Source of the DNA: Microcella alkaliphila
GTDB lineage: Bacteria; Actinomycetota; Actinomycetes; Actinomycetales; Microbacteriaceae
Reading direction: 5' to 3'
DNA length: 64,000 nt
NCBI RefSeq assembly: GCF_004216855.1
Contig: NZ_SGXT01000011.1
Span: 372,001 to 436,000 of the forward strand
Notes under the pieces: model-generated
Seen by the model: the letters and a program-made list of their open reading frames with translations, nothing else
Told to the model about the DNA's origin: nothing
Databases searched by the model: none
Shown here: piece by piece, positions 1 to 64,000 of the stretch
Position numbering within the stretch: position 1 is the stretch's first letter
How the letters are laid out: each line of letters opens with the position of its first letter
Position numbers and translations under genes: made by a program

Positions 1-705
1 GGCGCCCGTGCCGGGCGGGGCGAGCGGCTGGGCGAGCGCCGCATCCAGCTCTTCCAGGCGGTGCAGCCAGCGCGCCGACGTTGTCCCGGCGGCGTGACCA
101 GCCTTGTCGAGCTCAGGCAGGTACGTGTAAATCAGGCACGGCTCGTTGCCAGCGAGAAGGTCGCGCGTGCGATCGAGACGATCGGCGATCGACTCGGCCG
201 AAACAAAGCGCGCTCCGCGCAGCACCGCCCGCGTGAATCCAGAGTCGGCGTAGCGGCGGGCCGCGACAACGATCGGCTCGATCCCGAGGCCCGCCGCGCG
301 CTCAAACAGGGTTTCGTGACGTTGCCACACCTCGGGATGCGCGGACGAGTCCCAGCCGGTCAGCATGTTGACCACGCGGTCACCCGCCGCGTCGTGGGCC
401 GAGTACCCGACGAGCCCGTGCTCGCCCGCCGGGCGCCCCGTGGTGAGGGTCGCCAGTGCCGAAGCAGTCGTCGTCGGGAAAGCCGAGTGGATCGTCCCGC
501 CGCGCCGGGGTATCGCGGCCGTGAGGTGGCGCGCGTGCCCGCGATGGGCCACGAGCGGCTGCGCGCCGAGGCCGTCGACGAGCACTACGGCGGCGGAGCG
601 CACGGCGGGAAGCGCAAGGGGGTTGTCGTCCCCTCGAACCGCCGACAACGCGCTCGACAACACGTCGCCGAGTGTCCGGGTCGAGCCGGGGGGCGCCGGT
701 AGCAT
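1..705 (-). CDS. Alkaline phosphatase / nucleotide pyrophosphatase family protein (3' end outside window)
   Basis: The reading frame stays open to the window edge, so the C-terminus is missing. It resembles type I phosphodiesterase/nucleotide pyrophosphatase proteins. An early segment [12 protein letters not shown] supplies a metal-binding Asp, and [15 protein letters not shown] followed by EHGLVGY matches the Thr-nucleophile region of the family. The substrate cannot be told from sequence. Two in-frame ATGs exist, at 714 and 705. I prefer 705 because TAGGAT (713-718 on this strand) ends 7 bases before it, as in a leaderless transcript. The gene is divergent from parC with start codons only about a dozen bases apart. 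Family membership is fairly sure; the role is unknown. Confidence 0.75.
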
Positions 706-718
706 GGGCGCCATCCTA
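700..718. promoter_or_regulatory. Overlapping divergent -10 boxes of the phosphatase gene and parC
   Basis: On the plus strand TAGCAT (700-705) lies 12 bases before the parC ATG. On the minus strand TAGGAT (713-718) lies 7 bases before the phosphatase ATG at 705. Each box overlaps the other gene's start codon. No convincing -35 elements were seen, so this is inferred from the -10 consensus and spacing alone. Confidence 0.4.
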
Positions 719-3186
719 TGACTCCCCCCGCAGCCCCCCAGCTCCCCGACTCCCCCGCCCCGGCCGAACGCATCGACGATGTCGATCTGGCCGACGAGAT
801 GCAGGGGTCATTTCTCGAATACGCCTACTCGGTCATCTACTCTCGCGCTCTCCCCGATGCTCGCGATGGGCTCAAGCCCGTGCAGCGGCGAATTCTGTAC
901 ATGATGAGCGACATGGGGCTTCGCCCCGAGCGCGGCCACGTCAAGTCGGCCCGCGTTGTCGGCGAGGTCATGGGCAAGCTGCACCCGCACGGCGACGGCG
1001 CCATCTACGACGCCCTCGTGCGCCTCGCCCAAGACTTCACGATGCGTGTTCCGTTTGTCGACGGCCACGGCAACTTCGGCTCGCTCGACGACGGCCCGGC
1101 CGCCGCCCGCTACACCGAGGCCCGCTTGCGCGCCGCGGCACTCGCCATGGTCGAGAGTCTCGACGAAGACGTCGTCGACTTCGTGCCGAATTACGACAAC
1201 CAGCTGACGCAGCCCGAGGTGTTGCCGGCCGCCTTCCCGAACCTCCTCGTCAACGGAGCGAGCGGCATCGCGGTCGGCATGGCGACCAACATGGCGCCGC
1301 ACAATCTCATCGAGGTGGCGGCCGCCGCCCGCTACCTGCTCGACAAACCCGATGCAACGCTCGACGAGCTGATGGCCTTCGTCCCGGGGCCAGACCTACC
1401 GACCGGGGGGCGCATCCTGGGCCTTGACGGCATCAAGGAGGCCTACGCGACCGGCCGCGGGCGCTTCACCACGCGCGCGACCGTGAACGTCGAGCAGGTC
1501 ACGGCACGCAAACGCGGCCTCGTGATCACCGAACTGCCCTACCTCGTCGGCCCCGAGCGCGTGATCGAAAAGATCAAGGACGGCGTGCAGTCGAAGAAGC
1601 TGCAGGGCATCAGTGACGTCACCGACCTCACCGACCGCAAGAACGGCCTGCGACTCGTGGTTGGCATCAAGAACGGCTTCGACCCGAACGCGGTGCTCGA
1701 GCAGCTCTACCGCTACACGCCGCTCGAGGACGGCTTCTCGATCAACGCCGTCGCGCTCGTCGACGGCCGGCCGCAAACCCTTGGCCTCGTCGAGCTGCTG
1801 CGCGTCTACCTTGACCACCGCACGTCGGTGGTCACGCGGCGCAGCCAGTATCGCCTCGACCGTCGCCGTGAACGCCTGCACCTCGTCGAGGGCCTGCTGG
1901 TGGCGATCCTCGACATCGACGAGGTCATCCAGGTCATCCGCTCCTCCGACGATGCGGAACAGGCGCGCACCCGCCTCATCGAGATCTTCGACCTCAGCCA
2001 GCTGCAGAGCGAGTACATCCTCGAACTGCGACTGCGTCGACTCACGCGCTTCAGCCGCATCGAGCTCGAGGCAGAGCGCGACCAGCTACGCGCCGAGATC
2101 GCCGAGCTGGAGGCGATCCTCGCCGACCCGGCCCGCGTGCGCGCCCTCGTGGGCGACGAACTCGACGATGTCGCCGCTCGCCTCGGCACCCCGCGCCGCA
2201 CGCTATTGACGGAGGGCATGCCGACCGCGCCGCCGTCGCGCGCTCGCGCCCAGGCGGCCGCCTCCCTCGAGATTGCCGACACGCCCTGCCGCGTGCTGCT
2301 GTCAACGACCGGTCGCGCGCTGCGCGTCGACATCGGCGACGAGGATGCACTCATCCAGCCGCCCACGGACCGCCGGGTCGCGCACGACGCGATCCGCGCA
2401 TCCGCCGTGACGACGGTGCGGGGGGAGCTCGTCGCGATCACGGATCGTGGTCGTTTCGTGCGGTTCAGCCCGGACGCCCTGCCGGCGGTGCCGGCCACGT
2501 CGGTGCAGCTCGCCGCCGGAGTATCGCTGGCCGAGTACGTAGGGCTGACGGACCCGCGCGAACACATCGTGACGATCATCGATCCGGCGTCGGAGACTCC
2601 ACTCGCGCTCGGCACTCGTGGCGGGGTCGTGAAGCGACTCGCACCGGGCAGCTACGCGGCGAAGCCGGACGGCGAGGTCATCGGCCTGAAAGACGGAGAC
2701 TCCGTCGTCGGGGCTGGGCTTGCGACCGACGCGAGCGAGCTGGTCTTCGTCACCTCCGACGCGCAGCTGCTGCGCTTCTCCGCCGAGCTCGTGCGCCCGC
2801 AGGGAGCGCCCGCGGGCGGCATGGCGGGCATCAAGCTGGGTGCTGGCGCGAGCGTCATCGCCTTCCACGTCACCCCTCGCGACGAGGCGGTCGAGGTGGT
2901 CACCGTGTCGGGGTCGAGTGCGGCTCTGGCCGGTGTCGAGCCGGGGCGTGCCAAGCGCTCGTTCCTCAGCGAGTTCCCGGCGAAGGGTCGCGCGACGGGC
3001 GGGGTGCGCGCCCACGCCTTCCTCAAAGGCGAAGACACGCTGCGACTCGCGTTCGTCGGGGTCGGCCCCCTGGCGGTCGCGGCCGACGGGAAGGCTCGCA
3101 CGCTGCCCGAGGGCGGAGCCAAGCGCGACAGCTCGGGCACGCCACTCGACGCCGCCGTCGACACGATCGGCACGCGGGCGAGCTGA
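718..3186 (+). CDS. parC: DNA topoisomerase IV subunit A (type IIA topoisomerase, ParC)
   Basis: The 822-residue protein cuts and rejoins DNA in the type II topoisomerase that separates linked daughter chromosomes, acting with the ParE encoded convergently next door. The N-terminal breakage-reunion domain contains [10 protein letters not shown] (51-60), the [10 protein letters not shown] segment (89-98) and the catalytic tyrosine Y132 in [11 protein letters not shown]-terminal beta-pinwheel domain fills roughly residues 500-820. At the usual quinolone-contact serine position this protein has Gly94, while the acidic partner Asp98 is present. It is called ParC rather than GyrA because it is paired with parE near sigA, away from any dnaA/recF genes; GyrA remains possible. 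It has no clear Shine-Dalgarno sequence. Confidence 0.9.
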
Positions 3187-3192
3187 CCGCTT

Positions 3193-5274
3193 TCAGACGT
3201 CGATGCGGTCGCGGTCGAGCCCCTGGCCCGCGATGATGAAGTCTTTGCGCGGGGCGACGTCGTTACCCATGAGCAGCTCGAACACGCGGTTCGCCCCCTC
3301 GGCGTCGGAGACGCGCACCCGGCGTAGCGTGCGGTGGGCGCGGCTCATGGTCGTGTCGGCCAACTGGTCGGCATCCATCTCTCCGAGGCCCTTGTAGCGC
3401 TGAATGGGGTCCTGGTAGCGCTTGCCCGACTTCTTCAGCGCGGCGAGGACACCCTGCAGCTCTTTCTCGCTGTAGGTGTAGATCGTCTCGTTCGGCTTCG
3501 ATCCCGGGTTCATGACGACGACGCGATGCAGCGGCGGCACGGCGGCGAATACGCGACCGTCGTCGATCATGGGGCGCATGTAGCGGAAGAACAGCGTCAG
3601 CAGGAGCGTGCGAATGTGGGCTCCGTCGACGTCGGCGTCGGACATGATGATGACCTTGCCGTAGCGAGCCGCGTCGAGATCAAACGAGCGACCGGAGCCC
3701 GCTCCGATCACCTGGATGATGGATGCGCACTCGGCGTTCGAGAGCATGTCGCTCACCGAGGCCTTCTGCACGTTCAGGATCTTGCCGCGAATCGGCAAGA
3801 GAGCCTGGTACTCGCTGTCGCGGGCGAGCTTGGCGGTGCCGAGCGCACTGTCGCCCTCCACGATAAACAGCTCGCTCTCGGCGACATCGCTTGAGCGGCA
3901 GTCGACCAGCTTCGCGGGTAGGGAGGAGTTCTCGAGTGCGTTCTTGCGACGCTGGGTCTCCTTGTGGGCACGCGCCGAGATGCGGCTCTTCATCTCGGCG
4001 ACGACCTTGTCGAGCACGAGCGCTGACTGCGCCTTATCGTCGCGCTTCGTGCTCGCAAAACGCGCCTTCAGGGCATCCGACAGCACCTTCGCGACGATCG
4101 CCCGTGCGGCCGGCGTGCCGAGAACTTCCTTCGTCTGGCCCTCGAACTGCGGCTCGGGGATGCGGACCGTCAGCACCGCGGTGAGGCCGGCCAGCACGTC
4201 GTCCTTCTCGAGCTTGTCGGTGCCAGCCTTCAGGCGCCGCGCGTTCTTCTCGACCTCCGCCCGCAGGGTCTTCAGCAGCCCCTGTTCGAAGCCGGCCAGG
4301 TGACTGCCGCCCTTCGGCGTCGCGATGATGTTGACGAAGCTGCGCACAGCGGTCTCATAGCCGGTCCCCCAGCGCAGGGCGATGTCGACCGTGCACTCGC
4401 GTTCGAGCTCGGTCGGCGTCATGTGGCCCTGCGCGTCGAGCACCGGCACCGTCTCGGTGAAGTGGCCGTTGCCGGTGATGCGCCAGGTGTCGGTCAACGG
4501 CGAATCCGGCGCAAGGTAGTCGACGTACTCGCTGATGCCCCCCGAAAAGTGGAACGTTTCCGTCCTCGTTTGCTCGCCGCGCTCATCCGTGACGGAGAGG
4601 GAGAGCCCCGGCACGAGGAACGCCGTCTGCCGTGCTCGAGCCATCAGCTCGTCTGGCTGGAATTCCGTGCCCTTCGTGAAGATCTGCGGGTCGGCCCAGT
4701 ACCGGATGCGCGTTCCGGTGACCCCCTTGGCCACCTTTCCGACCACCCGTAGCTCACTGCCCGAGATGAACGGGGAGAACGGCGCGTCAGGGCGTGGGCC
4801 GTCGGCGTCGTCGTCGAAGATGCCGGGCTCGCCGCGGTGAAACGACATGGCCCACGTCTTGCCCCCGCGATCGACCTCAACGTCGAGCCGCTCCGAGAGG
4901 GCGTTGACGACCGACGCGCCGACCCCGTGCAGACCGCCCGAGGCGGCGTAGGAGCCGCTGCCGAACTTGCCGCCAGCGTGCAGCTTCGTGAACACAACCT
5001 CAACGCCCGACAAGCCGGTCTTCGGCTCGATGTCGACGGGGATACCGCGGGCGCTGTCGCGCACCTCGACACTGCCGTCAGCGTGCAGACGAACCTCGAT
5101 GCTGTCGCCATGACCGGCGAGGGCTTCGTCGACCGAGTTGTCGATGATCTCCCACAGGCAGTGCATGAGGCCGCGGGAATCAGTGGAGCCGATGTACATG
5201 CCGGGGCGCTTGCGAACAGCCTCGAGTCCCTCAAGGACGGACAGGTGCCGGGCGGAGTAATCAGAGTGAGCCAC
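3193..5274 (-). CDS. parE: DNA topoisomerase IV subunit B (ATPase subunit, ParE)
   Basis: This is the ATPase subunit that drives strand passage with ParC. It has a GHKL ATPase fold: EIIDNSVDEA for Mg/ATP contacts and GGLHGVGASVVNAL for the ATP lid. A transducer domain follows, then a TOPRIM domain with EGDSALGTAK and the metal triad DADVDGAH. The C-terminus contains RYKGLGEMDADQL. The chosen start is GTG at 5274, directly after GGAGG, giving VAHSDYSARHL and 693 residues, a normal ParE length. A longer frame continues upstream but that extension has no conserved sequence. The gene is convergent with parC, with 6 bases between the stops. Confidence 0.9.
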   Translation of the reverse strand: MAHSDYSARHLSVLEGLEAVRKRPGMYIGSTDSRGLMHCLWEIIDNSVDEALAGHGDSIEVRLHADGSVEVRDSARGIPVDIEPKTGLSGVEVVFTKLHAGGKFGSGSYAASGGLHGVGASVVNALSERLDVEVDRGGKTWAMSFHRGEPGIFDDDADGPRPDAPFSPFISGSELRVVGKVAKGVTGTRIRYWADPQIFTKGTEFQPDELMARARQTAFLVPGLSLSVTDERGEQTRTETFHFSGGISEYVDYLAPDSPLTDTWRITGNGHFTETVPVLDAQGHMTPTELERECTVDIALRWGTGYETAVRSFVNIIATPKGGSHLAGFEQGLLKTLRAEVEKNARRLKAGTDKLEKDDVLAGLTAVLTVRIPEPQFEGQTKEVLGTPAARAIVAKVLSDALKARFASTKRDDKAQSALVLDKVVAEMKSRISARAHKETQRRKNALENSSLPAKLVDCRSSDVAESELFIVEGDSALGTAKLARDSEYQALLPIRGKILNVQKASVSDMLSNAECASIIQVIGAGSGRSFDLDAARYGKVIIMSDADVDGAHIRTLLLTLFFRYMRPMIDDGRVFAAVPPLHRVVVMNPGSKPNETIYTYSEKELQGVLAALKKSGKRYQDPIQRYKGLGEMDADQLADTTMSRAHRTLRRVRVSDAEGANRVFELLMGNDVAPRKDFIIAGQGLDRDRIDV

Positions 5275-5468
5275 GATCCTCCAGCGTAGACGCGGGGAGG
5301 CGACGGGCTTGCGCACCACTCCGGGAGCTCGCACGACCCCCAGCCGGCAGGGGCGGTCGTCGTTATGCGCTGAGCGAAACGGCGGCCAACTGGCAGGGTT
5401 CGGTCGGTGCGGTGTGGTGCAATAGGCCATCCGGAACCCGATCACGACGCGACGAAGGAAGGCCCACC

Positions 5469-5687
5469 ATGACGCAGCTGACGACCGACACTCCGAGCGT
5501 CACCGCGCCGGCACCCCTGACCGCGACCGATCGTTGCGACGCGTGCGGCGCGCAAGCCTACGTGCGGGCGACCCTCGCGACGGGTGAACTGCTCTTCTGC
5601 GCCCACCATGCCAGCCGGTTCCGCGACTCAATCAGGCCGACGGCGACTGCCTGGCACGACGAGTCGGCCAAGTTGCACCGGAAGTAG
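5469..5687 (+). CDS. DUF7455-type small zinc-ribbon protein
   Basis: A 72-residue protein beginning MTQLTTDTP after the strong ribosome site AAGGAAGG. Residues 24-53 hold CDACG, a beta-hairpin-like stretch, then FCAHHASRF. This Cys2/Cys-His-His pattern suggests one bound zinc. Small proteins like this are common beside sigA and parE in Actinobacteria and their role is unknown. The last codons (LHRK) are basic. The 194 bases between this start and the parE start must hold both divergent promoters; I saw no confident -10/-35 pair. It is called from the cysteine pattern and the genomic position. Confidence 0.75.
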   Translation: MTQLTTDTPSVTAPAPLTATDRCDACGAQAYVRATLATGELLFCAHHASRFRDSIRPTATAWHDESAKLHRK

Positions 5688-5738
5688 GCTCTCGCAAGCC
5701 CATCTGCGTGTGGCCTCACCGCGAGTCACTACCCGCAA

Positions 5739-6776
5739 CTATGGTGACAGCGCAGTTGTGCGAGGCACCCACGGAGCAATACGAGTTACGACCTCCTCAC
5801 CAATTGTGCCGACGGCTTCTGCGAGTGCCGTCGGCTCCACCGCCGGTCCGAAGATTTCGACGGTGTCTCCGACGCGCGCGCCCGGCCATGAGCCCACGCG
5901 GCTGACTTCCGCACCGACCTCTCGAAGGGGACGCAGGCCGGCAGATGTGGCGACGTCGACGGCCCCAGCGAGCGAGGAAAACAGACCATCGCGGGACCCA
6001 ACGGCGACGGTGACAGCCGCGTCGTCAACCGCCACAACGGGTGCAAGTAGTCGCGCAATGGGGCGGATCCCCAGCGTGGCGCTGTCTGGCCCGCCGGCGG
6101 GGCGAATGCCGTAGGCGAATGCTCCGATGCGCACAGCGTCGTAACGGAATTCGGGCCGCGCCCACGACGCAGCGCTCGCCGCTAAATGCCGAATGCCGGG
6201 CGTGAGGCCCGCCGTCGTGAGCGCGTGAACCGCCTCGTCGTACCGAGAACGGGCGTCATCATCGTCATCATCGCTTGCCTCAGCAATGTGACTCCACACT
6301 CCCGCAAGCTCGATAGCACCAGACGTCACCGCGGCCGACACAGTCGACGCCAGCGAATTCCACTGGTCAGGGCGAAACCCCCCACGGCTGAGGCCTGTGT
6401 CGACCTCAAGGTGCACTCGCGTTCGCCGTGTGGCGTGGCGATCTATGAGCAGCGCCAACAGCTCAAAATCTCCGACCCCGATCTCAATCTCGGCGGCGAT
6501 CGCATCAGCGAGGAGGGATCGCTCCCCCGTCGGCCACGCGAGCACGCGCGTGTCGGCGGGGACAACGGCGCGGGTGGCGAGACCCGTCGCGAGGTCTGAC
6601 GTGGCGAATGAGCGAATGCCCGCATCGGCGGCAGCCGTCGCGATCGTGCTCAATCCGTGACCGTATGCATCGTTCTTGACCACGAGCATGAGGTCAGCTG
6701 GTCCTACCCGGGCGCGGAGAACGTCAATATTACGTCGAAAGGCTGCCAGGTCGATTTCCAGACGGGGGCCAATCAC
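5739..6776 (-). CDS. Alanine-racemase-like protein with PLP barrel but degenerate C-terminal domain
   Basis: The 345-residue product has a complete alanine-racemase N-terminal barrel. LEIDLAAFRRNI leads to the PLP-lysine motif VVKNDAYGHG (K34), then EVDTGLSRGGF and VRIGAFAYGIRP (phosphate and Arg contacts). The C-terminal beta domain is recognisable (GDTVEIFGPA, GTIGEEVVTRIAPWVPR), but the segment that should carry the catalytic tyrosine (VSYG) is deleted. GYADG has become GSRDG and the GRVSMD motif is lost. The start is GTG at 6776, overlapping the upstream gene's stop as GTGA, so translation is coupled. An alanine racemase needs the tyrosine of the partner subunit, so this protein alone should be inactive. 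The upstream gene supplies the missing part. The amino acid acted on is not certain. Confidence 0.85.
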   Translation of the reverse strand: MIGPRLEIDLAAFRRNIDVLRARVGPADLMLVVKNDAYGHGLSTIATAAADAGIRSFATSDLATGLATRAVVPADTRVLAWPTGERSLLADAIAAEIEIGVGDFELLALLIDRHATRRTRVHLEVDTGLSRGGFRPDQWNSLASTVSAAVTSGAIELAGVWSHIAEASDDDDDDARSRYDEAVHALTTAGLTPGIRHLAASAASWARPEFRYDAVRIGAFAYGIRPAGGPDSATLGIRPIARLLAPVVAVDDAAVTVAVGSRDGLFSSLAGAVDVATSAGLRPLREVGAEVSRVGSWPGARVGDTVEIFGPAVEPTALAEAVGTIGEEVVTRIAPWVPRTTALSP

Positions 6777-7462
6777 GGCACGACCACAGCTGTCCCGCGC
6801 GCGCAGAGCGGAATGACCACCTCGTCGGGGGCGAGCCCGGTCACGGACACCCACTCAGCCACCGGCGGTTCGTTTGCTTCAGGATCACCCAACAATACGA
6901 CCTCCGTGCCTGATCGCACGACCCGGGAACCGACATCGATGACGCACACGTCCATCGCCACCCGGCCAACGATCGGCGCACGCTCACCCTCGACGAGAAC
7001 CGAAGCACGGTTGCCGAGCGCGCGCACAACGCCCTGCGCGTACCCCCCAGCCACCAGCGCCACAGTGGTGTCCGTTTTAGCCCGCCACGTCAAGCCATAA
7101 GAAACGCCGTCTCCGGCCCGCAATCGCTTAGTGGTCGCGACGCGTGACAACACACGGATGACAGGGGGCTTCAGCGTCTCGCGCCTCGCGACGAGAGGGT
7201 TGTCGCACAGTGAAGCCTCAACAACGACAAGTCCCGCCGCACGTGCCCGGTCGCCTTCCGCCGCGTCAACGCACACAGCACAAGGGTTCTCAGCCAGTAG
7301 TGGCAAGACTCGCTCGAGTCCGATACCCCAGGCGTCATGACGAAGATCGAGCACATGGTCGCCGGACATGGCGGCAAGCCACTTATGCAATCGTGACCGA
7401 GACACCTCAACGGTCAGCCTCCGTGGTACGAGAGGCCAGGAAACGCGGCGCGCGGTAGTCAC
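6773..7462 (-). CDS. Alanine-racemase-like protein with catalytic-Tyr domain and collapsed barrel
   Basis: A 229-residue protein in which the racemase C-terminal domain is intact. GDGVSYGLTW carries the catalytic tyrosine (Y122), followed by GGYAQG (139-144) and IVGRVAMD with M170. In front of it only about 100 residues of barrel remain. LRHDAWGIG (40-48) aligns with the PLP motif KADAYGHG but has Arg41 where the PLP lysine should be, so it cannot form the internal aldimine. It is coupled on both sides by GTGA overlaps, to the ATP-grasp gene upstream and the barrel-bearing racemase gene downstream. Racemase active sites lie between the barrel of one subunit and the C-domain of the other, so the two proteins probably form a heterodimer with one complete site. 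A decaying duplicate is the alternative, but the reading frame is clean. Confidence 0.8.
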   Translation of the reverse strand: MTTARRVSWPLVPRRLTVEVSRSRLHKWLAAMSGDHVLDLRHDAWGIGLERVLPLLAENPCAVCVDAAEGDRARAAGLVVVEASLCDNPLVARRETLKPPVIRVLSRVATTKRLRAGDGVSYGLTWRAKTDTTVALVAGGYAQGVVRALGNRASVLVEGERAPIVGRVAMDVCVIDVGSRVVRSGTEVVLLGDPEANEPPVAEWVSVTGLAPDEVVIPLCARGTAVVVP

Positions 7463-8487
7463 CGGTTGCGGGCCGCCTCGAAGAGGGGTTCGTGCCGAGG
7501 CCGGGAGCCCCGACGTAACCCGGTGGCGCTCACCCGCGTTTCGTAAAGTCCGGGTATCCAGTTTCCCTCTATCAGTAAAGGCCCCTCTGGGGTTATCGCC
7601 ACATCCCAGCCGACATAGGGAACCTCAGGTATGCGTCGCGCCGCGTCTTTCACAAGAGCAACAGCCTCGTTCCATAGGGGAACCCGGTAGTCAATAATCG
7701 ATTCGCCGGAGTCCGGGTGTGTGTCGTATCGGCTCTTGTGCTTTCCCGTATAGCCAGGGCCCACTGACGCACCGTCGTCGTCAAGCATCGTGTAAAAACC
7801 ACCCCACGTGAACTGGTCGCTCACGGCGCCGCGGCCAAACTTTTGCACGGCGACGAGGAGGTGGACCTCCGCACCGTCAAACCACGTCGTCATTCGAATT
7901 GTGTTGACCGTGCCCGAGCAGTAGGCCGCGATCGCCGGGTGTTGCGTAATTGGTTCTTCCACCAACAGCTGACCCGCCGCGACCCGCTCGTCGAAGAAAA
8001 CGCTCCAATCGCGTACCTCGCGCGTATCGAACCGAAACACACCCTTGCCTTCGCGACTCACCGGCACTTTCGCGATGATCACGGGGTGCCTCTCGGCGAA
8101 CTCGCGCAAGCCGGAAACCCCCGCCGCTCTGATGTCGATCCACTCGCGGTGCAGGAGATCTGAAAACGCCACGTTGAATGAGAGCTTGTTCTCTAAGGTT
8201 TTCGCGGCTTCTCGATCATTGAGCGCTGTCGCAAGGTGGTGCTGCAAAAGAGAGGTCATGAATGTCGCGCGCTCAGCACGATTCAAGAGAGCAAAATCCG
8301 CCTCGTAGTAATCGATGTACGCCGTGTCACGGAACGCGGCCGAAAAGAGCATGTCGACGAAAACCCGCACGCGCGAGACCGACTGCTCCTCAGCGATCTG
8401 CGTCGCAATACCCCAGACTCGTGAGAATCGGAATGCCCGGAAACGACGGACGATATAGCGAATACGAGCAGAAAGGGCAACTCCCAT
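7459..8487 (-). CDS. Sugar-transfer-associated ATP-grasp ligase 1
   Basis: A 342-residue protein of the ATP-grasp family often annotated as sugar-transfer associated (ATPgrasp_ST). An N-terminal helical region is followed by AKVPVSREGKGVFRF (nucleotide-binding loop), EEPITQHP, TVNTIRMTTW, GGFYTMLDDDG and the Mg-ligand region VGWDVAITPEGPLLIEGNW with Asp, Glu and Asn in place. ATP-grasp enzymes activate a carboxylate as acyl phosphate and join it to an amine or thiol; the substrates here are unknown. The start ATG at 8487 matches the start of the paralog at 8621, but an in-frame GTG at 8532 is possible. Translation is coupled to the racemase genes by GTGA. The GC content is lower than in the flanking housekeeping genes, suggesting transfer. 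Confidence 0.8.
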   Translation of the reverse strand: MGVALSARIRYIVRRFRAFRFSRVWGIATQIAEEQSVSRVRVFVDMLFSAAFRDTAYIDYYEADFALLNRAERATFMTSLLQHHLATALNDREAAKTLENKLSFNVAFSDLLHREWIDIRAAGVSGLREFAERHPVIIAKVPVSREGKGVFRFDTREVRDWSVFFDERVAAGQLLVEEPITQHPAIAAYCSGTVNTIRMTTWFDGAEVHLLVAVQKFGRGAVSDQFTWGGFYTMLDDDGASVGPGYTGKHKSRYDTHPDSGESIIDYRVPLWNEAVALVKDAARRIPEVPYVGWDVAITPEGPLLIEGNWIPGLYETRVSATGLRRGSRPRHEPLFEAARNR

Positions 8488-8563
8488 GGTGTGCGCGTAG
8501 CCCTTTCTGTCTTCGATCCGTGCTTCGTCCACACAGCGAGCTACCCGCCACGGACGCGGCACA

Positions 8564-8569
8564 ATTATA
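8564..8569 (-). promoter_or_regulatory. -10 box (TATAAT) for the ATP-grasp/racemase operon
   Basis: A perfect TATAAT hexamer on the minus strand, reading towards the ATP-grasp 1 gene. Transcription would begin near 8557. I saw no good -35 hexamer at the standard distance. The gene on the opposite strand starts at 8621, so about 130 bases hold both divergent promoters. Confidence 0.5.
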
Positions 8570-8608
8570 GTGGCGGCGCGCGCGAGCGAGAGGGTTCGCA
8601 ACCCGTGT

Positions 8609-8614
8609 TAGCGT
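8609..8614 (+). promoter_or_regulatory. -10 box (TAGCGT) for leaderless ATP-grasp 2
   Basis: TAGCGT ends 6 bases before the GTG at 8621 and no Shine-Dalgarno sequence precedes the codon. This spacing fits transcription starting at or next to the start codon. Confidence 0.45.
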
Positions 8615-8620
8615 AACGGC

Positions 8621-9682
8621 GTGCGTCAAGTCGGCCTGCGCTTGCGGTACCTCGCTGAGCGAGCTCTCCGCCTCAACACAGCGAACCTCATCGAGTGTGC
8701 GCGGCAGGCGAAGCGGGTGTCGAAGGCCCCCCTGGTCATCATCATCCTCGACATGCTGTGGTGCTCCGTGCGGTACGAAATGGCATTCCGCGACTATGCG
8801 GTCTGGGACATCCGAACGCTGTCGGGAACTGAGCGGCGCACATGGATGACCCACCCCAAAGCGTTTCGCCTCAATAGCACGCTCAATGCTCCGAACTCCC
8901 GTGAGCTGCTGGGCGACAAGCCGCGGTTTTACCGCGACTTCGCGACAGAAATCGGTCGCGAGTGGATCGATGCACAACACGCGAGCGAGGAAGAGGTTAG
9001 CCGGTTCCTTTCCCGGCACGCACGGGTTATGGCAAAACCCCCGCACGGCGAGGGCGGCGCCGGCATTGACATCCTCGACACGACGGACGTCCTCGCAGAT
9101 GTGGGAACCACCCTTCAGTCGCTGCGCGAGAAACATCAGACGCTGCTCGAGGAAGTCGTTGTTCAGCACCCCGATCTCGCAGCCCTCGCCTCCCACAGCG
9201 TCAACACCATCCGGCTCATTACCTACCGTGACCCGCGAGACCAGTTCCATCTCATCGCCGCGGTCCTCCGCATCGGCAATCAGGGAATCATCGACAATTT
9301 CGCAGCCGGCGGCATGTTCACGATGCTGGATGACGACGGTGTCGCCCTCTGGCCAGCTGTCGACAAGCAATCGAACATCTACGCGAAGCACCCCGTGTCA
9401 GGCGTCGCCATCCAGGGTTTTCGCGTGCCCCACTTCCGGGAGGCGGTTGAGCTGGTCACACATGCTTCCCGTCGGCTACCCACGGTGCCGTATGTGGGGT
9501 GGGATATCGCGATCACCGCAGAGCGGCCCATCCTGATCGAGGCCAACCATAACTCAAGTGTTTTTCAGATGAAGCCTCGAGCCTCCGGTATTAGAACCGG
9601 GCTCCTCCACCGGTATCGCGCGGCCGTCGGCCCAGGAATACTCGACCGCCGTTCCCGTCGACGCGTCACCACACAGGTCTGA
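8621..9682 (+). CDS. Sugar-transfer-associated ATP-grasp ligase 2
   Basis: A 353-residue paralog of the divergently encoded ATP-grasp protein. Both share the order of motifs: AKPPHGEGGAGIDIL (nucleotide loop), EEVVVQHPDLAAL, SVNTIRLITY, GGMFTMLDDDG and VGWDIAITAERPILIEANHN with the Asp/Glu/Asn metal ligands. Clear but moderate divergence from the paralog suggests two ligation steps or two subunits rather than a recent duplicate. The GTG start at 8621 has no ribosome-binding sequence and follows a TAGCGT box by 6 bases. It ends 12 bases from the convergent murJ-like gene. Its substrates are unknown. The neighbours (racemase pair, CofE-like ligase, MurJ) suggest a peptide or amide bond on a lipid-linked molecule. 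Confidence 0.8.
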   Translation: MRQVGLRLRYLAERALRLNTANLIECARQAKRVSKAPLVIIILDMLWCSVRYEMAFRDYAVWDIRTLSGTERRTWMTHPKAFRLNSTLNAPNSRELLGDKPRFYRDFATEIGREWIDAQHASEEEVSRFLSRHARVMAKPPHGEGGAGIDILDTTDVLADVGTTLQSLREKHQTLLEEVVVQHPDLAALASHSVNTIRLITYRDPRDQFHLIAAVLRIGNQGIIDNFAAGGMFTMLDDDGVALWPAVDKQSNIYAKHPVSGVAIQGFRVPHFREAVELVTHASRRLPTVPYVGWDIAITAERPILIEANHNSSVFQMKPRASGIRTGLLHRYRAAVGPGILDRRSRRRVTTQV

Positions 9683-9694
9683 TTCGCCGACGCG

Positions 9695-11287
9695 TCAGTG
9701 ACCCAAGCGCTGTCTCACTGCGGCGAAGGCGAGCGAAAGTTCTCGGGTGCGAAGCGCCGCAAGTACGGCGAGATAGACGATCAGCGAGGCAGTGCCAATC
9801 AGTACCGTGCCGAGGGCTCCTGTGAGCTTGTCTGTGAGCATCCACCCCTCGGCACCCCCACTCAGCATGTAGACACCGAAGCCGGCGCTGGCGGCGAGTG
9901 CCGCCGCACAGACGAACCGACCGAGTGCAACGAGTGTGCGGCCGAGACCAAACGGGCCAATCATGCGTCGCAACAGCACGGCAGCGACCGTGACCTGAAA
10001 CAACCCGGCCACGGTTTGTCCCGCGGCGACCGACGCCGTCAGCGACTCGTTCGCAACTACGGCTGCGGCGCTCAGCGTGAAGACGACTACGAGCACACCT
10101 TGCACAAGGGTGAACCAGAAGGGCGTGCGCGTGTCGCCATAGGCGTAGAAGGTGCGTTGCACGATGAAGAGCACCGCCATCGGCGTGAGCCCGACGAGAA
10201 ACGCGATCAGCACGGGCGCCGAGGCAAGAGCATCGGTTGTCGAGTTCGAGAAGACACGGGTGGCGGGCGCCGCCGCCGCCACCAGGCCCGCGACAGCAAC
10301 GAGGACGAAGATAGTAAGCATTCGTATCGACTGATCGATGTCGCTGACAAGTTGCCGGTTGCGCCCCGCCGCAGCATGCTCACTGATGCGGGTGAAGTAG
10401 GGAGTGCCGATAGACAGCACGATCAGCGAGTAAGGCAACATGTAGATCAGCCAGGCGTTCTGCCAGACGAAGATCGATGCGTCAGTACCCGATGCGGCTG
10501 AGATCGTCTGTTGTTGCACGATCCCCGCGGCGACGCCGATCAACATGGTCGAAAATGTCCAGCTCGCACGACGGCTGAGGCCACGCAAGCCAATTCCCCG
10601 CCAGCGAAAGTCGGGTCTCAGCGGAATTCCGGTGCGGCGCCAGAATACGGCGAGGATAAGGGTCTGAGCGATGATGCCAATTGTCGCCGTGGCACCAATC
10701 AGCGCGATACTCCCGAGATCCCACTCTTCGAGCTGTCGACGATCGGCCCCGAAGATCGCAATCAATACCCCGAAACCCGCAATCGACACGACGTTGTTGG
10801 CAATGGGAGCCCATGCGTACGGGGCAAACACCCCCCGGGCGTTGAGAGTCTCCCCGACGAGGGCGAACATTCCGAGGAAGAACACCTGCGGAATACACCA
10901 GTACGCGAATGCGACAGCGAGCGCGCGTTGTTCGTCCGAGAAGTTGGCGGCGAACAGCCACACCAGGAACGGGGCGGCGAGCATGGCAAGCGCAGTTGCA
11001 ATGGCAAGACCGGTAGCACCCAGCGTCATCAACTTCGGCAGCACCGCCCGGCCACCGTCAGATCGTGCACTGAGCGCCACGACGTGGGGCACGATCACCC
11101 CTGTCAGTAGACCGGTCGAGATAATCGCGATCAGCGTGTTCGGCAATTGGTTTGCGGTTGCAAAGGCGTCACTTGCGGGGCCGATAACTCCGATTGCTGT
11201 GACGAGTACTATCGTACGAATCAGGCCGGTTACACGCGACACGAGGGTGCCGGCGGCGATCAGTGCGCTGGAGCGCGCCAGGCTCAT
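9695..11287 (-). CDS. MurJ-family lipid flippase (MATE/MVF superfamily)
   Basis: A 530-residue polytopic membrane protein with about 14 hydrophobic segments, a normal MurJ length. The N-terminus SSALIAAGTLVSRVTGLIR and the following FATANQLPNTL are the hallmark first-helix and loop sequences of the MurJ/MviN family, which flips lipid II and related undecaprenyl-linked precursors. It overlaps the CofE-like gene upstream by ATGA, so the two are translationally coupled. Actinobacteria normally encode their housekeeping MurJ elsewhere, so this copy may be a dedicated flippase for the product of the surrounding ligases; that is an inference. If no second copy exists in the genome it could be the lipid II flippase itself. 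Confidence 0.88.
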   Translation of the reverse strand: MSLARSSALIAAGTLVSRVTGLIRTIVLVTAIGVIGPASDAFATANQLPNTLIAIISTGLLTGVIVPHVVALSARSDGGRAVLPKLMTLGATGLAIATALAMLAAPFLVWLFAANFSDEQRALAVAFAYWCIPQVFFLGMFALVGETLNARGVFAPYAWAPIANNVVSIAGFGVLIAIFGADRRQLEEWDLGSIALIGATATIGIIAQTLILAVFWRRTGIPLRPDFRWRGIGLRGLSRRASWTFSTMLIGVAAGIVQQQTISAASGTDASIFVWQNAWLIYMLPYSLIVLSIGTPYFTRISEHAAAGRNRQLVSDIDQSIRMLTIFVLVAVAGLVAAAAPATRVFSNSTTDALASAPVLIAFLVGLTPMAVLFIVQRTFYAYGDTRTPFWFTLVQGVLVVVFTLSAAAVVANESLTASVAAGQTVAGLFQVTVAAVLLRRMIGPFGLGRTLVALGRFVCAAALAASAGFGVYMLSGGAEGWMLTDKLTGALGTVLIGTASLIVYLAVLAALRTRELSLAFAAVRQRLGH

Positions 11288-11982
11288 ACGGATCGGACGA
11301 TCCCGAGGGGCGTGCTTTGGTGCCCCTGACCGAGCGGGTTGTCACGCAGAATCCGGACCAACCGGCGTTCTCCGTCAGGATCAAGGGTTGACCCCAAGAT
11401 GTTGCCGCCGAAGTCGTTGATGTCGACGACCGCGACGTCGACCGGAAGGCTGAGCGCTGACTGCAGCGTCTTCGCCACCTCGGCCGGCTTCTCGGGCACC
11501 AGTACGACCTGGGTGTTGTAGGGCGGGATGGTTCCGGAGGTCGGCCCATCGATGCCGCGCGCCTTGGGGCCGGCGATGCGGTAGAAGTCGCCCGTGCGGC
11601 CGACCGCTTTGGTGACGGCGGCGACGGCGGCGGCGAACAGGATGCGCGGGGTTCCGCACTCGCGCAGCGCCATTTCCATCGTCTCGGGCATTCCGAGTCC
11701 GATGCCGTGCGAGGTCTTCGTGACGTACTTTGACAGGAAGGTGGCGAGCTTGCGGGGCTGAATGTCGGAGACCGGGTACGAGCGCCCCTGGCTGATCGCG
11801 ACGATCTTCTCCGTGACGAACAGCAGGTCGCCGGCGCGCAGGTGCTCGGTGGCGTAGCGCGTGACGACCTCGACGATGTCGTCGTCGGTTGTCACCACGT
11901 GGGTCTTCACCGGGATGCGCTGAATGGTTTCACCGTCGACCTCGATGGTCAACGCCTTGCCCTCGTTGGGAGACGCGGTCAT
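11284..11982 (-). CDS. CofE-like F420-0:gamma-glutamyl ligase family protein
   Basis: A 232-residue protein matching the CofE family, which in F420 synthesis joins L-glutamate to a phospholactyl moiety using GTP. Recognisable parts are IPVKTHVVTTDDDI, RAGDLLFVTEKIVAISQGR, DFYRIAGPKARGIDGPTSG, and a C-terminal VDINDFGGNILGS with metal-binding Asp and Asn. No cofC, cofD or other F420 genes are nearby. Instead it is coupled by ATGA to a MurJ-type flippase and sits beside ATP-grasp ligases, so it may add glutamate or a similar residue to another acceptor. The start ATG at 11982 follows AGGA closely. Only about 44 bases separate it from sigA upstream. The family call is good; the substrate is open. 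Confidence 0.8.
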   Translation of the reverse strand: MTASPNEGKALTIEVDGETIQRIPVKTHVVTTDDDIVEVVTRYATEHLRAGDLLFVTEKIVAISQGRSYPVSDIQPRKLATFLSKYVTKTSHGIGLGMPETMEMALRECGTPRILFAAAVAAVTKAVGRTGDFYRIAGPKARGIDGPTSGTIPPYNTQVVLVPEKPAEVAKTLQSALSLPVDVAVVDINDFGGNILGSTLDPDGERRLVRILRDNPLGQGHQSTPLGIVRSV

Positions 11983-12025
11983 GGTCCTGCTTTCTGCTCG
12001 TCGACGCCCAGACTGCCAGAGACTC

Positions 12026-13381
12026 TTACTCGAGGTAGTCGCGCAACGCCTGCGAGCGCGACGGGTGGCGCAGCTTCGCCATCGTCTTCGACTCGATCTG
12101 GCGGATGCGCTCGCGGGTGACGCCGAACGTGTCGCCGATCTGGTCGAGCGTCTTCGGCATGCCGTCGCCGAGGCCGAAGCGCATGCGAATGACGCCGGCC
12201 TCGCGCTCCGAAAGCGAGTCGAGCAGGCTCTCGAGCTGCTTCTGCAGCATGGTGAAGCCGACCGCATCGGCCGGCACGACCGCTTCGGTGTCCTCGATGA
12301 GGTCACCGAACTCGCTGTCGCCGTCTTCGCCGAGCGGAGTGTGCAGCGAGATCGGCTCACGGCCGTACTTCTGCACCTCGATGACCTTCTCGGGGGTCAT
12401 GTCGAGTTCGCGGCTCAGTTCTTCCGGCGTGGGCTCGCGACCCAGGTCTTGCAGCATCTGGCGCTGCACGCGGGCGAGCTTGTTGATGACCTCCACCATG
12501 TGTACCGGGATGCGGATGGTGCGCGCCTGGTCGGCCATCGCGCGCGTGATTGCCTGACGAATCCACCAGGTGGCGTAGGTCGAGAACTTGAAGCCCTTCG
12601 TGTAGTCGAACTTCTCGACGGCACGAATAAGGCCCAGGTTTCCTTCTTGGATGAGGTCGAGGAACTGCATGCCTCGGCCCGTGTAGCGCTTCGCGAGCGA
12701 CACGACGAGACGCAGGTTGGCGCCGAGCAGGTGCTTCTTGGCCCGCTGGCCGTCGCGGGCCACCCAGTCGAGCTCACGACCGAGCTGGGTGCGCTTTTCC
12801 TTGTCGCTCATCTGCGACAGCTTCTCTTCGGCGAACAGGCCCGCTTCAATGCGCATCGCCAGCTCGACCTCTTCGGCCGCGTTCAAGAGCGCGACCTTAC
12901 CGATCTGCTTCAGGTAGTCCTTGACCGGGTCAGCGGTCGCGCCGGTGATCGTCGTTGAGTAGACGGGGACCTCGTCGTCGTCGGTGTTGCTGAGAACGAT
13001 CGCGCCCGTCGGAAGCTCTTCCTTCGGTACGTCCGTGTCGTCGTCCGCGTCATCGTCGGCGGGAGCGCTCGCGAGTGCCGCGGCAGCGTCCTCGTCGACG
13101 GCAGATTCATCCTTCGCCGCGGCGGCCGTCGTCTTCTTGCTGCGCGACGCGGTGGCCTTCGTCGCGGTCGCGGTCTTCTCCGCCGCCGCGGCGTCGGCCT
13201 TCGCTGTCGGCTTCTTCGCGGCTGTCGGCTTCTTCGCGGCCGTGGTCGCGGCCGTCGCCTTCTTCGCGACGGTGGTGGTCGTGGTTGTCGCCTTCTTCGC
13301 GGCAGGCTTCTTCGCGGCAGGCTTCGCCGCGGCCTTCTTCTCAGCCGGAGCGTCGCTCGTGCTCGTCGTACGTGTCGCCAT
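12026..13381 (-). CDS. sigA: Primary RNA polymerase sigma factor (SigA/RpoD)
   Basis: A 451-residue housekeeping sigma factor. Residues 1 to about 110 are a low-complexity tail rich in Lys, Ala and Thr, with AAKK/TAKK repeats resembling histone H1 tails, then an acidic patch. Region 1.2 begins at [13 protein letters not shown]. Region 2 contains [19 protein letters not shown] and [12 protein letters not shown] for -10 recognition. Region 4.2 contains [20 protein letters not shown], the helix-turn-helix that reads the -35 element. It is the start of a minus-strand run leading to the CofE-like and MurJ genes. Upstream is a 14-base tandem repeat. The primary rather than alternative role follows from the full region 2/4 match and the basic N-terminal tail typical of actinobacterial SigA. 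Confidence 0.93.
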
Positions 13382-13443
13382 GGGCCCCTACTTCCGCGTC
13401 TTCCGGGCAGTACAACGACCCATGTCAAGTCCCCGCGATTCGT

Positions 13444-13471
13444 ACGGTGCTAAAGAAACGGTGCTAAAGAA
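13444..13471. repeat. 14-bp perfect tandem repeat upstream of sigA
   Basis: The unit ACGGTGCTAAAGAA occurs twice head to tail (13444-13457 and 13458-13471), followed by a partial third copy beginning GCGGTG. It lies about 65 bases upstream of the sigA ATG on the reading side of that gene, where a regulatory or promoter role is possible. Confidence 0.7.
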
Positions 13472-13554
13472 GCGGTGTACGGCGGGCGACCGACCGGGTC
13501 GCGAACCTCCATTATTGCACGGATGCTCGCACCCTCCGACCAGCGCGGCGCGGG

Positions 13555-14469
13555 TCAGTCGTCGTCGGCGCGCCGCCGGTGCGCGAGGAATTTCTCCAGC
13601 TCGGCGGCGATCGAGTCAGCGCTCGGAACCTCGCCGTCGTCGCCCGTCAAGGGCGAGCGCAAGGCGTTATCCTCCATGTAGCTGTCGTGGCGATCCTCGA
13701 GGGTTCCGACGAGGCGCTGCAATTCGCTGTTGCCCTCAACCTGATCGTCGACCTTGGCAAGGAACTCGCGCCCCTCTTCGCGCAGGCGGTCGGTCGGCAA
13801 CAGCAAGCCGGTCGCGGCGGTGATGCTCTCGAGTGCCGCCACCGCCGCCGCCGGATACTCGGTGTCGCCCAGGTAGTGGGGAATCAGCAGCACGAAGCCC
13901 GCAACCGGCTGGCCAGCTTCTTGCAACTTGTATTCGAGCAGGTGCATGGCGTTCCCGGGCACCTGCGTCTGGGGCCGCCAGATCGAGTGCGCATCGGTGA
14001 GGTCCTCGCGGTTGCCGCTGACCGTCGATCCGATCGGCCGCGTGTGCGGCACCGGCATCGGGATGGCATTGATCCACGTGGTCGACGCGACCTCCCACTG
14101 CTCGACGAGGGCGACGACCGCGTCGGTGAAACCCTCCCAGCGGAAGTCCGGCTCGTAGCCCGTCATCAAGAGGAACGGCGCCCCCAGTTCATCGCGTGCG
14201 AGGCGGATCGCGAGCTCGGGCCGCCGATACTCCGTGAAGCGGGTCTCGTCGAAGAAGAGAATCGGTCGGCGGGCGCGGTAGTCGAGCAGAGCATCCCCGT
14301 CGAATTCGACGACCACCTCGGCGTCCAGGGCGTCCAGGAGGTACTCGGTGACCTGCTGCACTGCCCCGCCAGCGTCCGTGAAGCCGGTGATCGCTGCCAC
14401 GAGGGGCAAGCCGCGCGGCATTTCGTCGGCCGGACGACGCAGGCGGTACAGCTCGGAGGGTTCGCGCAT
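13555..14469 (-). CDS. PAC2 (proteasome assembly chaperone-like) family protein
   Basis: A 304-residue soluble protein of the PAC2 family, with LVAAITGFTDAGGAVQQV near the N-terminus, MTGYEPDFRWEGF in the middle and PHYLGDTEYPAAAVAAL in the C-terminal half. Actinobacterial members are common next to sigA and pepA and their biochemical role is unknown. Two in-frame ATGs exist, at 14478 and 14469. I take 14469 because TACGAT (14477-14482) ends 7 bases before it, matching a leaderless start. The C-terminus ends in Arg and Asp residues. The gene is divergent from pepA. Confidence 0.8.
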   Translation of the reverse strand: MREPSELYRLRRPADEMPRGLPLVAAITGFTDAGGAVQQVTEYLLDALDAEVVVEFDGDALLDYRARRPILFFDETRFTEYRRPELAIRLARDELGAPFLLMTGYEPDFRWEGFTDAVVALVEQWEVASTTWINAIPMPVPHTRPIGSTVSGNREDLTDAHSIWRPQTQVPGNAMHLLEYKLQEAGQPVAGFVLLIPHYLGDTEYPAAAVAALESITAATGLLLPTDRLREEGREFLAKVDDQVEGNSELQRLVGTLEDRHDSYMEDNALRSPLTGDDGEVPSADSIAAELEKFLAHRRRADDD

Positions 14470-14476
14470 ATTTCCC

Positions 14477-14482
14477 ATCGTA
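14477..14482 (-). promoter_or_regulatory. -10 box (TACGAT) for the PAC2 gene
   Basis: TACGAT on the minus strand lies 7 bases upstream of the ATG at 14469. This supports a leaderless transcript and decides between two candidate start codons. Confidence 0.5.
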
Positions 14483-14543
14483 GGAGCGGCCCCTCGGCGT
14501 CACCTGCGCCCCACGCGCGCCGAGAGCGAACAGTCGGCGTCGA

Positions 14544-14549
14544 TACGAT
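14544..14549 (+). promoter_or_regulatory. -10 box (TACGAT) for leaderless pepA
   Basis: TACGAT ends 6 bases before the pepA ATG at 14556, with no Shine-Dalgarno sequence between. It is the same hexamer as the box of the divergent PAC2 gene. Confidence 0.5.
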
Positions 14550-14555
14550 GATTCG

Positions 14556-16055
14556 ATGCTTCCTCTCGACGTGACTCGTACGACTGACTCTCCCGCCACC
14601 ATCGACGCCGACGTCCTCGTCGTGTTCGTGGCCCGCACCGAGAACGGCCCCCGCGTCCTCGCCGACCCCGATGTGGCTGAGCTGCTGGGAGGCGCGCTCG
14701 TCGCCGTCGGAGCGACGGGCGCCGCAGAGGAAACAGTGCGCGTGCCCGCGCCCGAGGGCGTTGCCGCCACGAGCATCCTCGCCGCTGGCGTCGGCAGCGA
14801 GACGCCCGACGCCGAAAGCGTGCGCCGGGCCGCCGGCGCCGCGACGCGCACCCTGAAGGCGATCACCGCGATCGCGATTGTGCCGCCCAGCGACGACGAT
14901 GTCGCCGCAGCTGTCGAGGGTGCCGTGATGGGCGCCTACCGCTTCGAGGCCGAAGGCCTGCGCGCTCGAGAGGCCGACGATGCGACACGGCTCGAGCGCG
15001 TGCGCGTCGTGGCGCACGGTGACGAGGCGGATGCCCGGATCACCCGAGCGCTCGTCGGCGCGGAGGCCGTGTGGACGGTTCGCGACCTCGTGACGACTCC
15101 CCCGCACGCCCTGTACCCCGAGACGTTCGCACAGCACGCCCAGGGGCTTTCTGTCGAGCTGCCCCTCGAGGTCGAGATCCTCGACGAGGCGGCACTGGCG
15201 GCGGGCGGATTCGGCGGCATCCTCGGCGTCGGTCAGGGGTCGTCGCGCCCGCCGCGCCTCGTCGTCGTTCGCTACAACCGCGACGCCAACCTGCCGCACC
15301 TGGCCCTCGTGGGTAAGGGCATCACCTTCGACTCGGGCGGACTGTCGCTCAAGCCCGCCGCCTCCATGGTCGGCATGAAGTACGACATGACCGGGGCAGC
15401 CACCACGCTGGCCGCCACGGTGGCCGCCGCGAAGCTTGGCCTGCCCGTGCGCATCACTGCCTGGCTGTGCCTCGCCGAAAACATGCCAAGCTCGACCGCG
15501 ATTCGCCCGAACGACGTGCTGACGATCCGCGGCGGGCGCACCGTCGAGGTACTCAATACTGACGCCGAAGGGCGACTCGTCATGGCCGACGGTCTCGTTG
15601 CCGCGAGCGAAGAGCGCCCCGACGCCATCGTCGACGTGGCGACCCTGACCGGCGCTGCCCGGGTGGCCCTCGGCGAGCGGTACGCGGGCCTCATGGGAGA
15701 CCCCGAGCTGGTCGCGGCCGTGCAGAAAGCGGCCGACGCGACGGGTGAGCTCGTCTGGCCGATGCCGCTGCCGAGCGAACTGCGGGCCCTGTTGGCCACC
15801 GACGTCGCGGACATCGCGAACGCCAAGCCGGGCAACACCGCGGCGGGCATGCTGCTCGCCGGCGTCTTCCTGCAGGAATTCGTGGGGCGCACGTCCGACG
15901 AGGCGGATGCTCCGCGCATCCCGTGGGCGCATCTCGACATCGCGGGCCCCGCGAACAACTCGGGCGGACCGTTCGGATACACGCCGAAGGGTTCGTCGGG
16001 CGTCGCGACGCGCCTCCTGATTGCGCTCGCAGACGCGCTCGGCGCAAAGGAGTAG
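14556..16055 (+). CDS. pepA: Leucyl aminopeptidase (M17 family)
   Basis: A 499-residue cytosolic dimetal aminopeptidase that removes N-terminal residues from peptides. The C-terminal catalytic domain contains LVGKGITFDSGGLSLKP with the first metal-binding Lys and Asp, MKYDMTGAATTLA, and the M17 signature NTDAEGRLVMAD with Asp and Glu ligands plus the bicarbonate-binding Arg. PWAHLDIAGPA follows near the C-terminus. The length is typical. It starts at 14556 on an apparently leaderless transcript. The roughly 100 bases between its stop and lpd contain a possible GGCCGGC...GCCGGCC hairpin without a T-run, and nothing else I can identify. Confidence 0.92.
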   Translation: MLPLDVTRTTDSPATIDADVLVVFVARTENGPRVLADPDVAELLGGALVAVGATGAAEETVRVPAPEGVAATSILAAGVGSETPDAESVRRAAGAATRTLKAITAIAIVPPSDDDVAAAVEGAVMGAYRFEAEGLRAREADDATRLERVRVVAHGDEADARITRALVGAEAVWTVRDLVTTPPHALYPETFAQHAQGLSVELPLEVEILDEAALAAGGFGGILGVGQGSSRPPRLVVVRYNRDANLPHLALVGKGITFDSGGLSLKPAASMVGMKYDMTGAATTLAATVAAAKLGLPVRITAWLCLAENMPSSTAIRPNDVLTIRGGRTVEVLNTDAEGRLVMADGLVAASEERPDAIVDVATLTGAARVALGERYAGLMGDPELVAAVQKAADATGELVWPMPLPSELRALLATDVADIANAKPGNTAAGMLLAGVFLQEFVGRTSDEADAPRIPWAHLDIAGPANNSGGPFGYTPKGSSGVATRLLIALADALGAKE

Positions 16056-16158
16056 GCTGGGCGATCGGCGCGACCACCCGCGCGACGTCCCCCGGCCGGC
16101 ACCATAACCAGGCGCCGGCCTCCGCTCGACTGCCAGACCGATGAGGGAGCAATTGCCG

Positions 16159-17532
16159 GTGACCGAACACAACTTTGACCTCGTGATCCTCGGAGCCGGA
16201 AGTGGTGGCTACGCCGCCGCGCTCCGCGCCAGCCAGCTGGGCATGACGGTTGGACTGATCGAGAAGAGCAAGGTCGGTGGAACCTGCCTGCACGTCGGCT
16301 GCATTCCGACGAAGGCGCTGCTGCACGCAGCAGAGATCGCTGACGCAGCCCGCGACTCCGATAAGTTCGGCGTACGCGCGACCCTCGAGGGTGTCGACGT
16401 GCCGGCGGTCATCCAGTACCGCGAGAGCGTGGTCTCGAGCAAGCACAAGGGCCTGCAGGGCCTGATCAAGGCCCGCGGCATCACGACCATCGAGGGCGAA
16501 GGGCGCCTCACCTCGCCGACGACCGTGCAGGTGGGCGAGCACACCATCACGGGCAAGAACGTGATCCTCGCGACGGGTTCGTACCCGCGCACGCTTCCCG
16601 GCCTCGAGATCGGCGGCCGTGTCATCACGAGCGAGCAGGGACTGCAGCTCGACTACGTACCCAAGAAGGTCGCCGTTCTCGGCGGCGGCGTCATCGGTGT
16701 CGAGTTCGCGAGCGTGTGGCGCTCGTTCGGCGCCGAAGTGGTCATCATCGAGGCCCTGCCGCACCTGGTGCCGGCCGAGGACGAGTCGATCTCGAAGCAG
16801 TTCGAGCGCGCCTACCGCAAGCGCGGCATCGAGTTCAGCCTGGGCGTGAAGTTCCAGGGCGTCACCCAGAACGACCAGGGCGTCGTCGTCACCCTCGAAG
16901 ACGGAAAGACCATCGAGGCCGATCTGCTGCTCGTCGCCGTCGGCCGCGGCCCGGCGACGGCCGGGCTCGGCTTCGAAGAGGTCGGCGTCGAGATGGATCG
17001 CGGCTTCGTCCTCACCGACGAGCGCCTGCGGACCAACATCCCCGGCGTCTGGGCCGTCGGCGACATCGTGCCCGGCCTGCAGCTGGCCCACCGTGGCTTC
17101 CAGCACGGCATCTTCGTCGCGGAAGAAATCGCCGGACTGAACCCGGTCGTGATCAGCGACACGAACATCCCCAAGGTCACCTACTCGGAGCCCGAGGTCG
17201 CCTCGGTCGGCCTTAGCGAGAAGAAGGCGAAGGAGCAGTACGGCGACGACGCCGTGGCGACCTACGACTACAACCTCGCAGGCAACGGCAAGAGCCACAT
17301 CCTCGAGACGGCGGGGTCGATCAAGGTCATCCGCGTCGTCGACGGCCCGGTTGTCGGCGTGCACATGATCGGCGCTCGCGTCGGCGAACTCATCGGCGAG
17401 GCGCAGCTGGCCGTCAACTGGGATGCGCACCCCGAGGACGTCGCTCCGCTCCTGCACGCGCACCCCACGCAGCACGAGGCTCTCGGCGAAGCATTCATGG
17501 CGCTGGCCGGCAAGTCCCTGCACGCGATCTGA
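16159..17532 (+). CDS. lpd: Dihydrolipoyl dehydrogenase (E3)
   Basis: A 457-residue flavoprotein that reoxidises the lipoyl arm of 2-oxo-acid dehydrogenase complexes, passing electrons to NAD+. It shows the FAD-binding motif VILGAGSGGYAAALRA, the redox-active disulfide GGTCLHVGCIPTKALLH, the NAD-binding motif AVLGGGVIGVEFAS, and the C-terminal dimer-interface HAHPTQHEALGE with the catalytic His-Glu pair. I choose GTG at 16159 because AGGGAG lies 9 bases upstream; an ATG at 16141 in the same frame would place that sequence inside the gene. The E2 gene follows 55 bases downstream, and the two products act in the same complex. Confidence 0.93.
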   Translation: MTEHNFDLVILGAGSGGYAAALRASQLGMTVGLIEKSKVGGTCLHVGCIPTKALLHAAEIADAARDSDKFGVRATLEGVDVPAVIQYRESVVSSKHKGLQGLIKARGITTIEGEGRLTSPTTVQVGEHTITGKNVILATGSYPRTLPGLEIGGRVITSEQGLQLDYVPKKVAVLGGGVIGVEFASVWRSFGAEVVIIEALPHLVPAEDESISKQFERAYRKRGIEFSLGVKFQGVTQNDQGVVVTLEDGKTIEADLLLVAVGRGPATAGLGFEEVGVEMDRGFVLTDERLRTNIPGVWAVGDIVPGLQLAHRGFQHGIFVAEEIAGLNPVVISDTNIPKVTYSEPEVASVGLSEKKAKEQYGDDAVATYDYNLAGNGKSHILETAGSIKVIRVVDGPVVGVHMIGARVGELIGEAQLAVNWDAHPEDVAPLLHAHPTQHEALGEAFMALAGKSLHAI

Positions 17533-17587
17533 CATACGGCCAGAATTAGGCTGAGACAACCCACAAGGTTCAAAAGGAGCATCACTG

Positions 17588-19039
17588 ATGAGCGAATCCG
17601 TCAACCTCCCCGCGCTCGGCGAGAGCGTCACCGAGGGTACGGTCACCCGCTGGTTGAAGAACGTCGGCGACCGCGTCGAGGTTGACGAGCCGTTGCTCGA
17701 GGTCTCGACCGACAAGGTCGACACCGAAATCCCGTCGCCCATCGCTGGCGTCATCGAGGAGATCCTCGTTGCCGAGGACGAGACCGTCGAGGTCGGCGCT
17801 CCCCTCGTGCGCATCGATGACGGCTCCGGCGGAGGGGGGTCGACCGACGTGCCCGGCGCCGACGCCGAGGTGGAGGCTGCTCCGAGCGCTCCGGCTGAGC
17901 CGAGTGCGGCTGCTCCGAGCGCGCCGGCTGAACCGGCGCCGAGTGCGGCTCCGGCACCCAGTGCCGCCCCCGCCCCCAGCGCAGCTCCGGCACCGAGCGC
18001 CGCCCCGGCACCCAGCGCGGCCCCCGCGCCGAGTGCGGCACCCGCACCCAGCGCAGCCCCTGCCCCGAGCGCAGCGCCGGCGCCGAGCGCCGTCGCGGCC
18101 TCCTCGCAGGATGCCCCCGCCCAGGCGGGAAGCAACGCGGGCTACATCACGCCGATCGTGCGGAAGCTCGCCGCCGAGCACGGTGTCGACCTCGCGTCGA
18201 TCACGGGCACCGGCGTCGGCGGCCGCATTCGTAAGCAGGATGTGCTCGCCGCCGCGGAGTCGTCGGGCTCGGCGGCTGCTGCCCCCGCGGCGTCGGCTGC
18301 GCGCGAGCCGCTCGAGGCGTCGCCCCTGCGCGGCACCACCGTGTCGATGTCGCGCCTGCGCAAGGTCATCGCCGAGCGCGCCGTCGTGTCGATGCAGTCG
18401 ACCGCCCAACTCACCTCGGTGGTTGAGGTGGACGTCACGAAGGTGGCAGCTCTCCGCTCGTCGGTGAAGGACGCCTTCCTCGAGGCGACTGGGACGAAAC
18501 TGTCGTTCCTGCCGTTCTTCGCGAAGGCGGCGACCGAGGCCCTCCGCGCGTTCCCGATCATCAACGCGACCGTCGACGGTGACTCCATCGTCTACCCCGA
18601 CACCGAGAACCTGTCGATCGCGGTCGACACCGAGCGCGGCCTGCTGACGCCCGTCGTCCGTGGCGCCGGTGACAAGTCGATCGCCGAGTTGGCAGGCGAC
18701 ATCGCCGATCTCGCCGCGCGAACGCGCGACAACCAGTTGAAGCCCGACGAACTCGCCGGAGGCACGTTCACGCTGACCAACACCGGTTCGCGTGGCGCGC
18801 TATTCGACACCCCGGTCGTCTTCCTTCCGCAGGTCGCGATCCTCGGAACCGGCGTTGTCACGAAGAAGCCGACCGTCGTGACGATTGACGGCGAAGACGT
18901 GATTGCGATCCGCTCGATGGTCTATCTCGCCCTGTCGTACGACCACCGCATCGTGGACGGAGCAGACGCCGCCCGATTCCTCACCGCCGTCAAGGCGCGT
19001 TTGGAAGAGGCCGACTTCGACGCCGATCTCGGCATCTAG
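17588..19039 (+). CDS. sucB: Dihydrolipoamide succinyltransferase-type E2 component of a 2-oxo-acid dehydrogenase
   Basis: A 483-residue E2 core protein. The single N-terminal lipoyl domain has the lipoylation site [11 protein letters not shown] (K43). A flexible linker built from nine PAPSAA-type hexapeptides follows (about residues 116-169). A peripheral subunit-binding domain sits around 186-224 ([18 protein letters not shown]). The acyltransferase core ends with [16 protein letters not shown], whose His (about 452) is catalytic. Succinyl versus acetyl specificity cannot be settled by eye, so the symbol is tentative. AAGGAG precedes the ATG by 8 bases. The stop codon shares four bases with the convergent pseudokinase gene, and a perfect hairpin 24 bases further on probably ends the transcript. 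Confidence 0.88.
17933..18094 (+). repeat. Nine 18-bp units encoding the PAPSAA linker of E2
   Basis: Nine consecutive 18-base units encode Pro-Ala-Pro-Ser-Ala-Ala (the last ends in Val). Peptide identity is almost perfect, whereas the codons for Pro, Ala and Ser vary from unit to unit. This suggests selection on the peptide rather than recent DNA duplication. Confidence 0.85.
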
Positions 19040-20418
19040 GTCCACGCGTCTCGAATACGCCATCCGGCCTCGCTTCTGATCATCAGAAGCGAGGCCGGAG
19101 TCGTTTCCGGCGCCATCAGGGAGACAACCACGGCGTCACCCGATCGCTCCAACACGACGACGTCGACCCGATCACTGTCAACCAGGGGCGCGAGCGCGGC
19201 AAGGACGGAGTCTCGACCGGCCGCCCGCGATTCCGCCGCGCTCGACGACGCGTGCAACGCATCATCACAGAGCAGCCGTTGCTCGTGTTCGCATGACTGC
19301 CACCTCCGCACGAGCTCGCGCACCACGATGAGCCAATCGTCAGGATGTGCCATGAGCGTCGGATCGTCGGCGTCCTCCGCACGACCGTCGAACGCGTCGT
19401 CCGCTGGGCTGATGCTCGTCTCCGGGTGGTCGGTCGCCGCCTCTGCGACACCCGACGACGCGTCCCCGGACGGCGAGGGCACCACCCCCACGATGACGAC
19501 CGCGGCGAGAACTGCCACGCCCGCTGCCGCCATAATCAGCGATCGGCGCGGGAGGCGCGTCGCCGCGGCGCGAATGCGCTGACAACGCTCCGTCATGTCG
19601 GTCACCGCACGCTCCACGAGCGTCGTGACCCTCTGCGGGAGGCCCACCTGCTGCGTCACGCGCGCGAGGGTCGCCGCGACGCCGACGCGCTCGTGGTAGG
19701 GCTCCTGCTGGCCATCGTCAGTGACCGCTCGCCTGTGCGCCGCCGTGTCTGTACCGGGCGCTGCACCGACGAGCGGCTCGGCAGCGCTCCAGCGCAGGAG
19801 AACATCGGGGTCATCGAGGGCATCGACGATTTCGGGCAGCGAAGCGGCTGTGTCGGAGAAGCCCGCCGCGTCCAGCGCGCGAACGGCCGCGAGACGCACT
19901 CTTTCCAGCGCCTGAACATCGGCCAGGTGCGCCGGATCTTTGGCGCGGAGATGCGTCGGGAGCGGCGCCGCGCGAAACGCGCCCGTGAGTTCGGCGATGA
20001 TGGGGCGCCCGTCGGCGGTCACCACGATGCGGCCAATGTCGGGCCCGCCCAGGACGGCACCGAGGTCGTGCGCGGTGCGCAGCGTGACCACCATCGGGTG
20101 CAGGAGCGTCACCGCCCGACCGGGCGTGCACCAGCCGGGCGTAGCGAGTAAGCCGTCGAGCCGCTCCCCGGTCACGAGGGTGCGAATGATGCGCAGGGTG
20201 CCGTCGGGGTCGATCGCGAGGTCACGCACCGAGGGCAGATGGGGCGACGGGCACTCCCCCATCACGCGCACCTGGTGTTCCCACGCACCGCGCGAGGCCT
20301 CCGGAACCACGAGGAGTTCGGCGGCGCCCGTTCCAACATCAACGACAGCGCGATGCACCTCGCCCTCCGCGGAGCGGTGCCGCACGACGCGGTATGACTC
20401 TGCTCCCGGCGCCTGCAT
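19036..20418 (-). CDS. Membrane-anchored protein-kinase-like pseudokinase
   Basis: A 460-residue protein with no obvious close family. The N-terminal 170 residues resemble a Ser/Thr kinase fold ([18 protein letters not shown], then [33 protein letters not shown]). However, the catalytic loop HRDxKxxN is replaced by HDLGAVLG, the DFG Asp by AEL, and there is no glycine loop or VAVK lysine. About residues 293-311 form one transmembrane helix ([19 protein letters not shown]), leaving a roughly 145-residue acidic outer domain. It is therefore probably a non-catalytic sensor or scaffold in the membrane. Its 3' end carries a 37-base perfect palindrome and its stop overlaps that of sucB. The prediction of inactivity is by eye. 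Confidence 0.65.
19063..19099. terminator. Perfect 18-bp palindrome, probable bidirectional terminator inside a coding sequence
   Basis: Bases 19063-19080 and 19082-19099 are exact reverse complements around one central base. The hairpin starts 24 bases after the sucB stop and is followed on the plus strand by TCGTTT. It lies wholly within the 3' end of the pseudokinase coding sequence, where it encodes a stretch beginning [11 protein letters not shown]. Confidence 0.7.
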
Positions 20419-20522
20419 GGGGTGACAATGTCAGCCCGACGACCCACACGGTGCGCCCCTCGCCTACGCTCGGGAGAGCGTGCCGGCATGCGCCGGCGGG
20501 GAGGAGGCAGCTGGCGACCCCG

Positions 20523-20528
20523 TATCCT
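20523..20528 (+). promoter_or_regulatory. -10 box (TATCCT) for the leaderless DUF4191 gene
   Basis: TATCCT ends 6 bases before the ATG at 20535. GAGG immediately before the ATG is too close to act as a ribosome site, so a leaderless start fits better. Confidence 0.45.
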
Positions 20529-20534
20529 TGAGGT

Positions 20535-21251
20535 ATGGCACGTCGCGACTCCAGCAGCCCGAAGGCACCCAAGGAACCCGGCCGCATCAAGCAGATGTGG
20601 CAGGTCTTCCAGATGACGCGGCGGATGGACAAGGCCGCACCCTGGTGGATGCTTCTGTGGTTCCTGCTCCCCCTGACAGCGGGCATCGTCCTTGCCATTG
20701 TGATCGCCGGCGGCAGCATTCTCGGAATGGTGCTGTACATCATCGCCGGTGTCATGGGCGGTATTCTCGGCCCGCTCGTCGTGCTCGGCCGACGAGCCGA
20801 AAAGGTCGCCTACCGCCAGATCTCGGGCCAGCCGGGCGCCGTCGGCGCCGTGCTCCGAAGCTCGTTGCGTCGCGCATGGCAGTCGAGCGAAATGCCGGTG
20901 GCGATGAGCCCCAAAAGCCAAGACGCGGTATACCGAGCCGTCGGGAAGCCGGGCGTGATGCTCATCGGAGAAGGTCCCAAGAGCCGCACCAAGCGCATGC
21001 TCGAAGACGAGCGTCGCAACGTCAATCGCATCGTGCCGAACGTTCCCGTGCACTTCGTCTACGTCGGGCCCGACGAGGACTCCACAAAGCTGGAGAACCT
21101 CGCCAAGACGCTCAACAAGAACAAGAAGGTGCTCACCAAGGCCGAGGTGCTCGCCGTGAACAATCGACTGACGTCGCTCAGCCGCTCGAGCACGTTGCCC
21201 ATCCCGAAGGGCATCGACCCGATGAAGGTGCGCGCGCCGAAGCCCCGCTAG
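20535..21251 (+). CDS. DUF4191 membrane protein
   Basis: A 238-residue protein with a basic N-terminus (RRDSSSPKAPKEPGRIKQ) and two adjacent hydrophobic segments at about residues 36-58 and 61-84 (WWMLLWFLLPLTAGIVLAIV and GMVLYIIAGVMGGILGPLVV). A 150-residue cytoplasmic domain follows that is rich in Lys and Arg. It matches the actinobacterial DUF4191 family, which often lies next to lipoate synthesis genes. Here lipA and lipB are absent from the neighbourhood, although the lipoyl-protein genes lpd and sucB are just upstream. The function is unknown. The start appears leaderless. The end abuts a decayed acetyltransferase gene on the other strand. Confidence 0.8.
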   Translation: MARRDSSSPKAPKEPGRIKQMWQVFQMTRRMDKAAPWWMLLWFLLPLTAGIVLAIVIAGGSILGMVLYIIAGVMGGILGPLVVLGRRAEKVAYRQISGQPGAVGAVLRSSLRRAWQSSEMPVAMSPKSQDAVYRAVGKPGVMLIGEGPKSRTKRMLEDERRNVNRIVPNVPVHFVYVGPDEDSTKLENLAKTLNKNKKVLTKAEVLAVNNRLTSLSRSSTLPIPKGIDPMKVRAPKPR

Positions 21252-21254
21252 TCG

Positions 21255-21605
21255 GCACGTCCCAGTCGCTCGTCGCCGCCAGCCACTCGCGGCGTAGTAG
21301 TGCGTAGCATTCCCGTTCGAACGTGCGGGGCTGAACTGCGTCCGCCCCTACGGCCACGTCGCTAAAAAGCGCCGCCGCGACCGGGCGTAAGCCGCTGGCA
21401 CGGATGGCGAGTTGCATCCACTCGCCGGGCGCTGGCACGTCTCCGCTCGGCTGCGCCGCCACGATCGACTCGGCGCTCGCACGGTCGTAGTCGACCGACC
21501 ACATTGGTATCGCCCAGTGTCAGGAGCACGCCGGTGGGAGACAAAGGCGTCGAAGTCGTCCGCAGCGAGCGTCGCCAGCCGCGTCCGCGCTGTCGTCAGG
21601 ATCAT
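21255..21605 (-). pseudogene. GNAT acetyltransferase pseudogene (frameshift plus internal deletion)
   Basis: The start, MILTTARTRLATLAADDFDA through DTGRYQ, reads like the N-terminus of a ribosomal-protein-type GNAT acetyltransferase. The homologous frame then shifts near 21510 and continues in another frame as WSVDYDRASAESIVAAQ, GEWMQLAI and DVAVGADAVQPRTFE. The acetyl-CoA-binding core (the Q/R-x-x-G-x-G/A loop) is missing, and the sequence jumps directly to the family's usual ending YALLRREWLA. One frameshift and a deletion of roughly half the gene make it non-functional. The last codons run into the 3' end of the DUF4191 gene, so the exact boundary is uncertain. Confidence 0.65.
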
Positions 21606-21617
21606 GCCGCCGGGCTA

Positions 21618-22049
21618 CTAAAACACTCGGCGCATGTACTCCGCGTTCTGCGAGTAGCCCAGGCGGTCGTAGAAGCCTCCCGCGCGGCGCGCCGCGACCG
21701 TGATCTGGCGAACGCCGCGGCGGATGCACTCAGCCTCGACGGCGTGAACCAGAGCCGTGCCGAGATCGAGGCCACGAGCATCCGAGTCGACAACGATCTC
21801 TTGAAGCTGCGCCGACGGGCCGTTGGTGGACAGCAGGCGGGCAACGGTCGTCAAGGCGTAGCCCGCGACCTCACCGGAATCCTTTTCCGCCACGAGGAGG
21901 AAGATTGCGTCGTCTTCGCCGGCGGCGACCACGTCGTGGAACGACTCGTCAAAGGCACTGCGCACGGGAACAAACGCTGCACCCAGCTGCTGCACAAGGG
22001 AGAAGACCGCGTCCGCGTCTTCGGGCCGGGCACGCCGAACGTCACTCAT
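21618..22049 (-). CDS. GNAT family N-acetyltransferase
   Basis: A 143-residue acetyltransferase. It opens with VRRARPEDADAVFSLV, and LQEIVVDSDARGLDLGTALV corresponds to the acetyl-CoA-binding segment, although the usual RGxGxG is altered to RGLDLG. It ends in ITVAARRAGGFYDRLGY, the family's C-terminal motif. The substrate is unknown. It begins 10 bases after the stop of ctaF on the same strand, so it may be carried on the cytochrome oxidase transcript. It lies next to a decayed GNAT gene of a different subfamily. Confidence 0.8.
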   Translation of the reverse strand: MSDVRRARPEDADAVFSLVQQLGAAFVPVRSAFDESFHDVVAAGEDDAIFLLVAEKDSGEVAGYALTTVARLLSTNGPSAQLQEIVVDSDARGLDLGTALVHAVEAECIRRGVRQITVAARRAGGFYDRLGYSQNAEYMRRVF

Positions 22050-22059
22050 GCGAGGCGGC

Positions 22060-22476
22060 TCAGCGTCCGAAGTTGCCGCGGTAGTACTCGTACACCCAGC
22101 CGACCAAGCCGATCAGGGCGATGACGGCCGCGTAGCCCACGATCCAGAAGTCGATGGCGAGCCCCAGGAAGACGAGCGAGGCGCCACCGGCCAGGATGAT
22201 CGGCCACCAGCTCCACGGGGGGAAGAAGCCCTGCTCGGCGTCGCCGTCATCGATATCGGCGTCGAGGCGGTCCTCCGGCAGCTCGCCGCCCTGGTTGCGG
22301 TAGACGAGGCGCAGGTAGAAGGCGATGAACGCCGACAGGATGCCGCAGAGGCCGATCGCGACGGCGCCCACCCACTCGACCTGGCCCGTGTCGATGATCG
22401 CCCACGAGATGTAGACGACGTCAAGGACGACGAAGAAGACGAGCAGGACCCAGAAGAGGTTGATGTTGGTCTTCAC
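22060..22476 (-). CDS. ctaF: Cytochrome c oxidase subunit 4 (actinobacterial CtaF)
   Basis: A 138-residue small subunit of the aa3-type oxidase specific to Actinobacteria. It has four hydrophobic segments, the first at about residues 6-28 (INLFWVLLVFFVVLDVVYIS) and others around 36-58, 94-108 and 111-128. A charged acidic loop (PEDRLDADIDDGDAEQ) lies between the second and third. The C-terminus GWVYEYYRGNFGR is characteristic of the family. It follows ctaD by 4 bases in the operon ctaC-ctaD-ctaF. Confidence 0.88.
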   Translation of the reverse strand: MKTNINLFWVLLVFFVVLDVVYISWAIIDTGQVEWVGAVAIGLCGILSAFIAFYLRLVYRNQGGELPEDRLDADIDDGDAEQGFFPPWSWWPIILAGGASLVFLGLAIDFWIVGYAAVIALIGLVGWVYEYYRGNFGR

Positions 22477-22480
22477 GGGA

Positions 22481-24217
22481 TCACTTCACCTTGTTGTCGT
22501 CGATGTCGAGCGTGGGTGCGTCGGGCGCGTCCTTGCCCGGCCCGATGCCGATCGGGATGCCGGCCTCGGGGTGGTTCAGGTCGAACGCCGGCGACTCGGA
22601 GCGGATACGCGGGATCGACGTGAAGTTGTGGCGCGGCGGGGGACAGGAGGTCGCCCACTCGAGCGAACGACCGTAACCCCACGGGTCGTTGACCGTGACC
22701 TTCGGAGCCCGACGCGCGGTGATGTACACGTTCAGCAGGAACGGAATCATCGAGGCCGCGAGCAGGAACGACCCGACGGTCGACAGCTGGTTCATCCAAG
22801 TGAAGCCGTCCTCGACGAGGTACGTGGCGTAGCGGCGGGGCATGCCCACGACGCCGAGCCAGTGCTGCACGAGGAAGGTCGCGTGGAAGCCGACAAACAG
22901 GATCCAGAAGTGGATGTGGCCGAGACGCTCGTTGAGCATCTTGCCCGTCCACTTCGGCCACCAGAAATAGAAGCCGGCGAACATCGCGAACACGACGGTT
23001 CCGAAGACGACGTAGTGGAAGTGCGCCACGACGAAGTAGGAGTCGGAGACAGCGAAGTCAAGCGGGGGCGAGGCGAGGATGACGCCCGTCAGGCCACCGA
23101 ACACGAAGGTGATGAGGAAGCCCAGCGACCACACGAGCGGGGTCTCGAACGTGACGGAGCCCCGCCACATGGTGCCGATCCAGTTGAAGATCTTCACGCC
23201 GGTTGGCACCGCGATCAGCATCGTCATCAGCGCGAAGAACGGCAGGAGCACCGAACCGGTCACGTACATGTGGTGCGCCCACACGGTGATCGACAGCGCC
23301 GCGATGGCGATTGTTGCGTACACCAGGGTCTTGTAGCCGAAGATCGGCTTGCGGCTGAATACCGGGAAGATCTCGGACACGATGCCGAAGAACGGCAGCG
23401 CGATGATGTACACCTCGGGGTGGCCGAAAAACCAGAAGAGGTGCTGCCACAGGATGGCTCCGCCGTTGGCGGCGTCAAACACGTGCGATCCGAACATCCG
23501 GTCAGAGCCCAGGGCGAACAGGGCGGCGGCGAGGACGGGGAAGGCCATCAGCACGAGCAGCGACGTCACCAGCGTGTTCCACGTGAAGATCGGCATGCGC
23601 CACATGGTCATGCCGGGCGCACGCATCGTGATGATCGTGGTGATGAAGTTCACCGCACCGAGGATCGTTCCGAACCCGGATATCGCGAGACCGAAGACCC
23701 ACAGGTTTCCGCCGAGCCCTGGAGAGAACGTTTGGCTTGACAGTGGCGCGTACGCAAACCAGCCGAACGATGCCGCACCCTGCGGGGTCAGGAAGCCGGC
23801 GACCGCGATCAGCGAACCGAACGAATACAGCCAGTAGGCGAAAGCGTTCAGACGCGGGAAGGCGACGTCAGGGGCGCCAATCTGCAGCGGCATGAGCACG
23901 TTGGCGAAGCCCGCGAACAGCGGCGTCGCGAACATGAGCAGCATGATCGTGCCGTGCATCGTGAAGAGCTGGTTGTACTGCTCTTTCGTGGCGACGATCT
24001 CGAGGCCCGGCGCGAAAAGCTGCGCGCGGATGACGAGAGCCATCACACCGCCGATGAGGAAGTAGACGAACGACGTCATCAGGTACATGTACCCGATGGT
24101 CTTGTGGTCGGTAGAGGTGATCCATCCGACGAAAACGTTGCCTTTACGCCCGACGGTGGGCGAGATCGCCCCCGGAGCGCTGCCGGAAACGTTGGGGCGA
24201 GGTGCGGTCGTGGTCAT
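22481..24217 (-). CDS. ctaD: Cytochrome c oxidase subunit I
   Basis: The 578-residue catalytic subunit, with 12 membrane segments, reduces O2 to water at the heme a3-CuB site while pumping protons. [13 protein letters not shown] gives a heme a ligand. [10 protein letters not shown] contains the CuB His cross-linked to Tyr, WAHHMYVTG the other CuB ligands, and [11 protein letters not shown] the heme a and a3 histidines. The residues for the D- and K-proton paths appear present. The C-terminal tail is long and hydrophilic (about 80 residues) and ends in Lys-rich sequence. It is 8 bases after ctaC and 4 before ctaF. The gene for subunit III and the bc1 complex genes are not in the window. Confidence 0.95.
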
Positions 24218-24225
24218 GTGGCCGC

Positions 24226-25095
24226 TTACTCCTCTTCGCTCGTGCCGGCGGGTGCGATGACCGGCGGGTTCGGGGCGGTGTTGAACTCCGGTCCGAGGCG
24301 TCCTTCGAAGCCGCGGTCACGCAGAGCCTGCATTTGGGCTTCGTACTCGTCGACCGAGACGACCTCGACGTTGAAGAGCATGAGCGAGTGGAACTCTCCG
24401 CAGAGTTCGGCGCACTTGCCGACGAAGCTGCCTTCCCGCTCAGGGATGAAGAACCAGTGGTTGGTGCGCCCGGGGATCATGTCCTTCTTGTAGAGGAAGT
24501 CGATGATCCAGAAGGAGTGGATGACGTCGCGCGACTCGAGGATGATTTCGACCTTCTGCCCCACGGGGAGGTACAGGGTCGGCAGCGATTCGACGTCGAT
24601 GGTGTTGTTCGGGCCCGTCTCTTGGGCCTGGATGCCCGAGTAGTAGACGTTGTCGGTCAGGTAGTTGAAGTCCCACGCCCAGCGCTTGCCGTAGACCTCG
24701 ATCTGCACGTCGGGGTCTTCGAGCGGCGCCTCGATCGCGGCCTGGTCGCGGGCGGTGAAGGCGAAGAAGCCGAGCACGAGGATCAGCGGAACGACGGTGT
24801 AGAACACCTCGATCGGCATGTTGTAGCGCAGCTGCACGGGGAGGCCCGTCTGCCCGCGACGGCGGCGGTAGACGACGGCGGCCCAGATGATGAGGCCCCA
24901 CGTGATCACGCCAACGACGAGCAGAACAATCCAGGAGGTCACCCACAGGCCGATGACGCGGTCGACCTGGTTGGTCGTTCCAGGTTCGGTCGGGAGCCAA
25001 CCCAGTTGCATCTGGGTCGTGCACCCTGCTAGGGCGATCGTGGTGATGACGGCGAGGGGAATCGCTGTCCATCGAAGACGTCGGTTGGAACGCAC
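24226..25095 (-). CDS. ctaC: Cytochrome c oxidase subunit II (lipoprotein)
   Basis: A 289-residue subunit holding the binuclear CuA centre, which takes electrons from the cytochrome bcc complex. The N-terminus has a lipoprotein signal, with [12 protein letters not shown] ending in the lipobox Cys. Two transmembrane helices follow (around residues 50-75 and 95-115), then a cupredoxin domain with [33 protein letters not shown] and [15 protein letters not shown], which together supply the two Cys, two His, Met and Glu of CuA. The GTG start is preceded by GAGAGGTC. A TAGACT box further upstream is a weak promoter candidate. It is the first gene of the oxidase operon. Confidence 0.93.
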
Positions 25096-25257
25096 CGGTG
25101 ACCTCTCGTCGAGACGGGGGTTGTGAATCGTTGTTCAGTCTACGTTACGCGGCGGCGCGGTCCGGGCCCGCGACGCTCCGAGATCCCTGCCAATCCGGGG
25201 ATCGGGGCACCCTAACGATGTGGTATCGACGGGGTCGGTGCGCTCACCGCGTCGGCG

Positions 25258-25611
25258 TCAGTGGAAGCTGTCGCCGCACGCGCAGGAGCCCTGCGCGTTG
25301 GGGTTGTCGATCGTGAAGCCCTGCTTCTGGATCGTGTCTTCGAAGTCGATCGATGCGCCTTCGAGGTACGGCACGCTCATCTTGTCGACGACGACTTCAA
25401 CGCCGCCGAACTCGCGCGTCGCATCGCCGTCCAGCAGTCGTTCGTCGAAGTACAGCTGGTAGATCAGCCCCGAGCATCCCCCGGGCTGAACGGCCAGGCG
25501 CAGCCGCAGGTCGTCACGGCCCTCCTGGTGAAGCAGCGATGCCACCTTTTCGGCGGCCGCGTCGGTGAGCGTGACGCCGTGGGCGGGAGCCGTAGTCGCG
25601 GTGTCGGTCAT
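25258..25611 (-). CDS. erpA: A-type iron-sulfur cluster insertion protein (ErpA/HesB family)
   Basis: A 117-residue A-type carrier that receives Fe-S clusters from a scaffold and passes them to target enzymes. The three conserved cysteines are present: QPGGCSGLIYQLYFD in the middle and the C-terminal GSCACGDSFH (CxC). The start ATG at 25611 follows AGGA at a suitable distance; the frame extends upstream but without conserved sequence. It lies between the oxidase operon and the dipeptidase, in the same direction as both. The 162 bases downstream to ctaC carry the ctaC promoter region. Whether it is ErpA, IscA or SufA in function cannot be told from sequence. Confidence 0.85.
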   Translation of the reverse strand: MTDTATTAPAHGVTLTDAAAEKVASLLHQEGRDDLRLRLAVQPGGCSGLIYQLYFDERLLDGDATREFGGVEVVVDKMSVPYLEGASIDFEDTIQKQGFTIDNPNAQGSCACGDSFH

Positions 25612-25643
25612 GGTGTTCCTCCGAAGCTGTGGGGACTGCACAC

Positions 25644-27071
25644 TCAGTGTACGTCGGTCGCCGGGGCACGCTCGGACAGCCGCGCGAGGAGCACGGCCTC
25701 CGTGAGGATGGCGCGGCGCAGCACGCCCAGGTGCAGCGACTCGTTCGGGCTGTGCGCGCGCGACTCGGGGTCTTCCACACCGGTCACCAGCACGTGTGCG
25801 TCGGGGAACACCTCGGCAAGGTCGGCGATGAACGGGATCGAGCCGCCGACGCCGGTCAACTGCGGCTCGGCACCCCAGGCATCACGCATGGCCTGCAGCG
25901 CCTCATCCGCGCCCCAGCCACTTGTGTCAACGAGGAACGGGTTGCCGAGATCAACCTGGCCGAACTCGAGGTGCGCCCCAAACGGCGCGTGAGCGAGGAG
26001 GTGATCGCGGATCGCCTCGAAAGCCTCGGCCGCGCTCTGACCGGGCGCCACCCGCGCACTGATCTTCACGGAGACGCTCGGCTGCAGCGTGTTGGACGCG
26101 TTCTGCACGCTCGGGGCGTCAATTCCGGTGACCGTGATCGCCGGCTGCGCCCAGACGCGGTGCAGCAGTGCGCCGCGGCCAATCGGAGAGACCCCCTCGA
26201 GCAGGCCCGCCTCGTGGCGGAAGCGCTCGAGGTCGTCGGCAGGCACCTCCTGCTCATGGCTCGTCAGGCCAGCAACGGCGACCGACCCATCCTCGTCGTG
26301 GAGGGTGGCAAGCAGGCGTACGGCAGCGAGCATGGCGTCCGGCGCCGCTCCCCCGAGCATCCCGGAATGCGACGCGTGCGCGAGTGTCGAGATGGTGAGC
26401 GTGAAAGCGGCATTGCCGCGCAGCCCGATCGTGAGCGAGGGGATCTCGGTCGTCCAGTTGTCGCTGTCGGCGACAACGATCACGTCAGCGGCGAGCGTCT
26501 CGCGGTGGGCGTCCAGGAGGGCGCGGAAGGACCGCGAACCGAACTCCTCCTCCCCCTCGATGAAGACGACGATGCCGACGTCGGGATCGCCGACCGTGTC
26601 GATCAGGGCGCGAATCGCGGCAACATGGGCGATCACGCCGGCCTTGTCGTCGGCGGCGCCGCGCCCGTACAGGCGGTCACCGCGCACGGTCGGCTCGAAC
26701 GGCGGCGACTGCCACAGGGCGTCATCGCCCGGGGGCTGCACGTCGTGGTGGGCGTACAGCAGCACCGTCGGCCGGCCGTTCTTCGGCTCGCGCCGGGCGA
26801 GCACCGCGGGCTGCCCGGTGTGGTCGGTGCCGGGAATCGGAGCGCTGACGATGTCGACGCGGTCGAACACGCCGAGCCCCCGGAGCAGCTGGGCGACGGC
26901 CTCGGCGGAGGCGGCAACGTGGGCCGGATCAAAACCGTCCCATGACACCGAGGGGATGCGCACGAGCTCCGATAGCTCGGCGATCGTCTGCGGCATCCGG
27001 TCGCGCACGGCATCGGCGAGTGCGGCGAGGGTCGTGGGGGCGGTCGGGGCGGGCCGGTCGTCACGGGTCAT
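25644..27071 (-). CDS. M20-family dipeptidase/metallopeptidase
   Basis: A 475-residue zinc peptidase of the M20/M25/M40 family. VLLYAHHDVQPPGD has the first metal His and its catalytic Asp. GRGAADDKAG carries the bridging Asp, and FIEGEEEFGSRSF the catalytic Glu pair. The dimerisation domain lies around residues 210-330. The exact dipeptide specificity is not known. The ATG at 27071 is only 6 bases after TAGGGT on the minus strand, which indicates a leaderless transcript and fixes the start. It is divergent from the DUF3043 gene and about 30 bases upstream of erpA. Confidence 0.87.
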   Translation of the reverse strand: MTRDDRPAPTAPTTLAALADAVRDRMPQTIAELSELVRIPSVSWDGFDPAHVAASAEAVAQLLRGLGVFDRVDIVSAPIPGTDHTGQPAVLARREPKNGRPTVLLYAHHDVQPPGDDALWQSPPFEPTVRGDRLYGRGAADDKAGVIAHVAAIRALIDTVGDPDVGIVVFIEGEEEFGSRSFRALLDAHRETLAADVIVVADSDNWTTEIPSLTIGLRGNAAFTLTISTLAHASHSGMLGGAAPDAMLAAVRLLATLHDEDGSVAVAGLTSHEQEVPADDLERFRHEAGLLEGVSPIGRGALLHRVWAQPAITVTGIDAPSVQNASNTLQPSVSVKISARVAPGQSAAEAFEAIRDHLLAHAPFGAHLEFGQVDLGNPFLVDTSGWGADEALQAMRDAWGAEPQLTGVGGSIPFIADLAEVFPDAHVLVTGVEDPESRAHSPNESLHLGVLRRAILTEAVLLARLSERAPATDVH

Positions 27072-27077
27072 GCCGGT

Positions 27078-27083
27078 ACCCTA
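27078..27083 (-). promoter_or_regulatory. -10 box (TAGGGT) for the leaderless dipeptidase gene
   Basis: TAGGGT on the minus strand ends 6 bases before the ATG at 27071, with no ribosome-binding sequence between. Confidence 0.45.
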
Positions 27084-27116
27084 GTGGTCTTGGATTCAAC
27101 GGAAGGACGAGCCGCC

Positions 27117-27722
27117 GTGGCCCGCAGGAACGACGCCAGCAGCATCCCGAGCGCCGCCGAGCAGGCGTCCGCTGACGCCCGTGCCGAGGCGGAGGCAGCA
27201 TCGACCGGCAAGAAGGGTCGCCCGACTCCGACGCGGAAGGAGCGCGAGGCGGCACGCAAGCGCCCGCTCGTTCCTGACGACCGCAAGCGCGCTCGCGTCG
27301 AGAACCGTCAGCGCATGGCCGAGGCGCGCGAGCGTGCCCGCGAGGGGCTCGCCCGCGGCGAGGAGCGCTACCTTCCCCAGCGCGACCGCGGTCCGCAGCG
27401 GCGCTATGTGCGCGACTACGTGGACGCGCGCACGAGCTTCGGCGAGTTCATGATCCCGGTGATGTTCCTCGTGATCATCGCCACGTTCCTGCCGAGCGTT
27501 GACGCGCAGTTCATCGCGATCATTTCGCTGTGGGGCTTCTTCCTCGTCGCGATCATCGACAGCATCCTGCTCGGCTATCTCGTCAAGCGCCGCCTGCGCA
27601 AGAAGTTCGGGGAGGACAAGGTCGAGAAGGGCGTCGGCTGGTACGCCGGCATGCGCGCGCTGCAGCTGCGCGTGCTGCGGCTGCCGAAGCCGCAGGTCAA
27701 GCGCGGCGAGTACCCGGTCTAG
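27117..27722 (+). CDS. DUF3043 membrane protein
   Basis: A 201-residue protein. The first 110 residues are highly charged (Arg, Lys, Glu, Ala) and probably partly disordered or coiled coil, with RPTPTRKEREAARKRPLVP typical of DUF3043. Two transmembrane helices follow (FMIPVMFLVIIATFLPSV and IIDSILLGYLVKRR), with a basic C-terminus. GGAAGGA 9 bases upstream supports the GTG at 27117 rather than the in-frame GTG at 27084. The function is unknown. It converges on pyrD and the two stop codons share CTAG. Confidence 0.82.
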   Translation: MARRNDASSIPSAAEQASADARAEAEAASTGKKGRPTPTRKEREAARKRPLVPDDRKRARVENRQRMAEARERAREGLARGEERYLPQRDRGPQRRYVRDYVDARTSFGEFMIPVMFLVIIATFLPSVDAQFIAIISLWGFFLVAIIDSILLGYLVKRRLRKKFGEDKVEKGVGWYAGMRALQLRVLRLPKPQVKRGEYPV

Positions 27723-28765
27723 CTGGTCGGGCGGGCGGATGCGCGGGCAAGACCGCGCAGGATCTGGCGCGCCCAGCCCGGCCCCCGGTACAGGAAGCCT
27801 GTGTATCCCTGAATGAGCGTGGCGCCCGCCTCGAGCCGCTCGCGCGCGTCGTCGGCGGTCTCGATGCCACCGACCGAGATGACGCAGTAGTCGGCGGGCA
27901 CGGCCGCACGAATGACGCGCAGCACCTCAAGTGAGCGCGCGCGCACCGGGGCGCCGCTGAGACCGCCCGCACCGGCCGCTTCCACACGCTGCGGGTCGCT
28001 GACGAGACCGTCACGGCGAATCGTGGTGTTGGTCGCAATGATGCCGGCGAGACCCTTCGCGACGGCGAGCCGCGCGACGCCCTCGACGGCTTCATCGTCG
28101 AGATCGGGGGCGATCTTCACGAGAACGGGAGTGGTTCCCGCCTCCTCGAGCACGGCATCCATCAGCGGGCCGAGCAGTCCGTCCTCTTGGAGGCCGCGAA
28201 GCCCCGGAGTATTCGGCGACGACACGTTCACCGCCAGGTAGTCGGCGACCGGCGCCATGAGCCGCGCGCTCTGCCGGTAATCATCGATCGCGTCGGCGAC
28301 CTCGACGACACGGGATTTGCCGATGTTGGCACCGATGATGGGACGCTCGCGGCGCGCTCGCTCACGCGCGACACGGCCAGCGGCCGCCGCCGCTCCCCTG
28401 TTGTTGAATCCCATCCGGTTGATCACCGCGCGGTCGGCGATTAGGCGGAACAGTCGCGGCTTCGGGTTTCCGTCCTGCGGGATCGCCGTCACGGTCCCCA
28501 CCTCGACGTGGCCAAAGCCCAGCGCCCAGAGTCCGCGAATCAGCTCGGCGTCTTTGTCGAAGCCGGCCGCCATTCCCCACGGCGATTCGACGTGCAGGCC
28601 CAGCGTGTCAACGGCGAGGGATGCCGGCGGACGGGTTGCGACGCGCACCAGGCGGGTCAGGCCAAGGCGCGGGATGGCGCGGATGACGCTCGCGGCCAGG
28701 TGGTGGGCGCGCTCCGGGTCCATGCGACTGAGGACGGAGCGGAAGAGAACGTCGTACGCGCCCAT
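27719..28765 (-). CDS. pyrD: Dihydroorotate dehydrogenase, quinone type (class 2)
   Basis: A 348-residue membrane-associated flavoenzyme that oxidises dihydroorotate to orotate in pyrimidine synthesis and passes electrons to the quinone pool. The N-terminal helical extension [20 protein letters not shown] marks class 2. NRMGFNNRGAAA, NVSSPNTPGLRGLQ with the catalytic Ser, and the FMN phosphate sites SVGGIETADDA and GYTGFLYRGPG are all present. The ATG overlaps the nrdR stop (TGATG), so translation is coupled. The stop codon overlaps that of DUF3043 on the opposite strand. Confidence 0.93.
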   Translation of the reverse strand: MGAYDVLFRSVLSRMDPERAHHLAASVIRAIPRLGLTRLVRVATRPPASLAVDTLGLHVESPWGMAAGFDKDAELIRGLWALGFGHVEVGTVTAIPQDGNPKPRLFRLIADRAVINRMGFNNRGAAAAAGRVARERARRERPIIGANIGKSRVVEVADAIDDYRQSARLMAPVADYLAVNVSSPNTPGLRGLQEDGLLGPLMDAVLEEAGTTPVLVKIAPDLDDEAVEGVARLAVAKGLAGIIATNTTIRRDGLVSDPQRVEAAGAGGLSGAPVRARSLEVLRVIRAAVPADYCVISVGGIETADDARERLEAGATLIQGYTGFLYRGPGWARQILRGLARASARPTS

Positions 28766-29235
28766 CAGTCGACGTTCGTCGCTCGATCGGCGTCTTCGCT
28801 GCGCAATTGGGCGATCGCCGCCTCGAAGTCGTCGAGGTTGTCGAACGCCTGGTACACGCTTGCAAAGCGCAAGTAGGCGACCTCGTCGAGCTGACGCAAC
28901 TCCGGCAGGATCGCCAGGCCGATGTCGTTGGCGTCGAGCTGGGAGGCACCGGTCGCGCGGAGGTTCTCCTCGACGCGCTGAGCAAGCTGGGCGAGGTCGC
29001 CGTCGGTGACCGGGCGACCCTGGCACGCCTTGCGCACCCCCGCGACGATCTTGTCGCGGGAAAAGGGCTCGGCGACACCCGAGCGCTTGACGACCGACAG
29101 CGACGCAGTCTCGGTGGTGGAGAAGCGGCGACCGCACTCGGGGCACTGCCGGCGGCGGCGAATCGCGAGCCCGTCGTCACTTGTGCGGGAGTCGACGACG
29201 CGGCTGTCGGAGTACCGGCAGAAGGGGCAGTGCAT
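28765..29235 (-). CDS. nrdR: Transcriptional repressor NrdR
   Basis: A 156-residue regulator that senses ATP and dATP and represses ribonucleotide reductase genes. The N-terminal zinc ribbon has [15 protein letters not shown] and [10 protein letters not shown], with four Cys. The ATP-cone domain begins at [20 protein letters not shown]. The C-terminus has the usual [19 protein letters not shown]. No nrd genes or clear NrdR boxes are in the window. It lies between hisD and pyrD and is coupled to pyrD by a one-base overlap. Confidence 0.94.
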
Positions 29236-29246
29236 GGTGTGTGAGC

Positions 29247-30572
29247 CTAGTCGAGCGTGGCGTCGGGCCCCGAGAAGCGCGCGGTGATCGCGGCACCGTG
29301 CGCGGGCAGCTCTTCGGCGTGGGCGAGCGACACGACGTCGTCAGCGACGGCGCGCAGGGCACCGCGGGTGTACTCGACCACCTGCTGGGCGCGCAGGAAC
29401 GTGTAGGCGCCGAGTCCCGCCGAGAACCGCGCCTGGCCGCCGGTCGGCAACACGTGGTTCGACCCCGCGGCGTAATCACCCAGGCTTACGGGTGTGTGAG
29501 CGCCGACGAAGATGGCACCCGCGTGGCTGAGCGCGGGGAGCAGTGCGTGCGGATCGGCGACGTGCAGCTCGAGGTGTTCGGGCGCGTAGGCGTCAGAAAA
29601 TCGGCATGCGACGGCCAGGTCGTCGACGATGACGATCGCCGACTGCTGGCCCCGCAGTGCCGTCGTGACCCGGGCAGCGTGCGGGGTCGCGTCCGCGGCG
29701 GCGGGCAGGGCGGCCGCGACCGCGTCGGCGAGCGATGAGCTCGTCGTCACGAGCACGGCGCTCGCCAGCTCATCGTGTTCGGCCTGACTGAGCAGGTCAG
29801 CCACGACGAGGTCGGCCCGCGCCGTCTCGTCGGCGATAATCAGGATCTCGGTGGGGCCGGCCTCCGAGTCGATGCCGACGACGCCGGTGACCGCGCGCTT
29901 GGCGGTCGCCACGAAGAGGTTGCCGGGGCCGGTGATGACCTGAACCGGCTCGAGGCCGAAACCGGGAACGCCGTAGGCGAGTGCGCCGATTGCGCCAGCG
30001 CCGCCCATCGCGTACACCTCGTCGATGCCGAGCAGCGACGCGGCCGCGAGGATCGTGGGATGCACTGAGCCGCCGAACGCTTCCTGCGGCGGGGAGGCGA
30101 GGGCGATCGACGCGACGCCCGCGCCCTGCGCGGCCAGGACGTTCATCACGACGCTCGACGGGTAGACCGCCTTGCCGCCGGGCACATACAGCCCAACGCG
30201 GTCGACGGGGCGCCAGCGTTGAACGATCGTTGCCCCGGGGGCGATCTCGGTGCGTACCTCCGGCGGAACCTGCGCCGCCGTGCCGCGCCGAACGCGCTCG
30301 ATCGCAGTGAGCAGCGCCGAGCGGACGGCGGGGTCGAGGTCCCGCTCGGCGCGCGCGATGTCGTCGGCCGACACTCGGATGCTCGTGGGACGGACCCGAT
30401 CGAAGCGCTCGGCCTGCTCGAGCAGCGCGTCCGCACCGCGCTGACGGACGTCGGCGATGATCGCCTCCACCGCGTCGACGGCGGAGGCAACGCTCGACGC
30501 GGACCGCGGAACGAGGGTCAGCAGCTCGGCGTCCGTGAGGCGACGACCGCGCAGGTCAATGGTTTGGATCAT
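29247..30572 (-). CDS. hisD: Histidinol dehydrogenase
   Basis: A 441-residue zinc enzyme that carries out the last two oxidation steps of histidine synthesis. [58 protein letters not shown] and YAPEHLELH contain the NAD and zinc sites in the right order. The start ATG at 30572 is preceded by GGGGAGCC; upstream sequence in the same frame lacks homology. No other his genes are nearby. It lies upstream of nrdR with 11 bases between. Confidence 0.93.
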
Positions 30573-30638
30573 GGCTCCCCCATCGTACTGAGCGGCCACC
30601 TCGGGAATACCCGGGCGGCAATACGGTTGACTGACAAC

Positions 30639-31144
30639 GTGGCCACTCCCCAAGCTCCCGATGCATCCGGCTTCGACGCGTTCGCGCAGGCGTTTCGACG
30701 CCACGCGGCGGGGGTGGCGATCATCACTGCCGTGACCCCGGAGGGTCGCCCGGTCGGATTCACCGCCACGTCTCTCGCCTCCCTCGCCGCGAACCCGCCG
30801 CTCGCAACCTTCAACATGGCGCGCACGGCGAGCAGTTGGCCCGCGATTGAGCAGACGGAGCACGTCGCGATTCACATCCTCGGGGAGCGGCAGTTCGGTG
30901 TGGCGCAGATCCTGGCCGGGGACAACGCGAAGCGGTTCGACGGCGACCACTGGGAGCCAGGGCCGCACGGGTTGCCGATTATTCGCGACGTGCCCGCGTG
31001 GATGGTCGGAGGGATCGTCGCCCGCACGCCCGTTGCCGACAACGCCATGATTGCCGTGCAGATCACCGAGGGCGCACTCGGAGCCCCCGACGAGCCGCTG
31101 ACCTACCACGAGCGCGCGTACCGCGCCCTCGGCGCTCCGCTGCG

Positions 31145-31148
<4 letters not shown>
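30639..31148 (+). CDS. Flavin reductase-like FMN-binding protein
   Basis: A 169-residue protein of the flavin reductase-like domain family. FRRHAAGVAIITAVTPEGRP and FTATSLASLAANPPLATFNM form the FMN-binding split barrel. AIHILGERQFGVAQILAGDN and FDGDHWEPGPHGLPII follow. Such proteins reduce flavin for partner monooxygenases or act as pyridoxamine-oxidase-like enzymes; no partner is next to it. The chosen GTG at 30639 gives the family start; a much longer open frame runs upstream antisense to hisD and is ignored. Its stop shares TTAG with the dnaE stop on the opposite strand. Confidence 0.8.
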
Positions 31149-34654
<3,506 letters not shown>

Positions 34655-34732
34655 GGAACCTCCGTCAATGGCGTGGGCGGATGACCAGTTTAGGTCGAGC
34701 CGCGCGCACCGCCCGGCGTGTCGCGAGGGGTG

Positions 34733-35656
34733 TCAGGATGCGCGGAGCACGTCGAGCGCGTGCTGCAGGTCGTCGGGGTACACCGACGCGAATTCGACGC
34801 GCTCGCCGCTTCCCGGATGGGTGATCGCGAGCCGCATCGCGTGTAGCCACTGACGCGTGAGCCCGAGCTTCGCGCTCAGTGTCGGGTCGGCGCCATACAT
34901 CGCGTCGCCCACGCAGGGGTGCCGCTGGGCGGCCATGTGCACACGGATCTGGTGCGTGCGCCCCGTCTCGAGGTGCACCTCGAGGAGCGTTGCGGCCGGG
35001 AACGCTTCGAGCGTGTCGTAGTGGGTGACTGAGGGCTTGCCACCCGCGACGACGGCGAACTTCCACGCCGAGCCGGGATGCCGGCCGATTGGGGCATCGA
35101 TGGTGCCGGAGAACGGGTCGGGGTGCCCCTGCACGACCGCGTGGTAGATCTTTCCGACCTCCCGGTCGTGGAACTGGCGTTTCAGCTCACGGTAGGCGTT
35201 CTCGGACTTCGCGACGACCATGAGCCCGCTCGTGCCGGCATCCAACCGGTGCACGATCCCCGCGCGCTCGGTCGGCCCCGACGTGGCGATGCGGAATCCT
35301 GCCCCCGCGAGCGCACCCAGCACCGTGGGGCCATCCCACCCGACGCTCGGGTGAGCAGCGACCCCGACCGGCTTGTCGATAACGACGAGTTCGTCATCAT
35401 CGTGCACGATGCGCAGGTTCTCGACGGTGACCGGCTGGATGCTCGGCTCTTCTTTCGGCTGCCAGGTGACCTCGAGCCACTGGCCGGCCGACACCCGGTC
35501 GGCCTTGCCGACGGTGCGACCATCGAGGCTCACCCCTGACGCGTCGGCGATCTCAGCGGCCAGCGTGCGGGAGAAACCCAGCAGCTTGGAGAGGGCGACG
35601 TCGACACGCTCGCCGGAACGGCCGTCGGGGACGGGCATCGACCGTGACTCGGTCAC
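34733..35656 (-). CDS. RluA-family 23S rRNA pseudouridine synthase
   Basis: A 307-residue enzyme that converts uridines to pseudouridine in RNA, probably 23S rRNA as for RluD. The N-terminal S4 domain holds [20 protein letters not shown]. The catalytic domain has [35 protein letters not shown] with the catalytic Asp, and [17 protein letters not shown] at 35656 gives a start [12 protein letters not shown] that resembles relatives; ATG at 35638 is an alternative. In related actinobacteria lspA usually separates this gene from divIVA, but here there are only 34 bases between the two genes and no lspA. Confidence 0.86.
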
Positions 35657-35690
35657 GATGACGCCCGTCCCCGACGGGATGCTGCGGTGC

Positions 35691-36590
35691 TCAGTTGCCG
35701 TAGCCCGGGTACTGCGGGTTCTGCTGACCCGGGTACACGGGAGCCGATCCGGGCGCGGAGCCGGGCGCGGAGCCGGGCTGGCCGAACGCCGGGGCGGAGC
35801 CGGGCTGGCCGTAGGCGGGTGCCGAACCCGGAGCGGAGCCGTACGGCTGCTCGGCGGGCTGCTGGCCCCACGCGGGCTGATCGTCGTGGCCCGCGGGCTG
35901 CTGCTCGACCGACCCGGACGGCGTGCTGCCGCCCTGGGGCTGCGCCGAGCCGTCGAGGTCGGCCAACTGCGACTCGATGTACGAGCGCAGCTGCTGACGG
36001 TATTCACGCTCAAACGTGCGCAGCTGCTCGACCTGCTGCTCGAGGGTGGCCTTCTCGGCGGCGAGCGATTCAACGACGGCGCGCTGCTGACCCTCGGCCT
36101 CGCTGACGAGGCGCTCGGCCTCGGCGCGGCTCTCGGAGAGAACGCGATCGGCTTCCGCCTGGCCCTCGGCGATCAGCTCGTCGCGCTTCGCCATGCCCTC
36201 GCGCACGTGCTCCTCGTGCAGACGGCGGGCAAGCTGCAGCAGGTTGGCCGTGTTGGTCGATTCGATGTCGGCCTGGCTCTGCGTCTCTTCTGCGGCGGGT
36301 GCTGCGGCCACGGGCGCGGCGAGCGTCTCGGGCGCGGCCGGCGCCGATGCGACGGCGGGAGCCGGGGCGGAAGCCGGCGCGGGAGCGGAGGCGGCGCTGC
36401 GCTGCGCCTCGGCGATGCGGGCGTCGGCCGCGACGAGTCGCTGGCGAAGCTCTTCGTTCTCTTGGTTCAGGCGACGCAGCTCGACCACGATCTCGTCGAG
36501 GAAGTCGTCGACCTCGTCCTGGTCGTAGCCTTCCCGGAACTTCGTGGACTGGAAACGCTTGTTGACGACGTCTTCGGGCGTCAGGGCCAT
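35691..36590 (-). CDS. divIVA: DivIVA/Wag31 polar growth protein
   Basis: A 299-residue coiled-coil protein that marks negatively curved membrane at poles and septa and directs wall synthesis. The N-terminal DivIVA domain reads [33 protein letters not shown] first coiled coil covers about 35-65, then an Ala/Pro linker (66-105), then a long coiled coil (about 110-220) starting [14 protein letters not shown]. The C-terminal 75 residues are low complexity, rich in Gly, Ser, Ala, Pro and Gln, with [13 protein letters not shown]-type repeats. GAGGTGA lies 5 bases before the ATG. Upstream, the 125-base gap contains two copies of GTCACA about 10 bases apart and no certain promoter. Confidence 0.9.
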
Positions 36591-36715
36591 GATCGTCACC
36601 TCGAACTTTCTGGAGCAATTGAATAACGGTGGGGTAACGCTAGCAACAGAGCGTCACACCCGTCACATCTGCGACATTCAGCGTACATCCGGCTGGGCGC
36701 CCGGTGAACAGTTTG

Positions 36716-37009
36716 TCAGGGGCGTACGAGATTCATCAGAATCCAGACGACGAACAAGACGATCATGAACGCCAAATCCAGCTGGATACTGCCGAGCCGC
36801 AGCGGCGGAACAACCTTGCGTACCGTGCGAATCGGCGGGTCGGTGATCGTGTAGCTGAGTTCAGCGACGACCACCATGGGACCGCGCGGGCGCCATCCGC
36901 GATTCAACACCTGCACCCAGTCGATGATGAACCGCGCCCACAGCGCGATGAAGACGATCAGGAGCGCGAAGTAGAGAACGCTGAGAACGATCGTGACAAG
37001 CAGTTGCAC
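36716..37009 (-). CDS. YggT family membrane protein
   Basis: A 97-residue protein with two transmembrane segments, at about 5-28 (VTIVLSVLYFALLIVFIALW) and 74-95, joined by a loop containing ELSYTITDPPIRTVRKVVPP, the family signature. Members lie between sepF and divIVA in most Gram-positive dcw regions and are linked to division or osmotic tolerance without a firm biochemical role. The hydrophobic content and position agree with the family. Confidence 0.88.
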   Translation of the reverse strand: MQLLVTIVLSVLYFALLIVFIALWARFIIDWVQVLNRGWRPRGPMVVVAELSYTITDPPIRTVRKVVPPLRLGSIQLDLAFMIVLFVVWILMNLVRP

Positions 37010-37044
37010 GTCTCTAGTGTCTCAGGTGTCGCTGAGAAGCGGTG

Positions 37045-37527
37045 TCAGTCGCGGGCGACGAATGACGCGTCGACGTCGCTGTCAGGCTCGGCCGACTCGC
37101 CGCTGACCGCCACGTGCGCGGGCGACAGCAGGAACACTTTCGCCGTGACGCGCTCGATCTTCCCGTACAGGCCCTGCGAGAGTCCGCTCGCGAAGTCGAC
37201 CAGTCGACGCGCCTCCGACTCGGTCATCTGCGTCAGGTTGATGATGACGGGGATGCCCTCGCGGAAGCTCTCGGCAATGACCGCGGCGTCTTTGTAGTGA
37301 CGGGGGTGGACGGTGAGGATTTCGTTCATGTCGGGGGTTGCCGCGGCGGGACGCGACGAGGCGGCACGGCGCAGCGGGGTCACGGGCGCCTTTTGGGGCG
37401 CGCTGGCGGTCGGAGCGGCGGCGGGCGAGGCGGGCGCCGGCGCCGGGGTCATCGGGGCGTCCTCGTAGCGCGCCTCTTCGTCGGCGAGGCCGAGGTACAC
37501 CATGGTCTTGCGCAGCGGGTTGCTCAT
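37045..37527 (-). CDS. sepF: Cell division protein SepF
   Basis: A 160-residue membrane-associated FtsZ anchor. The N-terminal amphipathic helix [14 protein letters not shown] binds membrane. An Ala/Pro-rich linker follows (about 25-65), then the SepF core with [39 protein letters not shown] and [14 protein letters not shown]. In actinobacteria, which lack FtsA, SepF tethers the Z-ring. It lies between yggS and yggT in the usual order, 33 bases after yggS. Confidence 0.93.
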
Positions 37528-37560
37528 GACTGATCCTTCGTCGTCCGTGTGTTCACGAGG

Positions 37561-38241
37561 TTAGGGGGCGAGCGGCCGTTTGCCGGTGATTGCGGTGCCG
37601 ATGCGAAGGTGTGTCGCGCCCTCGGCGATCGCGTCCGGGAAGTCGCCGGACATCCCTGCAGAAATCGCTCGGGCATCCGGAGCGATGCGGCGCACCCGCT
37701 CGGACAGCAGCCGCAACCGCGCGAACGCCGCGCGCGGAACCTCATCGATCGGGGCGACGGCCATAACGCCTGCGAGTCGCAGCGTCGGGCGCTCGAGCAC
37801 GCTCTCGGTCAGCGCTTCCAGCGCGTCGGGCGCCACACCGCCACGGGCGGGATCGTCGGTGAGGTTCACCTCGAGGAACACCTCGCACGGCGTGTCAGCC
37901 TTCGCCAACGCGGAGACCAGCGACGAGCGGTCGACCGAGTGAATGATGCGGGAGTACCCGAGCACGGCGCGCGCCTTGTTCGACTGCAGCTGCCCGACGA
38001 AATGCCACGTCAGAGGTTCGTCGGCGAGCTCCGCGGCCTTCGGGGCCGCGTCCTGGTGCCGGTTCTCGCCGACGTGATGGATGCCGAGGCGAACGAACTG
38101 ACGAATAAGCGACGCGGGGTGGAACTTGGTGACTGCGATCACCGTGACCTCATCGGGGCGACGGTCCGCATCGCGACACGCATCGGCGACGCGACCCAAC
38201 ACGTTCTCGACGCGCTGCGCCAGCTCCCCCGGCGTGTCCAC
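37561..38241 (-). CDS. yggS: YggS-family PLP homeostasis protein
   Basis: A 226-residue single-domain PLP-binding barrel (PLPBP family) that keeps vitamin B6 levels balanced. The PLP lysine K39 lies in IAVTKFHPASLI. LGIHHVGENRHQDAAPK, WHFVGQLQSNKA and ISAGMSGDFPDAI supply the phosphate and cofactor contacts. The GTG start at 38241 is only 5 bases after the ftsZ stop. It is transcribed with ftsZ and sepF, as in most actinobacteria. Confidence 0.9.
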   Translation of the reverse strand: MDTPGELAQRVENVLGRVADACRDADRRPDEVTVIAVTKFHPASLIRQFVRLGIHHVGENRHQDAAPKAAELADEPLTWHFVGQLQSNKARAVLGYSRIIHSVDRSSLVSALAKADTPCEVFLEVNLTDDPARGGVAPDALEALTESVLERPTLRLAGVMAVAPIDEVPRAAFARLRLLSERVRRIAPDARAISAGMSGDFPDAIAEGATHLRIGTAITGKRPLAP

Positions 38242-38246
38242 GGCGA

Positions 38247-39398
38247 CTAACGCAGGAATTCGGGCACGTCGAGATCGTCGTCGACCTCGACGGCGGCCGC
38301 GTCGAGCGGATCGATCGGGGCCGTGGCGCCGAGCGCATCGCCCGTGGTCCACGTCTCGCCGGTCTCATCCATTCCGGCCTGCGGGGCCTCCGACTCACTC
38401 CCCTCGGCCGCCAGGAAGCTGGAGCGCCGATCGGTGCGGATCGCCTGGGGCTCACCGCCGTCGAACCCGGCGGCGATGACGGTCACGCGCACCTCGTCGC
38501 CGAGCGTGTCGTCGATCACGGCGCCGAAAATGATGTTGGCCTCGGGATGCACGGCCTCCTGCACGAGGCGGGCCGCGTCGTTGATTTCGAAGATTCCGAG
38601 GTTCGACCCACCTTGGATCGACAGCAGCACGCCGTGCGCTCCGTCGATGCTCGCCTCGAGGAGCGGGCTCGCGACGGCGAGTTCGGCGGCTTTGATCGCC
38701 CGGTCGGCTCCCCTGCTCGACCCGATGCCCATGAGGGCGCTCCCCGCGCCCTGCATGACGCTCTTGACGTCGGCGAAGTCGAGGTTGATGAGGCCAGGAG
38801 TCGTGATGAGGTCGGTGATGCCCTGCACACCGGCGAGCAACACCTGGTCGGCGGTCGCGAAGGCCTCGAGCATGCTGATGCCGCGGTCGCTGATCTCGAG
38901 CAGCCGGTCGTTCGGCACGACGATCAGGGTGTCGACCTCGTTCTTCAGCGAGCCGACACCGTCTTCGGCCTGCGCCTGCCGGCGCTTTCCCTCGAAGGAG
39001 AACGGCTTTGTCACGACACCGATCGTGAGGGCGCCGATCGACTTGGCGATGCGGGCCACGACGGGTGCGCCACCGGTTCCGGTGCCGCCGCCCTCACCCG
39101 CGGTGACGAAGACCATGTCAGCGCCCGCGAGCGCTTCCTCGATTTCCTCCGCATGGTCTTCGGCGGCCCGGCGCCCGACCTCGGGGTCGGCCCCGGCGCC
39201 GAGGCCTCGGGTGAGTTCGCGACCGACGTCGAGTTTGACGTCGGCGTCGCTCATGAGCAGCGCCTGCGCATCCGTGTTGATGGCGATGAATTCGACCCCG
39301 CGCAATCCGAGTTCGATCATGCGGTTGACGGCGTTGACGCCGCCGCCGCCGATGCCAACCACCTTGATGACGGCGAGGTAGTTCTGGTTCGTGGTCAC
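38247..39398 (-). CDS. ftsZ: Cell division GTPase FtsZ
   Basis: The 383-residue tubulin homologue that forms the Z-ring. [15 protein letters not shown] and the tubulin signature [10 protein letters not shown] (about 103-112) bind [14 protein letters not shown] carries the T7-loop Asp residues for hydrolysis. The C-terminal conserved peptide ends [10 protein letters not shown] and would bind SepF. The GTG start has GGAGG 5 bases upstream. A candidate promoter lies in the 118-base gap to ftsQ. Confidence 0.96.
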
Positions 39399-39421
39399 GT
39401 CGGCCTCCGTTTAACCTTCAA

Positions 39422-39450
39422 CCTCTACCTGAGGTGTAAGGTATCCTCAA
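39422..39450 (-). promoter_or_regulatory. Candidate ftsZ promoter with inverted repeat
   Basis: On the minus strand TTGAGG (39445-39450) and TAGAGG (39422-39427) are separated by exactly 17 bases. The -35 element is the arm of an inverted repeat TGAGG...CCTCA at 39430-39449. The -10 match is weak at its last base, so this is tentative. Confidence 0.35.
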
Positions 39451-39516
39451 CTGCTGATCACCACGAACGGTACGACCGTTGCCCCCTCCGGCGGCTCAGG
39501 CTGCGCGCGTGTCGTG

Positions 39517-40464
39517 TCATCCGTTCGCGTCGCGCACGACGAGGCTGTCGGGCGCCGACACGTCATACACCCACCGCGTGCCCTGATCGGTCGCCGCAAT
39601 AGCGGCATCGAGCACGCGCGCTTTTTGCGCCGAGCGCTCCGCATCGCCCCACATCACCACGTGGCCGCTCCCGCGCAACTCGAACGTCACATCGTCCCGC
39701 GTCGTCGCCGTCACCGTCTCGACCCGAGCCGCGACCTCCCGGGGGATGCTGATCAACACGTCAGCAACGGATGCGAACGCCCGCTCCCCCGCCTCCCCGC
39801 TCGCCAGCTGGATGAGCGGCAGCCCCTCGGGGACGGCGTCCACCGTCTCGACGACGACCCCGGCCGCATCCACCAGCTCGAGACCGGCCGGCGCCTCGAC
39901 GGCGCCGATCGGAGCGCGCTCGACGATGCGGACGATGAGGGTGTTGGGCGGCACGATCTCGGTCGAGTACGACCGGATCAGTGCGAACTGCGCCAAGTCG
40001 TCCCCGATCGCGGAGTCGGCAACGAAGGCCAACGGCGTGCCGAGATGCTCATCGAGTGCGGCGGTGACCTCGGCGGCATCGAGCCGCTGCGTACCGGTGA
40101 CGTCGATGGTTGCCAGAGACATGAGCGGGCTGAAGGTGACCGCGATGACTCCGGCGAGCAGGGCGCTGAACGACGTGACGATGCCGATGACCACGGCGCG
40201 CCGGCGGCGCGAGTGGCGGGTGAAGCGCCGCACCTCGCCGCGCTCGGCGCGACGCCGGTCGCGGCCGGCCTGCCGTTCCAGAGCGCGAGCCTCGCGGCGG
40301 GCTCGGGCAGCGGAGCGCCGAAGCTCGCGCGCGGTGGGCTCCGACGGTTTCGGCGACTGGGGGGCCGCCTTCGGCGTGTCCGCCACCGGCGGAGCGGAAC
40401 TCGGGCGAGCGGGGGATCGCCCGGGCGGCGGCGGCGGACCAGCGATGCCCTCGGGGCGTTTCAC
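39517..40464 (-). CDS. ftsQ: Cell division protein FtsQ
   Basis: A 315-residue bitopic divisome protein. The cytoplasmic tail of about 90 residues is rich in Pro, Ala and Arg. One transmembrane helix follows ([22 protein letters not shown] is split here as [20 protein letters not shown], about 90-109), then the POTRA domain beginning [19 protein letters not shown], and a beta domain with [14 protein letters not shown]. It overlaps the murC stop as GTGA and so is coupled to murC. The last residues are SLVVRDANG. Confidence 0.88.
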
Positions 40465-41885
40465 GGCCGTATCCGGCCATCCAGCGCATCCCGCAACTGC
40501 GGGATGATGCGGTACACGTCACCGCAACTGAGAGTCATGACGATGTCGCCGGGCTCGGCGATCTCGGCGACGCGGCGGGCGGCGTCGTCCCAGTCGGGGC
40601 GGTACGACACGTGCGCGTCGTCGTCGAACGCGTCGGCGACGAGCGCTCCGGTCACACCGGGGATCGGGTCTTCGCGCGCGCCGTACACGTCGAGCACCAC
40701 CGTATGGTCGGCTCCGGACTCGTAGACGGCGGCGAACTCGCTCGCCATGGCCTGCGTGCGGCTGTACAGGTGGGGCTGGTGCACCGCGATGACCCGCCCG
40801 GCGCCCACCACACTGCGTGCGGTCTGCAGAGCCGCGGCGACCTCGGCCGGGTGGTGCGCGTAATCGTCGTAGAGGCGCACGCCGTCCGCCTCACCGTGGC
40901 TCTCGAAGCGGCGCTGCGTACCGGCGAACCCATCCAGGGCGGCGACGGCAGCGGCGAGCGGCATATCGAGCACGCTCAGCAGGGCGACCACGCCCGCAGC
41001 GTTGACCGCGTTGTGGCGTCCAGGCACCGCGAGGCGACCGGACGCGGACATGCCGCCACGCTCGACCGTGAAGCTGACCGGGCCCTCCGCGCCGATCTCG
41101 GTCAGACGCACGTCCGCGTCGGCCGCCCCGCCGAAGGTCACCACCCGCGGGCCGGGGTGTCCGCCGGCACGGTCAGCGTGCATCCGGTCAGCGAGGCGGC
41201 GGGTGGCCTCGTCATCGGCGGACAGCACGACCGTTTCCCGCACCCGGGAGGCGAAACGGAAAAAGGCCTCCTCGATACCCTCCGCACTGCCGTAGTGGTC
41301 GAGGTGATCGGAATCGATGTTGGTGATGAGCGCGATCGCCGTGTCGTAAAGCAGGAACGAGCCGTCGGACTCGTCGGCCTCGATCACGAACAGCTCGCCC
41401 TCGCCCCAGGCCGACGAGGTGCCCGCCGACTGGATGACCGCTCCGTTCACGAAGGACGGATCGTGGCCGAGGTACCGCAGAGCCTCAACGGCCATGCCGG
41501 TCGACGTCGACTTGCCGTGCGCGCCCGCGACCGCGACGAGCCGCTCGCCGCGCACCAGCCACGCGAGCGCGTTCGCCCGGTGCAAGACGGGGATACCCCG
41601 CTCGAGCGCCGCCTGGTATTCGGGGTTGTCTTGCCACAGTGCCCCGGTGACGACGAGTGCCTCGGCAGCGTCGATGTGGGCAGCGTCGTGCCCGATCGCG
41701 ACCGGGATCCCCTCGCGACGCAGGGCCTCGACCGTCGGCGACTCGGCGCGGTCGCTGCCGGTCACTCGATGGCCGCGAGCGTGCATCATGCGGGCGATGC
41801 CGCTCATGCCGCTGCCGCCGATGCCGACGAAGTGCAGGGACCCGAGTTCGTCGGGCAGAACGAGGTCGAGGTCAGGTGCGATCAT
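40461..41885 (-). CDS. murC: UDP-N-acetylmuramate--L-alanine ligase
   Basis: A 474-residue cytosolic ligase adding the first stem amino acid to UDP-MurNAc. [18 protein letters not shown] forms the N-terminal nucleotide-sugar domain. [18 protein letters not shown] is the P-loop, with Ser in place of the second usual Thr. [12 protein letters not shown] and [13 protein letters not shown] bind metal and [17 protein letters not shown] and [10 protein letters not shown] belong to the C-terminal domain. It overlaps ftsQ by GTGA and lies 6 bases after murG. Confidence 0.94.
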
Positions 41886-41891
41886 CGGCCA

Positions 41892-42977
41892 TCACCCTAC
41901 GCGCTGTGCCGCGACGGCTTCGCGTGCGAGGCCCACGAGCGCGAGAGCGGCGTCGGGGCGCGCGACCGTGGCCGCAGCGGCCGTCATGCGGGCGATCTCG
42001 GCCCGCCCGGTGAGCAGCGGAATGAGGGTTTCTGTGACCCACTCGGGTGTGAAGGCAGCGTCATCGACGAGGATCGCCGCGCCCGCCTCGATGAGCTCGG
42101 CGGCGTTGAGCTTCTGCTCGCCGTTACCGACCGGATACGGCACCAGCACGGAGGCGAGGCCCACCGCCGCGAGCTCCGTCACGGTCGCGGCCCCCGAGCG
42201 GCACACCACGAGATCGGCGGCGGCCAGCGCGAGGTGCATCTCGTCGCAGTACTCGATCACGCGGTAGCCCTCGAGCCCGGGGTCGGTGCCGCCGCGGCCG
42301 GTGCCGGTGATGTGCAACACCTGCCAGCCGGCGCCGAGCAGCGGCACGATCGACGCGGACACGGTTTCGTTCAGCCGCTTCGCGCCGGTCGAGCCTCCCG
42401 TCACGAGCAGAACGGGGCGACTGGCGTCGAGTCCGAAGGCAGCGAGAGCGCGGGGCCGTTCAGCCCGTCGATCGAGAGCCACGATCTCTGCCCGTAGCGG
42501 CATGCCGACGACCTGCGCTCGGCGCAGAGGGGTTCCCGGGAAGGTCGTCGCGATCACTCCCCCGAGCCACGCCCCGAGCCTGTTCGCGATACCAGGACGC
42601 GCATTCGCCTCGTGCACGACGAAGGGGATGCGCTCGGCGCGGGCGGCGACGTACGCGGGCGCAGCGGCGTACCCCCCGAAACCCACGACGACGTCGATCT
42701 CGCGCTCGCGCAGAATCTGCCGCGTGCGGCGCACCGCGTCTCGGAAGCGAGCCGGGAATCGGACGGCGGCTCCGTTCGGACGTCGCGGAAACGGCACGCG
42801 CGGGATCGTCAGCAGTTCATAGCCGCGCGCCGGCACGAGGCGCGCTTCGAGCCCTTCCGCCGTGCCCAGCACGCCGATCGTCACGCCGGGTTCGTCATCG
42901 CGCCACGCGTCGGCGACGGCGAGCAGGGGGTTGACGTGGCCGGCGGTGCCTCCGCCAGCGAGCAGAACGGATGTCAC
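41892..42977 (-). CDS. murG: UDP-GlcNAc:lipid I N-acetylglucosaminyltransferase
   Basis: A 361-residue membrane-associated GT-B glycosyltransferase that makes lipid II. LLAGGGTAGHVNPLLAVADA is the first glycine loop. VVVGFGGYAAAPAYVAA and FVVHEANARPGIANRL follow. The C-terminal UDP-GlcNAc site is ADLVVCRSGAATVTELAAVG with PYPVGNGEQKLNA. The start GTG at 42977 overlaps the ftsW stop as GTGA. The length is normal. Confidence 0.94.
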   Translation of the reverse strand: MTSVLLAGGGTAGHVNPLLAVADAWRDDEPGVTIGVLGTAEGLEARLVPARGYELLTIPRVPFPRRPNGAAVRFPARFRDAVRRTRQILREREIDVVVGFGGYAAAPAYVAARAERIPFVVHEANARPGIANRLGAWLGGVIATTFPGTPLRRAQVVGMPLRAEIVALDRRAERPRALAAFGLDASRPVLLVTGGSTGAKRLNETVSASIVPLLGAGWQVLHITGTGRGGTDPGLEGYRVIEYCDEMHLALAAADLVVCRSGAATVTELAAVGLASVLVPYPVGNGEQKLNAAELIEAGAAILVDDAAFTPEWVTETLIPLLTGRAEIARMTAAAATVARPDAALALVGLAREAVAAQRVG

Positions 42978-44179
42978 CGTGCAGTCTCCGTGAGGGGTGA
43001 GTTGCGCGCGAGCGACAGGACGACGCCCACGGCGAGCAGGGTGGCGACGAGCGAGGAGCCGCCGGCTGAGATGAAGGGCAGTGGCACGCCGAGGACGGGC
43101 AGCATGCCGAGCACCACGGCGATGTTGACGAACGACTGCACGACGAGCCACGTCATGATCGCTCCAATGGCGATGCGTCGGAAGGGGTCGGCCTGGGTGC
43201 GCACGAGACGCACGAAGGCGATCGCGAGCGCGACGAAGACAGCGAGCACGACGAGCGCGCCCACGAGCCCGAGCTCCTCGCCGATGATGGCGAAGATGAA
43301 GTCGCTCTCGGCGTGCGGTAACCACGACCACTTGGCCGATGAGTTTCCGAGCCCGACGCCGAACAGGCCGCCGGAGCCGAGTGCCCACGTGCCGTGCACG
43401 ACCTGCCAGCAGACGCCCTCGTAGTCTTCCGGCCGGCAGCCGTCGATCCAGACCGTGATGCGGCTGGAGCGTGAGGGGCTCGAGAACGCGAACGCGATGG
43501 CCGCGGCGGCGATGCCCGAGACGAGCACAATGAGTTTGCCGAGAGGCGCGCCGGCGAAGTACAGCGCGCCCAACACCATCGCGAGCATCACGCCGGCGGT
43601 GCCGAGATCGTCACCGATCAGCACCATGCCGATGCTGAAGAACGATAGCGGCAGGGCCGGGAAGATGACGTCGTGCCAGCTGCGGAGGCCGTCGGCCTTC
43701 TCGGCGAGCACGGCGGCGAGCCACACCGCCAGCGCAAGCTTCAAGAACTCGGATGGTTGCGCCGTGAAGCCGCCGATATAGAGCCAGTTGCGGTTACCGC
43801 CGTACTCGTAGCCCAGCGGCGTGAAGACCACGAGGGCTTGCAGCCCCACTCCCAGGATGACGAAGTGCCGCGCCCAGCGTCGCCAAAAGACGGCGGGCAG
43901 TCGACCGACCATCAGCATCACGGGGATGCCGACGAGGGCGAACAGACCCTGACGCAGAAAAATACCGAAGAAGTCGCCGTTTCCGCCGCGGCCCGAGATC
44001 ACGAACGAGGCGGACAGCACCATGACGAGCCCAAACAGCACGAGGAAGATCGTCACGCCAAGCAGCAGGATCGCGTCGCCGTTGTCGGTGCCGAACAGCT
44101 TGCGCACGGCAACGACCGCGACAGGCGGCCGCCCGGCCGGCTCAGCGGGCGTCGGACGAGGGGGTCGGATGCTCGTCAT
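42974..44179 (-). CDS. ftsW: Peptidoglycan glycosyltransferase FtsW (SEDS family)
   Basis: A 401-residue SEDS protein with about ten transmembrane helices that polymerises lipid II at the septum with FtsI. GNRNWLYIGGFTAQPSEFLK is the SEDS signature with the lipid-contact region. IGDDLGTAGVM carries the catalytic Asp. The C-terminal motif VPLPFISAGGSSLVATL is present. AGGGAGGA lies 4 bases before the ATG at 44179, so the start is inside the last codons of murD. The N-terminus is Pro-rich and cytoplasmic. Confidence 0.93.
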   Translation of the reverse strand: MTSIRPPRPTPAEPAGRPPVAVVAVRKLFGTDNGDAILLLGVTIFLVLFGLVMVLSASFVISGRGGNGDFFGIFLRQGLFALVGIPVMLMVGRLPAVFWRRWARHFVILGVGLQALVVFTPLGYEYGGNRNWLYIGGFTAQPSEFLKLALAVWLAAVLAEKADGLRSWHDVIFPALPLSFFSIGMVLIGDDLGTAGVMLAMVLGALYFAGAPLGKLIVLVSGIAAAAIAFAFSSPSRSSRITVWIDGCRPEDYEGVCWQVVHGTWALGSGGLFGVGLGNSSAKWSWLPHAESDFIFAIIGEELGLVGALVVLAVFVALAIAFVRLVRTQADPFRRIAIGAIMTWLVVQSFVNIAVVLGMLPVLGVPLPFISAGGSSLVATLLAVGVVLSLARNSPLTETAR

Positions 44180-45668
44180 CCGGTCCTCCCTCCGTGTGAC
44201 GTCGGACCGCCTCGGCAAAGCGTCGTCCGCGGTCGGCATAGTCGGTGAACTGGTCCATGGATGCCGCGGCCGGCGCCAGCAGCACCGTGTCGCCCGCTTC
44301 GGCGACCTGGGCTGCGAGCCGGACGGCTTCCGGCATCACCCCGTCAGTCTCCCCGGCGGTCACCTCGAGCACCGTCAGGTGGGGGGCGTGTCGGGAGAAC
44401 GCCTCCCGCAGCGCTGAGCGATCATCGCCAATGAGCACGGCCGCGCGCAGGCGAGCAGCGTGGGCAGCGACGAGGGGTGCCAGGTCGACGCCCTTCGCGA
44501 GCCCGCCGGCGATCCAGACGACCGAGCGGTAGGCGGCCAGCGCGGAGGCGGCGGCGTGTGCGTTCGTCGCCTTCGAGTCATCGACCCAGACGATGTCGTC
44601 GGCTGCAGCGACGACTTCGGTGCGGTGCGCGTCGACGCGGAAGGCGCGCAAGCCCTCGCGTACGGCGGTCGGCTCGACCCCCACCGCTCGGGCGAGGGCC
44701 GCGGCGGCCAGCACGTTCGCCAGGCCGTGCGGGGTCTGCAGGCCCGCCTGCGCCAGGTCGGCGAGCGATGCCAGCTCCAGGGCGCTCGTGTGGCGCTCGG
44801 CAAGGAACGCGCGGTCGACGAGCAGGCCATCGACAACGCCGATGTCGCTCGGCCCCGGCGTGTCTGAACCGAAGCCGATTGCGCGGCACCCTTCGATGAC
44901 GTCGGCCTCCTCGACCATTCGCATGGTCGCCTCGTCGCGGCGGTTGTAGACGCAGGCGACGCGCGTGTTCTCGTACACCTTCGCCTTCGCGTCACGGTAG
45001 GCCACTGCCGATCCGTGCCAGTCGTAGTGGTCTTCGGCGAGGTTCAAGCACGTGCTCGCGAGCGGCACGAGCGCGCCAGGCCCGGCGGCCGGCAGCCAGT
45101 GCAGCTGGAAGCTCGACAGCTCGACGACGAGTGCGTCGAAGCCCGCGGGGTCGCGCACCGCATCAAGCACCGGCACCCCGATGTTGCCGCAGGGGGCCGC
45201 GCGCAGGCCTCCTTCACGGAGCATCGTCGCGGTGAGCTGCGTCGTCGTGGTCTTTCCGTTCGTGCCGGTGATGAGAATCCACTCGCCAGCGGGCTCCACC
45301 TTGTCGCGCACCCGCCACGCCAGCTCGATGTCGCCCCAGATCGGGATGCCCGCATCCTGGATGGCGCGGATCAGCGGCTGGTCGGGGCGGAAGCCGGGCG
45401 AGACGATCGCGAGCTCCGCGTCGAGGGCGAGCACGGCATCCCCGTCGCTCGCGTCGTCGCCGGTGAGTTCGACCAGGTCGACGCCGATGACCGGCAGGAT
45501 GCGCGCCCGCTCGGCATCGGGCGTGCGCGCGGCGACCGTCACGCGGGCTCCGAGTTCGGCGAGGGTGTCGGCGGCGGCGAAGCCGGTGACGCCGAGGCCA
45601 AGCACGACGACACGTAACCCCCGCCAGTCGGCGCTCCAGCTCGTCAACTCGTCGAGCGGCGCGGCCAT
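44142..45668 (-). CDS. murD: UDP-N-acetylmuramoyl-L-alanine--D-glutamate ligase
   Basis: A 508-residue ligase that adds D-glutamate. VVVLGLGVTGFAAADTLAEL begins the N-terminal domain. LITGTNGKTTTTQLTATML is the P-loop. LASTCLNLAEDHYDWHGS has the metal-binding His. VDDSKATNAHAAASALAAY and LLAPAAASMDQFTDYADRGR belong to the C-terminal domain. The ATG overlaps the mraY stop by one base (TGATG). Its end overlaps the ftsW start by about 38 bases. Somewhat longer than usual because of an Asp/Glu/Ser-rich C-terminal tail. Confidence 0.94.
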   Translation of the reverse strand: MAAPLDELTSWSADWRGLRVVVLGLGVTGFAAADTLAELGARVTVAARTPDAERARILPVIGVDLVELTGDDASDGDAVLALDAELAIVSPGFRPDQPLIRAIQDAGIPIWGDIELAWRVRDKVEPAGEWILITGTNGKTTTTQLTATMLREGGLRAAPCGNIGVPVLDAVRDPAGFDALVVELSSFQLHWLPAAGPGALVPLASTCLNLAEDHYDWHGSAVAYRDAKAKVYENTRVACVYNRRDEATMRMVEEADVIEGCRAIGFGSDTPGPSDIGVVDGLLVDRAFLAERHTSALELASLADLAQAGLQTPHGLANVLAAAALARAVGVEPTAVREGLRAFRVDAHRTEVVAAADDIVWVDDSKATNAHAAASALAAYRSVVWIAGGLAKGVDLAPLVAAHAARLRAAVLIGDDRSALREAFSRHAPHLTVLEVTAGETDGVMPEAVRLAAQVAEAGDTVLLAPAAASMDQFTDYADRGRRFAEAVRRHTEGGPDDEHPTPSSDAR

Positions 45669-46765
45669 CAGGCGCTAATCCATTCGAGGTAGAACAGCCC
45701 CACGCCGACGGCGACGAAGAGGCCGCCGATGAGCCAGAACCGCACGACGACGGTGACCTCGGCCCAGCCCTTCAGCTCGAAGTGGTGGTGTAGCGGGCTC
45801 ATGAGGAAGATGCGTTTGCCGCCCGTGATCTTGAAGTAGGCGCGCTGCACAATCACCGAACCGGTGACGATGAGGAACAGGCCGCCCATCAGGATCAGCA
45901 GCAGCTGCGTGTGGGTGAGGATCGCGAGGGCGGCCAGCGCTCCGCCGATGGCGAGCGAGCCCGTGTCGCCCATGAAGATCTGGGCGGGAGAGGTGTTCCA
46001 CCAGAGGAACCCGATGAGACTCGCGGCGATCGCGGCGGCGACGATCGCGAGGTCGAGGGAGTCGCGCACGTCGTAGCACTTGAATGCGACAGCGGGGTCG
46101 AGCCCGGCGTTCGAGCACGACTGGTTGAACTGCCAGAACGCGATGATGATGTAGCCGACGACCGAGAGGATCGAGGCGCCGGTGGCCAGACCGTCCAGCC
46201 CGTCGGCGACGTTGACCGCGTTCGACGTGCTGACGACGATGATGTTCACCCAGATGGCGAAGAGGATCATCGCGCCGATCGAGCCGAAGGTGGCGAAGTC
46301 GAGCCACGCGATGTCGCGCACGGCGGAGATCTGTGTCGACGCGGGGGTCAGGCCCTGGCGGTCGGGGAAGTTGATGGCGACGAGGGCGAAGGCGGTAGCA
46401 ACGATGACCTGTCCGGCGATCTTCGCCCAGCCGCCGAGGCCGAGGCTGCGCTGGTTGCGCACCTTGGAGTAGTCGTCGATGAAGCCGACGACGGCGAGTC
46501 CCACGAAGATGCCCAGCACGAGTAGCCCGCTCAGCGTGAACGGCTCACCGGCGACGAGGTGGCCGAAGACGTAGCCGAGGCCAGCGCCGAGCACGACGAT
46601 GATGCCGCCCATCGTGGGTGTGCCGCGCTTCGTGTGGTGGGTCTGCGGCCCATCCTCCCGAATGAACTGGCCCCACTCGATGCGCTTGAACAGGCGCACG
46701 AACAGCGGGGTCGTGAACAGGGTGAAGGCGAGCGCGAAGGCGCCGGAAAACAGCAGGGCGATCAC
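45668..46765 (-). CDS. mraY: Phospho-N-acetylmuramoyl-pentapeptide-transferase
   Basis: A 365-residue integral membrane enzyme with ten transmembrane helices that moves phospho-MurNAc-peptide onto undecaprenyl phosphate, giving lipid [18 protein letters not shown] is the first signature. [16 protein letters not shown] carries the Asp pair. [15 protein letters not shown] and [14 protein letters not shown] bind Mg and nucleotide, and [11 protein letters not shown] is the final signature. The GTG start overlaps the stop of the murF remnant as GTGA. Its natural substrate in other bacteria is the pentapeptide made by MurF, which matters here because the MurF next to it is truncated. Confidence 0.95.
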
Positions 46766-47409
46766 GCGGCGGCTCCGATCAGCCGGTCGACGAGCGGGCC
46801 GAGGTCGGTGCGCCCTCCCCCGGTCACCAGCACGATGTCTCCGGCGCGAACTCTGTCACGAAGGCCAGCGTAGGCCTCATCGACCGTGTCGACGAGGAGC
46901 GACTCCCCATCCCACGACCCCTCGAGCCCCGCCGCGTTGTGCAGGTGACGCGCGCCGTGGCCGATCACGACGAGCTGGGAGACGTCAAGACGCACCACGA
47001 TGCGGCCGAGCGCATCGTGCGCCTCGAACCAGTCGGCCGGCTCGGTGTCGAGCTCACCGACGACCGCAAACGACCGGGCCGACGTGCCCCGCGTGAGGCC
47101 CGCCAGCACCTGCAGCGAGCGGCGCACCTCGGCGGCCGTCACGGCGTCACGATCGTCCAGGACCAGCAGCTCGCCGGGTGCGGCGACGCGCGCGCACCGA
47201 CGAGGAACATCGCGGATGCTCGTGGCCGCGCCGAGCGCGTCGGCGAGCGTCGCGCCGGCGGCGAGGCGCGCATCCATCGCCTGAATGGCGGAATCGACGG
47301 CCGTCTCGCCGAGCGCGTCGATGAGCACCTCGGCGCGCTGGTCGCCGTGGCGCAGGTGCACGAGGGTGCCGGCGCGCGACACGATCACATCGTCGACGGT
47401 CAGCGCCAT
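46762..47409 (-). CDS. MurF remnant lacking substrate domain and P-loop
   Basis: This 215-residue gene sits exactly where murF belongs (murE-murF-mraY), but a working MurF is about 450-500 residues. The first residues MALTVDDV look like a MurF start. What follows resembles only the end of the central domain and the C-terminal domain: [61 protein letters not shown] and [12 protein letters not shown]. There is no GxxGKT P-loop, no UDP-MurNAc-binding domain, and the YNANPDSM motif is replaced by DRDAVTAA. It cannot bind ATP as MurF does. The frame is intact, with TGATG coupling to murE and GTGA to mraY, so it may still be made and selected. A full murF may exist elsewhere. Confidence 0.75.
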
Positions 47410-48953
47410 CACGCCCACCCCGCCTCGCGAAGAGCGGCACGGGCCTCATCGCGCGCCGAGTACGGGGTGCGCACGCCCTCGATGTCGCGGTAGTCCTGGT
47501 GGCCGGGCCCGGCCCACAGGATCGAGTCGCCCTCGCGCGCGAGGTTCACGGCGACCCGGATGGCCTCTTCGGGCGGGCTCACCTCGTGAATCTCGTCCGG
47601 CTGGTTCTCGGCCAGGGCCGCGCCCTCCAGGAGCGTCGCGCGAATCGACGCGGGGTCTTCGAACCGCGGGTGATGGTCGGTGATGACGAGCACGTCGCAG
47701 CCCTCGGCGGCGACCCGCGCCATCTCGTGGCGCTTGGTCGCGTCGCGGTCGCCGTCGGCGCCGAAGACCATGATGGTGCGGCCCGTCGTGAGCCGGCGAA
47801 CCGCCGCGAGGGTGTTCTCGAACGCGTCGGCGCTGTGGCCGAAGTCGACATAGATGGTTGGCCCACGGTCGCCCGACACGCGCTCGGTGCGGCCGGGAAG
47901 GTAGGCCTCGACGCCGGTCGCGAGCACCTCGCTGAGGCGCGCGAAGTCGTGCCCGCCCTCGAGCAGCATGACGATGACGAGGCCGGCGTTCGCCGCCATG
48001 TGGCGGCCAATGATCGGGATGCTCGTGGCGAGCATCCGCCCGTCTGTCGCCGTGAGCGTGAAGGCCGTGTACTGCGGTGTCTCCTCGGTGACGACGACGC
48101 GCCAGTCGGCCTCGACGTCGTCGCGTGAGGTGATCGTCACGGTCGGGATGCCGGCCGATGCGACGACCCGCTCGCCCCAGGGCGAGTCGAGGCAGATCAC
48201 GGCTCGCTTCGCGCGGTCTGGCTGGAAGAGCGGCAGCTTCGCGGCGAAGTACTCCTCCATGTCGGCGTAGTCGTCGAGGTGGTCGTGGCTGAGATTAGTG
48301 AAGCCGGCGACGTCGTGCACGATGCCGTCGACGCGGTGGCGGCTGAGCGCCTGCGCGCTGACCTCCACGGCGACCGAGGTGACGCCGGCCTCGCGCATGC
48401 GGGCGAGCAACGCGTGCATCTCGGTCGCCTCGGGGGTCGTCAGGCGGCTCACGACGGTCAACTCACCGATCTGACGCTCGGCCGTGGAGGTGAGCCCGGC
48501 CGTCTCGCCGAGCTGCGTCAGCATGCCCTTCATCAGGTACACGCTCGATGTCTTTCCGTTGGTGCCGGTGATGCCGTAAAGCACGGCCGGGTTCTCGGCG
48601 GTTTCGTACACCCAGGCGCTCAGCTCACCGAGGCGGCTGCGCGGATGCTCGACCACGAGAACCGGAACGCTCGCGGCGCCGACGAGGGCGGCGCCCTCTT
48701 CGTCGGTCAGGACGGCGACGGCGCCCTGGGCGATCGCGTCGGCGGCGAACTCGGCGCCGTGTCGGTGCTGCCCGCGCACCCCCACGTACAGGTCGCCGGC
48801 GTGCAGGTCGCTGGTCGACAGCGTGATGCCCGTGACGGACACCCCGGCGGGTTCGCCGCGGACCTCGATGCTCGACACGTCGCGCGCGAGCGCGTCGAGC
48901 GGTCGGGGGCGAGGATGCTCGGGGCGCAGAACCGGAGGAATACGACCTGACAC
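47409..48953 (-). CDS. murE: UDP-MurNAc-tripeptide ligase MurE (third-residue specificity unusual)
   Basis: A 514-residue ligase that adds the third amino acid of the peptide stem. GITGTNGKTSSVYLMKGML is the P-loop. VAVEVSAQALSRHRVDG and FTNLSHDHLDDYADMEEYF with AAKLPLF contain the metal His and the lysine that becomes carbamylated. VDFGHSADAFENTL is the C-terminal linker. The specificity motif, DNPR in diaminopimelate-adding MurE, reads DHHPRFEDP, which suggests another diamino acid or altered binding, as expected if the wall is of the Microbacteriaceae B type. It is coupled to the murF remnant by TGATG. The start codon is GTG. Confidence 0.92.
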   Translation of the reverse strand: MSGRIPPVLRPEHPRPRPLDALARDVSSIEVRGEPAGVSVTGITLSTSDLHAGDLYVGVRGQHRHGAEFAADAIAQGAVAVLTDEEGAALVGAASVPVLVVEHPRSRLGELSAWVYETAENPAVLYGITGTNGKTSSVYLMKGMLTQLGETAGLTSTAERQIGELTVVSRLTTPEATEMHALLARMREAGVTSVAVEVSAQALSRHRVDGIVHDVAGFTNLSHDHLDDYADMEEYFAAKLPLFQPDRAKRAVICLDSPWGERVVASAGIPTVTITSRDDVEADWRVVVTEETPQYTAFTLTATDGRMLATSIPIIGRHMAANAGLVIVMLLEGGHDFARLSEVLATGVEAYLPGRTERVSGDRGPTIYVDFGHSADAFENTLAAVRRLTTGRTIMVFGADGDRDATKRHEMARVAAEGCDVLVITDHHPRFEDPASIRATLLEGAALAENQPDEIHEVSPPEEAIRVAVNLAREGDSILWAGPGHQDYRDIEGVRTPYSARDEARAALREAGWA

Positions 48954-48981
48954 GCGCGACCTCTTCTTTCGACTTCTGTGC

Positions 48982-50751
48982 CTACCAGGTGGTGGGTAGG
49001 CGGGGCGGGGGCTGCGTGCTCGGCGCCACCCGGAAGGTCTTGAGCACCTGCGTCATGATCTGCTGGAACGGGGGCGCCGCGGCCGCGGCGACCTTCATCG
49101 TATCGGGCTTGCCGAGCGTGACGATGACGACGAATTCGGGGTTCTCGGCCGGTGCGAGACCGGCGACCGACACGATGCGCTCGCTCGTGTAGACGCCGTT
49201 GACGGGCACCTCGGCAGTGCCGGTTTTAGCGGCAACCCGGTACCCGGGAACGGTGAGCTGCGGGCCGACGAACCCCTCGGTGACGACCGACTCGAGGATC
49301 TGCACCGTCTGGTTCGCCGCCTGCTGCGAGATCACCCGCGTGCCCTCCGTCTCGGGCAGGTGCGTCACCTCGTCCTCGCGCTGGCATCCGGTAACCAGGG
49401 TGAGCGGCTGCAGGACGCCGCCGTTCGCGATGGCCTGATAGGCCTGCGCCATCTGCGCGCTCGTCACCGAGATGGACTGGCCGAACAGCTGCATATAAGC
49501 GCCGTGTCCGTCGATCGAGTCAGCCGGGCGCACGATGCCCGACTCTTCGCCGAGGAAGGAGACCGCGGTCGGCGAACCGAAGCCGAAGTCGCGGAAGTAC
49601 TGCTCGCGTTGGGCGAAGGTGAGGCGTTCGCCGAGCAACGAGGTGCCCACGTTCGAGGAGTTCATCAGAATTCCGGCGGTCGTGAGCTTCAGACCATCGT
49701 GAGCCCACGCATCCCGGATCTGCCAGCCGTTGATCGTGTCGTAGCGCGCGGGCACTCCGATGCGCTCGCCCGGCGTGGTCACGCCCGCATCCAACATGGC
49801 GGCGATCGAGATCGACTTCATGGTCGAACCGGGCTCGTATGGCCACGAGAAGATGCGCGAACCCAGATTGTCGGGGTGGGTGGAGTTGACGTCGTTAGGG
49901 TCGACCGTCGGCCAGTCCGCGGCGGCGATGATGTGCCCGTCGCGGACACTGACGACCATGGCGGTGGCCCAGTCGGCACCGACGGCGCGTGCCTGTTCCT
50001 CCAGCTTCTGCTGGGAGAACCACTGCAGGTCGGAGTCGATCGTGGTGTGCAGGGTTCCGCCGTCGATCGGCTCCTGGTGCACGACGGTGCTGCCGGGCAG
50101 GCGCACGCCGTCGGCGCCGCGTTCGAAGGTCGACGAGCCATCGACTGCCGACAGGCACTCGTCGAGGCGCAGCTCGAGCCCCGTCTGCGGGCCGTCGGTG
50201 CCGAGGAAGCCGACGAGGTTACCCGCCACCTGCCCGTTCGGGTACGTGCGCGAGGCGATGCGCTCGGAGTAGACCCACGGCACGCGCAGGTCGCGCACCT
50301 GCTGGAAGACGTCGGTCGGCACGCGGCGAACCAGGTAGGCGTGGTCGCTGTTGGGATTCGTCTCAAGCGCGGTCTCGATGCGCTCGAGCAGATCGAGCGG
50401 GTCGGTGTCGGTCAGCTCGGCGATCGCGGTCAGCGCATCCCACACGCTGTGCTTCTCGCGCTCCCCCGTCTCGCTATTGACCAGCGTGTAGTCGCCGACG
50501 AATCGGGGCGAGACCGTGATGTCGTAGCGGTACACCGAGTCGGCGAGGGCCACGCCGTTGCGGTCGACGATGTCGCCGCGAAGGCCCTGCAGTGTCTGGG
50601 GGATCGACCGGCGCGCCTCGGCCTCGGTTGCCAGGTCGGCAGCACGGACGACCTGGATGTCGACGAGACGAACGACGAACGCCGAGACGATGATCACCAT
50701 GACGAGCACGGTCGCGGCGACCCGGCGACGTGTGCGGCGATCCGAGGTCAC
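48982..50751 (-). CDS. ftsI: Septal transpeptidase FtsI (class B PBP)
   Basis: A 589-residue penicillin-binding protein that cross-links septal peptidoglycan. The N-terminus has a short cytoplasmic tail and one transmembrane helix (VAATVLVMVIIVSAFVVRLV). The pedestal domain contains RGDIVDRNGVALAD. The transpeptidase has EPGSTMKS (SxxK nucleophile), MNSSNVG (SxN) and AAKTGTAE (KTG). No PASTA domains are present. It lies 28 bases upstream of murE and 45 after the FtsL-like gene. The start codon is GTG. Confidence 0.93.
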   Translation of the reverse strand: MTSDRRTRRRVAATVLVMVIIVSAFVVRLVDIQVVRAADLATEAEARRSIPQTLQGLRGDIVDRNGVALADSVYRYDITVSPRFVGDYTLVNSETGEREKHSVWDALTAIAELTDTDPLDLLERIETALETNPNSDHAYLVRRVPTDVFQQVRDLRVPWVYSERIASRTYPNGQVAGNLVGFLGTDGPQTGLELRLDECLSAVDGSSTFERGADGVRLPGSTVVHQEPIDGGTLHTTIDSDLQWFSQQKLEEQARAVGADWATAMVVSVRDGHIIAAADWPTVDPNDVNSTHPDNLGSRIFSWPYEPGSTMKSISIAAMLDAGVTTPGERIGVPARYDTINGWQIRDAWAHDGLKLTTAGILMNSSNVGTSLLGERLTFAQREQYFRDFGFGSPTAVSFLGEESGIVRPADSIDGHGAYMQLFGQSISVTSAQMAQAYQAIANGGVLQPLTLVTGCQREDEVTHLPETEGTRVISQQAANQTVQILESVVTEGFVGPQLTVPGYRVAAKTGTAEVPVNGVYTSERIVSVAGLAPAENPEFVVIVTLGKPDTMKVAAAAAPPFQQIMTQVLKTFRVAPSTQPPPRLPTTW

Positions 50752-50796
50752 GGGGCTCCTTCCAAGCGTGTTGTCAGTGGCGAATGAACGACGGGG

Positions 50797-51396
50797 TCAC
50801 TGGGTGATCGGGGCGGGAAGGGGTTCGGGCCCGGTGGGCTCTTCGGCGGAGGCTAGTGGTCCCGGCGACGACGGCGTCGGAGCCACGCCCAACGCCTCCC
50901 CCGCCGCCGCCGGGACCACGAGCGGCACGTCGACGAGCAGCACATTGCCGACCGTGCTGGCGCGCCCGTCGAGGACTCCCGACTGGGCGCTTGCGGCGAC
51001 TGGGGTACCCAGTACGGCCGCATCCGCCAACCGAAGGTAGGCGGAGGATGAGTTGACGACCATGCCGAGCGACTCGGCCTGGGCGGCGAGGTTCTGGGGC
51101 GATTCGAGGCGCGCGAGATTCTCGGAGAGCACCTGCGAGCTGCGACTGAGTTCGACAAGCTGCCCTTCGGCCGCCGTGATGCGGTAGGCGCCTTCGGAAA
51201 GCTGGATGCTCAGCATCAGTTGCGCAAGCAGGATCGCGAAGACACCACTCACGGCAATCGTGGCGGCGAGAGCGCGGGGTCGCCGCCGACGCTGCTCGCG
51301 GCTCGGGGTGACCTCGACAGGGCGAAGACGACGGCGCGGTTCGGGAGCACTGGCCGGCGCGGCGGGGGCGCCGAGCGGCTGCGCGAGCGCGCTCAC
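50797..51396 (-). CDS. FtsL-like bitopic division protein
   Basis: A 199-residue protein with a basic Pro-rich cytoplasmic tail (residues 1-40), one transmembrane helix ([20 protein letters not shown]), then a coiled-coil-like segment [20 protein letters not shown] and a Pro/Ala-rich outer tail ending [10 protein letters not shown]. Sequence similarity to FtsL is weak, but topology and position between rsmH and ftsI are those of FtsL in actinobacteria. GTGA overlap couples it to rsmH. It probably bridges FtsQ/FtsB and the FtsW-FtsI synthase. Confidence 0.75.
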
Positions 51397-52343
51397 GCGA
51401 CGTCTCGCAGTCGTTCGGCCGCGCGCAGGCGCACGGGGTTCGCCCGCGGGTTGCGGGCACGCTCAGCGTCATCGGCCTGTTCGGCGCCACGCACGAGCAG
51501 GCGCAACTCGGGAGCGTGTTCGGGCAGTTCGACGGGGAGACCGGCCGGCGCCGTCGAGCGGCTGCGCGCGGCGAGCTCGCGCTTCACGATGCGGTCTTCC
51601 AGCGACTGGTAGGCGAGCACCACGATGCGTCCCCCGACGGCGAGCGCGTCGATCGCGGCAGGCAGGGCGGCCTCGAGGGCGGCGAGCTCAGCGTTGACCT
51701 CGATGCGCAACGCCTGGTAGACGCGCTTTGCGGGGTGTCCCGGGCGGCGGGCCGCCTGGGGGGTCGCGTCGGCGATGATGCGGTTCAGCTGCTCGCTGCG
51801 CTCAATGGGCGCCTCCGTGCGGCGCTCAACGATGCGGCGCGCATAGCGGGCCGCGAGCTGCTCCTCGCCGTAGCGGTGGAAGATGCGTCGGAGGTCGGCC
51901 TCCGCGTAGCTCGCGAGGACGTCGGCGGCGGTGACGCCCGTCGTGCGGTCCATGCGCATGTCGAGCGGAGCATCCTGGGCGTACGCAAAGCCGCGCTCGG
52001 CCTCGTCCAACTGCATGGACGAGACACCGAGATCGAACAGGACCCCCTGCACGCGGTCGATCTCGAGCTCGTCGAGCGCCTCACGGACCCGGTCGTAGAC
52101 CGTGTGGACGGGACGGAATCGGTCGCCGAAGGGGGCGAGACGCTCGCTCGCGAGCCGGAGCGCGTCGGAGTCACGGTCGAGGCCGACGACCGTCAGTTCG
52201 GGAAACCGCGTCAGCGCCGCCTCGGTGTGGCCGCCGAGACCGAGGGTGGCGTCGATGAGGACGGCGCCCGGCGACTCGATGGCGGGGGCAAGCAGGTCGA
52301 GGCAGCGCTCGAGCAGGACGGGGATGTGGCGGTCGGCAGTCAT
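51393..52343 (-). CDS. rsmH: 16S rRNA (cytosine-1402-N4)-methyltransferase
   Basis: A 316-residue SAM-dependent methyltransferase (MraW) that modifies the ribosomal P-site. [15 protein letters not shown] and [16 protein letters not shown] contain the SAM site. [20 protein letters not shown] and the C-terminal [16 protein letters not shown] are family signatures. The ATG at 52343 gives the expected start [11 protein letters not shown] but has no clear ribosome site. The 103 bases between it and mraZ show nothing else recognisable. It is coupled to the FtsL-like gene. Confidence 0.92.
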
Positions 52344-52446
52344 ATGCAGAATCGGCCGAGCGCGGGGCCCGGATCCCCATCCGTGCGACCTGGCACCGGG
52401 GAAGGTGCGCCAGGGCGGGTCACGGCTGGGAGTCGGAGCCACGCGA

Positions 52447-52878
52447 TCAGAAGAGGCCGGGGATCACCTCCTCCTCCATCGATGAGAACGTCTCCTCCTG
52501 GGCGGCGTAGTACGCCTCCCATGCGGCGGTTGACCAGATTTCGGCGCGGTCACCCGCACCGATGACGGTGAGATCGCGGTCGAGGTCGGCGTACTGACGC
52601 AGGGCCGGCGGAATCGTCACGCGGAACTGCTTGTCGGGCTCTTCGGCGCTGGCCCCCGACAGGAACATGCGGACGTAATCGCGGGCGACCTTGCTCGTAA
52701 GCGGCGCGGTGTTGATGAGCTGCACCTTCTGCTGGAACACCTCGGGGGTGAACACGTAGATGCAGCGCTCCTGGCCGCGGGCGAGAACGAGGCCGTCGGC
52801 GAGAGAGCCACGGAACTTGGCGGGGAGGATCAGCCGGCCCTTGTCGTCGAGTTTGGGGGTGTGCGTGCCAAGGAACAT
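52447..52878 (-). CDS. mraZ: Transcriptional regulator MraZ
   Basis: A 143-residue protein with two SpoVT/AbrB-type halves that assembles into rings and controls the dcw cluster. The first half has [18 protein letters not shown]. The second has [18 protein letters not shown]; there, Phe replaces the Gly of the usual DxxGR motif. GGAAAGGGGGAG before the ATG is a strong ribosome site. Phased GTGGAG boxes at 52920-52965 upstream are its likely binding sites, pointing to autoregulation. Confidence 0.93.
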
Positions 52879-52919
52879 CCGGCTCCCCCTTTCCTCTCCG
52901 GCCCGAGATCGGGAATTTC

Positions 52920-52965
52920 CTCCACATTACTCCACTTACCTCCACTTGGAAGGGTTTCGCCCCAC
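52920..52965 (-). promoter_or_regulatory. Probable MraZ operator: phased GTGGAG boxes
   Basis: On the minus strand GTGGAG occurs at 52920-52925, 52930-52935 and 52940-52945, exactly 10 bases apart, and GTGGGG at 52960-52965, two turns beyond. They lie 42-87 bases before the mraZ ATG. TAATGT (52924-52929) could be the -10 box, which would put the repeats across the promoter. MraZ is known to bind GTG-containing direct repeats at 10-base spacing in other bacteria. Confidence 0.7.
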
Positions 52966-53061
52966 TTTATTCCGCCGGAAGCCCCTGTGACCCCCGGACT
53001 GGGGGTGGGATGCCCGCGGACCGTTGGCCGCTCCGTGGGCCCTGCGGGCGCGCGGGCGCGC

Positions 53062-53095
53062 AAAAAACCGGGGCCGACCGTGCGGTCGACCCCGG
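53062..53095 (-). terminator. Rho-independent terminator after the DUF3040 gene
   Basis: On the minus strand a GC-rich hairpin with arms of about 12 base pairs (53068-53080 and 53083-53095, one mismatch) is followed by six T residues (53062-53067). It lies about 30 bases after the DUF3040 stop and separates that gene from the mraZ operator. Confidence 0.8.
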
Positions 53096-53126
53096 CGCGA
53101 AGAACCTGGGGAGGGAAGTGGAGCGG

Positions 53127-53498
53127 CTAGCGCTCGCCCTCCTGGCGCCGCTCCCAGCGCTCATTCATGCGGTCGGTCCAGGAGGACCGGTTCGTGCGAG
53201 CAGCGGCGGGAGCCTCGGGTGCGGCGGACGACGCCGACCCCTTGGCGGGCGTGAGCGCGAGCAGCACTCCACCGAACATGACCGCGAAGCCGAGCACACC
53301 CACCAGCGGAATGCTGATCACGACGCCCGTAACGAGCACGCCGATGCCGACGACGGCAAGCAGAGCACCCACAGTGACAAGCGTGTAGTTGGGCTTGCCT
53401 CGGCGACCGGAGACCGCCGACACGAAATCGGCGTCGTTGCGGTAGAGGTTGCGCTCCATCTCTTCGAGAAGGCGCTGCTCCTGCTCTGACAGCGGCAT
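53127..53498 (-). CDS. DUF3040 membrane protein
   Basis: A 123-residue protein beginning MPLSEQEQRLLEEMERNL, the DUF3040 signature. Two transmembrane segments follow (YTLVTVGALLAVVGIGVLV and SIPLVGVLGFAVMFGGVLLA), then a basic C-terminus with RMNERWERRQEGER. AAGGGTC 4 bases before the ATG supports this start over one further upstream. Members commonly flank the dcw cluster in actinobacteria and have no known activity. It ends in its own strong terminator, so it is transcribed separately from mraZ. Confidence 0.88.
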   Translation of the reverse strand: MPLSEQEQRLLEEMERNLYRNDADFVSAVSGRRGKPNYTLVTVGALLAVVGIGVLVTGVVISIPLVGVLGFAVMFGGVLLALTPAKGSASSAAPEAPAAARTNRSSWTDRMNERWERRQEGER

Positions 53499-53572
53499 GG
53501 TGACCCTTTGGCTTGATGAGGCGGGGCGCGAGGGTTCTCGCGGTGCACTCATTCTAGGACCGGCCACCTGGA

Positions 53573-53578
53573 TAGGCT
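53573..53578 (+). promoter_or_regulatory. -10 box (TAGGCT) for the leaderless polyprenyl synthase gene
   Basis: TAGGCT ends 6 bases before the GTG at 53585; no ribosome-binding sequence lies between them. Confidence 0.45.
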
Positions 53579-53584
53579 AGGCGG

Positions 53585-54706
53585 GTGGCTGAGAAATTGC
53601 GCCTAGTTGACCTGGTCCACGCTCGACTCGACCGGTTCCTCGACGACCGCCAGGCGCACCTCGACTCGGTCGCCGACGAGCTTGGAGTCTTCGTCGACGC
53701 CGGCCGCGAGCTCCTGGCCGGCGGGAAGCGGTTCCGCGCCTTGTTCGCCTACTGGGGCTGGCAGGCGGTGGCGGGAGCCTCGAAGCCGGACGACCTTCTC
53801 GCGACGCTGGACGAGCATCCCGACATCGACGCGATCATCGACGTCGCGGCCGCCGTCGAGATCTTCCAGGGCGCGGCGCTCGTGCATGACGACATCATGG
53901 ACAACTCCGACACCCGCCGCGGCAAGCCGGCCGCGCACCGCCGATTCGAGTCCATGCACCGCGAACGCGAATGGGCGGGAAGCGCGAGCGTGTATGGCAT
54001 GTCGGGCGCGCTCTTGCTCGGCGACCTTCTGCTCGGCTGGAGCGACGAGTTGCTCGACGATGGCCTCGCACAGCTGGGCGACCGCCGAGCCGCACGCGCG
54101 GCGCGCGACGAGTTCCGCACCATGCGCACCGAAGTCATGCTCGGGCAATACCTCGACATCTACGAGGAGGTCGCCTGGCGCGAGGCCGACGAGCGCGAAC
54201 AGCTCCCCCGCGCCCACCGCGTCGTGACGTACAAGTCGGCGAAGTACTCCATTGAGGCGCCTCTCGCGCTCGGCGCGCTCATGGCCGGGGGCACCGAGGA
54301 GCAGGTGTCGGCCCTGCGCGCCTTCGGCCTCCCGCTCGGCGTGGCCTTCCAGTTGCGTGACGACCTGCTGGGCGTCTTCGGTGACCCCGAGGTCACCGGC
54401 AAGCCGGCGGGCGACGACCTGCGCGAGGGCAAGCGCACCGTGATCATCGCGCTAGCGCGGGCGGGCCTGCCGGTCGGCCCGCGTGCCCTCATCGACGAGT
54501 TGCTCGGCGACCCCGACCTGACCCCCCACCAGGTGGCCACTCTGCAGGCGACGATTCGGGATAGCGGAGCCGTCGAGACCGTCGAGTCGATCATCGCCCG
54601 CTCGGTCGCGGAGGCGGTCGCGGCGCTCGAGGACGCGCCTATCAGCCGCGCAGCGACGCGCGAACTCATCGGGCTCGCCGACACGGTCACCCGCCGGCAG
54701 AGCTAG
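53585..54706 (+). CDS. Polyprenyl diphosphate synthase (trans-isoprenyl type)
   Basis: A 373-residue all-helical prenyltransferase, probably making geranylgeranyl or longer diphosphate for carotenoids or menaquinone. GGKRFRALFAYWGW binds isopentenyl diphosphate. The first aspartate-rich motif ALVHDDIMDNSDTRRG and the second FQLRDDLLGVFGD bind Mg and the allylic substrate. Chain length cannot be predicted safely. The GTG start follows a TAGGCT box by 6 bases and appears leaderless. The stop is 10 bases from the convergent Rv2175c-like gene. Confidence 0.87.
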   Translation: MAEKLRLVDLVHARLDRFLDDRQAHLDSVADELGVFVDAGRELLAGGKRFRALFAYWGWQAVAGASKPDDLLATLDEHPDIDAIIDVAAAVEIFQGAALVHDDIMDNSDTRRGKPAAHRRFESMHREREWAGSASVYGMSGALLLGDLLLGWSDELLDDGLAQLGDRRAARAARDEFRTMRTEVMLGQYLDIYEEVAWREADEREQLPRAHRVVTYKSAKYSIEAPLALGALMAGGTEEQVSALRAFGLPLGVAFQLRDDLLGVFGDPEVTGKPAGDDLREGKRTVIIALARAGLPVGPRALIDELLGDPDLTPHQVATLQATIRDSGAVETVESIIARSVAEAVAALEDAPISRAATRELIGLADTVTRRQS

Positions 54707-54715
54707 AGAACGCCG

Positions 54716-55054
54716 CTAGAACGCTTCGCCCTGCGCGATGCGCCGCACTTCAGCCTTGCGGCCCGCGCGGAGGGCTCCGGTCGGCGAGCCGTCGAGCTGA
54801 TCGTGCGGGGCGAGCATCCATTCCATGGCCTCGTCGTCGCTGAATCCGGCGTCGGCCAAGAGCGTCAACGTGCCCGGCAGGCCGTGAACGGGCTCGCCAT
54901 TAAGGAGGAACTCCTCCGGCACGACGACGACGCCGTCTCGTCGGACGGCGAGCAGGTGCCGCTCCTCGAGGAGTCGGTGAATCTTGCCGGGGCTGAGGCC
55001 CAGGATGTCGACCAGATCGGGAACGGTTAGCCAGCGGGACGATTCGACGCTCAC
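54716..55054 (-). CDS. Rv2175c-like DNA-binding protein
   Basis: A 112-residue protein with an N-terminal helix-turn-helix (WLTVPDLVDILGLSPGKIHRLLEERHL) of the excisionase type, followed by the C-terminal domain typical of the Rv2175c family (FLLNGEPVHGLPGTLTLLAD, GFSDDEAMEWML). In Mycobacterium, Rv2175c is a DNA-binding substrate of the neighbouring kinase PknL. Here a PASTA-domain kinase gene also lies nearby (56683), so the same partnership is plausible. Confidence 0.82.
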   Translation of the reverse strand: MSVESSRWLTVPDLVDILGLSPGKIHRLLEERHLLAVRRDGVVVVPEEFLLNGEPVHGLPGTLTLLADAGFSDDEAMEWMLAPHDQLDGSPTGALRAGRKAEVRRIAQGEAF

Positions 55055-55100
55055 CCCTTCAGACTGCCACGCTCACGGCCGACGCGCGACGCGTCGTAAA

Positions 55101-55165
55101 TGTTACGGGCGTGTTACAGATAGTCACATCTTCCCCAACAGTTGACAGCAGTTGTACTGTGTAAC
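55101..55165. promoter_or_regulatory. TGTTAC/TGTAAC repeats upstream of the LysM gene
   Basis: TGTTAC occurs at 55101-55106 and 55112-55117, and its near-inverse TGTAAC at 55160-55165. A TTGACA at 55142-55147 lies between, but no -10 hexamer stands at the usual distance. These could be operator sites for the muralytic gene or for the divergent Rv2175c-like gene. Confidence 0.3.
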
Positions 55166-55237
55166 AAGCGGAAGGGGGATTTCCGCTCGTCCGCGTTCCC
55201 GCGCGGCGCCACTCACGGCCAGGGGGTTCCTGTCACC

Positions 55238-56632
55238 ATGACCGTCCGTCACGACACCGACACCGAGCACGACCCGGATGCTGCTGGCCGCGCTCGCGAG
55301 GTCTTCGCCGGCCTCGCGCCGCGCACCCCGGGCGCAGTCTCGACAGAACCCGCCGCGGCATTCCGTCGCGCGTCGACCACCCCGCGCAGCACCGGCCGCG
55401 CGCTCACGTACAGCACCATGCCCGTCGTCCTGACGGGCGCGATCGTGCTCGGGCTCGGCCTCACCGGACCCGTCGACGCCGCCCAGGCCACTCGTAAGCC
55501 GCTCGCTCCGAAACCCCAACAGAACCCGGCGGCGCCGAGTCTGCGGGCGGCCCTCGGCCAGGTCGGCGCGGCTATGACGCCGGGTGCTCTCGGGGTTCGG
55601 ACCATTCAGGCTGCCGCCGCGCCGGCGAGCTACGTCGTCCAGGCGGGCGACACCGTCTCCGACATCGCGGGCCGCTTTGGCCTGTCGACCCCCGCCGTGC
55701 TCGCGATGAACGGTCTCAGCTGGAACTCGTTGATCTTCCCGGGCCAGGTCCTGAAGCTCACGGATGCCCCGACGAAGGTGGCCGCGACGCCAACGCCCGC
55801 GACGCAGGACGGCTACTACGTGGTCGCTGCGGGCGACACGGTGTCGGGCATCGCCGCCCGCTTCGGCGTGACAACGCAGGCCGTGCTCGATGCCAATGGA
55901 CTCGGCTGGCGAAGCATCATCTACCCCGGTCAGCAGCTGCGGATTCCCGGCGTGAGCCCCGCCGCAAGCGAGTCCGGTACGGCAGCGGAAACGGTCACTC
56001 ACGAATCTGTCGAGGCCGACGAGGTGCTGTCGATGCCGGTCAGCGAGCGACCGACGCTTCCGGGCGGTCCTGCGGAGCAGGCGGCGCCCGCCGTCGCGGC
56101 ACCGGCACCGGCACCCGCGCCCCCGCGCGCGGAGGCGGCGCCCGCTCCGGCGCCAGCGCCCCCCGCTCCGGCGCCAGCGCCGCCCATCGCGCCGCCCGCG
56201 ACTCCGTCGCCCGGCACCGTGACGGCCCTGAACGCCGACCAGCGCGCTCACGCACAGACGATCATCTCGGTGGGCCGTCAGCTGGGCGTGCCCGACTACG
56301 GCATCGTGATCGCACTCGCGACCGCGATGCAGGAGTCGTCGCTGCGCAACCTCTCGTGGGGCCACCTCGACTCCGTGGGCCTGTTCCAGCAGCGGCCCTC
56401 GAGCGGCTGGGGAACTCCCGCGCAATTGCAGGATCCCGCCTACGCAGCGCGCCTGTTCTACGGCGGGCCGCAGAACCCGAACGCCGGGCGCACCAGGGGT
56501 CTTCTCGACATCCGCGGGTGGCAGTCAATGTCGCTCACGGTCGCCGCGCAGGCTGTACAAATCTCGGCCTACCCCGACGCCTACGCCAAGTGGGAAACGA
56601 GCGCCTGGGCGTGGCTCGCACAACTCGGCTAA
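55238..56632 (+). CDS. Secreted LysM protein with transglycosylase-like C-terminal domain
   Basis: A 464-residue exported wall enzyme. After a 60-residue basic N-terminal region there is a hydrophobic segment (MPVVLTGAIVLGLGLTGPVD). Two LysM domains follow (YVVQAGDTVSDIAGRFGLST, about 129-175, and YYVVAAGDTVSGIAARFGVT, about 194-240), which bind peptidoglycan. A Pro/Ala spacer leads to a lysozyme-fold domain with ALATAMQESSLRNL (catalytic Glu) and DSVGLFQQRPSSGWGT. It probably cleaves or remodels peptidoglycan. The ATG at 55238 is chosen over an in-frame one at 55142 that lies inside the promoter region. It lies upstream of a PASTA kinase gene, which also senses wall material. Confidence 0.83.
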   Translation: MTVRHDTDTEHDPDAAGRAREVFAGLAPRTPGAVSTEPAAAFRRASTTPRSTGRALTYSTMPVVLTGAIVLGLGLTGPVDAAQATRKPLAPKPQQNPAAPSLRAALGQVGAAMTPGALGVRTIQAAAAPASYVVQAGDTVSDIAGRFGLSTPAVLAMNGLSWNSLIFPGQVLKLTDAPTKVAATPTPATQDGYYVVAAGDTVSGIAARFGVTTQAVLDANGLGWRSIIYPGQQLRIPGVSPAASESGTAAETVTHESVEADEVLSMPVSERPTLPGGPAEQAAPAVAAPAPAPAPPRAEAAPAPAPAPPAPAPAPPIAPPATPSPGTVTALNADQRAHAQTIISVGRQLGVPDYGIVIALATAMQESSLRNLSWGHLDSVGLFQQRPSSGWGTPAQLQDPAYAARLFYGGPQNPNAGRTRGLLDIRGWQSMSLTVAAQAVQISAYPDAYAKWETSAWAWLAQLG

Positions 56633-56669
56633 CCCGTGTGGCGCGGCCTGATCGCACCTGAGCGACACC

Positions 56670-56675
56670 TACACT
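56670..56675 (+). promoter_or_regulatory. -10 box (TACACT) for the PASTA kinase gene
   Basis: TACACT ends 7 bases before the GTG at 56683, another leaderless-type arrangement. Confidence 0.45.
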
Positions 56676-56682
56676 CGAGGGC

Positions 56683-58614
56683 GTGAGCGCCGCGCCCGGA
56701 GACCCGTTGATCGGCCGGCTGATCGACGGTCGATACCACGTGCGCTCCCGCATCGCTCGGGGCGGCATGGCGACCGTGTACCTCGCCACCGATCAGCGGC
56801 TCGACCGCCTCGTCGCGGTCAAGATCATGCACGGGCACCTCGCTGACGACAGCCAATTCAAGGAGCGCTTCATCCAGGAAGCGCGCAGCGCCGCTCGCCT
56901 CGCGCATCCAAACGTCGTCAATGTTTTCGACCAGGGACAGGACCACGAGTCGGCCTACCTCGTCATGGAATATCTGCCCGGCATCACCCTGCGCGAGCTG
57001 TTGCAGGAGTACGGCGCGCTCACCCCCGAGCAGACGCTCGACATCGGCGAGGCCGTGCTCGCGGGGCTCTCGGCGGCGCACAAGTCAGCCATCGTGCACC
57101 GCGATCTGAAGCCCGAGAACGTGTTGCTGGCGGACGACGGCCGCATCAAGATCGGCGACTTCGGTCTCGCGCGCGCCGCCAGCGCCAACACCGCGACGGG
57201 CGCGGCGCTGCTCGGCACAATCGCCTACCTCTCCCCCGAGCTCATCACCCGCGGCGTCGCCGACACCCGCAGCGACATCTACGCGCTCGGCATCATGATG
57301 TTCGAGATGCTCACCGGTGAGCAGCCGTTCAAGGGCGAGCAGCCGATGCAGATCGCCTACCAACACGCGAACGACTCGGTGCCGGCCCCCAGCACCGTCA
57401 ATCCCGACGTGCCGGCCGAACTCGACGAGCTGGTGCTGTGGGCGACCGCGCGCGATCCCGCGGATCGCCCGGCAGATGCGCGCGCGCTTCTCGAGCAACT
57501 GCGCGACACCTCGCGCTCACTCGCGACCTCGATCGTCGCCACGGGCCCGCAGCAGACGATGGTGCTGCCTCCCCTCTCCACCTCAGCCGCGGCGATGACG
57601 GCCGAGACGCAGGTCATCGCGCCCGCAGGTGCGGCTGCCGCGCCGCCCGCCGATACGGGTACGCCCCGTCAACGGCTCGCGCTTGCCGCTCCCGCGCGTC
57701 GCCGCCGCGGCATCGCGATCATGCTCGTCGTTCTCCTCGTCGCCGGGCTCGCGGCCGTCGCCGGCTGGTGGTTCTCCAGTGGACCGGGCGGCTCGGTGAC
57801 GATCCCTGAGCTGCGCAGCGTCGCCGAGGCGGACGCCCGGGTGATCCTCACCGACGAGGGACTCCTTGTCGCGAGCGAGACGGTGCGCGAGTTCTCGCTC
57901 GACGTGGATGCGGGGCTCGTCATTCGCACGGATCCTCCCGCGGGCGAGGCGGTTCCGCGCGAAACCGAGGTCACTCTCGTGGTCTCTGAGGGCGCCGAGC
58001 CGACGACCGTTCCCGAGGTGCGTGGCCAGCCCGAGGCGGACGCCCGGGCGATTCTGGAGGACGCGGGCTTTGTCGTCGCCGAGGAGCGCGCCGAGCGCTT
58101 CGATGGTGAGATCGGCGACGGCTCGGTCCTGGAGGTGCGCGATGCGGAGGGTTCCCCCCTCGCGGCGGGCACCGACTCGTTCCGCGGCACGCCCGTGTCA
58201 CTGCTCGTCTCGGTCGGCTCGATTCCCGAAGTTCGTGGCCTTACTCTTGACGCCGCCCAGGCGGAGCTTGATCGTCGAGGCCTCGGCTCCACCGTCGCGA
58301 CCGAAACGTTCGACAACGACATCGCGGCGGGATCTGTGCTGGGCTATGGCGATCTGCCGGAGGTCATTCAGCCGGGCGACACGCTGCCGCTGGTCGTCTC
58401 GCGCGGCCCCGACCTCGTCGAGATTCCCGACGTGATCGGGCTCAGCATCAACGAGGCGATCGAGGCGCTGCGTGCCGCCGAGTTCGGCGTCGACGTGCGC
58501 ACGAACGTGCCCGAGAGCTTCCTCTGGAACTTCACGAGCGTGCAGAACGTCATCCCGTCGCAGGACGGCAGCGCCGTGCGGGGCTCGACGATCATCATTG
58601 AGGCGTTCGTCTAG
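56683..58614 (+). CDS. PASTA-domain Ser/Thr protein kinase
   Basis: A 643-residue transmembrane kinase. The catalytic domain shows the ATP lysine VAVKIMHGHL (K47), the catalytic loop IVHRDLKPENVLL (D141), DFGLARA and GTIAYLSPE, so it should be active. The transmembrane helix is at about 345-366 (IAIMLVVLLVAGLAAVAGWW). Four extracellular PASTA repeats follow, which in relatives bind muropeptides or lipid II. It resembles mycobacterial PknL/PknB; the Rv2175c-like gene two genes upstream favours PknL. Its start follows a TACACT box and appears leaderless. Confidence 0.92.
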   Translation: MSAAPGDPLIGRLIDGRYHVRSRIARGGMATVYLATDQRLDRLVAVKIMHGHLADDSQFKERFIQEARSAARLAHPNVVNVFDQGQDHESAYLVMEYLPGITLRELLQEYGALTPEQTLDIGEAVLAGLSAAHKSAIVHRDLKPENVLLADDGRIKIGDFGLARAASANTATGAALLGTIAYLSPELITRGVADTRSDIYALGIMMFEMLTGEQPFKGEQPMQIAYQHANDSVPAPSTVNPDVPAELDELVLWATARDPADRPADARALLEQLRDTSRSLATSIVATGPQQTMVLPPLSTSAAAMTAETQVIAPAGAAAAPPADTGTPRQRLALAAPARRRRGIAIMLVVLLVAGLAAVAGWWFSSGPGGSVTIPELRSVAEADARVILTDEGLLVASETVREFSLDVDAGLVIRTDPPAGEAVPRETEVTLVVSEGAEPTTVPEVRGQPEADARAILEDAGFVVAEERAERFDGEIGDGSVLEVRDAEGSPLAAGTDSFRGTPVSLLVSVGSIPEVRGLTLDAAQAELDRRGLGSTVATETFDNDIAAGSVLGYGDLPEVIQPGDTLPLVVSRGPDLVEIPDVIGLSINEAIEALRAAEFGVDVRTNVPESFLWNFTSVQNVIPSQDGSAVRGSTIIIEAFV

Positions 58615-58650
58615 ACGCCCCGAGCGGGAGATCCTGCGCGGGCGAACGGG

Positions 58651-60021
58651 TCAGCTCGCGCTGAGCTCCTCCGCGACGAGGAACGCCAGCTCGAGCGACT
58701 GCATGTGGTTCAGGCGCGGGTCGCACAGCGACTCGTAGCGCGTCGCCAGCGTCGCCTCGTCGATCATCTCGCTGCCGCCGAGGCACTCGGTGACGTCGTC
58801 GCCCGTGAGCTCGACGTGGATGCCGCCGGGGTGCGTGCCCGCCGCGCGGTGCGCCTCGAAGAAGCCCTTGACCTCGTCGACGACGTCGTCGAAGCGACGC
58901 GTCTTGTAGCCGGTGGGGGTGGTGAGGCCGTTGCCGTGCATGGGGTCGGTCACCCACAGCGGGTTCGCGTCCATGCCCGTGATCGCCTCGAGGAGCGGGG
59001 GCAGAGCATCCCGGATCTTGCCGGCCCCCATGCGCGTGATGAAGGTGAGGCGACCCGGTTCGCGATCGGGGTCGAGCACGTCGATGAGGCGCTCCATCGT
59101 CTCGGGCGTCGTCGACGGCCCGAGCTTCACGCCGATGGGATTGCGGATGCGCTTGAAGAAGTCGACGTGCGCGCCGTCGAGCTCGCGGGTGCGCTCGCCG
59201 ATCCAGAGGAAGTGGGCGCTCGTGTTGTACGGCAGCCCCGTGCGCGAGTCGATGCGGGTCATCGGGCGCTCGTAGTCCATGAGCAGGCCCTCGTGGCTGG
59301 AGTAGAACTCGACGCGCTTCAGCTCGTCGAAGTCGGCGCCCGCGGCCTCCATGAACTTGATGGCGCGGTCGATCTCTTTCGCGAGGCCCTCGTAGCGCTG
59401 GTTGGCCGGGTTCGCGGCGAAGCCCTTGTTCCACGAGTGCACCATGCGCAGGTCGGCGAAACCACCCTGCGTGAAGGCACGGATCAGGTTCAGCGTTGAC
59501 GCGGCCGTGTGGTAGCCCTGCACGATGCGGCGCGGGTCTGCGGCACGCGACTCGGGCGTGAAGTCGTACCCGTTGACGATGTCGCCGCGGTAGGCGGGCA
59601 GCGTGACATCGCCGCGCGTCTCAGAGTCGCTCGAGCGGGGCTTCGCGAACTGGCCGGCCATGCGGCCCATCTTGATGACCGGCATCGAGGCGCCGTAGGT
59701 GAGCACGACCGCCATCTGCAGGATCGTCTTCACCCGGTTGCGAATCTGGTCGGCGGTCGCACCCGCGAAGGTCTCGGCGCAGTCGCCGCCCTGCAGGAGG
59801 AAGGCCTCGCCGCGCGCCGCGCGCGCCAGGCGGTCGCGCAGGTTGTCGACCTCGCCGGCGAACACCAGCGGCGGAAGGGTGCCAAGCTCAGCGGAGGCCG
59901 CCTCTGCCGCCGCGGCGTCCGGCCACTGCGGCTGCTGCTTGATCGGCAGGGTGCGCCAGTGGTCGAGCCCCGCAACGATGTCGGGGTCAGCGGCGATCAC
60001 AGGTTCGGTCGGGTCGACCAC
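58651..60021 (-). CDS. aroG: 3-Deoxy-7-phosphoheptulonate synthase, class II
   Basis: A 456-residue class II (plant-like) DAHP synthase, first enzyme of the shikimate pathway, condensing phosphoenolpyruvate and erythrose 4-phosphate. FLLQGGDCAETFAGATADQI has the metal-binding Cys. RMAGQFAKPRSSDSE, HSWNKGF, FYSSHEGLLMDYE and WVTDPMHGNGLTTPTGYKTR match the active-site segments. The GTG start is preceded by GGAG. It converges with the PASTA kinase gene. AroG is used as symbol following mycobacteria. Confidence 0.94.
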   Translation of the reverse strand: MVDPTEPVIAADPDIVAGLDHWRTLPIKQQPQWPDAAAAEAASAELGTLPPLVFAGEVDNLRDRLARAARGEAFLLQGGDCAETFAGATADQIRNRVKTILQMAVVLTYGASMPVIKMGRMAGQFAKPRSSDSETRGDVTLPAYRGDIVNGYDFTPESRAADPRRIVQGYHTAASTLNLIRAFTQGGFADLRMVHSWNKGFAANPANQRYEGLAKEIDRAIKFMEAAGADFDELKRVEFYSSHEGLLMDYERPMTRIDSRTGLPYNTSAHFLWIGERTRELDGAHVDFFKRIRNPIGVKLGPSTTPETMERLIDVLDPDREPGRLTFITRMGAGKIRDALPPLLEAITGMDANPLWVTDPMHGNGLTTPTGYKTRRFDDVVDEVKGFFEAHRAAGTHPGGIHVELTGDDVTECLGGSEMIDEATLATRYESLCDPRLNHMQSLELAFLVAEELSAS

Positions 60022-60118
60022 AGGCGGTACTCCAGTGCAGAAAGAAGGGGGTGGATGGCGCAGGGCGGGAGCGCGCTGTTCGAGCCTAGCCCAGCGGAAT
60101 GAGTGTGCGCGCCTCGGG

Positions 60119-60808
60119 TCAGCGGACGTGGGCGGGACGCTTGTCGCGCACGGTGGTGGCGTACACGTCCCGGTATTCCTGGCCGGACAGCCGACCCAGT
60201 TCGTACATGATCTCGTCGGTCACCGAGCGCAGCACGAAGCGGTCGCTTTCCATGCCAGCGAAGCGGCTGAAGTCGAGGGGCTCGCCGAACACAATGCCGG
60301 GGCGCAACACCTTCGGCACGCGGGTACCGATCGGCATGACCTTCTCGGTATCGATCATCGCAACCGGGATGACCGGGGCACCGGATTCGAGGATCATGCG
60401 GGCGACGCCCGTGCGGCCCCGATACAGGATGGCGTCGGGGCTGCGGGTGCCCTCGGGATAGATGCCGAGCGCCTTGCCCTCGGCGAGCACGCGAAGCCCG
60501 GTGTTGAGCGAGGCCTCCGACGCCTTGCCGCCAGAGCGGTCAATGGGGAGCTGTCCAGACGCCTGGAAGAAGAAGCGGGTCAACCACCCCTTGATGCCCT
60601 TGCCGGTGAAGTAGTCGCTCTTGGCGAGAAACACGACGCGACGGTCGAGCACGAGCGGCAAGAAGATCGAGTCGACGAAGGACAGGTGATTGCTCGCGAG
60701 GATCACCGGGCCAGAACGGGGAACGTTGTCGATGCCCCGCACCCACGGACGAAAAACCGTGAGCAGGATGGGGCCGATGACCAGGTTCTTCATCAACCAG
60801 TAGAACAT
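60119..60808 (-). CDS. 1-Acylglycerol-3-phosphate acyltransferase family protein
   Basis: A 229-residue membrane-associated acyltransferase of the PlsC family that makes phosphatidic acid. The catalytic motif is SNHLSFVDSIFLP (HX4D), followed by FFQASGQLPIDR and the substrate-binding YPEGTRSPD. GAPVIPVAMIDTEKVMP completes the fold. The ATG at 60808 follows GAGGGGAG by 5 bases. It is next to the glucokinase gene on the same strand, 31 bases downstream of it. Confidence 0.88.
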   Translation of the reverse strand: MFYWLMKNLVIGPILLTVFRPWVRGIDNVPRSGPVILASNHLSFVDSIFLPLVLDRRVVFLAKSDYFTGKGIKGWLTRFFFQASGQLPIDRSGGKASEASLNTGLRVLAEGKALGIYPEGTRSPDAILYRGRTGVARMILESGAPVIPVAMIDTEKVMPIGTRVPKVLRPGIVFGEPLDFSRFAGMESDRFVLRSVTDEIMYELGRLSGQEYRDVYATTVRDKRPAHVR

Positions 60809-60839
60809 CGTTGCTCCCCTCGCTCGGCCGCCACCCAGC

Positions 60840-61808
60840 CTAACCCCGCGGCGCGGCGCCGATGGACTCGGCGTGGATGCGCGCAAGGTCGGCCGCGCCC
60901 ACGACGCCGGCGTCGTTCACCAGCTCGGCGACGACGAACTCGGGCTCGGGGTGGTAGCCGCGCGCGGGAAGGTGAGCGAGGTAGGCCTCCCGCACCGGAT
61001 CAAGCAGCGCGTCGCCCGCGACGGAGACACCGCCGCCGAAGACGAACATCTCGGGATCCAGCACCGCGCTGAGGCTGGCGCACGCCTGACCGAGCCACAG
61101 CCCCAGCTGGCGGAGGGCGTGGTGAGCGCCCGGATCGCCGTCCTCGAGGAACCCGGCGAGCATCCCGCCCGTCAGGGTCCCTCCCGCCTCCTCGCGGGCG
61201 ACGGCGAGAGCGTGGCCGATGCCGCCGGCGTCGGCGATCTCGTTCGCCATACGCAAGAGCGCCCGGCCCGAGCCGTACTGCTCGATGCAGCCGCGTGCGC
61301 CGCAGCCGCAGGGAAGCCCGTCCGGCACGATGCGCAGGTGCCCCAGCTCGCCGGCCGTTCCGAAACCGCCTCGCAGCAGGCGGTCGCCGGTGACGATCGC
61401 GCCGCCGACGCCCGTGCCGATCGTCAGCATCGTCATGTCGTGGGCGTCACGAGCGACGCCATAGCGGAACTCGGCCCAGCCGGCAGCGTTCGCGTCGTTG
61501 TCGATCGTGACGTCCATGCCGAGACGGGCACGCAAGCGGTCACGGAACGGCTCATTACGCCACGAGATGTTGGGGGCGTAGTACACGGTCGACTGCGCAG
61601 CGTCGATGAAGCCGGCGGCGGCGACGCCGGTCGCGATCACGGTGTGCCCCTCGCTCAACCGCTCAACCATGCTGGCCACGATCTCGACGATCGCCGACGG
61701 GTCGGTGGCCGGCGTGGGCCGGCGCTCCTCGGCGAGAATCGTGCCGTCGTCGGCCACGAGAGCGCCGGCGATCTTCGTCCCGCCAATGTCGATTCCGATT
61801 GCATGCAC
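60840..61808 (-). CDS. glk: ROK-family glucokinase
   Basis: A 322-residue sugar kinase that phosphorylates glucose. AIGIDIGGTKIAGALV binds ATP phosphate. IDNDANAAGWAEFRYG and TIGTGVGGAIVTG hold the sugar and catalytic Asp. The ROK zinc motif GLPCGCGARGCIEQYGSG is complete. The GTG at 61808 is 8 bases after TAGAGT on the minus strand. Glucose is the likeliest substrate from the family pattern; another sugar is possible. Confidence 0.87.
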   Translation of the reverse strand: MHAIGIDIGGTKIAGALVADDGTILAEERRPTPATDPSAIVEIVASMVERLSEGHTVIATGVAAAGFIDAAQSTVYYAPNISWRNEPFRDRLRARLGMDVTIDNDANAAGWAEFRYGVARDAHDMTMLTIGTGVGGAIVTGDRLLRGGFGTAGELGHLRIVPDGLPCGCGARGCIEQYGSGRALLRMANEIADAGGIGHALAVAREEAGGTLTGGMLAGFLEDGDPGAHHALRQLGLWLGQACASLSAVLDPEMFVFGGGVSVAGDALLDPVREAYLAHLPARGYHPEPEFVVAELVNDAGVVGAADLARIHAESIGAAPRG

Positions 61809-61816
61809 GGCTCGAA

Positions 61817-61822
61817 ACTCTA
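61817..61822 (-). promoter_or_regulatory. -10 box (TAGAGT) for glk
   Basis: TAGAGT on the minus strand ends 8 bases before the GTG at 61808, with no ribosome-binding sequence, so the transcript is probably leaderless or nearly so. Confidence 0.4.
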
Positions 61823-61910
61823 TCGGTGGTGAGCAGTCAGCGCGTGGCGAGGTCGCCCCGGTAGGGTGGTCGAACCGCCCCAGACCAGACCCGGTGCCAG
61901 AGGAGCTGCC

Positions 61911-63740
61911 GTGAAAAAATTCGTCGTCCCGGCCGTCGTGACCCCCGACCCCGACGCGAACACTACTGACCTGCTTGTCGACCGCGTCGCCCAGGCGCCC
62001 GACGATGCGCTGTTCGCCCTTCCGACCGCCGACGGCGGCTGGAGTGACATCACGGCCGCCGAGTTTCACACGCAGGTGATCGCTCTGGCCAAGGGCTTCA
62101 TTGCCGCGGGCGTCGAGCCCGGCGAGAAGATCGGGTTCATGTGTAAGACCCGCTACGAGTGGACCCTGGTCGACTTCGCAGCGTGGTTCGCCGGCGCCGT
62201 CCTCGTCCCGATCTACGAGACGAGTTCGCCGAGCCAGATCCAGTACATCCTTGAAGATTCTGAGGCGCACCACCTGATCGTCGAGACCGCCGAGCACTAC
62301 TCGCGCTTCGACGAGATCGCCAGCGACGTGCCGAGCATCGGCCACGTGTGGCAGATGCACCTCGGCGCGCTCGACAAGCTCGCCGCCGACGGCACGGACG
62401 TCACCGACGAGGCCGTCGAGGCGCGCCGCACGGCGGCAGTGGGCAGCGACCTCGCGACCCTCATCTACACGTCCGGCTCGACGGGAGTGCCGAAGGGCGT
62501 CATGCTGACGCACTCGAACTTCGTCGAGCTGTCACGCAACGCCCGCATCGCGATGAAGGAGGTCTTCGCGCCCGGCGCGTCGACGCTGCTGTTCATCACC
62601 ACCGCCCACGTGTTCGCGCGCTTCATTTCGATCATCTGTGTGCACGGCGGCATCAAGGTCGGTCACCAGGCCGACACGAAGCAGCTCTTGCCCGCGCTCG
62701 GCTCGTTCAAGCCGACCTTCCTGCTCGCCGTTCCGCGCGTGTTCGAGAAGGTCTACAACTCGGCCGAGCAGAAAGCTGAGGCCGGCGGCAAGGGCAAGAT
62801 CTTCCGCAAGGCGGCCGACACCGCCGTCGAGTACTCGAAGGCCCTCGACACCGGCTCCGTGCCGCTCGGCCTAAAACTTCGCTTCACGCTGTTCGACAAG
62901 CTCGTGTACTCGAAGCTGAAGAACGCGATGGGCGGCCGCGTGCAGTACGCCGTGTCGGGCTCGGCGCCGCTGGGCACGCGTCTCGGGCACTTCTTCCGCG
63001 CCCTGAACGTGCGCATCCTGGAGGGCTACGGCCTCACCGAAACGACGGCTCCCGCCTCGGTGAACCTTGTCAACAACTTCAAGATCGGCACGGTCGGCCC
63101 GGCGCTTCCGGGCGTCGGAATCGCCCTCGACGACGACGGCGAGATCCTCATCTCGGGCAACAACGTGTTCGCCGGCTACTGGAAGAAGCCTGAGGCAACA
63201 GCCGAGGTCATGACGGAGGACGGCTGGTTCCGCACCGGCGACATCGGCACGATCGACGCCGACGGCTACCTCACAATCACGGGCCGCAAGAAGGAGATCA
63301 TCGTCACCGCCGGTGGAAAGAACGTCGCCCCCGCCGTTCTGGAAGACCCGATCCGCGCGAACCCGATCGTCGGCCAGGTCGTCGTGGTGGGCGACCAGAA
63401 GCCGTTTATCTCGGCCCTCATCACGCTCGACCCCGAGATGCTGCCGGTGTGGCTCAACAACAACGGCGAGGACGCGCAGATGACGCTCGCCGACGCCGCT
63501 CAGCACCCCAAGGTGCTCGCCGAGGTGCAGAGCGCGATCGACGTCGCGAACGCCCGCGTGTCGCGCGCCGAATCCATCCGCAAGTTTGTGATTCTCGCGA
63601 CCGAGTTCACGGAGGCCTCGGGGCACCTCACGCCCAAGATGAGCATCAAGCGCCACGTCATCACGAAAGACTTCGCGTCGGTGATCGACGGGCTGTACTC
63701 GGCCTCGCCCGAGACGCAAGGAATCTCACTCGCGCAGTAG
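61911..63740 (+). CDS. Long-chain acyl-CoA synthetase (AMP-forming)
   Basis: A 609-residue ANL-family ligase that activates fatty acids to acyl-AMP and then acyl-CoA. TLIYTSGSTGVPKGVMLTHS is the AMP-binding P-loop. GYGLTETTAPASVN and WFRTGDIGTIDADGYLTITG with RKKEIIVTAGGKN are the remaining core motifs. AGAGGAG lies 5 bases before the GTG at 61911, which I take as start rather than an ATG at 61866. It is divergent from glk and close to the acyltransferase gene, which fits lipid synthesis. Confidence 0.9.
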   Translation: MKKFVVPAVVTPDPDANTTDLLVDRVAQAPDDALFALPTADGGWSDITAAEFHTQVIALAKGFIAAGVEPGEKIGFMCKTRYEWTLVDFAAWFAGAVLVPIYETSSPSQIQYILEDSEAHHLIVETAEHYSRFDEIASDVPSIGHVWQMHLGALDKLAADGTDVTDEAVEARRTAAVGSDLATLIYTSGSTGVPKGVMLTHSNFVELSRNARIAMKEVFAPGASTLLFITTAHVFARFISIICVHGGIKVGHQADTKQLLPALGSFKPTFLLAVPRVFEKVYNSAEQKAEAGGKGKIFRKAADTAVEYSKALDTGSVPLGLKLRFTLFDKLVYSKLKNAMGGRVQYAVSGSAPLGTRLGHFFRALNVRILEGYGLTETTAPASVNLVNNFKIGTVGPALPGVGIALDDDGEILISGNNVFAGYWKKPEATAEVMTEDGWFRTGDIGTIDADGYLTITGRKKEIIVTAGGKNVAPAVLEDPIRANPIVGQVVVVGDQKPFISALITLDPEMLPVWLNNNGEDAQMTLADAAQHPKVLAEVQSAIDVANARVSRAESIRKFVILATEFTEASGHLTPKMSIKRHVITKDFASVIDGLYSASPETQGISLAQ

Positions 63741-63766
63741 CGCGACACCGCACGGGATGCGCGTGG

Positions 63767-64000
63767 TCAGGGCCGCTGGAACCAGTCGGCGGTCCTGATC
63801 GCCCGCATCGCCTCGCGCTTCAGTTCCGGCTCGAGGCCCTCGACGTACACCCGGCCCTCGAGGTGATCCGTCTCGTGCTGCAGCGCCTGGGCAAGCAACC
63901 CCTCCCCCTCGACGGCGACGGCGTTGCCGTCGAGGTCGACGCCCTCGACGCGCGCCCACGGGTGACGCCGGCGCGGGTAGGCGAGCCCAGGAACCGAGAG
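63767..64000 (-). CDS. def: Peptide deformylase, C-terminal part (5' end outside window)
   Basis: The last 77 residues of a peptide deformylase, which removes formyl groups from new proteins. LSVPGLAYPRRRHPWARV is the end of the EGCLSVPG motif; the metal-binding Cys itself lies just outside the window. LLAQALQHETDHLEG contains the HExxH metal and catalytic residues. The C-terminus ends DWFQRP. It is convergent with the acyl-CoA synthetase gene, with 26 bases between the stops. Confidence 0.92.
   Translation of the reverse strand, partial: LSVPGLAYPRRRHPWARVEGVDLDGNAVAVEGEGLLAQALQHETDHLEGRVYVEGLEPELKREAMRAIRTADWFQRP

Follow-up and report, generated by a model that had tools for sequence, protein, structure and literature searches.

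Two overlapping genes of Microcella alkaliphila, found within a 64,000-nucleotide stretch of contig NZ_SGXT01000011.1 (the window), very likely encode complementary racemase subunits that act only together; the complex and its activity are inferred. The downstream gene, Dn, encodes a PLP-barrel half and the upstream gene, Up, a C-domain half. Gene order, residue patterns, natural fusions, and co-inheritance are shown by the comparisons below, and the split is real and old. A physical heterodimer, for which there is no co-fold, structure or assay, is very probable by inference, because the losses are reciprocal, the genes are co-inherited, and natural fusions exist.

One racemase fold divided between two overlapping genes

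Dn matches the full length of Pfam profile Ala_racemase_N (E-value 7e-46, profile positions 1-220 of 220) and scores only 25.7 bits against Ala_racemase_C, aligned to profile positions 34-126, the later part of the C-domain. Up matches Ala_racemase_C in full (2.8e-33, positions 1-122 of 127) and has no Pfam match to Ala_racemase_N at E <= 1. Both fall below the curated cutoff of 168 bits for model TIGR00492, with 128 bits for Dn and 94 for Up; one Dn relative, at locus L048, passes it with 195 bits. The PLP motif VVKNDAYGHG is present in Dn, which has neither the Tyr loop nor GRVxMD. Up keeps GDGVSYGLTW and IVGRVAMD, attached to a barrel stub with Arg at the position of the PLP lysine. PLP lysine and catalytic tyrosine are divided between the two polypeptides, the former occurring only in Dn and the latter only in Up. 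The segment carrying the catalytic tyrosine measures 20 residues in the window Dn, versus 39 in both canonical alanine racemase (Alr) and the window Up; over 52 Dn homologs its median is 22 (range 20-39). For single-chain models of both proteins (mean pLDDT 91.0 for Up and 95.1 for Dn), the top structure matches in PDB are alanine racemases, as are the best sequence matches. The two-domain Alr fold is met, with Dn contributing both domains minus the Tyr loop and Up the C-domain plus a stub. A single canonical alr of full length lies on another contig of this genome. As a separate observation, the Lys of an HLKxDTG motif, present in at least 90% of Dn sequences and corresponding in position to the carbamylated Lys of Alr, is replaced by Glu in the window Dn.

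A first-pass annotation, made from sequence alone, had described the genes as complementary halves of one alanine racemase, Dn with the PLP lysine and full barrel and without the Tyr segment or GRVxMD, and Up with VSYG, GRVAMD, a barrel stub, and Arg for Lys. Each of these claims held, according to Pfam, the motifs, and the 52 Dn and 51 Up homologs. The GTGA coupling it proposed at both ends was confirmed as two overlaps (Table 1), and the ATP-grasp ligase gene that overlaps the start of Up is inferred to be the first gene of a putative operon with Up and Dn.

Table 1. Positions of features in the window and in loci used for comparison
Feature	Locus	Position	Strand	Remarks
ParE/GyrB-type topoisomerase subunit (termed parE)	window	3193-5445	minus	one island flank
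Dn, PLP-barrel half	window	5739-6776	minus	345 aa; likely start is the GTG at 6776, not the longer ORF start at 6854
Dn Glu327 codon	window	5796-5798	minus	replaces the gate Tyr of canonical Alr (Tyr352 in S. pneumoniae)
Dn Lys34 codon	window	6675-6677	minus	PLP lysine
GTGA overlap	window	6773-6776	minus	Up stop / Dn start
Up, C-domain half	window	6773-7462	minus	229 aa; GTG start
Up Tyr122 codon	window	7097-7099	minus	catalytic tyrosine
GTGA overlap	window	7459-7462	minus	ATP-grasp stop / Up start
ATP-grasp ligase (ATPgrasp_ST, PF14397)	window	7459-8601	minus	exact start uncertain
Cell-wall-like island	window	7459-11982		
Second ATP-grasp (ATPgrasp_ST)	window	8621-9682	plus	divergent
MurJ family protein (PF03023)	window	9695-11287	minus	
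F420-0:gamma-glutamyl-ligase (CofE)-like (PF01996)	window	11284-11982	minus	start estimated at internal ATG
Sigma-70 factor (termed sigA)	window	12026-13381	minus	other island flank
Natural Up-Dn fusion	L206	7465-9687	plus	766-aa reading frame
Natural Up-Dn fusion	L250	4946-6541	minus	531-aa protein
Pair of genome G040	L046	6277-8149		
Two split pairs	L207	1764-11960		
Intact T2 and TsaE-like sequence	L166	8443-10284		Clavibacter
MurT-GatD with ATP-grasp	L268	3270-10462		no pair; another genus

Reciprocal loss of active-site residues

In described Alr structures, two identical subunits pair and every chain carries the complete set of residues. Each active site combines Lys40, Tyr44, Arg136, His165, Ser203, Arg218, and Tyr352 of one subunit with Tyr263', Tyr282', Arg288', and Arg307' of its partner (PMC3146814); we take Met310' to be also among the residues that Alr subunits lend to each other. 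Residues were counted in 52 Dn and 51 Up homologs, in S. pneumoniae numbering and with Met310' placed by motif; L040 (broken, with N) and L050 (at a contig end) were left out. Lys40, Arg136, His165, and Arg218 are each present in 52 of 52 Dn. Up never has Lys40, replaced by Arg in 36 of 51, and never Tyr352. Partner-side residues are retained in Up: Tyr263' and Met310' in all 51, Arg288' in 50, Arg307' in 49, and Tyr282' in 44, the other seven having Phe. The corresponding counts among 52 Dn are 0, 1, 8, 6, and 17, and the position of Tyr263' falls in a gap in 51 and is Gly in one. The residues of the live site survive and those of the other site decay, a reciprocal pattern which, repeated over 52 Dn and 51 Up, is not chance. 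Structure alignments covered 50 of 51 Dn (L074 out) and 42 of 51 Up (nine out, mostly with long barrels).

We propose that Up and Dn together make up a single PLP racemase of fold type III, each as one subunit. Dn would supply the barrel, the PLP, the Lys base and, from its own C-domain, the gate residue, while Up would supply the second base, Tyr122, together with the equivalents of Tyr282', Arg288', Arg307', and Met310'. Such a heterodimer would hold one working site, and Dn or Up alone none. An obligate heterodimer with one working site, as the first-pass annotation put it, is thereby supported by sequence evidence, with complex, stoichiometry, and activity inferred. Its further claim of two dead sites fails: a heterodimer of this kind would have one live site and one that is dead or absent.

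Loss of motifs from both halves could instead suggest decaying duplicates, that is, pseudogenes. That explanation is all but excluded: across many genera, and also in a genome of 0.93 Mb, the reading frames are open and the complementary residues invariant.

Pairing, gene order, and natural fusions

Genomes were searched for co-occurring pairs with the same reciprocal losses, and such pairs were found. The search, which worked mostly through Dn, returned 122 split loci, of which 102 were distinct once duplicates were removed, since named and unnamed loci overlap (rows L051, L052, L121, L122, and L120, the last being identical to L046, were omitted from the locus set). Up stands beside Dn in 99 of the 102, two are natural Up-Dn fusions, and in one Dn is cut by the contig end. 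Outside the named set, split loci are spread over 28 genus codes of Microbacteriaceae. No solitary Up was found among C-domain matches searched irrespective of Dn (22 plus 15 genomes, G304 included). A seemingly solitary Up in G304 was rejected: pieces of Dn adjoin it in several frames, and parE and canonical alr are also broken, so that the case represents a frameshifted assembly. Neither of two findings that would have refuted complementary halves was made, namely a Tyr segment present in Dn, judged by sequence, and halves that routinely occur alone.

The pairing has further supporting evidence. In both fusions the C-domain module precedes the Dn barrel. A four-nucleotide overlap of Up and Dn occurs in 42 of 51 pairs, in one case through CTG. 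The same 26 loci form a clade, clade A, in both the tree of Dn barrels and the tree of Up C-domains. Pairs of clade A share the orientation of flanking sigA and parE in 26 of 26 cases, and 25 of the 26 remaining pairs have the opposite orientation; it is therefore probable that each form arrived, or was inverted, on its own, with the two genes staying paired.

The fusions also bear on a rival explanation, in which Dn acts alone as another PLP enzyme, an aldolase-like or transaminase-like barrel without the Tyr, and Up is a regulator. In its favor, a Dn homodimer would be without the second base, and alanine racemase mutated at the Tyr acquires other activities. We nevertheless consider it unlikely, since Up keeps the exact partner-side residues (Tyr263' and Met310' without exception), which a regulator would not need, and since two natural fusions exist.

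Two loci are unusual in arrangement. L207 has two split pairs between sigA and parE, the lost Lys being replaced by Arg in one Up and by Gly in the other. In Lacisediminihabitans changchengi, the pair locus appears on two scaffolds (L194 and L195) with the same match and spacing.

Genomes with and without the pair

In the genus of Microbacterium yannicii, 94 of 119 genomes have at least two matches at E <= 1e-80, 23 have one, and two have none. Nineteen loci of that genus comprise 16 from two-match genomes (15 split pairs and one fusion) and three, all split pairs, from one-match genomes; two further one-match genomes, G244 and G268, also carry the pair. In G227 and G262 the second match is a full-length but divergent racemase. 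Among 22 genomes examined, 17 of the 18 with the pair also have a full-length Alr. This co-occurrence is the basis for a second rival, in which Up completes the site of the canonical full-length Alr rather than that of Dn. It is very unlikely: canonical Alr has its own Tyr, Up is found beside or fused to Dn, and one pair genome, G040, is without canonical Alr.

G040, a single contig of 927,303 bp, is the smallest genome seen. It has one Ala_racemase_C match, which is Up, one barrel match over the cutoff, which is Dn, and a gene of D-Ala-D-Ala-ligase (Ddl) type. Among its two class-IV proteins, one of them scanned by NCBIfam, no D-amino-acid transaminase was recognized. A 287-residue candidate for that role was rejected as an aminodeoxychorismate lyase (NCBIfam 452 bits, cutoff 273); the other class-IV transaminase we take to be IlvE-like. 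Because the pair comprises the only Alr-type genes there and occurs with a Ddl-type ligase, it may, possibly, make D-Ala in this organism. Either the enzyme accepts alanine too or the lineage has partly reverted, both being no more than possibilities. In three other assemblies, G218, G258, and G244, whose completeness is not given, the pair alone was seen.

Origin of the split

Sixteen loci hold intact full-length racemases in tandem, designated T1 and T2, with named examples in Clavibacter, Herbiconiux, Subtercola, and Planctomonas. In the barrel tree, T2 groups with Dn and T1 with canonical Alr (support 92). T2 resembles Dn also in its acidic gate residue, described below; unlike Dn, it keeps its own Tyr loop, so it can be a homodimer. 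The barrel remnant of Up has 172-239 residues in eight of 51 sequences, 77-128 in 37, and 30-69 in six, never with the Lys. Extant forms therefore make a graded series, from intact tandems through long-barrel Up without Lys to shorter barrel stubs. A second, full-length racemase, still found in relatives, is probably the ancestor of the split pair, and the likely path would run from a tandem duplication, through a change of gate residue in one of the copies, to reciprocal loss. With intact, intermediate, split, and re-fused forms all extant and the subunits partly dead, this natural split is a clear example of duplicated genes degenerating reciprocally.

It is possible that a homodimer with an acidic gate was split repeatedly. 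The Up/Dn pairs form two clades, which lie in opposite orientations at the same locus, and clade A of the barrel tree also includes six T2; in that tree, the Dn of L046 sits on a long branch without a firm place. Separate origins remain tentative because all Up join in 40% of bootstraps of the C-domain tree, in which columns are few and branches long. The stretches fetched around intact T2 gave no match to sigA or parE. In Clavibacter locus L166, intact T2 shares one reading frame with a TsaE-like sequence, and TsaB-, RimI-, and TsaD-like frames, assigned by eye, come next.

An acidic residue at the substrate gate

Tyr352 of Alr (Tyr354 in Geobacillus) narrows the entry to the active site and bears on specificity, and in lysine and broad-specificity racemases this position is Thr or Ala (PMC3485190). 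The substrate side chain points at the gate residue (PMC4517790). Dn is acidic there in 52 of 52 sequences (Asp 33, Glu 19), as is intact T2 in 16 of 16. Among 46 canonical and T1 sequences, the residue is Tyr in 42, His in two, and Trp in two, and never acidic. Position 168 shows a similar division, Asp or Glu in 67 of 68 Dn and T2 versus none of the 46, the sole exception being the Dn of G040, with Asn. The acidic gate in Dn and its intact relatives goes beyond the first-pass annotation, whose suggestion of a possibly altered substrate gains support from it. Given Asp or Glu at the substrate-gating Tyr (68 of 68 versus 0 of 46), alanine is likely not the main substrate of the pair, an inference from sequence with activity untested.

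The contrary view is that the heterodimer is real and serves as a second or replacement alanine racemase that tolerates the acidic gate. This is possible. Both the best sequence and the best fold matches are alanine racemases, and G040, with its Ddl-type ligase, and G218, G258, and G244 show the pair alone. Against it stand the full-length Alr present in 17 of those 18 pair genomes and the uniformity of the gate, at which Asp or Glu lowered alanine activity in AlrTt, an enzyme whose own residue is Gln (PMC4517790).

Two acids near the pocket would fit a basic side chain. The invariant Asp or Glu at the gate and the position of the pair beside peptidoglycan-type ligase genes lead us to infer, with evidence nearly balanced on either side, that the substrate of the favored non-alanine enzyme may be a basic amino acid (ornithine, diaminobutyrate, or lysine) that enters the type-B peptidoglycan of this family in its D-form. 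Peptidoglycan of Microbacterium contains L-Lys, D-Orn or DAB (PMC10757982); D-Lys is given for Frigoribacterium, D-Orn for Homoserinimonas, and DAB for Lacisediminihabitans (PMC7033078). Split pairs are present at loci named for these last three genera, in a scan of named genomes that kept the best 80 of 236 relatives. Several facts weigh against this reading: the gate of known lysine racemases carries Thr or Ala rather than an acid, a pair-bearing species, of Lacisediminihabitans, is reported as B1-alpha with DAB (PMC7033078), and in G040, a complete and reduced genome, the pair alone is present and may make D-Ala. If the reading is true, it identifies the enzyme behind the D-diamino acid of group-B walls and points to adjoining candidates for the bridge-forming ligases.

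Comparison with known racemases

The pair resembles Alr (TIGR00492; PF01168 and PF00842; 1xfc, 1vfh, 3s46) in the fold of both domains, the PLP Lys on the barrel, and a composite site between subunits with Tyr from the partner's C-domain. It differs in dividing the residues between two proteins and in having Asp or Glu for the gate Tyr. Lyr (4dza), Bar (4dyj), and BsrV (7agz) have the Alr fold in common with the pair. Lyr and Bar, which accept Lys and Arg (PMC3485190), likewise have the gate Tyr replaced, but they are homodimers, and their gate residue is Thr or Ala rather than Asp or Glu. The catalytic domain of the VanT serine racemase (4ecl) is also Alr-like with a changed gate Tyr (Asn, PMC3485190), but has all residues in one chain and is linked to vancomycin resistance.

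The open-access (CC-licensed PMC) literature searched yielded no account of an alanine racemase that is split or heterodimeric, which is not proof of absence. Nor did it yield a paper on the pair when searched for racemases in connection with the peptidoglycan of Microbacteriaceae, or for alanine racemase in Tropheryma; PMC2447455, from the latter search, has neither term in its main text. The word "heterodimer" is absent from the searched text of a review of such racemases (PMC8142540), and no open-access paper found assigns enzyme steps for the D-diamino acid or the bridge ligases of group-B walls.

The sigA-parE island

Both sigA and parE were seen in 89 of the 102 distinct split loci. Beside the pair, MurT-GatD occurs in 60 and a CofE-like gene in 35 (both in one, neither in eight); 31 of the 35 CofE-like loci also have an ATP-grasp gene. 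MurT and GatD were assigned from Pfam domains and NCBIfam matches below cutoff. CofE-like and MurT-GatD are nearly mutually exclusive at the island in the loci examined. The alpha-carboxyl of D-Glu in lipid II is the group that MurT-GatD amidates and also the one from which group-B bridges extend.

An obligate partnership of the racemase with ATP-grasp was considered and rejected. Relatives of the window ATP-grasp are present in 19 of 48 genomes, five of 23 with a pair or tandem versus 14 of 25 with one alr. Ten of ten pairless genomes of the same genus, chosen by their ATP-grasp match, have sigA, CofE-like, ATP-grasp, and parE at the locus and no racemase; the second ATP-grasp type, too, occurs at the locus in same-genus genomes without the pair. 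In pairless L268, MurT-GatD and ATP-grasp lie together between sigA and parE, and the exclusion therefore concerns only CofE-like and MurT-GatD.

These arrangements suggest that the pair is a racemase module which can be removed from a cell-wall island. A bolder reading, which we judge a little more apt to be wrong than right, is that the pair is a heterodimeric single-site racemase that would make the D-Orn, D-Dab or D-Lys of Microbacteriaceae type-B peptidoglycan, as a swappable sigA-parE module with MurT-GatD or CofE-like/ATP-grasp. In that case the partner ligase sets might possibly act on the same alpha-carboxyl of D-Glu. The window itself carries one such cell-wall-like island, with two ATPgrasp_ST genes, a MurJ family gene, and a CofE-like gene between sigA and the racemase pair (Table 1).
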